From Oscillatoria sp. (GTDB lineage: Bacteria > Cyanobacteriota > Cyanobacteriia > Cyanobacteriales > Laspinemataceae): DNA of 64,000 bases. Below are positions 1 to 64,000 of the stretch, piece after piece. A program made the position numbers and the translations under genes. Location of the stretch: assembly GCA_011390515.1 (NCBI GenBank), contig JAABSJ010000001.1, positions 1 through 64,000 on the forward strand, given 5' to 3'. A model generated the notes under the pieces. The model worked only from the letters and a program-made list of their open reading frames with translations, was not told the DNA's origin and did not search any database. Numbering within the stretch: position 1 is the stretch's first letter; every line of letters begins with the position of its first letter.

Positions 1-450
1 TTGTCCTTGGGGTATGGGGGAGGATGTTCGTAGTAACGACTTCAGTCGTTCTCTTCGTTCGTAGTAACGACTTCAGTCGTTCTCTTCGTTCGTAGTAACG
101 ACTTCAGTCGTTCTCTCGCTGAAGCCGTGATAGACACCATGAGCGAATAAAGAAAACTGGAGGATCCGGAGAGGGGTACGTTACTTGTCTTCAGCCAAGT
201 AACGAGGAAACGACTGAAGTCGTTACTACAAACAACCTCCTCCATCTACTTGTCAAGAGGAAACGACTGAAGTCGTTACTACAAACAACCTCCTCCATCT
301 CCTTGTCAAGAGGAAACGACTGAAGTCGTTACTACGAACAATTTCCCTCATCTGCTTGTCAAGAGGAAACGACTGAAGTCGTTACTACGAACAATTTCCT
401 GCATCTGCTTGTCAAGAGGAAACGACTGAAGTCGTTACTACGAACAGCCT
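1..450. repeat. Two facing arrays of a palindromic repeat (core AACGACTGAAGTCGTT / AACGACTTCAGTCGTT): about 3 copies of a 31-nt unit, then about 5 copies of a 53-nt unit in inverted orientation
   Basis: Left units 'cgtagtaacgacttcagtcgttctcttcgtt'; right units 'aggaaacgactgaagtcgttactac(a/g)aacaa...catctncttgtcaag' repeated with 53-nt period. Confidence 0.9.
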
Positions 451-458
451 CCCCATCT

Positions 459-1070
459 CTAATCCTCCTCCCCCTGGGATGGGGCAAAACTGGCCCCGGT
501 GTAGCCGGTGGTGAGCCACAAAATGGCTCGGGCCCCATCGCGAATGGCTTTTTCTATGGGTTCGGGCGATCGCCCCGAGGGGACAGGGAGGGGCTTGAAG
601 CTGATCCCCCGACTCCCTAACACAATCTCCCCAATCACTTGGGCGCGGCGCATATGATCATCCGAGGTAATCAAATAGACGCTCTCGATGCCCTCGGATT
701 TTAATTGGTCCACGAGGGTGGTGAAATTGGTGACGGTATCCTGGGCTTGATAGTCTAAATGTACCCGTTCTAGGTCAATCCCCGCTTTGGAAAATACCCA
801 TTCAGCATATTCTGGATTGCTACCCCCAGAGACCCAGATTTGTAAATGGGGATGGTTTCGGGCAAATTCGGCGGCAAATTCTTCGCGCTCTAAAGCCCCC
901 CCCAAGACTAATAGGGCTTGGGGGGTATCGATATAGTTTCTGATTTGTTTGTAGGCGATCGCGCCCATCAGGGACAATCCCAAAAGCAGCCATACCAAAG
1001 ATCTGCCTGGGGACTGCTTCGTTTTTGCACTCCCGTGAAGTCTTCCTTTCAGACAGATCTTCAACAACAT
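459..1070 (-). CDS. YdcF/SanA-like DUF218 family protein with N-terminal membrane segment
   Basis: ORF with ALLVLGGALEREEFAAEFA...VSGGSNPEYAEWVF...LITSDDHMRRA, typical DUF218 motifs. Confidence 0.8.
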   Translation of the reverse strand: MLLKICLKGRLHGSAKTKQSPGRSLVWLLLGLSLMGAIAYKQIRNYIDTPQALLVLGGALEREEFAAEFARNHPHLQIWVSGGSNPEYAEWVFSKAGIDLERVHLDYQAQDTVTNFTTLVDQLKSEGIESVYLITSDDHMRRAQVIGEIVLGSRGISFKPLPVPSGRSPEPIEKAIRDGARAILWLTTGYTGASFAPSQGEED

Positions 1071-1210
1071 ATCTCAAGTTACCAACTATTGATTGAGTAG
1101 TCACCGAACGAGCCACCCGAGTTCATGATCCACGAACCGGGTGCCAGTTTTCGTAATATAGACTAACAGAGAACGGGACTGGCCGGATTTGAACCGGCGA
1201 CCTAGCGCTT

Positions 1211-2127
1211 CAGATTTGTGTGAGTTTCCTCACTCTCTGGACTATTCCTTCACCTTAGACTTGAGGTCCGTAGGTGGTGGCCGTTACGTTTGAGGAGGTT
1301 TGTACTTTATAGCGTAGACTGTCCGGGACGTAAGGAGTAATGAAATCGAGAAATCGTTTTCCCTCTTGAGTTCCCATTCTCAAACGATAAGAATCCGCCG
1401 TTTTACTCAGGCCCCACTTAAATCCCCAAATTTCCGAAAAATAATCAATAATGATTTCATTTTCCCATTGGGAGAGGTTGGTGTTTAGATACAGTTCTAG
1501 GGCGTGAATTTTCCCGTTCCTTTTTTTAAAGGACTTGGACCCTCGGTCTAAAAACCATAAGGCGATTCCAGCGGGGGTTAAGAGGTTCAGAAACTTAGGG
1601 GTGACGGTTTTAATCCCGCCGCAATAGAGTTTCTTGACCAAGACCCGAGTTAAGGGAATCAACTTTGGTTCTAAACAGAGGAGTTGTTCTCCCCGGTGGG
1701 TGGTTCGAGGTCGGATGCTAACCGGCTGTTGGGTGATTTGTTCGAGAAGTTGTTTTTTAAACAAAACGTAATTCTCTTGGGTAGCTCGATGGGAAATATA
1801 GAAATTGTTTTGATTTCTTTTTCCCTGACCCAATAACATCCCCACTAAAACGCCTCGTTGTTCTACTTTGGATGCGACATGGAAGTCCATCTCTAATGGC
1901 TCTCTCAAACCAGTCTCTGCACCTTCCTTTGACAGCTAGAATCAGACGGGGACCGGATCAAACGTCAATTCTTTCCGATGCCTGCTGTTGTTTAGCCGTT
2001 CAAAGGCTTGGCTCAAGATTACCTTATCTGTCCATTGGCTTTGATTGGAAAGCTGCATACAGACTTAGGCTTTCTTGAATTTGACCACATTCACTCCTGG
2101 AGTTTCCTCCAAGGTGCCCGATGTTTC
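1211..2127 (-). other. Group I intron (IC3-like) in the tRNA-Arg(CCU) anticodon loop, with internal ORF
   Basis: 5' exon ends in U (CCU|GAAACAUC...); intron ends in G (AAAUCUG|AAGCGCU); core elements AATCTTGAGCCAAGCC (2005..2020), GGTGCAGAGACT (1912..1923), AAGGAATAGTCC (1239..1250). Confidence 0.87.
1255..1908 (-). CDS. Intron-encoded LAGLIDADG homing-endonuclease-like protein (TTG start as called; internal ATG possible)
   Basis: Two LAGLIDADG-type motifs, RGVLVGMLLGQGKR and LTPAGIALWFLDRGSK; ORF lies between the group I R and S core elements. Confidence 0.82.
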   Translation of the reverse strand: MREPLEMDFHVASKVEQRGVLVGMLLGQGKRNQNNFYISHRATQENYVLFKKQLLEQITQQPVSIRPRTTHRGEQLLCLEPKLIPLTRVLVKKLYCGGIKTVTPKFLNLLTPAGIALWFLDRGSKSFKKRNGKIHALELYLNTNLSQWENEIIIDYFSEIWGFKWGLSKTADSYRLRMGTQEGKRFLDFITPYVPDSLRYKVQTSSNVTATTYGPQV

Positions 2128-2524
2128 AGGAGGCGCTTGCTCTATCCAACTGAGCCACAGCCCCAAGGCTAAATTGATTGTAGCAGAACCGGGGACAACT
2201 CGTCTGCTTTTTTACAGGTTTAGGGTGTTCTACAGGGAGGGTGCGATCGCCTATAAACCCTTGATTTTTGAGGGATTCCGGGTTTGAACCCAGAGGCGGG
2301 CGGGGGCGTTCGCCTCATCCCGTTGAGGGTCTAGGGAAGGGTGACAAATCATGGGGTTGCGATCGGCATCACTTCACGAGTTTGGTTTCGTCACCTGAAA
2401 ACAGGAAAACGCCTCACTATCCAGGGGAGGAAACATCACAGAAATCAGGAAATGCTCGTCACTGAGAAGCTTTGAGCAAAAGGCGATACTAAATCAATCA
2501 AAGAAACGAAGAGGGAACCTGACT

Positions 2525-2761
2525 ATGATTCGCATCCGGGACATCGTGCAACAAGCCTTGGCAATGGGTTATCTGACGGTGGAAGCTGAGGACCAGCTTA
2601 GAGATCTGCTCAGTGCCAAATATGATTTAGAAGACTTAAATGCCTTTATGACCCTCCAACACGCCAGTATGTCTGGGCGGATTAAGCAGCAGTCTAGGCT
2701 CATGCGCTACAAGACGACGGCGGAGGATAGGATCAACCAGGCATCTCGTCAAGCGGGATAA
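2525..2761 (+). CDS. Small conserved-type hypothetical protein (78 aa)
   Basis: ATG ORF preceded by 'gaagagggaacctgact'; soluble helical composition. Confidence 0.6.
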   Translation: MIRIRDIVQQALAMGYLTVEAEDQLRDLLSAKYDLEDLNAFMTLQHASMSGRIKQQSRLMRYKTTAEDRINQASRQAG

Positions 2762-3157
2762 CCGATGATTCTGTTCCGCCCTATTTTGGGGCGGCTTTGA
2801 TTTTGGGCGGTAGAAACTCCTCTCCAACATTGCAAATTAAAGATTAACTATTTGCCAGAATTGGAGCATCAACGGATCGGTTTAGGGTGAAGGGGCGATC
2901 GCCACCCCTGAAAGTTTAATTAAAACTGGATATGTTATCATTTTTAGAATTTTTTAAGGAATCGGGGGAGTGCGGCTTGATATTGGAGATTGCTCTTAAT
3001 TTCCAGACCCCAGTGCCATCGGTGGTGCCTTGCGGAAAAAATCCAGTTAGGGGGTTTTACCCCCACAGGATTCGACCCATCACCCCCTATAATAACGGGG
3101 ACAACCGAGGGGGGCTGATTAGTCCTAGCGTGCATCAAACTCAGGAGAACTCACGGC

Positions 3158-4096
3158 ATGGCATACATTATCTCAACCATCAATATGAAGGGGGGCGTCG
3201 GAAAAACCACCCTAACCGTTAACCTAGCCGCCTGTTTAGCCAAAGACTATCAGAAACGAGTGTTAGTCGTGGACCTGGATACTCAAATTAGCGCCACCCT
3301 CAGTTTAGTTTCTCCTCATGACTTTTCTAAACTGCGGAAAGAAAAACGCACCTTAAAGCATTTAGTCAATGATTTTATTCAACCCATTGACCAGAAATCA
3401 TTACCCATCCAAGATATTATTAAACCCTATATTGGCAACGTTAAAGGATTAGATTTACTCCCCGGAGATCTAGAAATCTATGATGATTTTATGGTCTCTG
3501 AAGTTCTCCATCGCAAAGCCTTGCGCCTCGGCAAAGATAACTTTGAAGAAGTTTGGACTAAATTAGAGCAAATTTTAGTCCGAGGAATTTTGGATCCGGT
3601 GATGAAAGATTATGATTTCATCGTCCTAGACTGCGCCCCCGGTTACAACTTATTGACCCGCAGCGCCTTAGTTGCCAGTGACTATTATCTTCTCCCGGCT
3701 AAACCCGAACCCCTCTCTCTGATTGGAATACAGTTATTAGAAAGACGCATTAACCAACTCAGGGAAATTTATAAGAACGAAAATCCCTTGGACTTAGACA
3801 TGGTTGGAATTGTGTTTAGTATGTCGGGGAATTTACTCAGCGGTAGATATTACCGGCAAGTCATGCGCCGAGTCCATGATGATTTTGGAGAGACCAAAAT
3901 TTTTAAAACTAGAATTCCAATGGATGTCAATGTCTCGAAAGCGGTAGATAGTTTCCTCCCCGTTTTTCTCACTCATCCCACCTCCATTGGTGCAAAAGCC
4001 TTTTCCCAATTAACCGATGAGTTTATGCAAAAGCTACAAATCATCGTCGAGATGAAAGAGCAGAAAAACAAGTTGAACCTAGTTAATTTAGACTAA
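3158..4096 (+). CDS. ParA/MinD-family ATPase
   Basis: Deviant Walker A MKGGVGKTTLTVNLAA; VLVVDLDTQ; DFIVLDCAPGYN. Confidence 0.9.
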   Translation: MAYIISTINMKGGVGKTTLTVNLAACLAKDYQKRVLVVDLDTQISATLSLVSPHDFSKLRKEKRTLKHLVNDFIQPIDQKSLPIQDIIKPYIGNVKGLDLLPGDLEIYDDFMVSEVLHRKALRLGKDNFEEVWTKLEQILVRGILDPVMKDYDFIVLDCAPGYNLLTRSALVASDYYLLPAKPEPLSLIGIQLLERRINQLREIYKNENPLDLDMVGIVFSMSGNLLSGRYYRQVMRRVHDDFGETKIFKTRIPMDVNVSKAVDSFLPVFLTHPTSIGAKAFSQLTDEFMQKLQIIVEMKEQKNKLNLVNLD

Positions 4097-4171
4097 ATTT
4101 GTACTCAACAAAATTAGGTTTTAAATTTTCAGGGTAACGTTTTTAGTCGATGCCCAGACCTGTTTTTATGT

Positions 4172-4617
4172 ATTATAGCAATCCTTGCGTGCCGTTGTGG
4201 AAGACGTCGGCGGCCCCCAACATCAGGCGGCCCAAAGCATCCGAGGGGAGAATACATCAGTCACAAATCATTTAGGACTGCTATAGCAATCCTTGCGTGC
4301 CGTTGTGGAAGACGTCGGCGGCCCCTTTCTCGTCGGCGGCCCAGAACATCCGAGGGGACATCGAGTGAGGTATAAATCATTTAGGACTGCTATAGCAATC
4401 CTAAATCAGTTGTGGAAGACGTCGGCGGCCCCTTTCTCGTCGGCGGCCCAAAGCATCCGAGGGGAGAAGACAGATGTTATAAATCATTTAGGACTGCTAT
4501 ATATAGCCTTTCTCATGTCCATAAGGTACAGCGATGGCGGCCCCTTTCTCGTCGGCGGCCCAGAACATCCGAGGGGATGCAAAAAAGTACATAATCAGTC
4601 CACCGAAGCGCTATATA
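4172..4617. repeat. Head-to-tail array of four MITE-like units (about 110 bp each) with TATAGC...GCTATA ends
   Basis: Units begin 'tatagcaatcc' and end 'atttaggactgctatag'; interiors share gtcggcggcccc...ggcggcccaaagcatccgagggga; last unit begins tatagcctttctcatgtcc and ends gcgctata next to the IS630. Confidence 0.85.
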
Positions 4618-5710
4618 AGCAGTCATGCAAAATTAATTGCATATTTTATAATTTTCAGCTAAAATGAATAATCTAGGCATAAAAAGGCACAAAAAGGAGA
4701 GTCATCTATGAAATTTATAAATTTATGTCCCGAAACTGAAAAAATGCTAGAAAGAATTTATCAGTATAGCCAACATCATAAAGTGAGGCAAAGAGCTCAT
4801 TGTATTCTTTTAAGTTATAGAGGCTTTAAAATGGAAAAATTATTGGAAGTTTTTGAAATCAGCCGTCGAACCCTGCAATACTGGTTTCAACACTGGGAAC
4901 AAAGTAAATTACCCGGGTTGTATGACCAACCGGGAAGAGGAAGAAAAGCCAAGTTAAACACCCCTCAAAAACAGCAAGTTAAGGAGTGGATAAAAGCCGA
5001 GCCTAAAAACTTAAAAAAGGTCATCAATCAAGTTCAAGAAGAATGGGGAATTGAGGTCAGTAAAGATACGATAAAAAGAGTAGCAAAATACTTGGGAATG
5101 ACATGGAGAAGAATGAAGAGAGGACTCGCTGGAAGTCCCTTTGACTGGGAATATGAGTTCAAACTGGAAAAACTAAAAGAACTAAAAAATTTAGATAAAA
5201 TTGGAGAGATTGACTTGCGATTTTTAGATGAATCAGGAATGTCTTTAACTCCCTCAATCCCTTATGGATGGCAAGACAAAAAAGAGAGAATTGTTGTCCC
5301 CAGTGCTTCTAGTAAGCGATTAAATATATTAGGAGTCATGAATCGGCATAATGAATTAGAATATGAATTTTATTCAGGAAACTTAAACAGCGAAAAATTA
5401 ATTATTTTTTTAGATAAATTTAGTGAAAAAATAACTAAAAAAACTGTCGTGGTCATGGACCAAGCCTCAATTCACACCAGTAACGCAGTCGTGGGTAAGT
5501 TAGAAGAATGGAAGACTAAAAACCTGGAGATATTTTGGTTACCTCCTTATTCCCCTGAACTGAATTTGATTGAAATTTTATGGAAGTTTATCAAACATGA
5601 ATGGATTAAAATTGAAGCCTATAAAGACTGGCAACATTTAGTTGATTATGTTACTAATGTCCTGGAAAATCTGGGAAAAGAATATGCAATTAATTTTGCA
5701 TGACTGCTTA
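4616..5710 (+). mobile_element. Complete IS630-family element
   Basis: Perfect 30-bp inverted repeats TAAGCAGTCATGCAAAATTAATTGCATATT at 4616..4645 and (revcomp) 5681..5710, flanking an intact transposase; TA at both ends. Confidence 0.93.
4708..5703 (+). CDS. IS630 family transposase
   Basis: HTH N-terminus plus DDE motifs (FLDESGMSLTP, VVVMDQASIHTS, LPPYSPELNLIEILWKFIK). Confidence 0.92.
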   Translation: MKFINLCPETEKMLERIYQYSQHHKVRQRAHCILLSYRGFKMEKLLEVFEISRRTLQYWFQHWEQSKLPGLYDQPGRGRKAKLNTPQKQQVKEWIKAEPKNLKKVINQVQEEWGIEVSKDTIKRVAKYLGMTWRRMKRGLAGSPFDWEYEFKLEKLKELKNLDKIGEIDLRFLDESGMSLTPSIPYGWQDKKERIVVPSASSKRLNILGVMNRHNELEYEFYSGNLNSEKLIIFLDKFSEKITKKTVVVMDQASIHTSNAVVGKLEEWKTKNLEIFWLPPYSPELNLIEILWKFIKHEWIKIEAYKDWQHLVDYVTNVLENLGKEYAINFA

Positions 5711-5790
5711 GACCTCTTGCAACAATCTGGATTGATCTCCCCAACCCCCCTTCAGAAGGGGGGCTTTTTAGAATTTTGCAAGAGGTTTAT
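5709..5790. repeat. MITE-like element, AGACCTCTTGCAA family
   Basis: TAGACCTCTTGCAA...TTTTGCAAGAGGTTTA inverted ends with interior ccccaacccccctt...aaggggggc. Confidence 0.75.
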
Positions 5791-5842
5791 TTAACCGAGT
5801 GCCACACCACACTCCGCCCAACTTGGGGCAAATTTAGAAAAA

Positions 5843-6394
5843 TTAGAAGCGATAACCCGCACCTACCAGCAAGCTAAACGCAGCTTGATCCGTATTGCGA
5901 TAAGCATCAAATGCGACTTTAGCATCCCCAAACAGCACGATGTTTTGCTGAACGACTGCCTCCACTCCCGTGGCCAGGGTTAAGGCGTCTTGGTCACCCA
6001 GGGCCGTTTGTTGACCGCGTTCGGTGATGAAAGAATAACCGCCCCCTAAGTATAAGTTAGCGTTATTCGTCACAGGGACATCGAGAGATAACATCGGGAC
6101 CAATGCTGCCGCATTATTATTAATCAAGGCCGAACCCCGTACCGATAAGGCAGAATTCGGAACTTGATAACGACCTTGGACGTTACCGCCATAGCTTTCA
6201 CTGCCTTGTCCCTCATCCCAGTTGTGAACGTTACCACCGAGACCCGCACCGATATAGTGACCCGCCATTCCTTGCTTGCCGGTGAGGGATTGTAACCCTT
6301 CGGCATGAGCGGCACTGCTGGAGAGGAGTGCCGGGATGATCATCACAACGGACAAAGCAGACAGAGTTGCAACAGACTGAAGAATTCGTTTCAT
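5843..6394 (-). CDS. Secreted/outer-membrane beta-barrel-like protein with signal peptide
   Basis: MKRILQSVATLSALSVVMIIPALLSSSAAHAEG signal; alternating beta pattern ending LLVGAGYRF (C-terminal aromatic). Confidence 0.6.
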   Translation of the reverse strand: MKRILQSVATLSALSVVMIIPALLSSSAAHAEGLQSLTGKQGMAGHYIGAGLGGNVHNWDEGQGSESYGGNVQGRYQVPNSALSVRGSALINNNAAALVPMLSLDVPVTNNANLYLGGGYSFITERGQQTALGDQDALTLATGVEAVVQQNIVLFGDAKVAFDAYRNTDQAAFSLLVGAGYRF

Positions 6395-6726
6395 AAAAGT
6401 CGGTTGGTGAATGAAATCTTGACAACCGTTAATACTTTGACTGTAGGGGGTGAGGGTCATGGACTGGGGAGGGGTTGTGGAAGTATTTAAAGTGACTGTT
6501 CCCCCTGAAGGGTGTCTCCCCGGATATTTGCCCGAATTAGAACGAAATTAGCTTGCGCTGTCAGGATTTCAGTCAAACTGTAACCGGGCGATCGCCTGAA
6601 GGTATAACCTGGGAAAATTCCCCTAATCCAGACAGTCTCTAAACTGGCAAGTGTCCTGGAACAAGGGGATTTTATCTAAGTCTGTTCCAGGTGCGATCGC
6701 ACCTCAAGGAGAATTCTCTCACTACA

Positions 6727-6764
6727 AAAAAGTCGGTTGAGTTCCCCACATCAACTCAACCGAC
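6727..6764 (-). terminator. Rho-independent terminator downstream of the 6795..8666 gene
   Basis: Minus strand GTCGGTTGAGTT-GATGTGGGG-AACTCAACCGAC followed by TTTTTT. Confidence 0.75.
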
Positions 6765-6794
6765 CCATCCGGAGAAAATGCCAAACCCTTGAGC

Positions 6795-8666
6795 TTACAC
6801 TGAAGGACGATTAACCACCACTTTATCCAGCAACTTTTGCTGAGTAATGTAACCCAACTCATAACAATATCCCGGCAACACATCTAATTTCTGCCGGACT
6901 CGTTGACAAGCTCTGCTCCGTCCGAACTCCGTGGGTTTGCTCATCACCCAGTTGACATGAGCTTCTTTATTCAGCGCCTTCCGGATTTTGACAATCTGCT
7001 TAATTAATTTCCGGGCTTTTTCCGCATCATCACTCTCTAAATACTCCCACTGGCCATAATTAGATACCGCATATTTATGGGCTTTATCCAATAAATAATG
7101 CAACGCTTTAAACAGCAATTTTAAATCCGACTTCATCAGCATTTCCACCTTTAAAGTCTTCTGCATAATTTCCGCGTCGCTCATGCTAATAAATTTCTGC
7201 AAATCACAAAACTTATATTCCAAAGCCGAAACCGCTTTATAGATATCATCCAAAGTCCGGTCAATTTCATCAGAAATTAGTTGTTGTTGTTCCGGTAGAA
7301 ACAGAGTACCTTGATGAGCGCGATAGGCGATTCCTTCTAATACCGGATAGTCACAAATCCCGGTTTTACGATATTCGGAAGTAAATCGAGCAATCAAGCG
7401 TTCCTCATACCGTTCTTCTTTAGAGGGGTTGGGACGGTGGCGATTCAAATTCATTTGGCGAATAGTTTCTAACCACTCTCGCACCGCTGCCTCCACCTCG
7501 GGATTATGAGAAATTTTAGTGTTTCTCCCCCGCGCATGAGCGACCGTAATATAACAAGCGGTGATACTGGTAATGGTCGAGAGCATAAAGAAGAATAACG
7601 AAAATCCCAACCGGGAAAAATTCAGGGCGAATAGATTCCCGAAGAAATTACTAGAGGCGAGGCGAACTTCTTCAACTCCAGAGGTTATTTCTCCATATTC
7701 GTTAAAATAGCGACTAAAAACAAGGGGTAATTCTCGGTTGAGAAAAATCAGGTCATTTCCCAATTCACTGCGAGTTTTCAGCTTTTTTTCCCAGTCTTCT
7801 CGAACTGCAAAGGTTTCAGTGCGGATGCGATCGGCTTTTTGACAGAGGGGTAGGTTTTCCTCCGGGACGCGACTCCAATCCCGTTCGCGATCGGCGACGG
7901 CACCGTTGGTTTCCACGTAGAGAGAATCCCAACGCGGATCGGTACGCGGAATTTGGGATAAAAGTTGAAGGTTTTCCTGACATTGAGCAAAGGTGCGTTC
8001 GTAAGCGTCAGTATCGGGTTCGACTTGACGAATTTTGCGGTCATGTTCTTCGATTAATTCTTCCGCAAGTTTATAGCTTAAAGCGGGGCGATTGTTAATT
8101 AATTCTGACCCAATTCCCGCCACAAAAGATTGCAGAATACTCATCAGTAAAAAACCTGCAAAACCCACCTGCGCCCAATATTTTTTACCCGGTCGGTTTC
8201 CGGCAGTGGCAGTTCCGGCGAGGTTGGTCCAATTAAGGACAATGAGGTTTAAGACAAAACTGGCAACGGGCGCTACCCAAACATTTCCTATGCCTTTAAA
8301 GGCAAACAACAGAATGGGAAAGTTGGTGATGGCATTAATTAAGGTGGCACCGGAGACAATATCGGCGGTAATTTCCGAATCTCTGCGGACATCTCTGGGG
8401 ACAAAGGCTTCACCATCAAAATGCCTAGGGTTGGCTTGGAGAAAGCCTAATACATAAAGAATGGGGGGTTTCGGGTTGAGGGAATAATAGAAGTTCCAAA
8501 ACCATCCTTGCCGTCGGGACCGTTTGACGAGTCCTACATAGTCGGGATTTTTTTCTAACCATTGAATTAATAACAAATCGTCGCTGAGTGATGCTGAAGG
8601 GCGATGCGATCCGTTCAGCGGTTCGAGTTCATTAGAGCGCACTAAATCGAATTTGTCGCTTTTCAT
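6795..8666 (-). CDS. Multi-pass membrane protein, hypothetical
   Basis: 623-aa ORF with several hydrophobic segments (PILLFAFKGIGNVWVAPVASFVLNLIVL; LGFSLFFFMLSTITSITACYITVA). Confidence 0.7.
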   Translation of the reverse strand: MKSDKFDLVRSNELEPLNGSHRPSASLSDDLLLIQWLEKNPDYVGLVKRSRRQGWFWNFYYSLNPKPPILYVLGFLQANPRHFDGEAFVPRDVRRDSEITADIVSGATLINAITNFPILLFAFKGIGNVWVAPVASFVLNLIVLNWTNLAGTATAGNRPGKKYWAQVGFAGFLLMSILQSFVAGIGSELINNRPALSYKLAEELIEEHDRKIRQVEPDTDAYERTFAQCQENLQLLSQIPRTDPRWDSLYVETNGAVADRERDWSRVPEENLPLCQKADRIRTETFAVREDWEKKLKTRSELGNDLIFLNRELPLVFSRYFNEYGEITSGVEEVRLASSNFFGNLFALNFSRLGFSLFFFMLSTITSITACYITVAHARGRNTKISHNPEVEAAVREWLETIRQMNLNRHRPNPSKEERYEERLIARFTSEYRKTGICDYPVLEGIAYRAHQGTLFLPEQQQLISDEIDRTLDDIYKAVSALEYKFCDLQKFISMSDAEIMQKTLKVEMLMKSDLKLLFKALHYLLDKAHKYAVSNYGQWEYLESDDAEKARKLIKQIVKIRKALNKEAHVNWVMSKPTEFGRSRACQRVRQKLDVLPGYCYELGYITQQKLLDKVVVNRPSV

Positions 8667-9340
8667 AGAAGGTGTATGCCTACCGAAAAAGTGTCGGGAA
8701 AACCTGATTGCAGTGGGGGTAATATCAGCACAATTCTGAGCGTCAGATTATGCAGACTAAGATTGCGATCGCCCCGGGAAGTAGGAGGGCGCAACTCTTG
8801 ATTGCAGGAACGGTTGGGGCCAAATACGCAAGTTATCACGAAATCGGGTTTAGCTTTGGAATGCAATAAACGAGAAAATATTTCCGGCTAAATTGCGGTA
8901 ATCGGTAGTGCATACAGAGGTTTTGAGTTGAGAAGTGGGCAGATGGAGTGCCAACGGGGGTTGGCCGATGCTCCGTTTGGTAACAGGTCTTGCTTATTTT
9001 ACTAAAGCAAACCCCAAGTTGTGGGGATTTTGGACAAACTCTGCTGAAACTCGCGGCATCGCAAGGGAAGAGCGTTTTTTGGGGCGATCGCCCTCCCTGC
9101 AAATCAGGGTCCTTCCTCCTCAACAGGGTCCTTTAAGGGATTTCCAGAAAAAAAGTTCTGCATTAGAAGTTTTGCAGAATTGGAAAAGCCCCCCTTAATA
9201 AGGGGGGTTGGGGGGATCTCTTCTAAAAGATTTTGAAGAGTTTATTGTTTGGAGTTCCCTAACCATCCCTGACCCCATCGGATTCCCCCCCCTGGGGATT
9301 GGCAAGAAACCCCCGGGAATGGGGGCCTAAATGGCCGAGT

Positions 9341-11476
9341 TTACAGCAGCGAAGATCCATCTGGAAACCACCGCCAAATTTTAATTGTTTTATCTTGACT
9401 TCCACTAATTAAAGTCTGTCCATCGGGACTAAATGCCAGAGAATTAACCGTGTCAGAATGTCCGAGGGTTTGCAGGGTTTTTCCAGTGCTTAAATCCCAA
9501 ATTCTAATGGTATGATCGCGACCACCACTGGCCAAAGTTTTGCCATCGGGAGCAATGGCGATCGCTTGGATAGTATCTGAATGACCTTTGAGGGTCTGCT
9601 GCAACTGGCGATCGACCCACCGCCAAATTTTAATCACATCCTCAGTACCCCCACTCGCTAAAAATTCCCCATCAGAACTCATCGCTAAACTATACACTTC
9701 TACATCCCGACTAAACCAAGATTGGGCCGGACTCAACCAACCGTCAGGTCCAACTAAAGTATGAATCAGTTCTCCTTGTTCCGGATTCCAAATTTTAATC
9801 GTGCCATCCAAACTGCTACTAATAATTGAGCCATCTTGAGGATGAAAAATCACCGACTGAACCGCCCAAACATGACCGCGCAAAGTACCAATAATTTTTT
9901 CTCGCTCAATATCCCAAACCTTAATCGTACTATCAACATTATGACCACTAGCGATGTACTTACCACGGGAATCAAAGGCAATACTCCAAATCGCTAAGGC
10001 CACCCAATCATTCCCTCGCAGAGTCGTTTTCAATTCCACCCGATTCTGTTCCCCATCCACCTCCCAAAGTTTAATCGTGCCATCGGGAAAGAAACTCGCA
10101 CTCGCCAGAATTCCATCGGGACTAAACTGCACCGAAGTCACCGTTCCCGTATGTCCTTTCAACGTTTTTTTGAGTTCCCCCCTCTGCAAATCCCAGAGTT
10201 TAATCGTTTGGTCAAAACTGCCACTGGCAATCATCCCACCATCAGGACTAACCGCCACCGATTTAACCCCGGCAGAATGTCCCATTAGGGTTGTCACTTC
10301 CTGCCAAATCGGCTGATTTGTGACGACTCCCGGAGAAAGTACAGGAACTTTTATGGGGATTTTAGTTGGAATTTTCGGCCAAATGAGCGGGGTTTGCGCG
10401 GGATTCTGGCAAAGAATCGGCAACCAACTCACCCCTGGATATTGGGTTTCCCAAAATTCTAAACTATCTTTGGCCTCTTTCATGGCGACATACAAAGATT
10501 TGCCTTGAGAAAAACCCTGAAGAAACTTTTTAATAAACGCCACAGCAAAATCCCCCGGCACAGGTTCCCGCATCACCATCACTTGGGGGATATTGAGATT
10601 TGCCAATTCAGTCGCTAAACCTAATCCATCACAGGAATTAAAAATTGCTAATTGCAACCCGCGATTTAGGGCTTTTCGGAGGGATATTTTCAACCCATCA
10701 ATGGTTAATCCATAGTCATCAGTAATTAAAAATTTAGCAATTTCTCCCTCCCTGTAACTGTAACTATGTCCAGCAAAAAAAAGAATATCCCATCCCATGT
10801 CATCTTGTAGCGCATCATATAATTGAGCCGGTTCATGGGGATTGGGAAACCAAGTTTCAGCATGGAGTAATCCCTCCAGTTCTTGTTTCTCTTCTTCGGG
10901 ATTAATATCTTTTCCTGTGCTGAGAATGGCTAAAATCCTCACTTTTTCACGGGCGATCGCATTCGGTGCCAGGTTGATGCGACTGTATTCTGGCGGCACT
11001 AAAGCAATTTCTGCATGAGCATAGCGCTCAAAAATATCCCATTCATTCCAAGGGAGTTTTTTCAAGAATGGGTCACTGGTTTGAAGAAAAACCCGAATCT
11101 CTTCAAATTCATCGGGTAGATGCTGTAAAAAAGTTTCCCGCATCTTTTGAAGTTCTCTGGATTCTGATTTGAGCCAATCTTTAAATGAGGTTTTCAACTC
11201 CTTCTGAGAGTTTTTGCATTTTTCTAGAGCTTCTTCCGTGGGAGTAACAGTAGTTTTGGATGTCCCTGGGGAAGTTTTAATTCTCCTATTGCCGACTTTT
11301 ATCTTTATAAAATCGCGCTGCCAGGTTTCGTAAAGCTCAGGAATACTGGGTGATGGAGGCAAATTCCCGATCACTTCTGACAGAGGATTGCCTCGTTCTT
11401 CCCTAATTTCGAGTCTCATCGGAAATCCGGTATTAAAATCTCCGTGACCCATTGTGAAAATCGCGATTTTAGTCAT
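9341..11476 (-). CDS. CHAT-domain protein with C-terminal WD40 beta-propeller
   Basis: CHAT dyad motifs WDILFFAGHSYS and LAIFNSCDGLGLA; at least six WD40 repeats (GHSAGVKSVAVSPDGGMIASGSFDQTIKLWD...). Confidence 0.92.
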   Translation of the reverse strand: MTKIAIFTMGHGDFNTGFPMRLEIREERGNPLSEVIGNLPPSPSIPELYETWQRDFIKIKVGNRRIKTSPGTSKTTVTPTEEALEKCKNSQKELKTSFKDWLKSESRELQKMRETFLQHLPDEFEEIRVFLQTSDPFLKKLPWNEWDIFERYAHAEIALVPPEYSRINLAPNAIAREKVRILAILSTGKDINPEEEKQELEGLLHAETWFPNPHEPAQLYDALQDDMGWDILFFAGHSYSYREGEIAKFLITDDYGLTIDGLKISLRKALNRGLQLAIFNSCDGLGLATELANLNIPQVMVMREPVPGDFAVAFIKKFLQGFSQGKSLYVAMKEAKDSLEFWETQYPGVSWLPILCQNPAQTPLIWPKIPTKIPIKVPVLSPGVVTNQPIWQEVTTLMGHSAGVKSVAVSPDGGMIASGSFDQTIKLWDLQRGELKKTLKGHTGTVTSVQFSPDGILASASFFPDGTIKLWEVDGEQNRVELKTTLRGNDWVALAIWSIAFDSRGKYIASGHNVDSTIKVWDIEREKIIGTLRGHVWAVQSVIFHPQDGSIISSSLDGTIKIWNPEQGELIHTLVGPDGWLSPAQSWFSRDVEVYSLAMSSDGEFLASGGTEDVIKIWRWVDRQLQQTLKGHSDTIQAIAIAPDGKTLASGGRDHTIRIWDLSTGKTLQTLGHSDTVNSLAFSPDGQTLISGSQDKTIKIWRWFPDGSSLL

Positions 11477-11513
11477 GGCAATTATGGAGTAAATAATAAT
11501 TTATAACTTTGGT

Positions 11514-11672
11514 TTAGATACAGTCATAAACCGGCGTATCATCAAAATCCGGCAGGGGACTATACTCGGTTAAAGTGAGCGCAAATTCTGCCTGGGGATA
11601 GCGATCGCGAAAGATATCCCACTCCTGCCAAGGCAGTTGCCGAAGCAGGCGATCGCCGGATTGCTTTTCCTC
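11514..11672 (-). pseudogene. Remnant of a second CHAT-family gene
   Basis: Minus-strand translation KQSGDRLLRQLPWQEWDIFRDRYPQAEFALTLTEYSPLPDFDDTPVYDCI* parallels SDPFLKKLPWNEWDIFERYAHAEIALVPPEYS of the neighbouring gene; no upstream ORF. Confidence 0.75.
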
Positions 11673-11703
11673 CCCTGACCCAGGGAATCAACTGCAGAAA
11701 ACC

Positions 11704-12792
11704 CTAAATTATCAACCGTTCAGTTGTACTCAATTCTCCCAATTCCAATTTAATCATAAACCCTTCCCCCGGTTCCCCACTCAAAGGTTGTTCAATGCAA
11801 TTGTTCCCCCGTCCTGCGCTTACTTCCTCCAAAATCTCTCCCTGCTCATCCAAAACCATTAATTTGAGTTGTTCAGGCAAAACAGTTGACTCTTGAATCG
11901 GAAAAACCCGCACTAAAATATCAACTTCTCCCTCAGATTCCTGGGCAATCTTCACCAATAGCGCTAAAGACGCCGTTCCCAAAACAATCGATTTTCCCTG
12001 TTGAATCGTCGGCAGATCCGGTCCCGGTTCGATATCTTTGGCATAACTAGCTAAATCCGAACGAAAGGCAGGCGATCGCATTCCAAACAATTCATCAATC
12101 GTCTGCCATCCCGCCTCAATCGCTTGATTCAACTGATTTTCCAGCCACGCACTCAAATTCACAGGGTCCGGTTGTGCGCTCACGGGTTCTAACTCTACGT
12201 CTAAAACCGTTACTCCTAACTGTTCCGAGAGTTCTCCCGTTTCAAACAGTTCCCGAACTCGCTCAAATCCTCCTAAATAGCCATTAAATACTAACCGGAT
12301 GCTGCCTTCTTCAATTCTATAGAGTCGGATCGAAGCATTACCCGTAATTGTTTTCAGAAAAATTTTGATTTTTTCGAGGAGGTCAGGGGGCATTTCCGGA
12401 AGGTCAATATGTATCGTCCATTTGACCCGTTTATCCCCATCTAGGGGGAGATTAGTGCGTTTATATCCTAAATTTTCTAACAAAGTTGGAACCACAGACC
12501 AAGCAATTTCTGGTCGATTCCCGGTTTTTTGCTCCACCAGGGTTTCAATGTATCGATACAAGCTATTGCTCAAGTTGACCTGTAAACCCTTAACTTGAAT
12601 ATGAAGCAGTTTTGCAATTTGTTGGGGTCGGTAATGACAAAGCAATCCACATAGACAGTCTGATTCTTGCTGCGAGAGTGTTTGCTGCCTTTGTGCATTG
12701 CGATAAAGGGTTTTGGCTTCCCCTAAGTCTATGGAAAGTTCCTCCAGTTTCCATTGTTCCCCCGCTTGTGTTACGATTTGGTCAATGTTCAT
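11704..12792 (-). CDS. DUF1822-like protein with N-terminal helical HTH-like region
   Basis: N-terminus LSQQESDCLCGLLCHYRPQQIAKLLHIQVKGLQVNLSNSLYRYIE; C-terminal LVRVFPIQESTVLPEQLKLMVLDEQGEILEEV. Confidence 0.65.
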   Translation of the reverse strand: MNIDQIVTQAGEQWKLEELSIDLGEAKTLYRNAQRQQTLSQQESDCLCGLLCHYRPQQIAKLLHIQVKGLQVNLSNSLYRYIETLVEQKTGNRPEIAWSVVPTLLENLGYKRTNLPLDGDKRVKWTIHIDLPEMPPDLLEKIKIFLKTITGNASIRLYRIEEGSIRLVFNGYLGGFERVRELFETGELSEQLGVTVLDVELEPVSAQPDPVNLSAWLENQLNQAIEAGWQTIDELFGMRSPAFRSDLASYAKDIEPGPDLPTIQQGKSIVLGTASLALLVKIAQESEGEVDILVRVFPIQESTVLPEQLKLMVLDEQGEILEEVSAGRGNNCIEQPLSGEPGEGFMIKLELGELSTTERLII

Positions 12793-13047
12793 GACTCCTC
12801 CACAGTAAATAGCTAACATTCAAGCCAAACAGCTAATCCGGTTACTAATGGTTGTTAGTAACTACCAACTCCCAGATTATGATATAAACAAAAAAGGGGA
12901 TAATTTAAGATGTCAATAGCGATATTTTTGCCTGAAATCATTACTAACAAATCGGCTAACCTTCTTTAGTAAACAACCGGATGTTCTCAAGGCTAGGCTT
13001 GGGGTAATTCAAAAGAAGTCCAAGCGAATCCCGCAGGAGTTGACATC

Positions 13048-13242
13048 ATGCCTAGCAAATTAGAAATTCTCGTGAATATTGCGATTACCTCCCTTTTTAT
13101 GGCTGCTTCTAATTTTAGCAGCATCGGAGACCAAATCCAATCCATTGCCAACGCCGGGTTTTCCCAAGAAATCATTGAGTCTCAAAACTCCGTTACTTGT
13201 GAGTGTCCGAACCAACCTCCAACCAGCTTCACCCGTGAGTAA
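13048..13242 (+). CDS. Possible small peptide (64 aa)
   Basis: ATG preceded by 'gcaggagttgacatc'; isolated short ORF, no family recognised. Confidence 0.3.
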   Translation: MPSKLEILVNIAITSLFMAASNFSSIGDQIQSIANAGFSQEIIESQNSVTCECPNQPPTSFTRE

Positions 13243-13408
13243 GAGACTCCCTTACTCCCTAAACCAGTAGTATCGAAAGGCGATCGCCCTGTCGGAAATT
13301 TCCGAGTTGCGATCGCCCTTCTGATTCAATCCTACCAGCTTCTGGAGACTGGAGAACAAGGCTCGATGGGATTTACAGGAGTTTTTCCCAATCTGAGGGC
13401 TAATTTTT

Positions 13409-15154
13409 TTATTCGGGTTTGGGGAGGTGACTCGTTGTGGTACTGTTCAAGGCTAAAACCCAGGTTTCCACTTCGGGTTTGTGCGGGTTGGGTTGATACC
13501 GAATCCGGCAATTTTCTGCTGCATTTTCTGCCCCGATATTATCCCCCATATCGGACAATACTTTGGCTAATAGGCAATAGGCATCGGGTTTTTCGTCGTT
13601 GAGTAGAATAGCATTTCTTAAATGGAATTCAGCCTGTGAATAGTCTTTTTTGAGCCAATAAAGCCACCCTAAATTTTTATGAACATCCGATTTGGTTAAC
13701 ATTTCATCTGCCCGTTCCAACCCTGCTTTCAGCCGTTCGAGGGCTTGATCGTAACTTCCCTTTAAAATATAAAAACGACCTAGGTTGTTCAGAGCAGCAG
13801 AGGCGGCCCGATCGCTGGATGATGCACTGGCTTCAGAATAATGAGCGATCGCGCATTCAAAGTTCTCCAATTTCTCACAAGTTGCGCCTAACCCATACTG
13901 AGCACTCGCAAATTCTGGCTCGACTATCAAGGCCATTTTATACAACCATTCCGCCGTTTCTAGGCGATCGCTAGTATGCTGGTCCGTCGCGAGATCATTG
14001 AGTTTCCAGGCAATTGGGGAGGAAATCAAAGGCATCAATCCCCTCACTGCAACTACTCCTAATAATCCGGTCAAAGCAATTATAGCAATGATAGGAGAAT
14101 AGATAAACTTGGGAATTCGAGTTCCGATCCGATTCCAAATTACAGAGTCAAGGACTGGATTAGCCTCCACCACCGGATTGTTTCCCTGATTAACGTCTCC
14201 CCCAAATTGAATCTCATCTAACTGGTTTAACAGGATTTCAGGATTGCGAGTTCGCTGAGAAGATATGGGGTGAATTAACTGATTAATCACCCCTGCCAAA
14301 GCCGGATTCAAATCCGGGCAAACTGCTTGCCAACCGACTAATTCTTCAGTTTCTGGGTCCTCAAATTCTAGGGGTGAACTGCCAGTTACCAAATAAATCA
14401 TCGTGCGTCCTAGGGCAAATAAATCCGATTTTGGAAGCGCTTTCCCTTGGATTTGCTCTGGTGCGGTATATCCTTCAGAAATCACCCGGGTGACGGTTTG
14501 CTGTTCTCGTTTTTCGACCAAGCTGGCGCTGACTTCCCGGGCGGTTCCAAAGTCAATTAAAACCAGTTCCCCATTGGGACGTCGCATAATATTTGAGGGT
14601 TTAATATCTCGATGAAAAAAGCCTTTGCTATGAACAAACTTTAATAGTTCTGCTAATTGACGTAAAATTTCTAAAGCCTGATGGTTAGAAATTGGACTCT
14701 GTTTGGTGACCCATTGCTCTAAATTGATTCCCTCAATTTTCTCCTGGACTAAACAGCGGAGAATAGTACCTGACTTTAAGGTAACCAGAAAGGGACTATA
14801 AGGGTCAACGGTTGGAATTTGGGGATGTTTGAGGGCGGTTAAGACCCGCGCTTCTTGCTCAAACAGGCGAATTAATGCCCGGTTATCGGTGGGTTTGAGG
14901 ACTTTTAAAACTTTCAGGGGATTGTGGGTTTGAGCGTTATCCCCCCAATCCTCGACTTCAAATAGTTCGGTGGAAGTGGGTTGAGTCAGGGGTCGTAGGG
15001 GAGAGATGAGGCGATAGCGATCGCCGATAAACAATGGGGTACCACAGCTTTGACAAACTTGCTCGGTTTCGGGGTTTTGTCGATGTTGGCATTGGGGATT
15101 AATGCAGTAATTTACCCACTCTAGGGAATCGGTTAATTTGTGGCGATCGCTCAT
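13409..15154 (-). CDS. Ser/Thr protein kinase with N-terminal zinc ribbon, TM helix and C-terminal TPRs
   Basis: CINPQCQHRQNPETEQVCQSCG; HRDIKPSNIMRR; LIDFGTAR; TPR-like C-terminus. Confidence 0.92.
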   Translation of the reverse strand: MSDRHKLTDSLEWVNYCINPQCQHRQNPETEQVCQSCGTPLFIGDRYRLISPLRPLTQPTSTELFEVEDWGDNAQTHNPLKVLKVLKPTDNRALIRLFEQEARVLTALKHPQIPTVDPYSPFLVTLKSGTILRCLVQEKIEGINLEQWVTKQSPISNHQALEILRQLAELLKFVHSKGFFHRDIKPSNIMRRPNGELVLIDFGTAREVSASLVEKREQQTVTRVISEGYTAPEQIQGKALPKSDLFALGRTMIYLVTGSSPLEFEDPETEELVGWQAVCPDLNPALAGVINQLIHPISSQRTRNPEILLNQLDEIQFGGDVNQGNNPVVEANPVLDSVIWNRIGTRIPKFIYSPIIAIIALTGLLGVVAVRGLMPLISSPIAWKLNDLATDQHTSDRLETAEWLYKMALIVEPEFASAQYGLGATCEKLENFECAIAHYSEASASSSDRAASAALNNLGRFYILKGSYDQALERLKAGLERADEMLTKSDVHKNLGWLYWLKKDYSQAEFHLRNAILLNDEKPDAYCLLAKVLSDMGDNIGAENAAENCRIRYQPNPHKPEVETWVLALNSTTTSHLPKPE

Positions 15155-15193
15155 GATTCACACCCCCTTTGCTTTCAGGTTTTTGATGAATAC

Positions 15194-15282
15194 AGGACTT
15201 CCGAATATTGGGAGACAAACCCCTATCTGTAGAGGCGATTCGCGAATCGCCTCTACAGAGATAGAGGGAATGCGTAAGTCCT
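15194..15282. repeat. MITE-like element with AGGACTT...AAGTCCT ends and central perfect palindrome
   Basis: aggacttccg...tctgtagaggcgattcgcgaatcgcctctacaga...tgcgtaagtcct. Confidence 0.85.
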
Positions 15283-15316
15283 GGAATAATTTAAAATCGG
15301 TTAAATCTATCATACT

Positions 15317-17251
15317 TTAACCCTCAGATTTAGGCAAGAGGTTGAGCAAATTCTGAAGATTATCTGCTGCATATCCCACTTCTAAGGCGGATTTTTCCGC
15401 TAGTAGGGCGAGCATCTGGTTCAGATAAACCCCTAACCGGCGATCGCTTCTCAATTTCATCAGCAGTTTCTCTTTGATGGGGGTCAGAATCAGTCGGACT
15501 TGCAGGGAGTTTATTTCGGGATTCAAGCTATCCGAAATCACCAGTTGATGGGTACGGAGTCGGTCAAATATTTCCAGGTTTTGAGTGCGGATTCCTGTGG
15601 TGATTTCCTGGCACAGGAGGGTGATTAAGTCTTTGGTGATATATTTCATCACCGCCGGTTGGAGGGTGAAGTGCGCTTCATCCTCCACTGTGCTGATTTC
15701 CAGGAGCGATCGCCGACTCAGGGATTTGATGATTTGGATCAATTCTGATTCGGAAAAGGCTGATAATATCTGGGGTTTTAAGGCAGACAGGGAAATGGGG
15801 TTTCTGGCGATAGCTAATCCGTACATGATTTGTTGTTCTGCCTCGGATACGGTTTCCCAATGTTGTTTTAACACCTCCTGCAAGGCATCATCGACTACTA
15901 CCGTATTTTTTTGAATAAACCTAGAAACTTTTCCTGTAAAATAATCCTTGATAATCGGACAAATTGTCATCAATGCCAACGGATTGGCCCGATAAAGTTC
16001 AATTAATTTGTGCCAATATTCGGGGTCTTTGAGTTGGTTAGCTTGTAAAATATGGCGGGCCGATCCGGGGTCTAATCCTTGAACTGGGAACAGATGTGTC
16101 GTCAAATGTTCTTGTTCTAAGTAAGGCATAGACTGGGACGGTTCACGACTGGTCACGAGTAAACAACTTGGATGGGTTTCTCTACTAATTTGGCGAATCA
16201 GTTCACCATAATCCTCATATCCGTCTCGATATTGTCCGGCTAATTCTCCACTGGTTAATAGGGTTTCACATTCATCAAAAATGAGTAAACATCGTTGCGA
16301 TCGCAACCCATCCATCAGTCGATTAATGGCCTCTTTGGAGGTTTCGGGTACTTCAATAGAAAATTGAGGGGACAGAGATGGAATGAGATTTCCTAGGAGT
16401 TCGAGGAGGGGGGGAGCATGGCGCAGGGAAATCCATTTTACTTGGTCAAAATCATTTTGAATCTCTTGAGCGCAGCGGATTGATAAATAGGTTTTACCCA
16501 TTCCCCCCAATCCGAGTAATACCACTAATCGAGCGCGATCGCACAGAATCCACTGGGTCAAAGTCGCCAATTCTGCTTCCCGTCCATAGAAATTAGACAG
16601 TTCCGGCGCTTCATCTTCCCAACTGGTCAACGGTAACTCTACAGGCAATTTCCAATCCCCCAACGGAGGTCTTTTTTGCTCAGTATCTTTTTCCAAACCC
16701 GGATCATTGATATCCGTTGGTTCAAGACCCTGTTGCATCCATTCTTCATATAAACAGTCCAGAAAAATCTGAGACAACCCGTCAACCACCCAATGTTCGC
16801 AGGTCTCGTAATCGGGGTTGAGAAACTTTCTAATGGTTTCTGAACTGGGGGGAGATAAATCATTCAAAGTTTCAATCCAAATTTTATTAAATCTTCCCCA
16901 GGCAATGCCGCGACCCTGCTTGAAATTCTCTAACTTTTCAGCGATTTCCTGTTTCAATTCCCGAGGGACATTTTGATGACTGTAGTCGCGATAGGGACGA
17001 TTCAGCAACAGGCGACATAATCCATCAATCAACCAATATTCGCCCGTGGAAGCGCTGTCTTCCAAAATTCGTTTGACTTCTGCTTCTGTTGGCACTGCTC
17101 CCAAACTTGCTGAGTCGGCGCGCCAATCCTGTAAAATGTCATTGATTTTCTTATCATAGTCTGTCAAGAATTTATCCTGTAACCGTCTTCGCTGTTCGGA
17201 ACTCAGGGGAACAGGACGATGATTTCTTTCCGGGGTCGTGGGTTGATACAT
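15317..17251 (-). CDS. NB-ARC/STAND-type ATPase with an uncharacterised N-terminal domain
   Basis: FYGREAELATLTQWI; VVLLGLGGMGKTYLS (Walker A); CLLIFDECETLL (Walker B). Confidence 0.85.
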   Translation of the reverse strand: MYQPTTPERNHRPVPLSSEQRRRLQDKFLTDYDKKINDILQDWRADSASLGAVPTEAEVKRILEDSASTGEYWLIDGLCRLLLNRPYRDYSHQNVPRELKQEIAEKLENFKQGRGIAWGRFNKIWIETLNDLSPPSSETIRKFLNPDYETCEHWVVDGLSQIFLDCLYEEWMQQGLEPTDINDPGLEKDTEQKRPPLGDWKLPVELPLTSWEDEAPELSNFYGREAELATLTQWILCDRARLVVLLGLGGMGKTYLSIRCAQEIQNDFDQVKWISLRHAPPLLELLGNLIPSLSPQFSIEVPETSKEAINRLMDGLRSQRCLLIFDECETLLTSGELAGQYRDGYEDYGELIRQISRETHPSCLLVTSREPSQSMPYLEQEHLTTHLFPVQGLDPGSARHILQANQLKDPEYWHKLIELYRANPLALMTICPIIKDYFTGKVSRFIQKNTVVVDDALQEVLKQHWETVSEAEQQIMYGLAIARNPISLSALKPQILSAFSESELIQIIKSLSRRSLLEISTVEDEAHFTLQPAVMKYITKDLITLLCQEITTGIRTQNLEIFDRLRTHQLVISDSLNPEINSLQVRLILTPIKEKLLMKLRSDRRLGVYLNQMLALLAEKSALEVGYAADNLQNLLNLLPKSEG

Positions 17252-17832
17252 GGAACTCCTACATCTTCTTAACAATGAGGTTGAGTCTTGAAGTTCGAGG
17301 GAAGTGGTCAATGGCTTTTAAATGGGGTTTAAATTGGCCTTAAGCGCTGCTCCCTTTTCATCGAATTAGGGTATCCTACTATTTTCACTGATTTTGGGTA
17401 TTTTGGAAAGAGGGGAACGGGTAATTTTTCCCCGATGTAGAAATCCTGGACTGGAGAAACTGCGGAAATTGGCCATAGTCGGGAAAGATTGAATAGCTCT
17501 TTTCCCCCGGCAACCCTGAGTTCAGACGCCTTCCAAAATCCCTCTTTCATTGACCCCCTTAGTCAAATTGGCGTTAACTTGGTCTCAAGTTGGCTTCAAA
17601 TTTAGAGTCTTTAAACATTAACTGGATACAATAGTCACATCAGTCTGTTCCAGTCTCAATCCAGACAAAAATGAACCGCTCAATCCACAGATTTTTCTAA
17701 ACTTGTGGAGTTCAAAAGTTCAGGGAGGTTAGAAGCATCTGAAACATTTAATGGATTAAGTGTGGCTCAAATCCTAATTTATAGGGTTAATCCCTGCTCT
17801 ACTCATCTTGACTTAACTTGTTTCTAAATGAT

Positions 17833-18273
17833 ATGGCTATCAATCTTGACCTGTTTTCGGGGACCAATTTCCGCTCGACGATTCAAAACTATTGCAGCCA
17901 ACTCAAATGGCGGATTAATGACATTAACGATCGCCGAGCAATTTTGCGATTCAATGCTTCCTCTGGCAATACGCAAACTCTGTTTATTATCCGCTATGAA
18001 AATACTCTAGAATTTTCTGTGCCTAGCGGGTTGAAATTTAACAGAGATTCTGAAATACCCGGGGTATTTTCTACCTACTTGCTGGTGAAAAATGCTTCTT
18101 ATAAGCTGGGATTTTGGTGCATTGAAGAAATTAGCGGCCAAAAAGTTTTTTCAATTATGCACAATGCGGAAATAAGTCTCATCAATGCCAATTACTTCGA
18201 GCGCGTTGTTTTAAGGCTGGTGAATGAGTGTGACGAATTTGAACAAGCCATCACTCATCTCTTGAATTGCTAA
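17833..18273 (+). CDS. Hypothetical protein (146 aa)
   Basis: ATG ORF MAINLDLFSGTNFRSTIQNYCSQLKW..., YbjN-like alpha/beta pattern (weak). Confidence 0.55.
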   Translation: MAINLDLFSGTNFRSTIQNYCSQLKWRINDINDRRAILRFNASSGNTQTLFIIRYENTLEFSVPSGLKFNRDSEIPGVFSTYLLVKNASYKLGFWCIEEISGQKVFSIMHNAEISLINANYFERVVLRLVNECDEFEQAITHLLNC

Positions 18274-18396
18274 ACCCTAAACTCTTCTAATTTGACTAAT
18301 TAACCGGGTAAATAGCCTGGTGATTTTAGGTCTACAATAGAGGGTTTTTCTCCGCTATTTCCTCCTAAAAAATCCCAATTGCTACCTAAATGTTCC

Positions 18397-19617
18397 ATGA
18401 TGATTATCCGCCAACCCCTTTATATTTATCCTGGCGATCGCCTGGAATCAGAACTCGATCGCCTCCGTCAACTCTTCAGTGCCACAGGGATTAAATCTAG
18501 CGAACCCGGACCCCCTTTCAATAACTTTTTCCTGCTCGGACCCCGCACAGCTAGGACCGCTTCTCAACTCTTAAAACACTGGGGTTTAACCCTCAAGCAA
18601 TCCTCTAATTCTACCCCGATTATTGCCTGGGGCGTCTGGATGCCTTGTCAAGACAACCCACTCCCTGCTCCCTTGGTCCAAGTTTATCGTCCCCTGCGAC
18701 AATCGGGCGATCGTCCCCTGCTGATTTCCGAACAACCTTTGCAACCGGGAGAACTAATTATTGTGACTGAACACTGCGATTCCTTAGTGATGTTATCCCC
18801 CTCTGAAGTCACTCAAACTCTCCCGGATCACCTCCAATGGTTTGTCTGGCATTCTGACCTTTCTCTGAAAACTTTTAGGCCAATTTATGGTCAACCCTAT
18901 CCTAGAATTCCCCAACCCCCAATCCCCGTTAGTCCTCTCAAACATCCCGGTCCAATCCTCCGAACTTCCCCTCCCTGGTTAAGTGATTTTTATCCCGAAA
19001 TCACCTTTTCCTTAACCCCCAAAACTCCTTCGTTTCAACTGATTTCGCTCCTACCCTCCGAAGAATTAGCCGCCCTTACCCTGGCATTAAATAATGCCCC
19101 TTGGACTCGGCAAATTCAGGAAATCTCTAGTCACGATATCTGCAATCTTATCCCCTGGAGTCAATCCCGGACCTGTCCCGCTATTGTTAGACAAATGGTG
19201 TGGCAACTTCAGAATCCCAACTTGAAAAGAAAGGTTGCCGAACTCACCGGAATTCCGGTAACAGGTCGTCGAGAATTAATCTGTAGTCGCCTTCGTCCTG
19301 GCGATCGCCTGTTCCCCGGAAAAAATCCCCCCAGTGACGGCAAACTGAGGGTTCAACTTCATTGGGTCTTGCAAGTGCCTGATTCCCCACAACGTCCTTG
19401 GGATTTAACAGTTCGCTCTCCCAATTCTCCTGAAACCCCCCAAATTGTTTACGCCGCAAAACCCAATTCTGCCCTCTGCTTGTTAATTGGAAAAGACTCT
19501 TCCTACGAGATTCCTGAGATTCCCGAGGATGCCGGAGACCGCCTGTCCATTATGATGACTTTTGAGTCCACAATTGACCCTACTCATTCCCCCATTTCCG
19601 ACCCTAATTTTGGGTAA
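18397..19617 (+). CDS. Hypothetical protein
   Basis: About 406-aa ORF with codon usage like its neighbours. Confidence 0.6.
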   Translation: MMIIRQPLYIYPGDRLESELDRLRQLFSATGIKSSEPGPPFNNFFLLGPRTARTASQLLKHWGLTLKQSSNSTPIIAWGVWMPCQDNPLPAPLVQVYRPLRQSGDRPLLISEQPLQPGELIIVTEHCDSLVMLSPSEVTQTLPDHLQWFVWHSDLSLKTFRPIYGQPYPRIPQPPIPVSPLKHPGPILRTSPPWLSDFYPEITFSLTPKTPSFQLISLLPSEELAALTLALNNAPWTRQIQEISSHDICNLIPWSQSRTCPAIVRQMVWQLQNPNLKRKVAELTGIPVTGRRELICSRLRPGDRLFPGKNPPSDGKLRVQLHWVLQVPDSPQRPWDLTVRSPNSPETPQIVYAAKPNSALCLLIGKDSSYEIPEIPEDAGDRLSIMMTFESTIDPTHSPISDPNFG

Positions 19618-19775
19618 TTATATACAGTTAAAGCAGAGAAATATTTCCTTAAGATTTGAGCAATTTTTGCTGGCTCAACTCTTAGTAATTTGGAGGCTGA
19701 GTGATTTACAAAAGTCTGGGTTCCCCCCCGGTCTGACTCGTCCCACTAGGCCCTCCGGGGTTGAAAGTCAGCCCT

Positions 19776-20140
19776 GATTATAGCGAACCTAAATCATTCT
19801 GGCATAAAGATAGCGAGCAAGATGCTCGCACTACAAGACCAAAAGGCTTGGATCCATTGTCAAACTGATTTAGACTGGCTATATAGCAAGGTTGAGGGGA
19901 TGACCATTTAAGCGCTGCTTTTTTTAGAGCGGGGTAGCGATGCCACGGGAACCGCGCTGTTGAATTCGGGTTGAGAAAGCTCTAAAAACCTGTCTCTATT
20001 CGTTGTATAATTTAGAGAACAGTGCCTTTTATGGTTAAATATTATCCTAAATCGGAGGTCAGCGAACGGGATCAAGCGTTGATAGATAGTGTACATCGGG
20101 TGAATGCAGTCGATCGCGCCCCGGGAACCGCTATATAATT
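19776..20140. repeat. Two adjacent MITE-like elements with TATAGC...GCTATA ends
   Basis: tatagcgaacctaaatca...tgatttagactggctata then tatagcaaggttg...ccgggaaccgctata. Confidence 0.6.
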
Positions 20141-20561
20141 TCCGAAATGGCAGTTGGCACTCTGTCGGGACAAAGGAGATTTCTAAAATTGCCCGGGTTT
20201 GACCTGATTTGGGGACAGTCGGATCAACTAATCAGAGATGGGGGTCGCCGTGGGTAGGTCGGATCTAAACTTCCATTAGCCAAGAACTCTCGTGGACTGC
20301 TTCGGGAACTTGCTCAAAAACTCCGTAATTCCACCAATTGACAAAACCGCGCCTGTTTGGCACAAATTTTCTAAACAACAAATTAATAGATTACCATTGG
20401 TAAATTTCTACACAAAACAGACCCCAACGGTGAGACAATAGAGTTTAATAAGCCAGTAATTTTAGCTTCATCAATTCAGAGGCAGTTATCAGCTTACGAA
20501 TAGATTGAGGTCGTTATGTGGCGACGGCGCTGCAAGTATTGAGCCAATTAGAGGAGGGGTC

Positions 20562-22421
20562 ATGGCTGCGATTGTTCCCGATGCTGTCCCAGCAAAGGCA
20601 AGTCAGGGGGAAAAGAAAGTTTTTAAGTTGCTCCGAGATGAGTTGCCCGATGATTTTTTCATCTACTATGAGCCGAGCGTGAATGGGCTCTATCCCGACT
20701 TTATTATTATGGGTCCAACGTTTGGGGTGCTAGTCTTGGAGGTGAAAGGCTGGCGTGCCAACCAGATAGAAAGTGCCGATAACCAGTTTTTTCTGATCAA
20801 CCAAGGGGAGCAAATTGAAAGTTGTCAGTCTCCACTTCGGCAAGGTAAGGGCTACCTGGATGCGCTGCTGCACCAATTTAAAGGCTATTCTATTCTGTGC
20901 CAGGATGACGGCGAACATCAAGGAAAGTTGAGATTTCCGGTCGGGGTTGGGGCCATCATGACTGGAATAACCGAACCTGAAGCGCGGGTGGCTCATCTAT
21001 ATCCCCTACTCGAAAAACCACAGGTTTGTTATCGCGATGAATTGCTGGACTGGGAGGAGCTAGGAGAGAGCAGACTGATCAAGCGCTTAGAGCAATTCTT
21101 CACCCATCGGTTTAAGTTCTGGGGATTAGAAGAAGACCAAATCAGCACCATTCGCGGCATCATCCACCCCGAGGCCAAAATTCGGGAAGAATCCGCCCAA
21201 CCCACCAGCGTTCCGGTTGGACAAGAGGTCTCCCCCAACGCGCAGCGCATCCGCACCCTGGACCATAAACAAGAACAACTGGCTCGTTCGCTGCAATCTG
21301 GGCATCGGCTGTTTTGTGGGGTTGCGGGTTCCGGGAAAACCTTGATTTTGCTGAGTCGGGCCAAAATTCTTGCCCGTGGACTGTTCGCGAAACGGGTGCT
21401 GCTGCTATGCTTCAATATGACTTTGGCTTCTTGGTTGAGATCGCTCATCGAACAGGATGACAACCGGACCTACCAGGAACAAATCGAGGTGATGCACTTT
21501 CACGAGTGGGCCAAGTCGATTCTGGGCGGGCTACCCAATCCCCAGGTTTATAAGGAGAATTACGACGACTTGCTCGGTGAACGGCTCGTCAAGATTTTAG
21601 AGCAAATGCCGTTAGAAGATAAATGGGATGCGGTGCTGATTGATGAAGGCCATACATTCTCGCCATCTTGGTTTTCCGCTTGCCGACTCGCACTCAAAGA
21701 CCCGGAAGATGGAGATTTGCTGATCGTTTCTGATCGCTCCCAAAGTTTCTACAACCGTCAAAAATTCACTTGGAAATCTGTAGGCATCAACGCCCAGGGT
21801 CGGATGCGGAAGCTCAACCAAAACTACCGAAACACTGAGGAAATTTTATCTGCCGCTTGGGAAATGATTCAATCGTTGTGCGAAACTGACGACGATGAAA
21901 CCTTCCCAATTGTCGAACCGAAAAGCGCAATCCGACGCGGGAAACGCCCCCTCCTCCATCTGATGGACCACCGGCAGGCGGAAGTCGAAGGGGTACTCTC
22001 ACAAATTCAAGAGCTAGTTGCCCAAGGGTATCAGCCAGAGGATATTGCCATTATCTATCGCTATGTGGGCCCGCGTGAGCAGGATTCGTTCACTTACCTG
22101 ACCCAACAATTGGAAGCCTCGGAACTGGGTTGTTGCTGGATTACGAAAGGCGATGAGGAGAAAAGAAACTACAGCGCCGCGCAACGGGGAGTGCGAATTG
22201 TAACGGTCAAGTCAGCATTAGGACTAGAGTTCAAAGTGGTTATTGTGCTTTGGGTTCAACAGTTTGGTGCGAAGGTTGGTGTAGAAGATGCTGTTGATGC
22301 CAAACGGTTACTCTATGTTGCCATGACCCGCCCGCAAGACCTTTTACACCTGTTTGGGTCGGGAAATTTCTCTTTCCTTGAGGATTTACAAACCTGCGAA
22401 TGTTTAGATGTTGCCTGCTAA
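20562..22421 (+). CDS. NERD-domain nuclease fused to UvrD/Rep-like superfamily 1 helicase
   Basis: NERD: GLYPDFIIMGPTFGVLVLEVKGW; Walker A GVAGSGKTLILL; DAVLIDEGHTF; LLYVAMTRPQDLL; RBS gaggagg before ATG. Confidence 0.88.
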   Translation: MAAIVPDAVPAKASQGEKKVFKLLRDELPDDFFIYYEPSVNGLYPDFIIMGPTFGVLVLEVKGWRANQIESADNQFFLINQGEQIESCQSPLRQGKGYLDALLHQFKGYSILCQDDGEHQGKLRFPVGVGAIMTGITEPEARVAHLYPLLEKPQVCYRDELLDWEELGESRLIKRLEQFFTHRFKFWGLEEDQISTIRGIIHPEAKIREESAQPTSVPVGQEVSPNAQRIRTLDHKQEQLARSLQSGHRLFCGVAGSGKTLILLSRAKILARGLFAKRVLLLCFNMTLASWLRSLIEQDDNRTYQEQIEVMHFHEWAKSILGGLPNPQVYKENYDDLLGERLVKILEQMPLEDKWDAVLIDEGHTFSPSWFSACRLALKDPEDGDLLIVSDRSQSFYNRQKFTWKSVGINAQGRMRKLNQNYRNTEEILSAAWEMIQSLCETDDDETFPIVEPKSAIRRGKRPLLHLMDHRQAEVEGVLSQIQELVAQGYQPEDIAIIYRYVGPREQDSFTYLTQQLEASELGCCWITKGDEEKRNYSAAQRGVRIVTVKSALGLEFKVVIVLWVQQFGAKVGVEDAVDAKRLLYVAMTRPQDLLHLFGSGNFSFLEDLQTCECLDVAC

Positions 22422-22507
22422 AGGATGCTAAAACCTCAAGGACTGGACTTGCTTGCTCCAGAATAAATCGCACTCGTCACCCCTGATGATGACCCCAACC
22501 TAGAATG

Positions 22508-22656
22508 GTTGGGAGCATCTCCGTCAAAGGTCGCCCTCACCCTAAATCCCTCTCCCCTCATGGGAGAGGGACTTTGAATCCGGCTCCCCTTCTCCCCTGA
22601 AAGGGAGAAGGGGTTGGGGGATGAGGGCCAACTGTCCTTCTTGAGATGCTCCCCAA
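22508..22656. repeat. MITE-like inverted-repeat element
   Basis: GGGAGCATCTC ... GAGATGCTCCC ends around interior tctcccctcatgggagaggg. Confidence 0.55.
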
Positions 22657-22710
22657 TGGTTGAGGACAGGGACGGGGGAATTGCCAATAGATGCACTAGG
22701 GGATGTAATC

Positions 22711-23316
22711 ATGACGATCGCCACTCCGAAAAACTTAACCTTTGACCAATTTCTGGCGCAGTATCCCGAAGATGGGGGAGTTTACGAACTGGTGAATGGA
22801 GAACTGCTAGAAAGGCGCTCGACTCGAAATCATGATGATATTGCTGATTTTATTGCCGATGGGTTTAAAGGTGAAATCCACCGGCTGAATTTAAACTATG
22901 TGGTGAAAAATACAGCAGTAATTAGAACGGTGTCTGCTACAGGAATTGAGCAAGGGCGTCAACCGGATGTGGCGGTTATCGATCGCCATCTCTGGCGCAG
23001 GGATCGCTCGGACTACAATGCATTACGGGAACCGATTCAGGTGGCGGTAGAGGTGACTTCAACGAATTGGGAAGATGATTATCTGGATAAATTTGAGGAA
23101 TATCAACGGTTAGGAATTCCTGAATATTGGATCGTGGATTATTTAGCCATTGGCAGTCGAGAATTTCTAGGCAACCCGAAAGTGCCTACGGTTTTTGTAT
23201 TTAACTTAGAATCCTCGGGTCAATATCGGCGCACCCCGTTTACCGGAGGCGATCGCATCCTTTCCCCGACTTTCCCTGAACTGTCCCTGACGGCACAACA
23301 GGTTTTGACGGCTTAA
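22711..23316 (+). CDS. Uma2 family (DUF820) putative endonuclease
   Basis: YELVNGELLERRSTRNHDDIADFI...QPDVAVI...PIQVAVEVTSTNWEDDYLDKFEEYQRLGIPEYWIVD. Confidence 0.9.
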   Translation: MTIATPKNLTFDQFLAQYPEDGGVYELVNGELLERRSTRNHDDIADFIADGFKGEIHRLNLNYVVKNTAVIRTVSATGIEQGRQPDVAVIDRHLWRRDRSDYNALREPIQVAVEVTSTNWEDDYLDKFEEYQRLGIPEYWIVDYLAIGSREFLGNPKVPTVFVFNLESSGQYRRTPFTGGDRILSPTFPELSLTAQQVLTA

Positions 23317-23365
23317 CCTCCGGATTTAATCGCAACTTTTTGGGTCAATTTAGGCGCAATCATCC

Positions 23366-24289
23366 CTATTCAATCGCTCTTTCTACCCACTCCACGATCG
23401 CTTGATTGACAAACTCCGGACTTTCATCATAGACCACATGACCGGCATCGGGAATTGTTACCAATTGGATGTTAGAATTTAAGGCTGCCAATTTCACCGC
23501 GCTCCTAAAGGGAACAATCCGGTCCGCTTCTCCCCAGAGTAATAAAATAGGGAGGGTTAATCCCGGTAATAAATCTTTGAGAATGGGGCTATATTCCGGG
23601 TCGCTGCGGGTGAGGGAGAGGCGATAAAAGACTTGCAATGCTCCTTGGTCCCGTGCAGGGGTGGCAAAGATTTCGACTAATTCATCATCCACTAATTCAG
23701 GATTTTGATAGATTTTTCGCAGAACACCCCTTAATAAACCCGGTTGCCGGACGATTTTAAATAGCGGCCATAATAACAGGGGAGATGAGAAAAATTGCTC
23801 GATCGCCCTCGCCCAAGCGGGAGGTTGTCTCGGTTGCGGGTCCGGGAGAGTTAGCATGACTAATCCTTGGGCCATTTGGGGATAGGTTGCCACCGTAGTT
23901 AAGGCAATTAATGCACCGAGAGAATGGCCGATGACGACAGCAGGTTTTGCAATGAAACTTCGCCAAAAATCATAGACTAATTCGGCCCATAAACTGACGC
24001 GATAATTGGCGGAGGCTTTTTCGGAAGCACCAAAGCCTAAAAAGTCTAGGGCGTAAATTGTATGATATTCGCTAATCGGTCTTAAATTGAACCGCCATTG
24101 TCCCAAGGAAGAACCGAATCCATGTAGGAAAATTAAGGGGATGGCATTCGCTTTAGCTTGAGGCGATCGGATATAGGTGTAACGGATTTGATATCCGCGC
24201 CAAATCCAATCCCGTTGAGCGCCGAGGGGGGGTGTGTTGGAGGGTGTGTTGGGTTGCGATCGCATGGTTAGGGGTTGGTCATTTGTCAT
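23366..24289 (-). CDS. Alpha/beta hydrolase
   Basis: LIFLHGFGSSLGQWR; VVIGHSLGALIAL; LLLWGEADRIVP; DAGHVVYDESPE. Confidence 0.9.
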   Translation of the reverse strand: MTNDQPLTMRSQPNTPSNTPPLGAQRDWIWRGYQIRYTYIRSPQAKANAIPLIFLHGFGSSLGQWRFNLRPISEYHTIYALDFLGFGASEKASANYRVSLWAELVYDFWRSFIAKPAVVIGHSLGALIALTTVATYPQMAQGLVMLTLPDPQPRQPPAWARAIEQFFSSPLLLWPLFKIVRQPGLLRGVLRKIYQNPELVDDELVEIFATPARDQGALQVFYRLSLTRSDPEYSPILKDLLPGLTLPILLLWGEADRIVPFRSAVKLAALNSNIQLVTIPDAGHVVYDESPEFVNQAIVEWVERAIE

Positions 24290-24334
24290 TTGTCATTTGT
24301 CGTTGGTCATTGGTCATTTGTCATTTGTCGTTAT
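24274..24334. repeat. Heptamer short tandem repeat (TCATTTG / TCATTGG / TCGTTGG)
   Basis: ggtcatttgtcatttgtcatttgtcgttggtcattggtcatttgtcatttgtcgtt. Confidence 0.9.
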
Positions 24335-24585
24335 CCTCGTGAGGGGGCTGAAGCCCCCTCACGAGAAAACCCGGACCAAGACATCGGGGATGGGACCGTT
24401 CGTGAGGACCCCACCCTAACCCGAACCTTGGGAAGGGGAGGGGACCGGAGGATGGGACTATTATTGTATGGATTGCCAATTTATGGCGAGGGACTCCAGT
24501 CTGTTACAAACTGTCATGAATTTGGGGCGCGTCAAGGGGTATAGTAAAAATGATCGCCTCTTTGCGCTGTTGAGGAATCGTTCTC

Positions 24586-25254
24586 TTGCCAAAATCGTCA
24601 TCTGCAAAACCCGACCTTCCCGCCCCCCGAATCCTTGCAATTATTAATGGCAAGGGGGGTGTGGGGAAAACCACGACTTCAGTTAATCTCGCTGCTACGT
24701 TTGCCGAGCACCAGCGCATCCTCCTGGTGGATGCCGACCCTCAATCTTCGGCGACTTGGTGGGTTCAGCGTAGCAAAAAAGGCTTTGCTTTCGATCTGGC
24801 GCAGGAGACGGATCCGAGTCTCTTGAGTCAATTACGCCAGGTTGAAGGTTACGATTTAATTGTGGTGGATACTCCTCCGGCATTGCGATCGCAGGCGTTA
24901 GCGGCGGTGGCGAGTGCAGCGGATTATGTCCTCCTGCCGACTCCCCCGGCACCGATGGATTTAGCGGCGCTGATTGAAACCGTGCGCGAGGCGATCGTCC
25001 CCGTGGCGGTGCCGCATCGGGTGGTTCTGACTCGGGTGGATTCCCGGTCTTTGGGGGAGGCGCTAGAGGCTCAAAACACGCTGATGGAAGAAGGAATCCC
25101 CACCTGCCATGCGTTCGTTCGGACTTTTAAAGCGCATGAACGGGCGGCCCTCGATGGGGTGGCGATCGCCCAATGGCGTGGCAAAAATGCCAAAGAAGCT
25201 CAGGCGGATTATCGTCGAGTAGCTGATGAATTACAGCGTGATTGGAGAAACTGA
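24586..25254 (+). CDS. ParA-family ATPase (candidate McdA-like), TTG start
   Basis: ILAIINGKGGVGKTTTSVNLAATFAE; LLVDADPQSSATWW; LIVVDTPPALRSQAL. Confidence 0.88.
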   Translation: MPKSSSAKPDLPAPRILAIINGKGGVGKTTTSVNLAATFAEHQRILLVDADPQSSATWWVQRSKKGFAFDLAQETDPSLLSQLRQVEGYDLIVVDTPPALRSQALAAVASAADYVLLPTPPAPMDLAALIETVREAIVPVAVPHRVVLTRVDSRSLGEALEAQNTLMEEGIPTCHAFVRTFKAHERAALDGVAIAQWRGKNAKEAQADYRRVADELQRDWRN

Positions 25255-25955
25255 TGCCTAGAAAAAAAATTGCCGATTTAATCAGAAATGAAGCCCAAAA
25301 ACCAGCAGATTCCGAAGTAGAATTGGCTGAAACTATTCAATCTGAACCGATTGAAGCAGCCGAAGAAACTTTAGGTTCGGAGTTAGAAGCAACGGTGACA
25401 GAGTTGCAGACGGCGTTACAGGAAGCTCGGGAAAAAGATGGCGCTCTCGATCGCACCCTGGCCGAAGTTCAATCCGAATTAGAGCAACATCGGAGTCTGA
25501 TCCAAAATTTAGAGGGTCAACTCAATCAAGCCGAGCAGCGCAATGAAGAATTCGGTCGTCTCAATGCGGATTTACAGCAGCAATTGCAGGACCAAAAAAC
25601 TCAGGTAAAAAAACTAGAGTCGGAATTAGCCGCGGCGAAAAAAATCGCCGATCAAGAAAAAGATGCCCAAACGAAGTTAACTACTGAGTTGGAAAAACAA
25701 AAACAAATTAATCAAAAACTTACCGAAGAGGTTCAGCAAATCTCTCAAGTTCGTGACGAATTAGAGGAGACAAAAAAATCGGCAATTCAACTGGCAGCAG
25801 CGAATGAAAAAGCCCTGCAAGAGTTGACGCAACTTCAACAAAAACAGCCTTCGTCTAACCCGAAAAATTTACCGATGAGAATATCTCGTCCGACGACGGC
25901 AGATCAAAATACTTTCCCTCCGTTTTCCACAACCGACCTGACTTGGATGGATTAA
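25254..25955 (+). CDS. Coiled-coil partner protein of the upstream ParA (candidate McdB-like)
   Basis: TGATG stop/start overlap with the ParA gene; basic N-terminus MPRKKIADLIRNEAQ, long Q/E-rich coiled coil, C-terminal ...TTDLTWMD. Confidence 0.75.
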   Translation: MPRKKIADLIRNEAQKPADSEVELAETIQSEPIEAAEETLGSELEATVTELQTALQEAREKDGALDRTLAEVQSELEQHRSLIQNLEGQLNQAEQRNEEFGRLNADLQQQLQDQKTQVKKLESELAAAKKIADQEKDAQTKLTTELEKQKQINQKLTEEVQQISQVRDELEETKKSAIQLAAANEKALQELTQLQQKQPSSNPKNLPMRISRPTTADQNTFPPFSTTDLTWMD

Positions 25956-26003
25956 TCCCAAGGAGCAGTCGCCCCTTGGGTGACTACCGAGGGATTTGAT
26001 CCC

Positions 26004-27710
26004 TCAATCTGAAGTTTTAATCAGATCGATCGCCGCCACTACTTGTTGGATGGCAACCGCTTGTTCGTGGGTGGCGAGGGAAATTTCCTCAGTGCTGGCG
26101 GTCACTTCGTCGATCGCCTTGAGCACTCCGGTTAAGGAAACGGCAGTTTCTTGAACAATTTCAAAATTGACCTGCACGGTTTTTGTTCCTTCTTGCGTCG
26201 CCTTGGAGGTGGCAACAACGGAGTTTTGGATATCTTTTAATAAGATATTAATTCTATCGGCACTTTGGCGCGAGCGATCGGCAAGTTTGCGAATTTCTGT
26301 AGCAATCACGGAAAAACCTTTTCCGCGATCTCCGGCACGGACTGCCTCCACGGCAGCATTGAGGGCTAACATATTGGTTTGATCCGCCAAACTCCCCACG
26401 AGGGAGGCGATCGTCCCAATCTGACGCGCCCCTTCGTGGAGATGGTCGATTTGGAGGGCGATCGCTTCTACATTGTCTTTGAGGGTCGTCATTCCCTCCA
26501 GGGTGCGCTCAACCGATCGCGTTCCTCCCGTGGCGATCGTTTGCGCTTCTTGAACCCCAAAATTCGCCGTGGCACAGGAAGAAGCAACTTGTCGCGAAGA
26601 TGCCTTTAATTCATTCATTTGCTCCAATGCCTCCTCGACTGCCCTCCGTTGACACTGTTCAGTTTGCAATGCCGCAGTTTGGGCCTGTAATAAAGCCGAT
26701 TTTTCCTGGATTTGTTGTTCCAACTCATCGGTTTGGACGATCGCTTTATTCGTCAGAGGACGAAGCAAGATTACCATCCCTCCAGTTCCCAACAGCGTCA
26801 GAATGGCAATGGCAATCCCTGTATCGAAAATCTGTTTCTGCACAGGTTGATAGAGTTCCTGACGCTCCATTTTCACCGCTAATCCCCAATTGGCAATGGC
26901 GATCGGATTAAAGGCAATCACTTCGGGAATATCGCTCATCCGGTCCGATTGCATCAATCCCGCTTCTCCCGCTACTGACCTTTCTATAGCATTTTCCACC
27001 GCCCTAGAGATGCGATTAGGGTTATTAATTGCCTCAAAAAAAATTTGCACTCTCCCATTGGTCACCGTTCCTAAAATAATCTCCCCCGTTTCTCCTACCC
27101 CAGAATGATTTTGAACGATTCTTTCTAATCGCGAAACTTCAAATAACACCAAATCTCTACCGATTACCTGTCCAGTTTCGTTGGTGATCAGCGTTCCCAC
27201 AATTAAATAAGAAATTCCCGCCATCTCGACGGGACCAATAAACACCGATTGGTTCCCTCCCGATGGCATGATTTGCCAAAATTCCTCGGGAATAGCTAAT
27301 CCGATTTGAGTCACGGGTTGTCCATTCACATCAAACCGCATAATCCCTTCAATCTCCTCTGATTGATTGAGGGCATCGGTTAAAATATCTGTCGAAACCT
27401 GAACTACTTCATTCCGTTGAATTTGCCCTTGATTATACGCTAATAACTGATTCCGCGCTCGGGTGCGACTGGCAATTTGTCCTCCAATATCCTGAGCTCT
27501 TAAGAGGAATTCTTCGATGGCCAGGGTGCGAGTTTGGGCCGCAAATTCCAGATTGTGTTCCTCTGCTTGTTTGAGTCGTTGCGACAGGGGCATAATACTG
27601 GCGATCGCCACACTCGCACCCATCGCTAAAGCTCCCAAGGCAGAATAAATCAGCAATCTGCTCTGTAACTGCAAAGCCGAGTTTTGCTTTCCTTGATCAG
27701 TCTTCGCCAT
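26004..27710 (-). CDS. Methyl-accepting chemotaxis protein (extracytoplasmic sensor, TM, signalling domain)
   Basis: IASLVGSLADQTNMLALNAAVEAVRAGDRGKGFSVIATEIRKLADRS signature. Confidence 0.93.
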   Translation of the reverse strand: MAKTDQGKQNSALQLQSRLLIYSALGALAMGASVAIASIMPLSQRLKQAEEHNLEFAAQTRTLAIEEFLLRAQDIGGQIASRTRARNQLLAYNQGQIQRNEVVQVSTDILTDALNQSEEIEGIMRFDVNGQPVTQIGLAIPEEFWQIMPSGGNQSVFIGPVEMAGISYLIVGTLITNETGQVIGRDLVLFEVSRLERIVQNHSGVGETGEIILGTVTNGRVQIFFEAINNPNRISRAVENAIERSVAGEAGLMQSDRMSDIPEVIAFNPIAIANWGLAVKMERQELYQPVQKQIFDTGIAIAILTLLGTGGMVILLRPLTNKAIVQTDELEQQIQEKSALLQAQTAALQTEQCQRRAVEEALEQMNELKASSRQVASSCATANFGVQEAQTIATGGTRSVERTLEGMTTLKDNVEAIALQIDHLHEGARQIGTIASLVGSLADQTNMLALNAAVEAVRAGDRGKGFSVIATEIRKLADRSRQSADRINILLKDIQNSVVATSKATQEGTKTVQVNFEIVQETAVSLTGVLKAIDEVTASTEEISLATHEQAVAIQQVVAAIDLIKTSD

Positions 27711-27806
27711 TCCAACCCCTTGCTACGTTCTGTGCGAAGTAGAGCGACATAAACAAACTTAATCCCCCTGAACAGTCGAAAAACTGTCATTCGCGCTTCT
27801 TATACG

Positions 27807-27925
27807 GAATCCGGTTGTGATAGGTCTATAAAAACCCACACCCTCAAGGGTCTGGCTCCACAGACGAAGCCCGCCTGCGCGGGCTAAAGAGAAAATCGAC
27901 TTTTTACAACCGGATTTGGTATTAT
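27807..27925. repeat. MITE-like element with AATCCGGTTGT inverted ends
   Basis: atacggaatccggttgtgatagg ... tttttacaaccggatttggtat. Confidence 0.75.
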
Positions 27926-28351
27926 GCGGGAATGCAAGCATTTTTTGTTGAGGATTACAGTTCGGTTGAATTATGCCACCCTGCTTATCTGTGTTTTTCT
28001 CCTCTATTTTATCCAGAATTTAGTTTTTTTGCGAGGCAAAATTGATCGATGAATCCGATCACTCCCTCTCAGATGCTCCTCTTGATGTGCAATCAGTGCT
28101 ATCCCAGAAACCCCGAAATTACTGGAAAATTTCGATAGTCCTGCGAGGGCAATCCCCAGACCCATTGTCTCAATTTATATCTGGATTCAGTAAATTTAAC
28201 CAGAATGACTTCAACAGGCCGTACAATCACTGATTTCGTTAAAGATTCTACCCCATTCAAATCTTCAATAGGTGAAATCTACTTTGATTTAAGTTGGACT
28301 ATCGGGCTTTAGAACAAAATTTTTCTCGGTTTCTTTGAGTTAATTATTGCT

Positions 28352-29563
28352 TTAAAATCGACAAGCTGAATCGGGCTGAATCGGGCATAACTTATTACGA
28401 ATTGGATTTCTTCGTGCTTCTATTTGAGTTAAATTGGGTAAAGGCTGTAATGGACTCAAATCGGATATTTTATTGCTGCTTAGGTTGACTTCGGTTAAAC
28501 GATTGAGAGCAGATAGAGGGGTGATGTCAGAGATTTGATTGACACTGAGAAACAGTGTGTTTAAGTTAATTAAAGTCTCCAAGGGAGTGATATCGGAGAT
28601 TTGATTTCCACTTAAAAATAAAATCTGTAAATTCGTGAGAGAACTGAGGGGACTGAGATTAGAGAGCGCATTGCTACTCAGAAACAGTTCCGATAGGTTG
28701 GTCAGGGAGGTTAGGGGAGTCCCATCGGCAATTTGATTAAAGTCTAAAGACAGTCTCCTTAATTGCTGTAATGACCTTAACGAATTGATGTCTGAAATTT
28801 GATTTCGTCCTAGAAATAGGGTGTCCAGTTGGGTTAAAGACTGCAAGGGGGTGAGGTCTGTAATCCGATTGTCATACAAATCTAGGGTTAACAACTGGGT
28901 TAAGGAGGAAAGCGGACGCAGATCAGAAATTTGATTGTCACTTAAATAAAGATAAGTGAGTTGTTTCAGGGAGGCAAGGGGGCTAAGATCGGAGATTTGA
29001 TTGCGACTGAGGTAGAGTAATGTGAGTTGTGTCAGGGAGGCAATGGGTCTGAGGTCGGAGATTTGGCGATTACTAAAGGGGAGGACTTGTCTTCGAGAAA
29101 GAATGGATGAGGCCCGATCGCACTCGGAGGTTCCCGCTTCTGCTAATAAAGCATCTACGGTTTTTTGGGTTTCCGGTGCCAGACTGTCTCGATTCTCACA
29201 CCACTGGGCAAAGTTTGTATAATTTTCGAGGGGGTTGGATTGGGCAACTGCCGGGAATCCCCCCGCTATGACTCCAGTCAGGGACAGCAAAAAGGCAAGG
29301 GCGATCGCACCAGGAACGGTCCTTCTCTGCCCCGATTTCGTTGGGTATTCTCCATTTTGATGTTTCGGGTCAGAACAGGAACTCACAGGGTTAGGACTGG
29401 GCATTTTCTGCTCCCCACAGGCGATCGCTAATCTCAATGCCGATCGCTTGCATCCCATCCGAATCAATCCGGTCGATAAACTGAGTTTAAACATCTTTCT
29501 CTCCCCATGTATTATCCGCATGACCTCGATCAAGAGGTCTTTTTTCTCATAAAAACTGTTCAT
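28352..29563 (-). CDS. Secreted leucine-rich-repeat (internalin-like) protein
   Basis: Repeated LTQLLTLDLYDNRITDLTPLQS-type 22-aa LRRs after a signal-like segment. Confidence 0.9.
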   Translation of the reverse strand: MNSFYEKKDLLIEVMRIIHGERKMFKLSLSTGLIRMGCKRSALRLAIACGEQKMPSPNPVSSCSDPKHQNGEYPTKSGQRRTVPGAIALAFLLSLTGVIAGGFPAVAQSNPLENYTNFAQWCENRDSLAPETQKTVDALLAEAGTSECDRASSILSRRQVLPFSNRQISDLRPIASLTQLTLLYLSRNQISDLSPLASLKQLTYLYLSDNQISDLRPLSSLTQLLTLDLYDNRITDLTPLQSLTQLDTLFLGRNQISDINSLRSLQQLRRLSLDFNQIADGTPLTSLTNLSELFLSSNALSNLSPLSSLTNLQILFLSGNQISDITPLETLINLNTLFLSVNQISDITPLSALNRLTEVNLSSNKISDLSPLQPLPNLTQIEARRNPIRNKLCPIQPDSACRF

Positions 29564-29577
29564 TTGGGGTTAAATCC

Positions 29578-29789
29578 TAGCCCTGTCCAAGAGCTCAATT
29601 TGATAACGACAAAGAGTGATGGAATGTAGGGGCGCTTCGAGAAGCGCCTGTCCAAGAGCTCAATTTGATCACGACAAAGAGTGATGGAATGTAGGGGCGC
29701 AATGCTTGCGCCCCTGGGGCGCTTCGAGAAGCGCCCCTACAAGAAATAACGATTTTTCCTCATTAAATTTATCACCTTGACAGGGCTAG
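29578..29789. repeat. MITE-like element with CTAGCCCTGTC ends and an internal 66-nt direct duplication
   Basis: ctagccctgtccaag...cttgacagggctag; 'ctgtccaagagctcaatttgat.acgacaaagagtgatggaatgtaggggcgc' occurs twice. Confidence 0.8.
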
Positions 29790-29906
29790 GGTTAAATCCC
29801 CCTCCAGGAGGTCAGTCTTCTCTAATTTAGATGAAAAACAGAACGTTTCAGTTGCCGATCGCCCCCGCTATTTTCCCCGGATTTAGGAGAGGCAGTCACC
29901 CCCTGA

Positions 29907-30004
29907 AGGACTTACGCAATCTTTAATATCAGCCCCTAAATGTAGAGGCGATTCCCGAATCGCCTCTACATTTAGGGTGAATTCTCTAAATCTGCGTAAG
30001 TCTT
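29907..30004. repeat. MITE-like element, AGGACTTACGCA family
   Basis: aggacttacgca...aaatgtagaggcgattcccgaatcgcctctacattt...tgcgtaagtctt. Confidence 0.85.
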
Positions 30005-30583
30005 GGCCTTTTTCCCTCCTCCCCGGGTTTCTGAATATTTCGACTCATTGAAAGCGGGTTAAGAGACCTTTGGGGTGCAATCAGGGCGATCGCCTAAATT
30101 GCCTTGGGCGGGACGATATTTAAGTGAGCTTACAATAGTTTTCCTGGGTTGAAAAATGATTAAGATTTATAAATGTAAAAATGGGTGATGGTCTTGAGGG
30201 GTGAGACACCTCACTGCAAAGTTTAGTTCTTGCTGAACCAAACCCCCGTTTCAATCAAGTTTTAAAGGGGTAAATCCAGTTAGATTGGAAGAGTCAACCG
30301 TGATTATACGCAGATCTACTTAGAGAAGCAGAAATGATATAGGCAAAGGCATTTAGGTGATTTTTGGATAAAATTCAATCCAGATTAGCCGAATTTATGT
30401 AAAAGATTAAGGAAATTTACTGAAGCGCCCAACCCTGCGTCAAACTATCATAAAAAAGGCTAAAATTTCACCCACTAAATTAAACGAAAACCTGACAAAA
30501 ACTTCCCTTTTGTAAGGAACATTTGAAACCGCGATGAGTCCTAACATTTTAAGAGTGATATTTTTATGAATAATCCGGAGTAG

Positions 30584-30937
30584 ATGGTGATTACTCTGAA
30601 CTTGGTGCATCCTACGCAGACCGCCCCCTCCCAAAGCTGGGACTTTCAGGACGAAGACGTGATTCGGATTGGTCGATCGCCGGATAATCATGTCGTTCTC
30701 TATAGTGCAGTGGTCTCCCGCCACCATGTCGAACTACATCGGATTGGCTGCAACTGGAAAGTTGTAAACTTAGGGACTAATGGTACTTATGTGAACGATA
30801 GCCCGATTATCCAATCCCCGGTGATTGATGGGATGATCCTCCGCCTAGCCCGTTCCGGTCCCCAAATTCAAATCCAAAAAAAAGCCCGAGAATTTGAAAA
30901 CGTGCGAAAGCATCGCCAGGGATTGCTGGCGGGGTAA
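30584..30937 (+). CDS. FHA domain protein
   Basis: DEDVIRIGRSPDNHVVLYSAVVSRHHVELHRIGCNWKVVNLGTNGTYVND. Confidence 0.92.
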   Translation: MVITLNLVHPTQTAPSQSWDFQDEDVIRIGRSPDNHVVLYSAVVSRHHVELHRIGCNWKVVNLGTNGTYVNDSPIIQSPVIDGMILRLARSGPQIQIQKKAREFENVRKHRQGLLAG

Positions 30938-30966
30938 CTCGCCATCAATCCCCCTCAAGTCAGGGG

Positions 30967-32073
30967 TCAACTCCCTGCGATCGCCTGTCGAATTTCCAAA
31001 GCGGTAGCCGGGGCGAGGAGGACCCCATTACGATAATGTCCAGTAGCCAATAACACATTCTCAAATCCCGCTAAGGGACCGATAATGGGTGCGGGTTGCC
31101 CTTCAGGACGGGGGCGCAATCCGGACCAAGTTCTCACAATTTCCCCCAGGGCTAAATCAGGACAAAATGCGATCGCCCGTTCCAACACTTGCTTGAGTAA
31201 TTCCGGATCTCCCCCTATCGGGTCATCGTCCCCGGTAAATTCTACCGTAGCCCCCACCCAATAATCCGTAACGGGGTAATCACCGCCCTGACAGGGGACA
31301 ATATGAACATCATCCCCGGTAATCACAGGTTGGAACTCTCCATCCCCCATCGGATTCTGCAAACGCAGTTGTACCGCTTGTCCCAAAACCGGACGAATCT
31401 CTACGGGCGACTCCAGTCCAGCAGTCAGAGGCGTGGAACCCAATCCTGCCGCCATCACTAGCCAATCTACCTCAAGATTGCCCTGAGTCATTTCTAGGCG
31501 ATCGCACTGTTTCAAGGACTCCGTTTCCCTGTAATTAATCCGTTCAACCCGCTCCCCAAATCTAAACCTCACCCCGTTCCCTTCTGCTGCCCTGACTAAA
31601 GCGCGAGTCAAGACAACCGGATCAACTTGTCCATCTTGAGGAGAATGAACCGCCCCCACAATCTCCACATTTCCCAATTGCGGATAGCGTCGCCTCACGT
31701 ACTGGGGTTCTAAAAGGTCTAATTGCCAGCCTTGGGTCCGACGAGTCGCCGCCAGTTTCTCCCATTGTGCCATATCTTCACCGGGAAAACAGAGCATGAG
31801 AATACCTTGCCGGTTAAAGGACATCGGCGCGATCGCCTCTAATTCGGGAATCAGGCTGTGATAGCGCAAAATACTCTGTTCCCGTAACCGCCACAATCGG
31901 CCTTTGACTTTGTGGCTGATAATTCCCATCAGCACTCCTAAAGCGGCCTGTGTCGAACCTTGGGCCGGTTCCTGAGAGTCAATTACTGTAATTTCTAAAT
32001 TGGGCACTAAGCTCAGTTCATAGGCGATCGCTGCACCCACGACACCGCATCCAATGATTGCAACCCGGGTCAT
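30967..32073 (-). CDS. FAD-dependent oxidoreductase (glycine oxidase ThiO/DadA-like)
   Basis: VAIIGCGVVGAAIAYELSLV; TWSGLRPRPEGQPAPIIGPL; ATGHYRNGVLLAP. Confidence 0.87.
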   Translation of the reverse strand: MTRVAIIGCGVVGAAIAYELSLVPNLEITVIDSQEPAQGSTQAALGVLMGIISHKVKGRLWRLREQSILRYHSLIPELEAIAPMSFNRQGILMLCFPGEDMAQWEKLAATRRTQGWQLDLLEPQYVRRRYPQLGNVEIVGAVHSPQDGQVDPVVLTRALVRAAEGNGVRFRFGERVERINYRETESLKQCDRLEMTQGNLEVDWLVMAAGLGSTPLTAGLESPVEIRPVLGQAVQLRLQNPMGDGEFQPVITGDDVHIVPCQGGDYPVTDYWVGATVEFTGDDDPIGGDPELLKQVLERAIAFCPDLALGEIVRTWSGLRPRPEGQPAPIIGPLAGFENVLLATGHYRNGVLLAPATALEIRQAIAGS

Positions 32074-32198
32074 ATTTTAACTCTCAATATCTCCCTTGGT
32101 TTCAGAAAGAGGGTAACAAAATAACAGGTCAAGATAGGGTGAAAAATGGAAGAATTTCCCATCCCCACCCTATCGTTCACAACTCAACTACAGTCAAT

Positions 32199-32642
32199 TT
32201 ATCCCTTGGGAATCAGACTCAAGAAGGCGTCAAAATCTTCAATCGCTTCTGCGTAGTTCTGCACGGCCAGAGAATAGTTACCTGCATCCGCTGCCGCATC
32301 GATCGTCTCGAAATGGACGAATAAATCTTGAGCCGTTTGACTCGCGGTTTTTTTGGTTTGGCCACTGAGATTGCGGGAAACGTAGCCCATATCGCGACGT
32401 AAGGCACCCAGAGGCCCATGAATAAATGTCCCCACATTCACCCAATCCCGATTGACGATGAACTGTTCGAGTTCATCCATGCGATCGCGCAGTTTCAGCA
32501 CATTTCCTTCATACTGCTTGACGATTTCTAACTGAGTGGGCGAGTAGGCGGGGGGTTGGGCCGCTTGCGGCGAACCGCAGCTAACCAAACACACCATCAC
32601 CAACGCCAAAATAGAAGCGAGAATTGAACGATAACGTCTCAT
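32199..32642 (-). CDS. psbQ: Photosystem II protein PsbQ (lipoprotein)
   Basis: Lipobox LVSCGS; DRMDELEQFIVNRDWVNVGTFIHGPLGALRRDMGYVSRNL characteristic of cyanobacterial PsbQ. Confidence 0.9.
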   Translation of the reverse strand: MRRYRSILASILALVMVCLVSCGSPQAAQPPAYSPTQLEIVKQYEGNVLKLRDRMDELEQFIVNRDWVNVGTFIHGPLGALRRDMGYVSRNLSGQTKKTASQTAQDLFVHFETIDAAADAGNYSLAVQNYAEAIEDFDAFLSLIPKG

Positions 32643-32763
32643 AGCCAGTTTTTTGCCTTGCACTAAAATGATCTTCACCAAAATATATCAAGATTGGGTA
32701 CGGCGATCGAGGGGTGAGGATTCTCTCCCCCCTGTGCGATCGCCCCAAAGTCCATATCCCCGG

Positions 32764-33612
32764 TTAAACGTCCCGACGCCGAAAAAAGGGAATCAGGGCC
32801 TCGGTGACTTCTTCGGACCAATGTTCTTGGGGATAATGTCCCGCTTCTGCCAATTTCACCAATTCGGCATTCTTAATAGAACCGGCGAAGGTTTCTCCTT
32901 GAGTTAGGGGCAACCAAGGGTCCAGGACCCCCCACAAAACCAGGGTGGGTTTGTCCCACTGGGGAAACCCTTCGGCAATTTCTGCCATTGCCTGCTTCAG
33001 TTTAAGATTGCGGATCGTCCACAGCAGCGATCGCCCTGCGGAAGAACTTTTCAGAAACGGGCGACGGTAGATATCCAAGTCGGCGTCAGAAATGGTATAT
33101 TTGCTTCCCGCTTCCAGGGTGCGATCGACCAGCAACGGGTCCTGAGTCATCATTTCCCCCATCAACGGTAACCCCAGTTGCTGCATCTTCCAAGGCAGTT
33201 GGGAATCCGCTGTTACCGGCGCGTTGAGCACCGCTAACCGCAGGACTTTATCCGGATGTCTCAGGGCAAATTGTAACCCCACAGAACCTAGAAATCCTTG
33301 GACCACTAGATAGCAGCGATCGATCTCCAGAGTAGTCAGAAAATCATCTAGGGCAGCAACAAAAGCATCGGGGGTATAGGCAAATTTGCTCTTTTCCGGT
33401 TTCCCCGATAACCCAAACCCAATCCAGTCCGGGGCAACTGAACGGAATCCCTCCTCCGCGAGTTTGGGCATCACTTCCGTCCAGCAAAAGCTTAAGGCGG
33501 GCAACCCATGCAGCAAGACCACCGGGGGTTTGTCTGTTTCTTTTGCAGGCTGTTGCTCCAGATAATACCATTCCACGCCAGCGACTTCGACTCGCTTTTC
33601 TTCTAGTCCCAC
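32764..33612 (-). CDS. Alpha/beta hydrolase
   Basis: VVLLHGLPALSFCW; SVAPDWIGFGLS; LVLWGVLDPWLPL; AEAGHYPQEHWSEE. Confidence 0.9.
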   Translation of the reverse strand: MGLEEKRVEVAGVEWYYLEQQPAKETDKPPVVLLHGLPALSFCWTEVMPKLAEEGFRSVAPDWIGFGLSGKPEKSKFAYTPDAFVAALDDFLTTLEIDRCYLVVQGFLGSVGLQFALRHPDKVLRLAVLNAPVTADSQLPWKMQQLGLPLMGEMMTQDPLLVDRTLEAGSKYTISDADLDIYRRPFLKSSSAGRSLLWTIRNLKLKQAMAEIAEGFPQWDKPTLVLWGVLDPWLPLTQGETFAGSIKNAELVKLAEAGHYPQEHWSEEVTEALIPFFRRRDV

Positions 33613-33726
33613 AATCCTATTTTCTCAACCTGAATGAATGTTCTGAGTTTACTCCCCCAGGGACAAGGGAGCAAGGGTTCTGCCAATTACTGTAAACAAC
33701 CAGACCCAGGGCTAAATTACCCGGTC

Positions 33727-33824
33727 AGGACTTACGCAGATTTGGAAAATTCACCCGAAATGTAGAGGCGATTCGCGAATCGCCTCTACATTTCGCGTTT
33801 GCCCTCCCCAAATGCGTAACTCTT
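33727..33824. repeat. MITE-like element, AGGACTTACGCA family
   Basis: aggacttacgcagatttgg...gaaatgtagaggcgattcgcgaatcgcctctacatttc...aaatgcgtaactctt. Confidence 0.85.
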
Positions 33825-33872
33825 GCCGGTGATAAGTCTGAACCCATTTTTATCTCAATCGGACAATCGCCT

Positions 33873-34325
33873 TTAAACCAGGTTCAATTCTTTTAAAGCG
33901 GGTAAAAAGTTAGCATTTTCGTGACTGGACCGACTTAATTTAATTAAAGCAAACCGCTCAATCGGTTCTAATTTAGCCCATTGTTCTAAACTCAAAGTAA
34001 TCCCAAACTGTTGGGCTTTATCTTGCACCCCGTCCGGTATTTCTGCCTGATTCATCCAAGGGGGGTTGTCATCTACGGCTAAGTCTTTGGCCGATTCCCC
34101 AGTCCGGTCTAAAACTAACCCTTGCAAAAATTCCCGATACTGGGTAATTTCTTCGGGACTCTGACAAGGAGTCTGGATCAGAGCTTCTCGGTCCTGTTTG
34201 TTAAACTGATTCCAGTGATTCAGTTTGAGTTTAATGCCACAAGTATCTAATTTCAATCGAACTTGCATGGGAATGCAATGGAGAGATTCAACAAAATCTG
34301 CTTCAAATTTAAAAAACCGAGTCAT
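33873..34325 (-). CDS. narM: Nitrate reductase associated protein (NarM-like)
   Basis: FKFEADFVESLHCIPMQVRLKLDTCGIKLKLNHWNQF...REALIQTPCQSPEEITQYREFLQGLV. Confidence 0.75.
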   Translation of the reverse strand: MTRFFKFEADFVESLHCIPMQVRLKLDTCGIKLKLNHWNQFNKQDREALIQTPCQSPEEITQYREFLQGLVLDRTGESAKDLAVDDNPPWMNQAEIPDGVQDKAQQFGITLSLEQWAKLEPIERFALIKLSRSSHENANFLPALKELNLV

Positions 34326-34373
34326 AAGTCTTACCTTTGGGATCTAAGCGTAATTTGTTGGGTCTTATAAAAT

Positions 34374-34466
34374 GTATAGAGCAGTTCCCCCAGTTATTCG
34401 CGTACATTTTTTGGGGAAATTGTAGTAGGGTGGGCAGTGCCCACCCTACTACAATTGCGCTCTATA
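34374..34466. repeat. Small inverted-repeat element containing a 37-nt near-perfect palindrome
   Basis: tatagagcag...attgtagtagggtgggcagtgcccaccctactacaat...gctctata. Confidence 0.75.
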
Positions 34467-34486
34467 AGGGGATTGCAAAATAGACA

Positions 34487-34562
34487 TCTTGCAAAATTCT
34501 TTAAAGCCCCCCTTCTTAAGGGGGGTTGGGGGGATCAATCCCTTTTTTTGCAAGAGGTCTAA
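34487..34562. repeat. MITE-like element, AGACCTCTTGCAA family
   Basis: gacatcttgcaaaattctttaaagcccccc...ggattgatc-like interior...ttttgcaagaggtcta. Confidence 0.8.
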
Positions 34563-34600
34563 TATAAATCCTCCAAACGTTCAACTAAAAGGAAGGTATG

Positions 34601-34649
34601 TGTCGGAGTAAATGCTTGCGCCCCAGGGGCGCAAGCATTTACTCCGACA
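34601..34649. repeat. 49-nt palindrome with perfect 24-bp arms
   Basis: TGTCGGAGTAAATGCTTGCGCCCC-A-GGGGCGCAAGCATTTACTCCGACA. Confidence 0.92.
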
Positions 34650-34681
34650 TTGACGGGGCGACTCCGTTTTCTTCTCCCTCT

Positions 34682-34712
34682 AAAAAAAAAGGGGGCAACT
34701 GCCCCCTTTTTT
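34682..34712 (-). terminator. Rho-independent (possibly bidirectional) terminator after petA
   Basis: aaaaaaaaagggggcaactgccccctttttt, immediately 3' of the petA stop. Confidence 0.85.
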
Positions 34713-34734
34713 ATCAAGTAACTCGCAACAAAAC

Positions 34735-35724
34735 CTAGAAGTTCATTTCGGCTGCTTGTACTTTTTCGACCTGCTTTTTCTTCAGGACGAGCATAATTTG
34801 AGACAGAGTAACGATCGCAAAGAAAGCCAGCAATCCTTTAATCCGACCCGCACTTTGCAGGACGATTTCTCCATCAACCTGACCGAAACCACCGACATTG
34901 GGGTTATTGGTCAGAACTTGAGCCGCAGTCACTTCGTCACCTTCCGAGACGATTAACTCAGGACCGGCGGGAATGCTATCAACCACGGTCGATCCATCGG
35001 CAATTTGAATGGTGACTTCATAACCACCACCTTCAACTTTGGCAATTTGGGAAATAGTGCCCGCAGCGGAAGCATTGAAGACTGTATTATTGCTCTTATC
35101 CCCAGTTGGATACAGCTGTCCGCGTCCCCGGTTACCACCGACATGAACGGGGTATTTACCATAATGGATATTTTTATCCGTTTCCGGATTCGGAGAGAGG
35201 ACTGGGAAGACAATTTCTTGATATTGTTCGCCGGGTAAGGGGCCAACAATCAACACATTATCCTGACCTTCGCTATAGGGTTGGAAGTAAAGACCCCCGA
35301 TTTTTTCCTGCATTTCTTCAGGAATGCGATCGGCAGGGGCAATTTTGAACCCTTCGGGCAACATGATCACAGCGCCGACATTCAGGGGCCCGAGTTCTCC
35401 ACTGCCAACCACTTGTTGCACGCTGGTATCATAAGGAATTTTCACCACGGCTTCAAACACGGTATCCGGTAGAACCGCTTGAGGCAGTTCCACCTGGGTG
35501 GGTTTTTCAGCCAAATGGCAGTTGGCGCAAACGATCCGACCCGTTGCTTCGCGGGGGGTTTCTGGAGCGGTTTGTTGCGCCCAAAAGGGATAGGCGGCTG
35601 CTGACTGAGGTACGGCGATGTCAGAAGCAAGGAAAAGGGCGAGAGTTGCCACCGCCAACAGCACGCCTTTGGCTAAAGTGCGTCCACTCTGCCGCAGGAT
35701 CCGCGACAAGGAAGTATGTTTCAT
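34735..35724 (-). CDS. petA: Cytochrome f
   Basis: [51 protein letters not shown]-terminal membrane anchor. Confidence 0.98.
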
Positions 35725-35810
35725 CGGGAAAGAGAAGAGGTAAGCTAAACAGTCAAACAATGAGAAATTGAAATATATTGCATTCAGCGGCTTTTGGTCG
35801 GCCAAAGCGC

Positions 35811-36350
35811 TTATGACCACCAGGGGTTTTCCCCGGTGCGGAAGTCGGTTTCGGTCCAAGGGGTAAAGATGACTTTATCATCGACCTCGGTGGCATGAGC
35901 CAACGCCAGAGACAGGGGTGCAGGGCCGCGCACCACTTTACCCTCACTGTTGTACTGGGAACCGTGGCAGGGACACATAAATTTGTTTTCGCTGGCGTTC
36001 CAGGGGACGACGCAGCCGAGGTGAGTGCAAACGGCGTTGATTCCGTAGTCGGTCAGGGTCTTGTCTTGATCCACCACCAGGTAGGTGGGGTCACCTTTGA
36101 GACCTTGGGCCAACACGCGATCGCCCGCATTGTGACTCCCTAAAAACTGGCTCACGCTGACATCATTGCCCACGGCATCTTTAGCGGTAACGCCACCCCC
36201 TGCCGCGCCACTGGAGGGCGGGATAAAATACTTGACCACCGGATACAAGGCTCCCAGTGCCGTCCCCGTGACTGCACCGAAAGTCAGTAAGTTCATAAAT
36301 TGGCGACGCCCCATGCTGGGGACATCAGGATTTCCAGAAGCTTGAGCCAT
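35811..36350 (-). CDS. petC: Cytochrome b6-f complex Rieske iron-sulfur protein
   Basis: [10 protein letters not shown] and CPCHGSQY cluster-binding motifs. Confidence 0.98.
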
Positions 36351-36610
36351 GACCTATCTTGCTACGTCTGTGTTAAGTTGTATGTCTTAGCCTCTCATCT
36401 AAGGGCTAAAATTGGTGAACCCTAGTTTAAACAATTCCTCATATCGAGTCTGTCACTACCGGGTTGGGCAGGGACAATCCCCAGGGAAATGCTGATATCC
36501 AGCCTTTCTCAACAGATTATTACATTCTTTGACACTTCGATCGCATTTTTGCATTTCGCTGTCAATTTTTGTAACAAACTGTAAAGATTCAGATTTTACG
36601 GACTCTCTCT

Positions 36611-36928
36611 ATGACTGGACAGGACTTACACCAGATCTTGCTTTCTAAGTGGGGCCGCTCTTACGATATCCAGGTGCGGCGCACTCAGGGGAAGATTTTC
36701 ATCCTGATTATGTGGAAATACCTCGAACAAGCCTCGTTCCCCATGAATGAGTCGGAATATCTGGCTCATTTGGATGTGGTTGCCAGTTATCTCAATGCCT
36801 GGGGTGGCATCGAACAGGTGCAGCTTTACCTTGCAACCACCCGCGAACGTCCCCGCTTAGGAAAGGCGGTGAGCATTCCGATTGATTTGGGCGATCGCGC
36901 TTCAGAATGGATGCTCGAAAATTTCTAA
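36611..36928 (+). CDS. DUF3067 family protein
   Basis: KWGRSYDIQVRRTQGKIFILIMWKYLEQASFPMNESEYLAHLDVVASYLNAWG. Confidence 0.8.
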   Translation: MTGQDLHQILLSKWGRSYDIQVRRTQGKIFILIMWKYLEQASFPMNESEYLAHLDVVASYLNAWGGIEQVQLYLATTRERPRLGKAVSIPIDLGDRASEWMLENF

Positions 36929-37199
36929 ATTGCCCATTGTCTATTCTTAACTTCTCTATTCGTCTTGAGCGCTTTCCTCCGTTTCACTGGGGCGATCGCT
37001 AGACTCCTTCCTGACCCATTAACCAATTGACAACTTGCAATATTTAGGGAAAAAAAGTAGAGAGGGGGAATGTTGAGTCATCAGGGATCAGCGGCTTACC
37101 TATGAATTTAGCCGGATCAGTCAATGCTTGAGTTAAGAAACTCGGGGGTGACGTCACATCCAACAGACAAAAAGAACGAGGTTAAAAGAGGGAATCACC

Positions 37200-38387
37200 T
37201 CAAGCGCTAATCGAATGGTAATCCTCAATTTTAGGAAAAAGCGCCGGTAGTTTTGGGAGGGTTACGGTAAAAGTTGTCCCTTCTCCCACGGTACTTTCTA
37301 CCCAAATTTTACCGCCGAGTAAATCCACCGATCGCTTAACAATTGCCAATCCCAAACCACTCCCAGCATTCGCTGCCACATTTTTCGCTCGATGAAACAG
37401 GGTAAACAAATTCGCCCGGTCCTCCGGGGGGATCCCGATGCCCCGGTCCTTGATTCGGAAAATGATTTCCCCTTCATTAAAGGTAAAATCACAGTAAATA
37501 GAGCTCCCATGAGGAGAATACTTGACCGCATTCACCAGCAAATTCAAAATAATTTGTCGGAGTAAGGTGGGATCAGTCATTAGAGGTTCAGAATCTCCGG
37601 TGGTGGTCAAAACCATGCGATGAGTCACATCGGTTAACTTTTCCACATCCTGCCAGACATCTTCGCATAAACTAGCAAAATAAACCGGAACCGATTGAAT
37701 ATGTAAACCCCCACATTCAGCCTTACCTAATGACAGGAATCCTTCGATAATATTGGTGGTGTGTTTAACGGTTTCATCAATTTTTTGAAAATACTTGAGT
37801 CGTTGCTCGGAAGTCATTTTTTGACTGTGGAGTTTGAGCAAATCATTCGCTGCCGCAATCACTGTTAAAGAACCGCGTAATTCATGAGATAGCATCGACA
37901 CAAAGTTAGGAGTGAGGGGAGTTCGTAAGTTTTCCGGTTCCGAATCCTGCGGAGAACTTAAGCGATCGCTCAGGGGTTCCTCCATCGGTTCAACGATCCC
38001 CTGATAGCCAATCACCTGACCCTGGCGATCGCGCATAATCCGAATCGTATCTCGCACCCAAGCAATACTGCCATCTTGACGATAGATCCGAGACTCAAAA
38101 TTTTCCACATCTCGCTGAGTGCGTAACACTTGCATTAATTGTTCATACCGTCTCTGTTCCACATACAGTTGATTCCCCATATTTTTGACCCCAGCCATCA
38201 TTTCGGCAGCCGACTCATACCCATAGATGCGAGCTAAAGTTCGATTAGCCCTTACATAGCTGCCCGTCGGCGTAATCTGAAAAATTCCCACCGCAGCCGT
38301 ATCCAGAAAACTGGAATACTTGAGAACGATTGGCTGGAGATCGGGACCTGGAGAATTGGGCAAGTCGAACGCAAGAATTTTCATCAT
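37200..38387 (-). CDS. PAS-domain sensor histidine kinase
   Basis: PAS region; MLSHELRGSLTVIAAANDLL H-box; ILNLLVNAVKYSPHGSS N-box; GSGLGLAIVKRSVDLLGG. Confidence 0.95.
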   Translation of the reverse strand: MMKILAFDLPNSPGPDLQPIVLKYSSFLDTAAVGIFQITPTGSYVRANRTLARIYGYESAAEMMAGVKNMGNQLYVEQRRYEQLMQVLRTQRDVENFESRIYRQDGSIAWVRDTIRIMRDRQGQVIGYQGIVEPMEEPLSDRLSSPQDSEPENLRTPLTPNFVSMLSHELRGSLTVIAAANDLLKLHSQKMTSEQRLKYFQKIDETVKHTTNIIEGFLSLGKAECGGLHIQSVPVYFASLCEDVWQDVEKLTDVTHRMVLTTTGDSEPLMTDPTLLRQIILNLLVNAVKYSPHGSSIYCDFTFNEGEIIFRIKDRGIGIPPEDRANLFTLFHRAKNVAANAGSGLGLAIVKRSVDLLGGKIWVESTVGEGTTFTVTLPKLPALFPKIEDYHSISA

Positions 38388-39182
38388 GATAGGTAAAAGC
38401 TTTGGTATAAAACGATACGCAGCTCTATTTTTAGGGGTCGGCCATCAATCGTCGATCACCCACTGAGTTTAAAAACCGAAGGAGATGGTTAGCGTCCGTG
38501 CTGAGTGGGTTGCCATCGGGATGGGAGTATTATATGAGCGAACGGATATTTCACAACGTATTCAGCATTACAAAGTCTTGAATTTCTGCTCAAAAAAATC
38601 AAGGACAGAAATCAGATCTTGGACGAGCCACCTCCTCCAATCATCAATCGCACGGAGAGTTTTCCTGACTAACTTAACATCAGTTAGATACTGTCATAAC
38701 TCACAACCGCCCCATTTGGCAAGCACTTAGACCGATTACAGCGAGCGTTCACTTTATCTGTGCCATCCGGCTAATGACCAGAATCCTGATTGAGCAAGGG
38801 TTAACCCATTTAAAATCTCAAATTTAAAATCTCAAATTTAAATTTGTAGCTACAATGGAGTCAGAGCAGGGGCGATGCCAAAGGCGATTCCACTCTATTA
38901 CAGACCCCTTAACAGTCAGAATCCTGATCGATCAAGAGTTGGAAAATATCCACGTTAAACTCTCAACTCCAAAATTGTACCCCAGATTGAGTCTAGACCG
39001 AAGACATTTATTTTGCTCTGGCACTCGATCCCCGCGATCTCTCATGGCGAGAATCCTGACTGTTCAAAGGTCTGTCACACTAACGGCGCAACTCTAAAAT
39101 TGTATGACAGATCGCACAAGCGCGATCGCCTCTAGGACCCCTCTGCCCACGGGCGATCGCGCTACCACTGAACCCAAACTGC

Positions 39183-39989
39183 TTATTTTCCCATTGCCTT
39201 CACCAATCCCACCCCCCCAAAATAGAGGGTCAGGACTGCACCGGCAAATAAACTCTGGGTCAGGGGATCCGTAGAGGGGGTTAAAATCGCCCCTAAAATA
39301 GCAGCCCCCAGCACCACATAACGCCAACCTGCCAGCATTTTTGTAGAAGAGACAATTCCCAGCAGACCCAGCAGCGCCTGGATCACCGGAATTTGAAACG
39401 CTAATCCAGTGCTAAATAATAGCAGCAGCACAAACTCAAAATAGCGATCGATTGACCACATTTGCTCGACCACCCCGGCCCCATAGCTGACGAAGAAATT
39501 TAGGGCAGCAGGAATCAAAGCGATATAGGCAAAGACCAGACCGACCCCAAACAGCAGGGTTGATCCCAGAACAATCGGACCAATAATCCGACGTTCTCTC
39601 AGGGACAGTCCCGGGAGGACAAACTGGATAATTTGGTAGAGCACAAAGGGACTGGCGACTACCAATCCGCTATAACCAGCAACCTTGACTGAGACAAAGA
39701 AAAATTCTCCCGGTGCCAGTTGCAGAAATTTAGCGCCTTTTGCTGGGACCTCTAATAAGTGGACGATCGGTTTGACAAAAATGAAGCACCCCACCATCCC
39801 GGACACTACGCCAATCAGGGAATAGAAGATTCGCATCCGCAGTTCTTCCAGGTGATCGAAGATGGACATCTCCACCTCGTCCGGGAAGTCGTCGATCGGG
39901 TCATCCTCAGTAGGGTTAAGGTTACCGGGGTTGTAAAGTTGGGGGGGGTCTTGCTGGGTCACGGTCTCCAGGTCTGAACTTGGGGTCAT
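39183..39989 (-). CDS. tatC: Sec-independent protein translocase TatC
   Basis: [51 protein letters not shown]; multi-TM. Confidence 0.97.
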
Positions 39990-40369
39990 GAGTCAGTTGC
40001 TTGTCGAGGTTTTGTTTTCTATTTTAGAGGGAAGCGTCCGGTGGTCGGCATCTTTTCCCCCCAGAAATCCCCGAACCCGCTCAAATCCCCCCTTGTTAGA
40101 AGGGGGCGCAATCCCTTGGATAGACTTTGTTCCCGATGGATGCCACCGTCAGAACCATCAGCAGGATTGCACCGGCGATCGCCCCAGGGTCAAACGACCG
40201 GGTTTGAGGAGAATCCCCTTCCACAGTTCTCAATGGAGGGTCTGGTTACAAATCAAGCCCATCTGGAGAAAGTCTGATAGGTATTATTAGTGAGAATCTA
40301 CTGCGACCCAGTTTTCTGTCATCTAAAAATCGGATTGCTTATTTGTATGACAATATAATTTAATTTACT

Positions 40370-40510
40370 GGACAGTGAAAAGTTCTGTGAGATAATTATC
40401 AAGGGGCCTTAAACTATCCAGTGCGTCTGTGTATAGCTTGATGCCTGAATGACTCTTTGACCTGAAGGAATTTTGTCAAAAGTAAGCTGGGTGGACTTTC
40501 AGCTAAAATA
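40370..40510. mobile_element. Solo left end of the IS at 46012..47768
   Basis: ggacagtgaaaagttctgtgagataatt...caaaagtaag.tggg.ggactttc.gctaaaatag matches 46012..46153. Confidence 0.8.
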
Positions 40511-40724
40511 GAAGAAACTGTGCGAAACGTTTGGGAATGAAATAAGGCTGAAATGCCTGAAATAACTTCCCAGTGAGGTTCTTAACCCCTTAGTTAAGAT
40601 AAAGGAACCAATCCCAGATTACCTCATAACTGTCTATGCGTGTTCAAATTGGTCACTAATTTGTGACCCAAGGTAGGACGGCATAGGGTTCTGATGAGTA
40701 TTGTAATAATTTTTTTTACAAATA

Positions 40725-40827
40725 TATAGCAATCCTAAATCAGTTGTGACATTTTCTTCTCCCCTCTCCCGTTCTGGGAGAGGGGTTGGGGGTGAGGGTC
40801 TTCCACAATTGAGTTAGGACTGCTATA
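40725..40827. repeat. MITE-like element with TATAGC...GCTATA ends and tcccctctcccgttctgggagagggg interior
   Basis: tatagcaatcctaaatcagttgtg...tcttccacaattgagttaggactgctata. Confidence 0.85.
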
Positions 40828-41794
40828 GCAGTCGCCAGTCCAGTTAGGACGTAAAATAAAAGGAGTTGCCAAAATTCGAGATAAATCTATCCATGTCTAA
40901 TTCTTACAGCTACGACTTACGGCTCAAGGTCATAGAGGCTATTGAACTCAACGGGATGAAGAAGAGTGAAGCCAGTGAACTTTTTGGAATTAGCCGCAAT
41001 ACGATTAATCTGTGGCTCAAGCGTAAAGAAGAAACTGGAGACTTCCATGCTAAGACATACAGTCGAACGGGCCATAGTCATAGCATAACGGACTGGGATA
41101 AGTTTCGAGCTTTTGTTGAAGAAAATGCTGAATTAACTCAAGCTCAGATGGCTGAAGTAGGGGACGGTGACATTAGTGAAAGAACCATTAGTAGGGCGCT
41201 CAAAAAAATCGGCTTCACCCGTAAAAAAAACTTATGGATACCGAGAGCGTTCCGAGGAAAAACGCGCGGAGTTTGCACGCAAGCTAGAGTCAGTTAAAGC
41301 CTCCGATATTGTCTATGCGGATGAAGCTGGGATGGATAGCCGCGACGATTACAGCTATGGCTACAGTCTCCAAGGAGAACGACTCTATGCTCTTAAATCA
41401 GGACGACGACAAGGACGAGTCAATATGATTGCCGCTTGGTGTAATGGAGAATTATTTGCTCCTTTTACGGTAGAAGGAGCCTGTAATAGAAACGTATTTG
41501 AACTGTGGCTCTCAAACTGTCTCATCCCCAATTTGAAACCGGGGCAGATTTTGATAATTGATAATGCGAGCTTTCATAAAGGGGGCCGCCTATACGCAGA
41601 TGGTAATTGAGGCTGGATGTGAAGTTTGGTATCTGCCCCCCTATTCTCCAGACCTCAATAAAATTGAGCGCTGTTGGTCTTGGCTCAAAAGTCGTATTCG
41701 ACACCTAATGAAAAATTTTGATACCTTACGAAACGCCATCGAAAATGTTCTTGACTTAGCTTGTGCCTAGTGTCCTAACTCGACTGGCGACTGC
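40828..41794 (+). mobile_element. Degenerate IS630-family element
   Basis: Inverted ends GCAGTCGCCAGTCCAGTTAGGAC (40828) and GTCCTAACTCGACTGGCGACTGC (41772..41794) around a frameshifted transposase. Confidence 0.88.
40893..41770 (+). pseudogene. IS630 transposase in three frames
   Basis: MSNSYSYDLRLKVIEAIELNG...GFTRKK / KTYGYRERSEEKRAEF...IIDNASFHKG / GAAYTQMVIEAGCEVWYLPPYSPDLNKIERCW; breaks at an A8 run (about 41223) and a G5 run (about 41581). Confidence 0.88.
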
Positions 41795-44700
41795 GACAGG
41801 AGGATATTGGCACTGTCACTATTTTCGACAATCTCCTCTGGATCCCTGCCGTCGAGAACTGCCACCTGGTCCGAGCGTTGTAGGGCGGCAAAAACATATT
41901 CGTTCCCATCAGATAGGCGAATCGAATTGCCCGATAACTCGATTTCTTCATAAACTGGTTCCGTCCCTACTTGGCCTACCACTTGGTTTTGCCGCCGCGT
42001 TAGGGTGACGCGACTGCTTCCCAGGGCTACGGTATCGGGAACGGACACCGCCACTTTATATTGATTGTCCCCCAATTTTTCGCTCAACGACCGTAGCACC
42101 GTCCCAGAATAGACTCGCTCTCCCACATAAAATTCGACCGTCAAATCCTCAAACCGCGACCCTAACGGGTCGTCTAATTCACTTTCATCCACCAGAATAT
42201 TGCTGCCGGTAAGGAACAAGACCGGTTCGGAAACCGCTTCATCTTCAAAACTTAGGGAAATTTCTTGTAGCACCGGAGGGGTCAGAGGGTCCGACTCAAT
42301 TGGCGCGGGAATATCCAGCCTCGCGTCAATCCGTGCAATTCCTTCGGCATTGCGCTGCACTCCCGTTTCTGTAATTATGGGCAGCCCCACCGACGGCACC
42401 GCAAAGGTTTTGAGGCTGGAAATGTCGTAAGAAATGGTCACTGCTGGGATGGTGTAGTAGGGGCCATCTATCAAGGAACCCCAATCGCCACGCCGTTGTG
42501 CCGACGAGTCGTTAAAATTACCTTGTCCCGCCGTCACGTCGATTAACATTCCCACCAGGTTTGACCCAGAGGTAGCGGGCAATGCAGTTGGGAGAATGAA
42601 ACCATAGAAGGCTGGGGGAAAGGCGTAGGATACCGTAAGCTGACCTTGAACCACCGTCGCGCTGCCGGTTTGACCCGAATAAGCCACTATATATTCCCCT
42701 GGTCGGATAATTCCCGGGAATGGAGGAGAAGCGGTGCGAATCGTGCCATCAGGGTCTACGCTGCCGGACTCTTCAATCAGCCATGCGGGATTCCAATTGC
42801 CTTCTGAGTCGGGTAATGCCCCTTTGCGCATGAAATAAACTTCCGTTCCCGGTTCGATGTTCTCTGGTGCTCTGATGGCGAGTTGAGCGGGCAAGTCCAA
42901 ACGTTCGTCGTCGAATTCTAAATTGAAAGCTCCGGCAAATTCAAATCCCGAGGGAAATTCTAACGATAAGTCTTCTTTGCCTAGAGGAGTGAAACTGACG
43001 GAACTGTCTTGCTCTAAGGCTCCCGGGGGCAACATTACCTGAGACCCGTCAGCCGCGACGACAATCCCTCCATCTTCTCCAACAACTGCCGGCCCATTTT
43101 CCGGGGCTTCGATGCCCACGGGAATTTCCACCGATGTGGCTCCGTAAAATATCTTGATGGTGGTGACGCCTTCTTTGAGTGCCGTCACCATACCATCGGC
43201 GGTTACTTGTACGATATCGGGATGGCTGACAAAATAGCGAGTCCCAGCATCGGCAGCGCTGATATCTCCCGCGTCGGGCCATCCATTCAGACGCAAGGAC
43301 AATTGCCGCTGTCCGAATGCCGGGAGGGCAATGCCGTCGGGATAGGGGTCGAGACCATACACCGAACCTACAGCCAGGTTTAATTCCGTTTCATTCGTGG
43401 GCGCAGAACCAACTCCTGTGCGAATTGCCGTGACGCCGATGTTGCCATGAATGTCTGTGGCTTCCAGATACAGAACGTGACTGCTTTGGTCTAAGGATGT
43501 CCCGAGAATTTCTTCTAAAGTGGCTCCGTCGAGAGTAAAGCTGCCATCTTCGGCTAGAAAATCAGTCACGCTGACAAACTCCGACGTCGGGGTGGCATCA
43601 AAACCGACTCGCAAGCTGGAAATCTCGCTCTTGTCTTCCACTTGACCGGATATGCCTGCTTCTATTGCTTCTACAGTTAGAATCGGCGGGTCGGTTTCCG
43701 TTTCTACCGGGAACAGAACGCTTTGGATTATCTCCCGACCCAAATCGGTATCTCGCCAATCTTTTTCGGGGTCGCCTGCCGCATCGAAATCAGTCGCCGA
43801 ACCCGTCGCACCCTTAATTGAAAACAGAATATCGTTATAATCTCGGTCTGACCAACTTTCCAGGCGTAAATCTTCCCAAGCAAACAACACCCCATCTCCC
43901 GTCACGTCTGCCAATTGCTGGCCGTGGAAGCCATCGTCCGGGTCGTCGGTGGCCATGGAAAACAGGGGTCGCTTGGCTCCCGCGAGAGTCGGATTTTCGG
44001 CTACTTCTGCCACTGTGCCATTGGGAACCAACATGATGCCGAATCGCTCCGACGGGTTCATGGCAAAGGTCTTTGACTCGTACTCGCCCTCGTTCCAGTC
44101 AACCGATTCTCCTAATTTACCGGAAAACTCAGCCCCATCAGCGCGATCGCTAATCGCCACATATCCCGACGCAGAATTGCTTAATGCCCGATGTGCCACC
44201 TCCGAGATAAACTCCGGCGACCCCAATTCAAACTCATCAAGTCCCGACAGGCTAAAAATTGCCACCTCTCCCTGGTATTTTCCGCCATCAAACAGGAAGT
44301 CGATGCCGACTTCTCCCGTTTCCCCCACAGTAAACACGCCCGACGTAAACTCTTTCGGGGTCCTCACGACCGCCGTTGCTGGGTTTGACTCAGATGTAGG
44401 GATAATTTCCGAGCCAATGCCTTGTTCAAACTGTTCTGGGTTTGTCGGTAGGGGTTCGACGGGCAGAACTGAAATGTCGTCCGCAGTCGCCGGAGCTAAC
44501 GCTGTGGGAGCGCTTTCGCCCGAAGTCGGATCCTCCGTCACCTCCGGCACTGTTGGCGGATCTATTTCTGTGTCGGTTTCGGTATCGCTCAAGTCAGGTG
44601 AGGAATTTTCTGACTCGGCGGCTAAATTCTCTTGATGAGAATTTGCTCCGTCATCTTGAGACTCATGGGATGTTGCCTCATTTTCAACTGGCGGTGCGAC

Positions 44701-45825
44701 TTCTGCCACTGGCTCATTTGAGGCTACAACGGGTTCCGGGGCTGAGGCTACAACGGGTTCCGGGGCTGAGGCTACAACGGGTTCCGGGGCTGAGGCTACA
44801 ACGGGTTCCGGGGCTGAGGCTACAACGGGTTCCTCTGGGGCTTCGCTATCTACTAGAGGAACCGAAGCGATCGCATTAAGTAGCTCTTGTCCCACCTCCG
44901 ACGATCGCCAATCTTTTTCAGGAGCGATTAATTCTTCTACTGGCATTGCCAAACCGACTGCCCCAGAAAATTGCCAAATAATATCGTTATAATCGCGATC
45001 GCTCCCGGTATCCACCCGCAAGTCTTCCATCACGAACGCACTACCACTTCCCGTAACATCGCTAATTTGACCCACATGAAACGCATCCGACGGGTTCGCA
45101 GTTGCCAGGGAAAACAAAGGTCGTTTGTTGCCCCCAATTCCTGGGTTGTCATAGACCTCCTGCACCTTGCCGTTCGGAACCAACATCACCGCAAAAACAT
45201 CCCCTGGCGACATGGAAAATGTTTCCCGTCCCAAATATTCCCCAGAATTATTCCAACTAGAAAATTTTGCCCCTTCACTTGCATCGGAAATAACCACATG
45301 GCCTAATTACGAATTACTCAAAGCTCTTGAAGCGGCTTCAGTAATAAATTCTGACGACCCAAGGGATAAGTCTTCCATCCCTTTCAGGCTAAAAATTGCC
45401 AACTCGCCTTGGTAACTACCGCCATCCAACAGATAGTCTACCCCCACCTCTCCCGTCGCATCTGCCACAAAAAAACCTTCGGTGATTCCCCAGTTGGTAA
45501 TTGGGTCGCCTTCGCCATCGGGAGAAATACTGACTCGGTACGGAGTTTCGTCGCCAATTGAGGAGATTTTTAGTCGATAATCCCCTTGGTTTAAATGCTC
45601 GAAAAAGAGTTCTCCACCATCTAATTCACTCGCATTAACCGCAGATAAAACGTTCCCAAAATTATCCAGGAGTTCTACGGATACTGGTGCTTGTAACGGT
45701 TGCACTCCTATGTTGAAACTCCCCTCACCCGGATGGGAAAACTCGTACAAGTCGAGGCGCGAGCCCGGCCCGACCCGATCTATATTAACGTACCATTCAT
45801 TTAGCTCCCCGACTTCAAATGGCAT
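41767..45825 (-). pseudogene. Large secreted/surface protein with DUF4114 domains, interrupted by one in-frame stop and 3'-truncated by IS630
   Basis: Upstream ORF (45307..45825) and downstream ORF (41767..45297) share the frame; ALSNS*LGHVVISD parallels ALSNSASGYVAISD in the second DUF4114 copy; C-terminus SQSPVELGH* is encoded by the IS end. Confidence 0.85.
44721..44833. repeat. 24-nt coding tandem repeat (about 4.7 copies; PEPVVASA)
   Basis: aggctacaacgggttccggggctg repeated. Confidence 0.95.
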
Positions 45826-46011
45826 GGCAAAAGCTCCGAAGGTAGATGTAGATGGCTTGAAAGTTAACTTATCAGGGCCGATTCAGTTTTGTCATCAGTA
45901 ATTTTTCGGAAATTTTTCAGCCATTTTGCTAGTTTTCCGCTTCGCCTCTTTGAAAAATTACTTAGAGCACAGAACGAAACTGGCTCGATATTTTGGCTTG
46001 AGAAATAATCA

Positions 46012-47768
46012 GGACAGTGAAAAGTTCTGTGAGATAATTAATTATGGGCCTTAAACTGTCCAGTTCGTCTGTGTATGTTGTTATGCATGAATGACTCTTT
46101 GGCGTGAAGGAATTTTGTCAAAAGTAAGGTGGGCGGACTTTCCGCTAAAATAGAGGGACCCGCTTGGAGCCGAGTCAGTCGAACTTGTTGTTCACGCTTG
46201 ATGACCACTGCGGCGGACGGTTCTGAACCACCCGGAAAAACTCTTCAAAATGCCAGAGGGCATTTCTAGTCTTATGATTTGTAAAATTCCTAGAACTAAA
46301 GCATTTACATTGACAAATCGTTCAAATGCTTCGATTTTCTCTATTATTTTGAACGGCTCTTGCTCCGAGTAGTCCTTGATATTCATGTTTTTAAGATATG
46401 GAGAAGAACGAGCCATATTGTTCATCCAGAACCGATAGATAAACCTTGATAAAATCTCGATTAAAGTTCGAAAAGTTACTTTTATTTTAAATTGCCAACT
46501 ATAAGTCTTCATGATTTATGTACCGGACAAATTTAGGTCTGTAGACAACAGGATACTTTGCTTTCCTTCTGCCCACAACACCCGTACAAATCGGACTAAA
46601 TGTTTAGGACTATCCCAATGTAAATCTATAGTTCTATAACTGACTTTTTGTTGTTTTCCATAAAGGGATAACCATTAGACCTCTTGCAAAAAAAAGGATT
46701 GATCCCCCCAACCCCCCTTAAATCCCCCTCCCGTCCCCCTTAGATCCCCCTCCCGTCCCCCTTAAGAAGGGGGAAGCCAGAGGAATAAATGTTTATTTAC
46801 TGGGGGAAGCCAGAGGAATAAATGTTTAGTTCCTGGGGGGCTTTAAAGAATTTTGCAAGAGGTCTATTCAGTCGTTAAAGAATTTAAGTCATTAAATAAG
46901 GTGCGTAATTCCAGGCGCTTTCCCCAGACAGCTGGTCTACCGGGACCTTTTTTCAGGGGGGATGGTTGTAAAGGTGCTCTTGCCACCGTATTAATCTTGA
47001 CCCGAGTAATCAAGTGTATTGAATCAGATCTGACCTCCTTAATTAGTTTTTTTGACGCAAAGTAAGCAGTCTTTAATGAGGTAACCTCCAGCTTTTATAT
47101 AGGTCGTACATAAGTTCGATATTTTATCGACTAAACTCGGGGAATTATCATCAGGTTCTTTAACTTAATCTTGAATCTCAAACGTGACCGGAACAGCGAG
47201 TAAAGAATCACCGGATTGCAATAAAAGACTTATAGCCCCAAATAATGCCCCCTAATCCATTCAGGTTTAGTAACATTATCTGATTCTTGGTGTAATTTTG
47301 TGACCAAGGGCATTTTTCTTCTTTCCTTCGGTACTTTAATGCCATCCCCAACATAAACAGGCTGCCCCTTCAAACGTTTGACATTATTATGAGAACTCAA
47401 CCATTGATGCCATCGGAATGATAATGTTTTGGCACTCCAACTTTTAGCGTGAAACCAATGGAGAGCATGGTCATGGTAGTATTCACTCAGGCCCACTGCA
47501 TTCAGATAACTGGTAATAGCCTGTGCCCGGTTGCACAACAAGATGCCCCAGACCATAATCACTAACCATTCAAACGCCGCCTCACGGCTGAATGCGGGCC
47601 GTAAACTTTTTATGATTTGCTCAACTCGCTCTTTGGGGTGCATAATAGTAACACTGGTTAAGGTTAGAATACAAGCCCTGTATGACTTATGGACTGGTTT
47701 TATGCCGGTCCATTTTTTTGAGGCCATAGAGCGACCGACGAGGGGTTATACAAAACTTTTCACTGTCC
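46012..47768 (-). mobile_element. Inactivated DDE-transposase IS (IS4/IS701-like, family uncertain), interrupted by a MITE
   Basis: Inverted ends GGACAGTGAAAAGTTCTGT (46012) and ACAAAACTTTTCACTGTCC (47768); transposase fragments 47230..47727 (HWFHAKSWSAKTLSFRWHQWL...GQPVYVGDGIKVPKERRKMP) and 46192..46512. Confidence 0.8.
46678..46867. repeat. MITE-like element, AGACCTCTTGCAA family, inserted in the IS transposase
   Basis: TAgacctcttgcaaaaaaaaggattgatcc...ggctttaaagaattttgcaagaggtcTA with TA on each side. Confidence 0.88.
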
Positions 47769-48287
47769 AGTTAATTTAATTTAATTTAATTTAATTTTAA
47801 AATATAGCACATTTCGGGGATGGTGTTCAGCCCAGGTTTAACAAAATCTCAGATGATTTGGCTCCAGGGTATATCGCCCTAGGGGAAAAAATTGGGTTCT
47901 CACCCTACATTCTCAGGCCAAAAGAACATCAATTTTGCCCAGAGAATGGGTTTGTAAACGCTGTCCTGACCGACTAGGCATGGTCGCCGATTGATTTTAT
48001 CTCACCCCCATACAATAGAGCGCCCCCTTGAGAATTTCCATCCCCCATTCAGAATCTTTTTAGCCCGAGAAGACGTCTATAGGAGAAACAGGACCCTTCT
48101 TTCCCTTCTTTTGTGAATTTGCACTCTTGTCTTTCATCTCTATTAACTCTGGAATCGCGTCAGGGATTGCGGATTAACAGCGAGACCGATCGCCCAGGTG
48201 GGATGAGGTGACTTCAAGAATTGCCATGTCATAATTGAGAGAAGAAGGATTAATGATTGACGTATAACATGAGAGGAGATCTTTGGT

Positions 48288-49073
48288 ATGTTTCAACCCA
48301 AATATAAATCGCCAGTATCGAGTCCCATTGCCGCCATCCGAGGAGTCAGTGCATCCCTGGGATTAACCTTACTCCTGGGTGCGAGTGGTGCAGTCTTAGC
48401 CCAGGAGTTGCCGCCTCGGAATAACGTGCGAGTTCCCCCCAATTCGCCCACAGAAACAGGGGATGCCAATCCGGGGGATACCCCCACAGCCAGTAATGCA
48501 CGGTTTACCTGTCAAGTCGTGGATGGACAGTACACCGTGATGTATGCCCCGCAAAGTCAACCGGGACAGGTGTATGAGTGGGCCAAACCCAGTACCTTGG
48601 GCGGGGGGTGGACCGAAGACCGACGCTGTAACGAAATTGCCCGTCGCTTAGAGTTTTACCGGGAAGACGGGATGCAAGAACTGGCGATCGGCTCAGAAAA
48701 TGGGTATGACACCATCTGCGTCACCACCGAGAAAAATCCCACCTGTCAGATTGTCCTGACGGTCCCCCCGGGAGAGAACCCCCAACTGATTCGCGATCGC
48801 GTCTTTGAAAACTTAACCGTTGCCGATAGCGGTCGTCAAACCGAAGCCGTGAATGCCCTAGTGGATAACGGCCAAGGGGGGAACCTCTTGCAGACCCTAG
48901 AGGGGGTTTTCGGGATGCCCATTCCCGGCAGCAGCCCCCAAACGCAAGTCCGACCCGGAAGTATCGATTTACGGCCTTTCCTAGACCCAGTAGATGGGGG
49001 GACAGGTGTACAACTGAGAGAAAACAGCAGCAACGGATCCAGCCATCAGCTCAATCCTGAGAATTTTCGTTAA
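48288..49073 (+). CDS. COP23 domain-containing secreted protein
   Basis: Signal peptide; FTCQVVDGQYTVMYAPQ...WTEDRRCNEIARRLEFYREDGMQELAIGSENGYDTICVT. Confidence 0.85.
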   Translation: MFQPKYKSPVSSPIAAIRGVSASLGLTLLLGASGAVLAQELPPRNNVRVPPNSPTETGDANPGDTPTASNARFTCQVVDGQYTVMYAPQSQPGQVYEWAKPSTLGGGWTEDRRCNEIARRLEFYREDGMQELAIGSENGYDTICVTTEKNPTCQIVLTVPPGENPQLIRDRVFENLTVADSGRQTEAVNALVDNGQGGNLLQTLEGVFGMPIPGSSPQTQVRPGSIDLRPFLDPVDGGTGVQLRENSSNGSSHQLNPENFR

Positions 49074-49280
49074 AGCTGGGGGACGGGGTAAGGGCTGACA
49101 ACGGTAGATTTTTTACGGTAAACGGCACCTGATGGTCCCCTCCCCTTGGCAAGGGGAGGGTTAGGGTGGGGTTCTTCTCCATTGAGAGGATGTAGAGAAA
49201 CCCGGTTTCTAACCGATACTTTACCGACATCCTAGAAACCCGAGTTTCTTGTCCCCAGGATTTAATGCTGAACCGAAGTC

Positions 49281-50921
49281 CTAGTAACCTGGGGATTGCC
49301 AATAGCCCTCTTGCGGTGGAACCGTTGGCTCTGTATAGGGTTCTGTATAGGGTTCGGCGTAGGGTTCGGCGTAGGGGGCAGCGTAGGGGTCGGCGTAGGG
49401 GTCGGCGTAGGGGTCGGCGTAGGGGTCCGGCGGGGTCCAATCTCTATACTCATCGGTGACAGGAGGTTCGCCAGGGTACTCATCCGCAGCGGGTGGTTCA
49501 CTAGAGTCATCGGAATAAGAGGAATCCCGTGGTGAAGAATCCTGAACCGAGGGGTCGGCATTCCGGAGATTTTGTTTCGCCAGCCAATCCCGGCCAATCT
49601 GAATCGTGATATCCGATCGCAAACTGCCGGTACTTTCCACCCGCACCTCGCCAAGGCCCAGAGCATCACGAATCGCCTGGGCACTTTCCATGTCACCATT
49701 TTGGGCAACAATGCGCGTCACCGCTAACGGTTGGTTCCAGGGACTGGAAACAAAAACATTCCAATACCCTTGATCCGAGAGGCTATTTCGCAACAGATCC
49801 ACTGCATCCCAGTCATCCGTACTATCTTGAATCGCCACCCGGACATAAGCCGGATCCACCGACTTATAATGCCTGCCATGAAGGTCGAAATCCAAATGTT
49901 CGGCGATCATCGCATCCAGGCGTTCATAGTTGGGTAACCAGTAACTGGCTTCATATTCCTCGGGAGCGCTGAAATCTCCTGGCACCATTAACATTTGCAC
50001 ATTAGAAGATTCTGTTTGGGCCGCAAAACCCGCTAGAGCAGCGATTTCTTCAATCGTTAAGTTCGTATCAATGAATTCTTGAACCACCGAGAGAATTTTC
50101 GGTAATCGGGTGATGGTATTGATATTCAGGGTTTGATCCATCAGCGATCGCATCATCATTTGCTGACGCTGGATCCGACCGATATCCCCTAACTGATCGT
50201 AGCGAAACCGCAGAAATTGTAGCGCCTCTTTCCCCGCGAGATACTGCTCTCCCTGCTTGAGGTTGATGTACAGACGTTGGCTATCATCCTGGTATTTCAT
50301 ATCTACCGGGACATACATTTTGACCCCGCCGAGGGCATCCACTAATTTTTCGACCCCTTGAACATTGATGCGAATATAGCGGTCAATGCGAACACCACCG
50401 AGGAGTTCATTCACCGCCTTAGCGCTCAGAGCAGGGCCGCCAAAATAGTTAGCATCATTAATTTTGCGGACGCCATAGCCTTCCACTAAGGTGCGGGTAT
50501 CTCTCGGGATAGAAAGAACCGTCAACTTGTTAGCTTGGGGGTCAAAGCGGACTAATAGCATGACATCAGAGAGACCATCCAGGGAATTAACCGGGGCATG
50601 GTATCCTAATTCGGGAACATTCTCCTCTTTGAGGTCAGAAGTTAAAACGCTAGTACCCAGGATTAAAATGTTAACTGAGCGGGTGAGCTCAGGCAATTTA
50701 AGATTGGTCCGCGCCAGATCGCTGTTAGAAAATATGGCTGCATCTTCAGCACTGAGTCGGCTTTGCATTAAGGGGGTGCTGGACAAAGATACGGCGAGCA
50801 AGGCTCCTGCGGTTGCCGAGAGCATTGCCACACCACTTAAGCCAAAACAAAGCCAAAGCCAACGTCCCCGATTTTCTTTATTGAGCTTGTTACTCCGGGG
50901 TTTAGCGGTTGGTTCCGCCAT
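49281..50921 (-). CDS. LytR-CpsA-Psr (LCP) family protein with C-terminal DPYA/EPYA repeats
   Basis: SDVMLLVRFDPQANKLTVLSIPRDTRTLVEGYGVRKINDANYFGG; LRFRYDQLGDIGRIQRQQMMMRSL; DPYADPYADPYAAPYAEPYAEPYTEPYTEP. Confidence 0.93.
   Translation of the reverse strand: MAEPTAKPRSNKLNKENRGRWLWLCFGLSGVAMLSATAGALLAVSLSSTPLMQSRLSAEDAAIFSNSDLARTNLKLPELTRSVNILILGTSVLTSDLKEENVPELGYHAPVNSLDGLSDVMLLVRFDPQANKLTVLSIPRDTRTLVEGYGVRKINDANYFGGPALSAKAVNELLGGVRIDRYIRINVQGVEKLVDALGGVKMYVPVDMKYQDDSQRLYINLKQGEQYLAGKEALQFLRFRYDQLGDIGRIQRQQMMMRSLMDQTLNINTITRLPKILSVVQEFIDTNLTIEEIAALAGFAAQTESSNVQMLMVPGDFSAPEEYEASYWLPNYERLDAMIAEHLDFDLHGRHYKSVDPAYVRVAIQDSTDDWDAVDLLRNSLSDQGYWNVFVSSPWNQPLAVTRIVAQNGDMESAQAIRDALGLGEVRVESTGSLRSDITIQIGRDWLAKQNLRNADPSVQDSSPRDSSYSDDSSEPPAADEYPGEPPVTDEYRDWTPPDPYADPYADPYADPYAAPYAEPYAEPYTEPYTEPTVPPQEGYWQSPGY
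49330..49432. repeat. 12-nt coding tandem repeat in the LCP gene
   Basis: gtaggggtcggc-type units. Confidence 0.9.
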
Positions 50922-51197
50922 CGGGCGTTGCTTGGATACGTTCTGATTTGGCACGGGCTTCCTCACACACTCAACAATATATCGATCAAATCGGACGAGC
51001 ATCCTCACGCTCAAGTAGACAAACGGCTGTGCAGGTGTTTAACACCCCATACCGTTGATGGGTTGATTGGCTATTTCCTGTTCCCTGGGATTGGGGGATC
51101 AGTCACCATCTACGCAGTCATTCGCCGTTGTCGGATCCTCAACCTCAAGTTAGCTTGAGGCATGGCGATCGCCCGAAACGATCCTCCCATGACAGGT

Positions 51198-51746
51198 CTA
51201 GGATAAATGCTTGCCAACAATCTCCTCAGCAACCTGTGATACTCCCGGTAATCGCAGTGGCCGACGTTGCCATAGACGAACCATCAGCCAAATATTTACC
51301 ACAAAATAGCCCGAGGTTAACAGACTACTCATTAATAACAAGGGAATGGTTAGTAATTCCGAACTTCTTGCGCCGGTTTCCAAGAAAATATATCCGAGTA
51401 GCCAACCGAAGGCTAGGGTAACAGCTAGGCGAGAGGCAGCTTTTTGTTTGCGGCTACCTTGGTGGCGATATAAGGTCCACAAGGCGGGGAAAAAGCCGAG
51501 GATGGGGAGGAAGTAGAAAAAGAGTCCTAAATGGGCGAGGTCTTTGTTTTCTAGGTCTTCCCGAGTCAGGGTTGGGGGGGGACTGTTCGAGTCCTGTTCA
51601 GTCCAACCGGATGCAGCAAAACGAGAGCGAACGCGGCGATCGCTCTCGTCTAGGATTTTAGAAGACTGGCGCTTGGGGCCAGGATTGGAATTAGGCGGAA
51701 ACTGGGTCATAGCCATCAGAGTTTTAGCCATCAGCTTAATAGGCAT
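51198..51746 (-). CDS. Small multi-pass membrane protein
   Basis: LAHLGLFFYFLPILGFFPALWTLYRHQ...LAVTLAFGWLLGYIFLETGA; TGATG overlap with the upstream peptidase. Confidence 0.75.
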   Translation of the reverse strand: MPIKLMAKTLMAMTQFPPNSNPGPKRQSSKILDESDRRVRSRFAASGWTEQDSNSPPPTLTREDLENKDLAHLGLFFYFLPILGFFPALWTLYRHQGSRKQKAASRLAVTLAFGWLLGYIFLETGARSSELLTIPLLLMSSLLTSGYFVVNIWLMVRLWQRRPLRLPGVSQVAEEIVGKHLS

Positions 51747-53434
51747 CAGTTTAAGCGGTTTTCAGGAGTTGGGGTCGTCCACCAAGCCAAACTGTAAGGT
51801 TGGGTGGATTCATTCACTTGATCGCGAAAGTACACCCGGATTTTATAACGGCCCGTTTGTTTAATCGGGTGATAAATATGTTCCGTACTGTCTACCTTGC
51901 TAACCGAGGACCAGACACTCTTGCGAATATCGGTTTCATCCGCAGGCATCAGATAGAGCTCCAGGTTATTTAACCCGCGATCTCGAAACTCTTCTCCAAT
52001 ATCATATTTGCCATTATTATTCCCATCAACCAGATCGACCCAACGATTCCAGGTTAAAGAAATAGACAAGAACCGGCCCGCCTCTAAGGGTTCTTCTAGG
52101 ACATATTCCTGGTAACTATTCGCCTCAACCTCGCGATAATCCCAACCGATTCCCGGGACGGCATTTCCTGGACCCCACTGACCGGCACTAAACTGTTGGT
52201 AGGCCCGGTAAGCATTCAGATGCCCCGTTCCCAGGTCTCCATCCAGGGGAATTTCCTGACTGCTATAAGCGTCGGAATCTAACCAGGTGCGGTTCTCGTT
52301 GGCAAAAACCGTGCGACTCATTTTCAAATGCTGACCATTGCCGGGGTCTTCGATTTTTTCCGCCGAGTTCATTAACACCGCTTTCATCACCTCGTGGCGG
52401 CGAGCATCGAGGGTCCATTGGGGATTGTTGGCTTGTTGATGAAGTTGGCGATCGCCATACTCTTGTAACAGGGCGACGGTTGCCGTCACATGAGGGGCCG
52501 CAAAACTGGTGCCACTGGTCCGAGTGACTTGACCATCTAAGCTCAATAAATTCAAGTTACTACCGGGAGCCACCAAATTGATAGCGCGACGGTTATCCAC
52601 ATTGCCTTCTAACCCAATCAACCGACTGGTAATCCCACTAAAAGCACTGCCAATATTCGCCAGGTCTACCTTGGCAAACTTGCCCTCATAGAGCGTGCTA
52701 AAGGCGATATTCATCCCGTTATAATTATCCGTGGGAATGGGAATGCCCCCTCGCCCTTGATTTCCCGCCACCACATGAAGCACATTATGGACCCGGGCTG
52801 ACCAATCCAAACATTGAGTCAGCAGGGCGTTACCATCTAAGACCGCATTGGGACGCGGATCCTGGGCCAGGGATTCTCCGAAACTGTAGTTAATCGCCCT
52901 CACATCTCCGCTATTTTGTTCAGCCAGATTTTGAGCCGCTAAACATTCTTCCGGTTGTCCACTGCGCCGCAATAAGCCAATCCCAGCCGCATAGAGGATG
53001 GCATTTGGGGCAACCCCAGTAAATGCCTTATCAGAACTAATCATCACCGAGGCCACTTGCTCGGCGTGTTGTTCAGCCGGTTTCATCTGGGGATCATCGG
53101 TGGGACTCGTTTGACGCGGTGCATCCTGCATGAAAACCTGCTGGACGGGGATTTCCCGATGCAGGTTCGCTTGTTTGTCGAGGCCAAATTTTCGAGGGCG
53201 GCCAATGTCCACTTGACCGATCGCAATTTTTCTCCCGGTTAAGTTATAGGGCGCATCATGCAGCCGACGAGCATCAATGCCGATTTCACTAATGGAAGTA
53301 GGAAGGGCGACGGCTGGAATTCCAATAAAAGCCATACTGACGCCGCCGACGAGTCCGCTTAACCCCGTTCTAAGTTTTAAGCGCTTCACGGTTCGGGCTC
53401 CACACACCAACCAATTATTAGGGAGTGTCTTCAT
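51746..53434 (-). CDS. S8 (subtilisin-like) serine peptidase
   Basis: IAIGQVDIGRP; EQHAEQVASVMIS; SGTSFAAPHVTATVALL. Confidence 0.93.
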   Translation of the reverse strand: MKTLPNNWLVCGARTVKRLKLRTGLSGLVGGVSMAFIGIPAVALPTSISEIGIDARRLHDAPYNLTGRKIAIGQVDIGRPRKFGLDKQANLHREIPVQQVFMQDAPRQTSPTDDPQMKPAEQHAEQVASVMISSDKAFTGVAPNAILYAAGIGLLRRSGQPEECLAAQNLAEQNSGDVRAINYSFGESLAQDPRPNAVLDGNALLTQCLDWSARVHNVLHVVAGNQGRGGIPIPTDNYNGMNIAFSTLYEGKFAKVDLANIGSAFSGITSRLIGLEGNVDNRRAINLVAPGSNLNLLSLDGQVTRTSGTSFAAPHVTATVALLQEYGDRQLHQQANNPQWTLDARRHEVMKAVLMNSAEKIEDPGNGQHLKMSRTVFANENRTWLDSDAYSSQEIPLDGDLGTGHLNAYRAYQQFSAGQWGPGNAVPGIGWDYREVEANSYQEYVLEEPLEAGRFLSISLTWNRWVDLVDGNNNGKYDIGEEFRDRGLNNLELYLMPADETDIRKSVWSSVSKVDSTEHIYHPIKQTGRYKIRVYFRDQVNESTQPYSLAWWTTPTPENRLN

Positions 53435-53467
53435 ATTTTGTTAAACTGAATACGACTTGACGGACGG

Positions 53468-54202
53468 ATGAAATATTTGTTAGCCATGACCCAAACGCAA
53501 TCAAACAAACCTATTGTCGTTGCTCCCTCTATCCTATCAGCAGATTTTAGTCGTCTGGGAGAGGAAGTACAGGCCATCGATCGCGCCGGGGCAGATTGGA
53601 TCCATGTTGATGTCATGGATGGTCGGTTTGTCCCTAATATTACGATTGGCCCTCTCGTGGTCAAAGCCCTTCGTCCTGTGACATCCAAACCCTTGGATGT
53701 ACATTTGATGATTGTTGAACCGGAACGGTATGTCGAGGATTTTGCCAAAGCCGGGGCCGATATTATTTCGGTTCATGCTGAACACAATGCCTCCCCTCAC
53801 CTCCACCGGACCCTCGGTCAGATTAAAGAACTCGGCAAACAAGCCGGTGTGGTCCTCAATCCTTCCACGCCGTTGGAGTTGATCGAATACGTTCTGGATC
53901 TGTGCGATTTGGTGTTGATCATGAGCGTTAACCCCGGTTTCGGCGGTCAAAGTTTTATCCCCGGTGTGGTCCCCAAAATCCGGAAGCTGCGCCAGATGTG
54001 CGATGAGCGCGGTTTAGACCCCTGGATTGAAGTCGATGGCGGGCTCAAAGGAAACAATTCCTGGCAAGTCATCGAAGCCGGTGCGAATGCGATTGTTGCC
54101 GGTTCTGCTGTTTTTGGTGCTCCTGACTATAAGGAGGCGATCGAGGGGATTCGCCATAGCCAGCGTCCGGCATTGGAAGCGCAACCGTTGGCATCGGTGT
54201 AG
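53468..54202 (+). CDS. rpe: Ribulose-phosphate 3-epimerase
   Basis: [59 protein letters not shown]. Confidence 0.97.
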
Positions 54203-54238
54203 TGATCGCAGCAGATTGCTTCTAATTCGGACATAAGC

Positions 54239-54280
54239 GGGAAGCGAAACGACTCAATCGAATCGCTTCCTTTATTTTTA
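54239..54280 (+). terminator. Terminator after rpe
   Basis: gggaagcga-aacgactcaatcgaa-tcgcttcc followed by tttattttt. Confidence 0.7.
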
Positions 54281-55099
54281 AGTAATTTTTTAAGTAATTT
54301 TTTGACAGAAATACACGGGGATAGTTCTTGAGTGCTGAGTCCTTTGACTCCCCCGATGACTTACCTATTACCTAAATAGGGATTCCCCGAAAAAATTTTC
54401 CAATTTTGACGGGAGGGACAGGAGAATGCTTTGTCCCTCTCGGGATGAAGCAGTTGATGTTAGGATTGGCACTGGCTATTTCCCCGGGTAATTTATGAAT
54501 TGTCTCTGGCGATCGCATGACATCTGAACCCGGATGTAAGTCCTGTCATCCTTAAAAAGGAGTGGGGATATAGAATAGCAGTAAAGGAGTTTTAACCGGG
54601 GCAATCTGTTGGATAATTCCCCCTATTCCCGCCTAGAAATTGAGCGGGGCTGAGTCAATGATTCCCTGAGCTTACATTCAGCTTACATGAGGATTAATCC
54701 CTCCGGGGAGCGCCACCGGCTGACTCTAAATCTATCTTCTGAAGTATGAAAGTGAGTCTCTATCAATTGGAGAATTCTGGGAGACTCTCTTTTGCAAAAA
54801 TGGAGGCATGATTCCCTTGGCTTCCCCTGAAGAATAAACCTCGGGCTTTCATTCGATGACTGCTCCCCCCAATCCCCGGCTCCCAGGGGGCTTAAGACAA
54901 TCGTGCAAGAAGTCTAATGATTTAAACGGGCCGATAGGAGTGAACGACCTCAGTGAGCCTCGATCAGTGGACCTGGAGGTGAGTGGCAGGGAAATTTGCC
55001 AAAAAAAAATGATCAGATTAGAATCAATTTCAGAAGGTGGAAATTTAGAGTAAAAAACCAAGGGAAAAACCCGGGATACATTACAGAGAAAACAAGAGA

Positions 55100-55122
55100 A
55101 ATGGCGGAATTATTCCGCCATT
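55100..55122. other. Perfect hairpin AATGGCGGAAT-T-ATTCCGCCATT in a long intergenic region
   Basis: Direct reading. Confidence 0.8.
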
Positions 55123-55353
55123 GAATAGGAACCCCTATAATGGGAATCTGTCAGTTCCTATAAAGCGTGAAAAACACGACTCTAGTGTTCTGGACCACCG
55201 AGGGGTAAAACACTCTAGGGACAGGAATACCTTCAAATCCCATGGGGAGGCGAGAGCGCTCCCCACGCTAAACTAAAAGACGTTGCTGCAAATATGGACG
55301 CGCAGGTAAGGCTCATGCTCAGAGCGCGGGCTAGCTAACTCAGAGGGCGGAAT

Positions 55354-58300
55354 ATGTTCTGGAAATTCAAGCGCTCCCTTATGCTGAATTATGGTGTTGC
55401 CCCGGGCTCGGTGGCGATCGCACTGTTGCTGACTCAACTGCTATTCCCACTGATTGAACTGACTCCCACGGTTTTGTTTGTTGCAGCGGTGGCAGTCACT
55501 GCACGCTATGGCGGAATCGGGCCCGGGTTATTTGCAACGGTACTCTCGGCAGCGACGCTGGACCATTTTTCTAAAAACGCCCCCTTTACCTGGAGCATGG
55601 GATGGGGGGATCTGCTCTGGGTCGGGGTATTGAGTTTGATCACGGTCCTGATTAGTTCCCTCAAGGAGTCTAAACAGCAAGCTGTACAGGAATTACAAAA
55701 AAAACAACTGTTTTTGCAGGTGATGACGGATTCATTACCTGTGGCCATTTCTTATGTGGATGCCTTAGAACTTTATTGTTTTAACAATCAACGCTACAAA
55801 GAGTGGTTTGGACATTCGCGGGATTCCCTGGGAGGGAAGCACCTCAAGGAGATTCTGGGAGAGTCTGCCTATCAAGTGATTCGGCCTTATGTCAAAGTGG
55901 CATTATCCGGACAGTCAGTTACCTACGAAACCAATATTCCCTATCAAGAGGGAGGGTCCCGTTATATTCGCGCTACCTACGTTCCTGACTGGGGTCCCCC
56001 TCCCCAGGTCAAAGGATTTATTGCCTTTATCGAAGATATTACCCAGCAACGGAAGGCGGAAGAGGGCCTGCGTGAGTCCCAACAGCGGAGTAAATTAGCC
56101 TTAGATGCGGCTCAAATGGGGACTTGGGAATGGAACCTCAAAACGGGCAAAGTGAAGCGATCGGCGATGGTGGCGCGGATTTTTGGCAGCGACCAGGGCA
56201 GCTTTGATGGCACTTATGAAGCCTTTGTGCAAGGGATTTATCCCGAGGACCGCCCCAGTTTTGAGCAGGCGGTTCAACAGGCGATCGCCAATCGTGCCGA
56301 TTATGAAATCGAATTTCGGGTCCCCAGAGGCAATCTGGGAATCCGTTGGGTGTTATGTAAGGGTCAAGTCTTGCCGGATCAGCAGGGGAATCCCCTACGA
56401 GCCCTCGGGGTCTGCATGGATGTGACGGAAAGTCGGTATGCCTCAGAAGCAATCCGGGTGAGTGAAGAACGATTTCGGCATATCTATGAGTCGAACTTGA
56501 TTGGATTAGTGTTTGGCGATCGCAATGGCAATATTAGCGAAGCTAACAATGCATTTTTAAATATTGTGGGCTACACCCCGGAAGATTTGCGATCGCGTCG
56601 GGTGATTTGGCAGAATCTCAACCCCTTTGATCTTAGCGACGATGAGGACATGACCGTTGGTCTGGTGCAAGGAGTGGCGACCCCCACGGAAACCGAATTA
56701 ATTCGCAAAGATGGTCGTCGCGTCCCAGTATTGATGGGCCAAGTGCCGCTCCAAGACTACACCAATATGGGGATCAGCTTTGTTCTGGACCTGAGCGAAC
56801 GCAAACAAGTTCAAGCTGCCTTGAGCGAAAGTGAAGAACGACTCCGCCTCGCCTTGGAAGCGGCCCATACGGGAATGTGGGATTGGGATATCGCTACGGG
56901 CAGAATTGCCCAGTCTGAGATTGTCGAGCGCTTATTGGGGTTGGAAGTTGGGAGTTTTGGCGGGACCTACAATAGCTTAATCAAAATCGTTCATCCCGAT
57001 GATCGGGCGCGATTCAATGCTCATGCGATCGCCACGATGGAACGCGGTCAAGATTTTAATGTGGAATTCCGGGTGGTCAAACCCGATCGCACGGTTGCCT
57101 GGGTCGCCAGTATTGGCAAACGACTCCCGGATAAAGCCAAAAATGGCGATCGCTTGATCGGGGTCTGCATGGACATCACCGAACGCAAGCAAATCGAACA
57201 GGAACTCTACCGTCGTGAACAGGAATTCAAGGCCTTAGCCGAAAATGCCCCGGATATCATCGCCCGGATGGATTCCGAAGGTCGCTATCAGTATGTCAAT
57301 CAGGCGATCGAACAGGTGACAGGCATTTCCCAGAAAGCCTTTATCGGCAAAGCCTTGGGTGAGTTAGGATTCCCCCAGGAAATCGATGCCTTGTGGAAAC
57401 AAAGCGTCAGCGAGGTCCTCACCACGGCCCGAGAGGGGATTGTCGAAGGCTATTTACCCACTCCGAAGGGAACCCGATACTATCAATCTCGTTTGGTTCC
57501 CGAACAGACTCTCGATGGCTCCCTGGACCATGCGATATGCATCAGTCGTGACATTACGGACCTCAAACAAACTCAAGAAGCCTTACGGGAAACCAATCAA
57601 ACCCTCACCGCCCTGATTCAAGCTTGCCCCTTGGCCGTGATGGTCTTGGATGCCACAGGTAAGGTAAAAATGTGGAACCGCAGCGCAGAGCGGATTTTGG
57701 GCTGGAGTGAAGCCGAAGCGATCGGGCGTCAATTCCCCGGTATCCCCTCAGAAAAAACATCAGAGTTACAAGAGAATATTTCCGCTACCCTCGCGGGAAA
57801 TCCCTTAATGGGCCTGGAAACTCGTCGTCTGACGAAAGCCGGAATACAAATTGATGTCGCCATCTGGACGGCCCCCTTGCGGGATGCCAAGGGAAATGTC
57901 AGCTACCTGTCGATCTTGGCCGATATCAGCGATCGCAAGCAAGCCGAAGAAGCCCTGCGCGACAGTGAGGACCGCTTCCGCACCTTGGTCAACTCGATGG
58001 ATGACATTGTATTTACCCTGGATCGTCAGGGTCGGCATACGGCGATTTTTGGCCGGTGGTTCGAGCGCACCCAGATCCTGCCGGAACACTTTCTCGGCAA
58101 AACCGCTGGGGAACTGTTGGGTCCGGAAGCGGCAGAGATTCATAACCAGGCCAATCAAAAAGCCCTAGCTGGAGAGAGCGTCATCTATGAATGGAGTTTC
58201 CAGACGGATGCTGGAACTCAATACTGTCAAACCTCCCTCTCTCCCTTGCGCGATCGCCAGGGTCGAGTCACGGGAATTGTCGGGGTGGGACGGGATATCA

Positions 58301-60006
58301 CGCCCAGGCAGCAAGCGGAACAACGGCAATATTTCCTGGCAGAAGTCTCTTCGGTTCTGGCTTCCTCCTTGGACTACCCCACCACCCTCAAGAGTTTGGC
58401 GAATCAGGTGGTGCCGACGATCGCCGATTACTGCGTCATTTATATTGTGGAGGATGCAGGACTTCTCTCGGGATTGGCAATGGCTCATACCGATCCGGCG
58501 AAGGAGGCTTTGTTAGGTGAGATTGAACAGTATTATCCTCTGGACTTAAATCATGAGGATGGAATTGTCCAGGTTGTTTCCTCGGGTAAACCCATCCTGA
58601 TTCCGGAATTGACGGATGAAATGCGAGTTGCTACAGCTCGGGACCCCGAACATCTCAGACTGATGCGGGAACTCGGCTGTCAGTCCTGCACCATTGTCCC
58701 GTTGGTGGCTCGGGGTCGGACTTTGGGTGCGATTAGCTTTAATATCGCTGAATCCGGGCGTCGTTACAAACCCGAGGACCTGATGTTGGCGGAGGAATTG
58801 GCTCGGCGGGCGGGGTTTGCCATTGATAATGCTCGGTTGTATCGTGAGTCCCAGGAAGCTAACCGCATGAAGGATGAATTTTTGGCGATCGTCTCTCATG
58901 AGTTGCGAACGCCCCTGAATGCCATGTTAGGTTGGGCTCAGTTACTCCGCACTCGCAAGTTTGACGCGGCGACTACGGAGCGAGCTTTGGAGACTATCGA
59001 GCGCAATGCCAGGGTGCAAACCCAGTTGATTGAGGATTTATTAGATGTTTCCCGGATTCTGCGGGGGAAAGTGGCCCTGAGTTTGGAGCCGGTGGATTTG
59101 AGTGTGGCGATCGCCTCGGCGATTGACTCTTTGCGTCCGAGTGCTGAAGCGAAGCAGATCCAACTCATCCAGACTCTCAAAAAATCCGTGGGGGTGGTTT
59201 CTGGGGATATCACTCGGATTCAGCAAGTGGTCTGGAATTTGCTCTCAAATGCGATTAAGTTTACCCCAAGTGAGGGACGAGTTGAGGTGCGGTTGAGGCG
59301 ATCGCGCAATTTTGCCATTCTGGAAGTGGCGGATACGGGAATGGGGATCGCACCGGAGTTTTTGCCCTTTGTGTTTGAGCGGTTCCGCCAAGCGGATAGT
59401 ACCACGACGCGCTCTTACGGGGGGTTGGGTTTAGGATTGGCGATCGTCCGTCATTTGTTGGAAATGCATGGAGGCAGTATTCGCGCCTACAGTGAGGGAA
59501 CTGGCAAGGGCGCAACCTTTACGGTGACTTTACCCCTGTTACAACGTATCCAGGGGAATGAAGCGGTCCAGGATGTTTCTGAGCTGATTTCGGACAATTC
59601 TGACCCTGCTGATGATGACTTTCCCTTAGCTGGGTTGCGAGTGCTGGTGGTGGAGGATGAAGCGGATACCCTGGAGTTTTTGATTGCCACTCTGGAAATG
59701 GCTGGGGCGATGGTGGTGGGGGTGTCGTCCGCAACGATCGCATTAGCGGCGATCGAGTCAGAAAAACCTGATGTCTTGGTGAGCGATATTGGAATGCCGG
59801 AATTGGATGGCTATGCTTTGATCCAGCAAGTGAGAAGTCAAGAGTCAGATTCAGAGCCTATCCTGCCCGCATTGGCACTCACCGCTTATGCTCGGGATAG
59901 CGATCGCGATCGCGCCCTGAATGCTGGCTTTCACCAACATATCTCTAAACCGATTCAACCCGATCGCCTGATTACGGTGGTCAAAAGTTTGGCGGTTCAC
60001 CGATAA
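55354..60006 (+). CDS. Hybrid sensor histidine kinase: DUF4118-like membrane region, multiple PAS/PAC, GAF, HisKA-HATPase, C-terminal receiver
   Basis: IVSHELRTPLNAMLGWAQLL; LSNAIKFTPSEG; LGLGLAIVRHLLEMHGG; VLVVEDEADTLEFL...VLVSDIGMPELDGY. Confidence 0.96.
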   Translation: MFWKFKRSLMLNYGVAPGSVAIALLLTQLLFPLIELTPTVLFVAAVAVTARYGGIGPGLFATVLSAATLDHFSKNAPFTWSMGWGDLLWVGVLSLITVLISSLKESKQQAVQELQKKQLFLQVMTDSLPVAISYVDALELYCFNNQRYKEWFGHSRDSLGGKHLKEILGESAYQVIRPYVKVALSGQSVTYETNIPYQEGGSRYIRATYVPDWGPPPQVKGFIAFIEDITQQRKAEEGLRESQQRSKLALDAAQMGTWEWNLKTGKVKRSAMVARIFGSDQGSFDGTYEAFVQGIYPEDRPSFEQAVQQAIANRADYEIEFRVPRGNLGIRWVLCKGQVLPDQQGNPLRALGVCMDVTESRYASEAIRVSEERFRHIYESNLIGLVFGDRNGNISEANNAFLNIVGYTPEDLRSRRVIWQNLNPFDLSDDEDMTVGLVQGVATPTETELIRKDGRRVPVLMGQVPLQDYTNMGISFVLDLSERKQVQAALSESEERLRLALEAAHTGMWDWDIATGRIAQSEIVERLLGLEVGSFGGTYNSLIKIVHPDDRARFNAHAIATMERGQDFNVEFRVVKPDRTVAWVASIGKRLPDKAKNGDRLIGVCMDITERKQIEQELYRREQEFKALAENAPDIIARMDSEGRYQYVNQAIEQVTGISQKAFIGKALGELGFPQEIDALWKQSVSEVLTTAREGIVEGYLPTPKGTRYYQSRLVPEQTLDGSLDHAICISRDITDLKQTQEALRETNQTLTALIQACPLAVMVLDATGKVKMWNRSAERILGWSEAEAIGRQFPGIPSEKTSELQENISATLAGNPLMGLETRRLTKAGIQIDVAIWTAPLRDAKGNVSYLSILADISDRKQAEEALRDSEDRFRTLVNSMDDIVFTLDRQGRHTAIFGRWFERTQILPEHFLGKTAGELLGPEAAEIHNQANQKALAGESVIYEWSFQTDAGTQYCQTSLSPLRDRQGRVTGIVGVGRDITPRQQAEQRQYFLAEVSSVLASSLDYPTTLKSLANQVVPTIADYCVIYIVEDAGLLSGLAMAHTDPAKEALLGEIEQYYPLDLNHEDGIVQVVSSGKPILIPELTDEMRVATARDPEHLRLMRELGCQSCTIVPLVARGRTLGAISFNIAESGRRYKPEDLMLAEELARRAGFAIDNARLYRESQEANRMKDEFLAIVSHELRTPLNAMLGWAQLLRTRKFDAATTERALETIERNARVQTQLIEDLLDVSRILRGKVALSLEPVDLSVAIASAIDSLRPSAEAKQIQLIQTLKKSVGVVSGDITRIQQVVWNLLSNAIKFTPSEGRVEVRLRRSRNFAILEVADTGMGIAPEFLPFVFERFRQADSTTTRSYGGLGLGLAIVRHLLEMHGGSIRAYSEGTGKGATFTVTLPLLQRIQGNEAVQDVSELISDNSDPADDDFPLAGLRVLVVEDEADTLEFLIATLEMAGAMVVGVSSATIALAAIESEKPDVLVSDIGMPELDGYALIQQVRSQESDSEPILPALALTAYARDSDRDRALNAGFHQHISKPIQPDRLITVVKSLAVHR

Positions 60007-60155
60007 AGCCGGTACCACCGATGGCCGGGGTTTGAACCCGATCAGGAAAAACCTCCTACAGCCTTGAAGGTGATCAGAGCAGATTTCTGTTTCTGGCCCT
60101 GGGTTGAGAGTTGTTAAATCTGAGACAATCGGAACAGAATGCTCTGTCCAAATTA

Positions 60156-60349
60156 GCCCTCTTGCAAAAAAAAGGATTGATCCCCCTTTCCCCCCCTGAT
60201 TATCCCCCTCCCGTCCCCCTGATTATCCCCCTCCCGTCCCCCTTCCCAAGGGGGAAGCCAGAGGAATGAATGTTTATTTAACGGGGGAAGCCAGAGGAAT
60301 AAATATTTAGTTCCAGGGGGGCTTTAAAGAATTTTGCAAGAGGTCTATT
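60156..60349. repeat. MITE-like element, AGACCTCTTGCAA family, long form
   Basis: ccctcttgcaaaaaaaaggattgatcc...(ccctcccgtccccct)x2...(gggggaagccagaggaat)x2...ttttgcaagaggtcta, near-identical to 46678..46867. Confidence 0.87.
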
Positions 60350-60503
60350 ACACGGCATCCGGTTCTCGTTGGTCAAACCAACACTCCTCTAGGACTGAAG
60401 TTGGCGATGCGGCTATCCGGCCAAAGCCCCCAACCGGGGCTAACCTCCAACCCAGTTGGTGACAGACGGATTTGTCTTACACCCTCATTGTAGCGATGAT
60501 TTC

Positions 60504-63059
60504 ATGATACCCCAGTTTCGTAAAGGCTTGCAAATCTTCGGGGCGATCGCTCTGATTCTCTCGGTTACCATCGCCTCCCTTACCTTATATTGGGTGACGG
60601 ATTCTTGGCCGCAACAATCGGGCCAGATTCTGTTACCCCAATTGAGCGATCGCGTTGAGGTGCGACGGGATGCCTATGGAATTCCCCATATTTATGCCTC
60701 CAATGAGCATGATTTATTTCTAGCACAAGGGTACATTCACGCCCAAGACCGCTTTTGGCAAATGGATTTTTGGCGACATCTCGGTGCCGGTCGTCTTTCA
60801 GAACTGTTCGGTGAATCCCAACTCAAAACCGATCAGTTTTTACGCACCCTAGGATGGGCCAGAATTGCTCAACAAGAAGTGCAAACCCTACCGGATGAAT
60901 TCCTAGCTCCTTTAACCGCTTATGCTGAAGGGGTGAATGCCTATCTCCAGGAACATCAGAACACCGATTTAAGTTTGGAATATGGCGTTCTAAAGGTGAT
61001 GAATTCCAGTTATCAACCGGAACCTTGGCAACCGGAACATACCCTCACCTGGGCGAAGGTGATGGCCTGGGATTTAGGCACAAATATGGATGAAGAAATC
61101 GAGCGGGCTATCTTACTTCAAACCTATTCTCCGGAACAGGTGGATGAGCTATTTCCCCCCTATTCTAATCAAGCCCCGTTTATTCTGCCCGATTGGAAAA
61201 TTGCTCAAGGAAAACCGGATTTAATCGGGAAGCAGTTGGGGGAAATTACATCGGAAGATGCCCCTGTTTCTATAGCGGCGATCGCCGAGCAGCTTTCCCC
61301 CACTTTCAATTCAGTTTCTGAACAAATATCCGCCCTGGAAACTCTCACCGGCCCCCGAGGCGGGGAAATTGGGTCAAACAGTTGGGTGGTTTCCGGTGCC
61401 AAAACTGCTACCGGAAAACCCCTGTTAGCCAATGACCCTCATTTAGGAATCCAAATGCCTTCAATTTGGTATGAAATGGGTTTACATTGTCATGCTAAAA
61501 CCCCAGATTGTCCCTACGATATCACAGGATTTTCTTTTGCGGGCATGGTGGGAGTCATTATTGGTCATACCGATCGCATCGCCTGGGGATTTACCAATGT
61601 GGGTGCCGATACGATGGACCTATATCTCGAAAAAATTAATCCCGACAACCCCAATCAGTATGAAGTAAATGGCAAATGGGTGGACATGGAGCAAGTCCCT
61701 GAAACTATCCAAATTGCGGGGGGAAAAACCTGGTTAGAAACCGTGCGTTACACCCGACATGGACCCATTATCTCCTCAACTTATTCCAAGGTCAAACCCT
61801 TGCTGGTTCCGGATCTAACCCGCAGTAACCCGGACATTTATGCAATTGCTTTGCGCTGGACGGGTTTAGAACCGGCCCGTCTATTTCCCGCGATTATCCA
61901 ACTGAATCAAGCCCAAAATTGGCAGGATTTCCGCAAGGCTGCCCAGGATTTTGATATTATCCCACAAAATCTGGTCTATGCTGATATTGACGGAAATATC
62001 GGCTATCAAATGCCCGGTAAAATTCCAATTAGAACCCAGAGTGATGGTCGCTATCCGGTACCCGGTTGGACTGATGAACAGGAGTGGAAGGGCTATATTC
62101 CTTTTGAGCAACTCCCCTTTACGTTCAATCCTCCTGCGGGTTATATTGTCACAGCTAATAATGCCGTCGTTGATGAGAGTTATCCCTATCTGATTACCAA
62201 GGATTGGGACTATGGATTTCGTGCTCAACGGATTCTGGAACTGTTGAACGCCAAGGAAGCGGGGTTTGATGTTGAATCCTTCCGGGAAATTCAAGGAGAT
62301 AATAAAAATCTCAATGCTGAAAAGTTAGTCCCCATTTTGCTCAATCAGCCCTTTGAAGATTCCCACCTAGAAAGGATTCGTGACTTATTACAGGGTTGGG
62401 ATTTTCAGGCGGAGGAAACGAGTCCGGAAGCGGCTATTTTTGAAGGATTTTGGAAACAGCTACTTGCAGCAACGTTTCATGACAATTTGCTGTTGGACTT
62501 TTGGCCGAATGGCGGTCATCGCTGGATCAAAGTAATCGGCGATTTAGTGGATTATCCTGATAGTTTTTGGTGGGATAATGTACTCACACCGGAAGTAGAA
62601 GACCGCGATTTTATCTTTCAACAAGCCTTTGCTGAAGCGGTGGCAGACCTGGAAAATCGCTTAGGCAAAAATCCCCAACGCTGGCAATGGGGCGATTTGC
62701 ATCGGGCGACTTTTAGAAATCAAAGTTTAGGTCAGTCAGGAATTGCTCCGATTGAGGCGATTTTTAATCGGGGTGGCGTACCAATATCCGGTGGGAATGC
62801 TATAGTGAATGCAACCGCCTGGAATGCTCGAAATTCCTTTGAGGTAACCTGGATTCCATCCATGCGGATGATTCTGGATTTGAGCGATTTGAATGCGTCG
62901 GTTGCGGTGATGTCCACAGGGCAATCCGGTCATGCTTTCCACCGTCATTATAGTGATTTGATACCCCTGTGGCGCAATCTGTATTATCACCCAATGGTGA
63001 GTAGTCCTACAGGGGTAGAAGCAAGTACGAGAGATACCCTGATTTTGCTCCCGAATTAG
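60504..63059 (+). CDS. Penicillin acylase (N-terminal nucleophile hydrolase) family protein
   Basis: VRRDAYGIPHIYA; AQDRFWQMDFWR; GGEIGSNSWVVSGAKTATGKPLLANDPHLG; STGQSGHAFHRHYSDLIPLW. Confidence 0.95.
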   Translation: MIPQFRKGLQIFGAIALILSVTIASLTLYWVTDSWPQQSGQILLPQLSDRVEVRRDAYGIPHIYASNEHDLFLAQGYIHAQDRFWQMDFWRHLGAGRLSELFGESQLKTDQFLRTLGWARIAQQEVQTLPDEFLAPLTAYAEGVNAYLQEHQNTDLSLEYGVLKVMNSSYQPEPWQPEHTLTWAKVMAWDLGTNMDEEIERAILLQTYSPEQVDELFPPYSNQAPFILPDWKIAQGKPDLIGKQLGEITSEDAPVSIAAIAEQLSPTFNSVSEQISALETLTGPRGGEIGSNSWVVSGAKTATGKPLLANDPHLGIQMPSIWYEMGLHCHAKTPDCPYDITGFSFAGMVGVIIGHTDRIAWGFTNVGADTMDLYLEKINPDNPNQYEVNGKWVDMEQVPETIQIAGGKTWLETVRYTRHGPIISSTYSKVKPLLVPDLTRSNPDIYAIALRWTGLEPARLFPAIIQLNQAQNWQDFRKAAQDFDIIPQNLVYADIDGNIGYQMPGKIPIRTQSDGRYPVPGWTDEQEWKGYIPFEQLPFTFNPPAGYIVTANNAVVDESYPYLITKDWDYGFRAQRILELLNAKEAGFDVESFREIQGDNKNLNAEKLVPILLNQPFEDSHLERIRDLLQGWDFQAEETSPEAAIFEGFWKQLLAATFHDNLLLDFWPNGGHRWIKVIGDLVDYPDSFWWDNVLTPEVEDRDFIFQQAFAEAVADLENRLGKNPQRWQWGDLHRATFRNQSLGQSGIAPIEAIFNRGGVPISGGNAIVNATAWNARNSFEVTWIPSMRMILDLSDLNASVAVMSTGQSGHAFHRHYSDLIPLWRNLYYHPMVSSPTGVEASTRDTLILLPN

Positions 63060-63347
63060 AGCATTCTTCCCTGAGAAAGAGGAGGCGATCGGTCCAAGGG
63101 TGAAGGGTGATCCCAAGTTTTGGGGTCAGTCCCTAGAGTGGCTGGGTTGTGGTCAACCGTTGATTTGAAGGGACATCCATCTACTCTTGGCCGATCGCCT
63201 GTAAATTAAACTTAATCGCTATTAATAAATTGATTTTTTACCATAAAGACCCGGTTTCATCGATTCTCAGATTATGGGTATTACAGATCCTAAAATTAGG
63301 GCAAAAATCTGCTAAAATATAAAAGTCATTCCAGCGATGGTAGCGAC

Positions 63348-63457
63348 TATAGCAGTCCTAAATGATTTGTACCTCACCCGATGTCCCCTCGGATGCTTTG
63401 GGCCGCCGACGGTTGGGGCCGCCGACGTCTTCCACAACTGATTTAGGATTGCTATAT
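63348..63457. repeat. MITE-like element (TATAGC...GCTATA family), inverted relative to the 4.2-4.6 kb array
   Basis: tatagcagtcctaaatgatttg...catccgagggga module (reverse)...caactgatttaggattgctata. Confidence 0.87.
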
Positions 63458-63651
63458 CTTCTAAGTCGAAAGCGGTATTCCGTCACGGAATGGAAGGGCA
63501 AAACCGGACAAAATAGGAAAGAAAATGAACCGATGGAGGGGCAGAATTGACCCAAATAATTTAATCCAATCAGAGAAGATTTACCCCTTTATTCCTTGGG
63601 ATCGGGGAAACCGCAGGCAACGGAATCGCCCCGAAAAACTCATAAATCTGG

Positions 63652-63868
63652 ATATAACAATCCTTGCGTGCCGTTCTGGAAGACGTCGGCGGCCCCCTAC
63701 ATCAGGCGGCCCAAAGCATCCGAGGGGACATCGGGTGAGGTATAAATCTTGCAAGGAATGCTATATAGCCTTTCTCATGTCCATAAGGTACATCCCTCAC
63801 CCCAAACCCCTCTCCCGTTCTGGGAGAGGGGCTTTGAAAAGTACCTCATCAGTCCGGGAACCGCTATA
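63652..63868. repeat. Two adjacent MITE-like elements of the same family
   Basis: tataacaatccttgcgtgccgtt...caaggaatgctata then tatagcctttctcatgtccataaggtac...aagtacctcatcagtccgggaaccgctata. Confidence 0.85.
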
Positions 63869-64000
63869 GAATGCGAAAATAAGATTTTAAGTTTCATTTT
63901 AAGTTGAAAATTTTTACGGCATTTTCTCTCAAAAGTGATGTACTTTTTACGCCTATTATAACTATCGCATCTCTATGATTTTTAGGGCAGGACTCACAAA

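Follow-up and report, generated by a model that had tools for sequence, protein, structure and literature searches.

The locus described here raises the question of why a reading frame for a homing endonuclease-like protein is kept inside a bacterial tRNA intron when both of its catalytic aspartates have been replaced. The window, that is, the whole 64,000-nucleotide stretch of Oscillatoria sp. DNA that was analysed, carries on its minus strand a tRNA-Arg(CCU) gene interrupted between U36 and A37. The 5' exon (2128-2164) ends in CUCCU and the 3' exon (1174-1210) starts with AAGCGCU. Both are present exactly as given in a preliminary description of this DNA, and they join into a 74-nt tRNA with the anticodon loop CUCCUAA. 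The 917-nt insert (1211-2127) begins directly after U36, and its last nucleotide, at 1211, is a G. Conservation of both the exons and the intron core across 40 other genomes of the order excludes a chance arrangement. ARAGORN found no tRNA in the window, as had been predicted for standard tRNA finders; in practice, tRNA genes split in this way escape such a program. No uninterrupted tRNA-Arg(CCU) was found among the 62 tRNA loci of the genome, and since the assembly is 87.5% complete a copy could be missing from it. The same genome contains, beside a normal dispersed set of tRNA genes, a dense array of approximately 30 tRNA genes (G000 C190:19289-26766; L031, L032), some of which have odd anticodons (e.g. 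gaaa, ata).

The insert was identified as a group I intron with Infernal, by which RF00028 was matched as a whole model over 1218-2140 (42.2 bits, E 4e-9). This score falls under the RF00028 gathering score of 50. Same-site relatives that lack the ORF reach 67-71 bits with this model, and the ORF insert is probably the cause of the lower score in the window. The internal guide UCGGG (2121-2117) pairs in P1 with CCU of the exon and GA of the intron and forms the standard U.G pair at the 5' splice site. The P3-P4-P6-P7-P8 core matches the covariance model. P3 is formed by GUGGUC (2083-2088) and GGCCAC (1277-1282), and it covaries among relatives, with all seven strand combinations pairing in a script count. 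The 5' strand of P7, or R element, is GACUG (1911-1915), where GGUGCAGAGACUGGUU is identical in 41 of 41 ORF-bearing introns, and its 3' strand, or S element, is UAGUC (1240-1244). P8 is formed by CACCUA (1271-1276) and UAAGGUG (1251-1257), the latter including the UAA stop codon of the ORF. The intron presumably splices; the self-splicing proposed in the preliminary description is putative.

The intron had previously been assigned to subgroup IC3, and this assignment was upheld in part. Homology of the core was supported by model R1, which was built from these introns and also matched the tRNA-Leu(UAA) intron in G290. Canonical IC3 introns, however, have no helix between P7 and P3, whereas a P7.1-like helix and the ORF occupy that junction in the window, and we therefore refer to the intron as an IC3-type variant. 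It resembles the other cyanobacterial tRNA introns (Leu, fMet) in its anticodon-loop insertion and related core, but differs from them in its host tRNA and in lacking the contiguous P7-P3 junction found where those introns were read. The second group I intron of this genome (L001, G000 C149:1372-1582) lies in an apparent tRNA-fMet, is ORF-less and has a direct P7-P3 junction.

The arms of the P7.1-like helix are GUUUGAG-A-GAG (1900-1910) and CUC-CUCAAAC (1288-1297), which form a 7-bp stem that closes the ORF and, past a bulge, approximately three further pairs in many introns. Pairing in P7.1, like that in P3, was counted by script. In the outer 7 bp, 273 of 287 cells were paired, compared to 107-143 at slid registers; for the 16 distinct arm pairs, 106 of 112 positions were paired against a shuffled mean of 86, a count reached in 0 of 2000 shuffles. 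The helix was named by analogy with P7.1/P7.2 of the Twort and L2593 rDNA introns, which likewise have extra pairing between P7 and P3 (PMC1995217). The type in the window differs from these in its IC3-type core and in its single helix, the loop of which holds either the whole ORF or a short remnant. In 41 of 41 introns, the ORF follows the 5' strand of P7 and precedes the 3' strand of P3. Placement of the ORF in the P8 loop was ruled out, because the P3 3' strand follows the ORF and covaries with the P3 5' strand.

The final codons of the ORF overlap P7.1, P3 and P8, and where the ORF overlaps RNA helices its synonymous sites are nearly frozen (dS 0.019 versus 0.20). Such overlap would be expected if the main target of selection were the RNA or DNA, with the reading frame a by-product. 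Between codons 9 and 200, however, synonymous change is free (dS 0.20) and the amino acids are conserved, many introns lack the ORF stretch entirely, and the dN/dS pattern reported below contradicts the idea, to which we assign next to no probability.

The ORF (1255-1890, minus strand) encodes 211 amino acids from its ATG, or 217 from a TTG at 1908, and its assignment to the LAGLIDADG proteins in the preliminary description was borne out by a match to PF03161 (LAGLIDADG_2; E 1.5e-36, 126 bits against a cut-off of 25 bits). The protein has a pI of approximately 10, and its predicted structure (pLDDT 84.6, pTM 0.83) has an I-SceI-like fold, with I-WcaI as the top PDB match (TM-score ~0.7). I-SceI and I-WcaI thus share fold and family model with the window protein, but belong to yeast mitochondrial introns rather than to a bacterial tRNA intron. 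Active endonucleases of this kind carry two catalytic aspartates that end the LAGLIDADG helices. In the window these positions are taken by Q28 (codon 1825-1827) and R122 (codon 1543-1545), which align with D44 and D145 of I-SceI, established as its catalytic residues. With both aspartates replaced, the window protein probably no longer acts as a homing endonuclease.

Relatives were identified by alignment search in 46 of 391 genomes of the order, from 26 genera, and 41 loci, the window included, lie at the identical tRNA-Arg(CCU) position. Only two of the 41 same-site introns with a full-length ORF (G651 and G556) retain both aspartates. Among 26 dereplicated relatives, the first was retained in six and the second in three. 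Site 28 is occupied by D, K, V, C, W, H, R, Q, T, E, A, N or G, and with these 13 residues it is the second most variable of 206 columns, flanked nevertheless by an invariant G27 and a small residue (G, A or S) at position 29. Site 122 is occupied by nine residues (K, R, C, D, N, Q, S, H or A) between the invariant D121 and G123. Apart from the catalytic positions, the LAGLIDADG helices are nearly invariant. In the alignments that were inspected, distant cyanobacterial and phage relatives mostly have Asp where these sites align. On a tree built without the two sites, letters changed at least 18 times at site 28 and at least 11 times at site 122, and the Asp pair was lost eight times if Asp is taken as ancestral and its loss as irreversible, a count that is approximate because several deep branches are weakly supported.

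The retained aspartates bear on whether these proteins are still nucleases or nickases, acting through other residues or a single remaining Asp and still driving homing. One-Asp variants could nick, and against a uniform loss of nuclease activity stand G651 and G556, so that some members of the family may still be nucleases. For the family as a whole we consider this very improbable: the window clade and most other members lack both aspartates, the replacements are as unlike one another as W, G, V, K and R, and those positions show no other conserved acidic residue.

Related introns in other settings point to where the ORF may have come from. In the f61 genomes (L098, L099, L100; e.g. L099 1440-2420, minus strand), the P7/P3 junction of a group I intron in an apparent tRNA-Tyr(GUA) likewise holds a related LAGLIDADG ORF, with a possible closing helix of its own, and the encoded proteins have K or E at the first site and D at the second. 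An intron on a virus contig (L103, 1820-2760) carries a LAGLIDADG ORF with both aspartates directly after the P7 5' strand. Because these introns carry related ORFs in a similar layout, an active mobile ancestor with an ORF at the P7/P3 junction is plausible. Close kin were not found in phage and plasmid collections; phages gave distant LAGLIDADG proteins (~25-31% identity) and plasmids none.

The reading frame is under purifying selection. Mean dN/dS was 0.18 in the window clade, in which all eight sequences have Q and R at the two sites, and 0.04-0.36 in other sister pairs. No stop codon was seen in six lineages where 83.4 were expected neutrally, a contrast that is somewhat overstated by the choice of these lineages from unbroken ORFs. 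Unbroken ORFs account for 38 of the 41, and the remaining three (G417, G410 and G425) are frameshifted. The break in G417 (L095) lies near codon 128, just past the second LAGLIDADG motif, at a run of ten A that could allow the frame to be recovered by slippage; the breaks in G410 and G425 fall at almost the same codon.

An ordinary endonuclease life cycle, in which activity is gone, the ORF is decaying without present function and its deletion is pending, is the standard assumption for LAGLIDADG genes (PMC13405050). It would account for the three frameshifts and for the common occurrence of ORF deletions that leave a hairpin. It would not account for low dN/dS and absent stop codons in lineages that have lost the catalytic residues, nor for LAGLIDADG helices that are near-invariant except at the catalytic positions. 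The dN/dS values and stop counts rule out neutral decay of the ORF, and we regard the life-cycle explanation as strongly disfavoured and improbable. Purifying selection on the frame shows that the protein has a function, but not which one. The selection persists after Asp loss and is in this sense independent of nuclease activity, as is expected of a maturase.

Introns without the ORF limit how general such a function can be. Among 390 genomes of the order, 201 gave strong matches to a covariance model of the intron's 5' half. Of the 78 ORF-less tRNA-Arg(CCU) introns that were read, P7 and P3 are directly joined in 20, and the other 58 have a P7.1 hairpin. Among the direct-junction introns, 16 form a well-supported lineage of their own and four are nested inside the P7.1 lineage, where they look like precise losses. 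Introns with the ORF and introns with the hairpin are interspersed with each other, so loss, or gain, of the ORF must have occurred several times. A similar core without an ORF is common; the protein is therefore not needed in general, and it is ruled out as a requirement of every intron of this type.

The start of the ORF suggests how its translation may be controlled. The 5' arm of P7.1 holds Shine-Dalgarno-like purines, which are likely to be the ribosome-binding site. The expected start codon is AUG in 31 introns and AUA in ten, and all ten AUA introns have AAGGAG in the P7.1 arm (L004, L068, L069, L070-L072, L074, L078, L079, L095). In three of the ten (G459, G488, G417) there is no upstream in-frame ATG, GTG, TTG or CTG. 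The AUA introns are candidates for natural AUA initiation. Ribosomes can be kept off folding introns by a weak start or by sequestering the ribosome-binding site, and in I-TevI and other phage intron ORFs this site is part of the intron structure, which sets translation against folding (PMC3073962). In the window the competing helix would instead be the one at the P7/P3 junction, and its regulatory role is putative.

The same purines would also fit retention of the protein as a regulator that binds DNA or RNA, such as a repressor of its own transcription or translation, instead of a splicing factor. Even without nuclease residues, a basic LAGLIDADG fold could retain binding to its DNA target, and I-TevI provides a precedent for autorepression (PMC1995217). 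Long-term repression of an inactive nuclease, however, offers no obvious gain, and members of the close family were seen with no other kind of intron core; we consider a purely regulatory role unlikely, if still credible.

The explanation that we favour, and consider probable, is that the protein descends from an I-SceI-type homing endonuclease, that it has repeatedly become nuclease-dead yet remained under selection, and that it most likely serves as maturase of its own intron. Under this proposal, the ORF that lies inside the IC3-type core, at the P7/P3 junction, is that of a former endonuclease. Its catalytic aspartates have been lost in the window clade and several times independently in related cyanobacteria, with the protein retained by purifying selection. 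The protein would bind its own intron RNA and keep P7 and P3 splicing-competent across the insert of approximately 640 nt. Formation of P7.1 would pair the likely Shine-Dalgarno sequence, and the folded intron would thereby shut off translation of its own protein. More tentatively, at a little less than an even prospect, active homing endonucleases in cyanobacterial tRNA-Arg(CCU) introns may repeatedly have given rise to nuclease-dead LAGLIDADG maturases that make up a bacterial family. The ORF at P7/P3 would then create a difficulty in folding that the encoded protein resolves, and P7.1 would switch between translation and tRNA splicing.

Most of what is known about how selfish endonucleases turn into RNA-binding proteins of use to the host comes from single cases in fungal mitochondria. 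The introns described here form a natural series at one site in one bacterial order, with both aspartates (two introns), one, none (many), a hairpin only, or nothing, and this series makes the conversion of an endonuclease to an RNA binder testable with matched pairs in cyanobacteria. Many LAGLIDADG maturases are degenerate or bifunctional endonucleases (PMC3073962), and a bacterial one is known from a Thermotoga 23S intron (PMC3984707). Yeast bI3 (PDB 2ab5), I-AniI and the Thermotoga neapolitana 23S protein are LAGLIDADG proteins that assist their own group I introns (PMC3073962, PMC3984707). The window family differs from these in its location in tRNA introns, in its repeated independent catalytic loss and in that its maturase role is putative.

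Bacterial LAGLIDADG introns have been described in 23S rRNA genes (PMC1995217), and no description of a LAGLIDADG ORF in a bacterial tRNA intron was found in the open-access literature. The fMet intron of Synechocystis 6803 has a PD-(D/E)XK ORF in P1, whereas the window intron has a LAGLIDADG ORF in its core (PMC3073962, PMC1995217). In one review, fMet and Leu are the only cyanobacterial tRNA intron families named (PMC4033280), though approximately half of the sampled genomes of the order strongly match the 5' half of the tRNA-Arg(CCU) intron.

Elsewhere in the window, an Rfam CRISPR-DR28 match at 27863-27886 was rejected as a CRISPR array; it is a single GC-rich palindrome, with no tandem repeat reported. 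Approximately 3.7 tandem copies of a 107-bp unit (4174-4577) lie between a ParA-like ORF (3158-4096) and a transposase-like ORF (4708-5703). Tandem arrays of 31-bp and 53-bp units, which have in common a palindromic GTAGTAACGACTTCAGTCGTT-like core, occupy 26-458, downstream of the tRNA gene.
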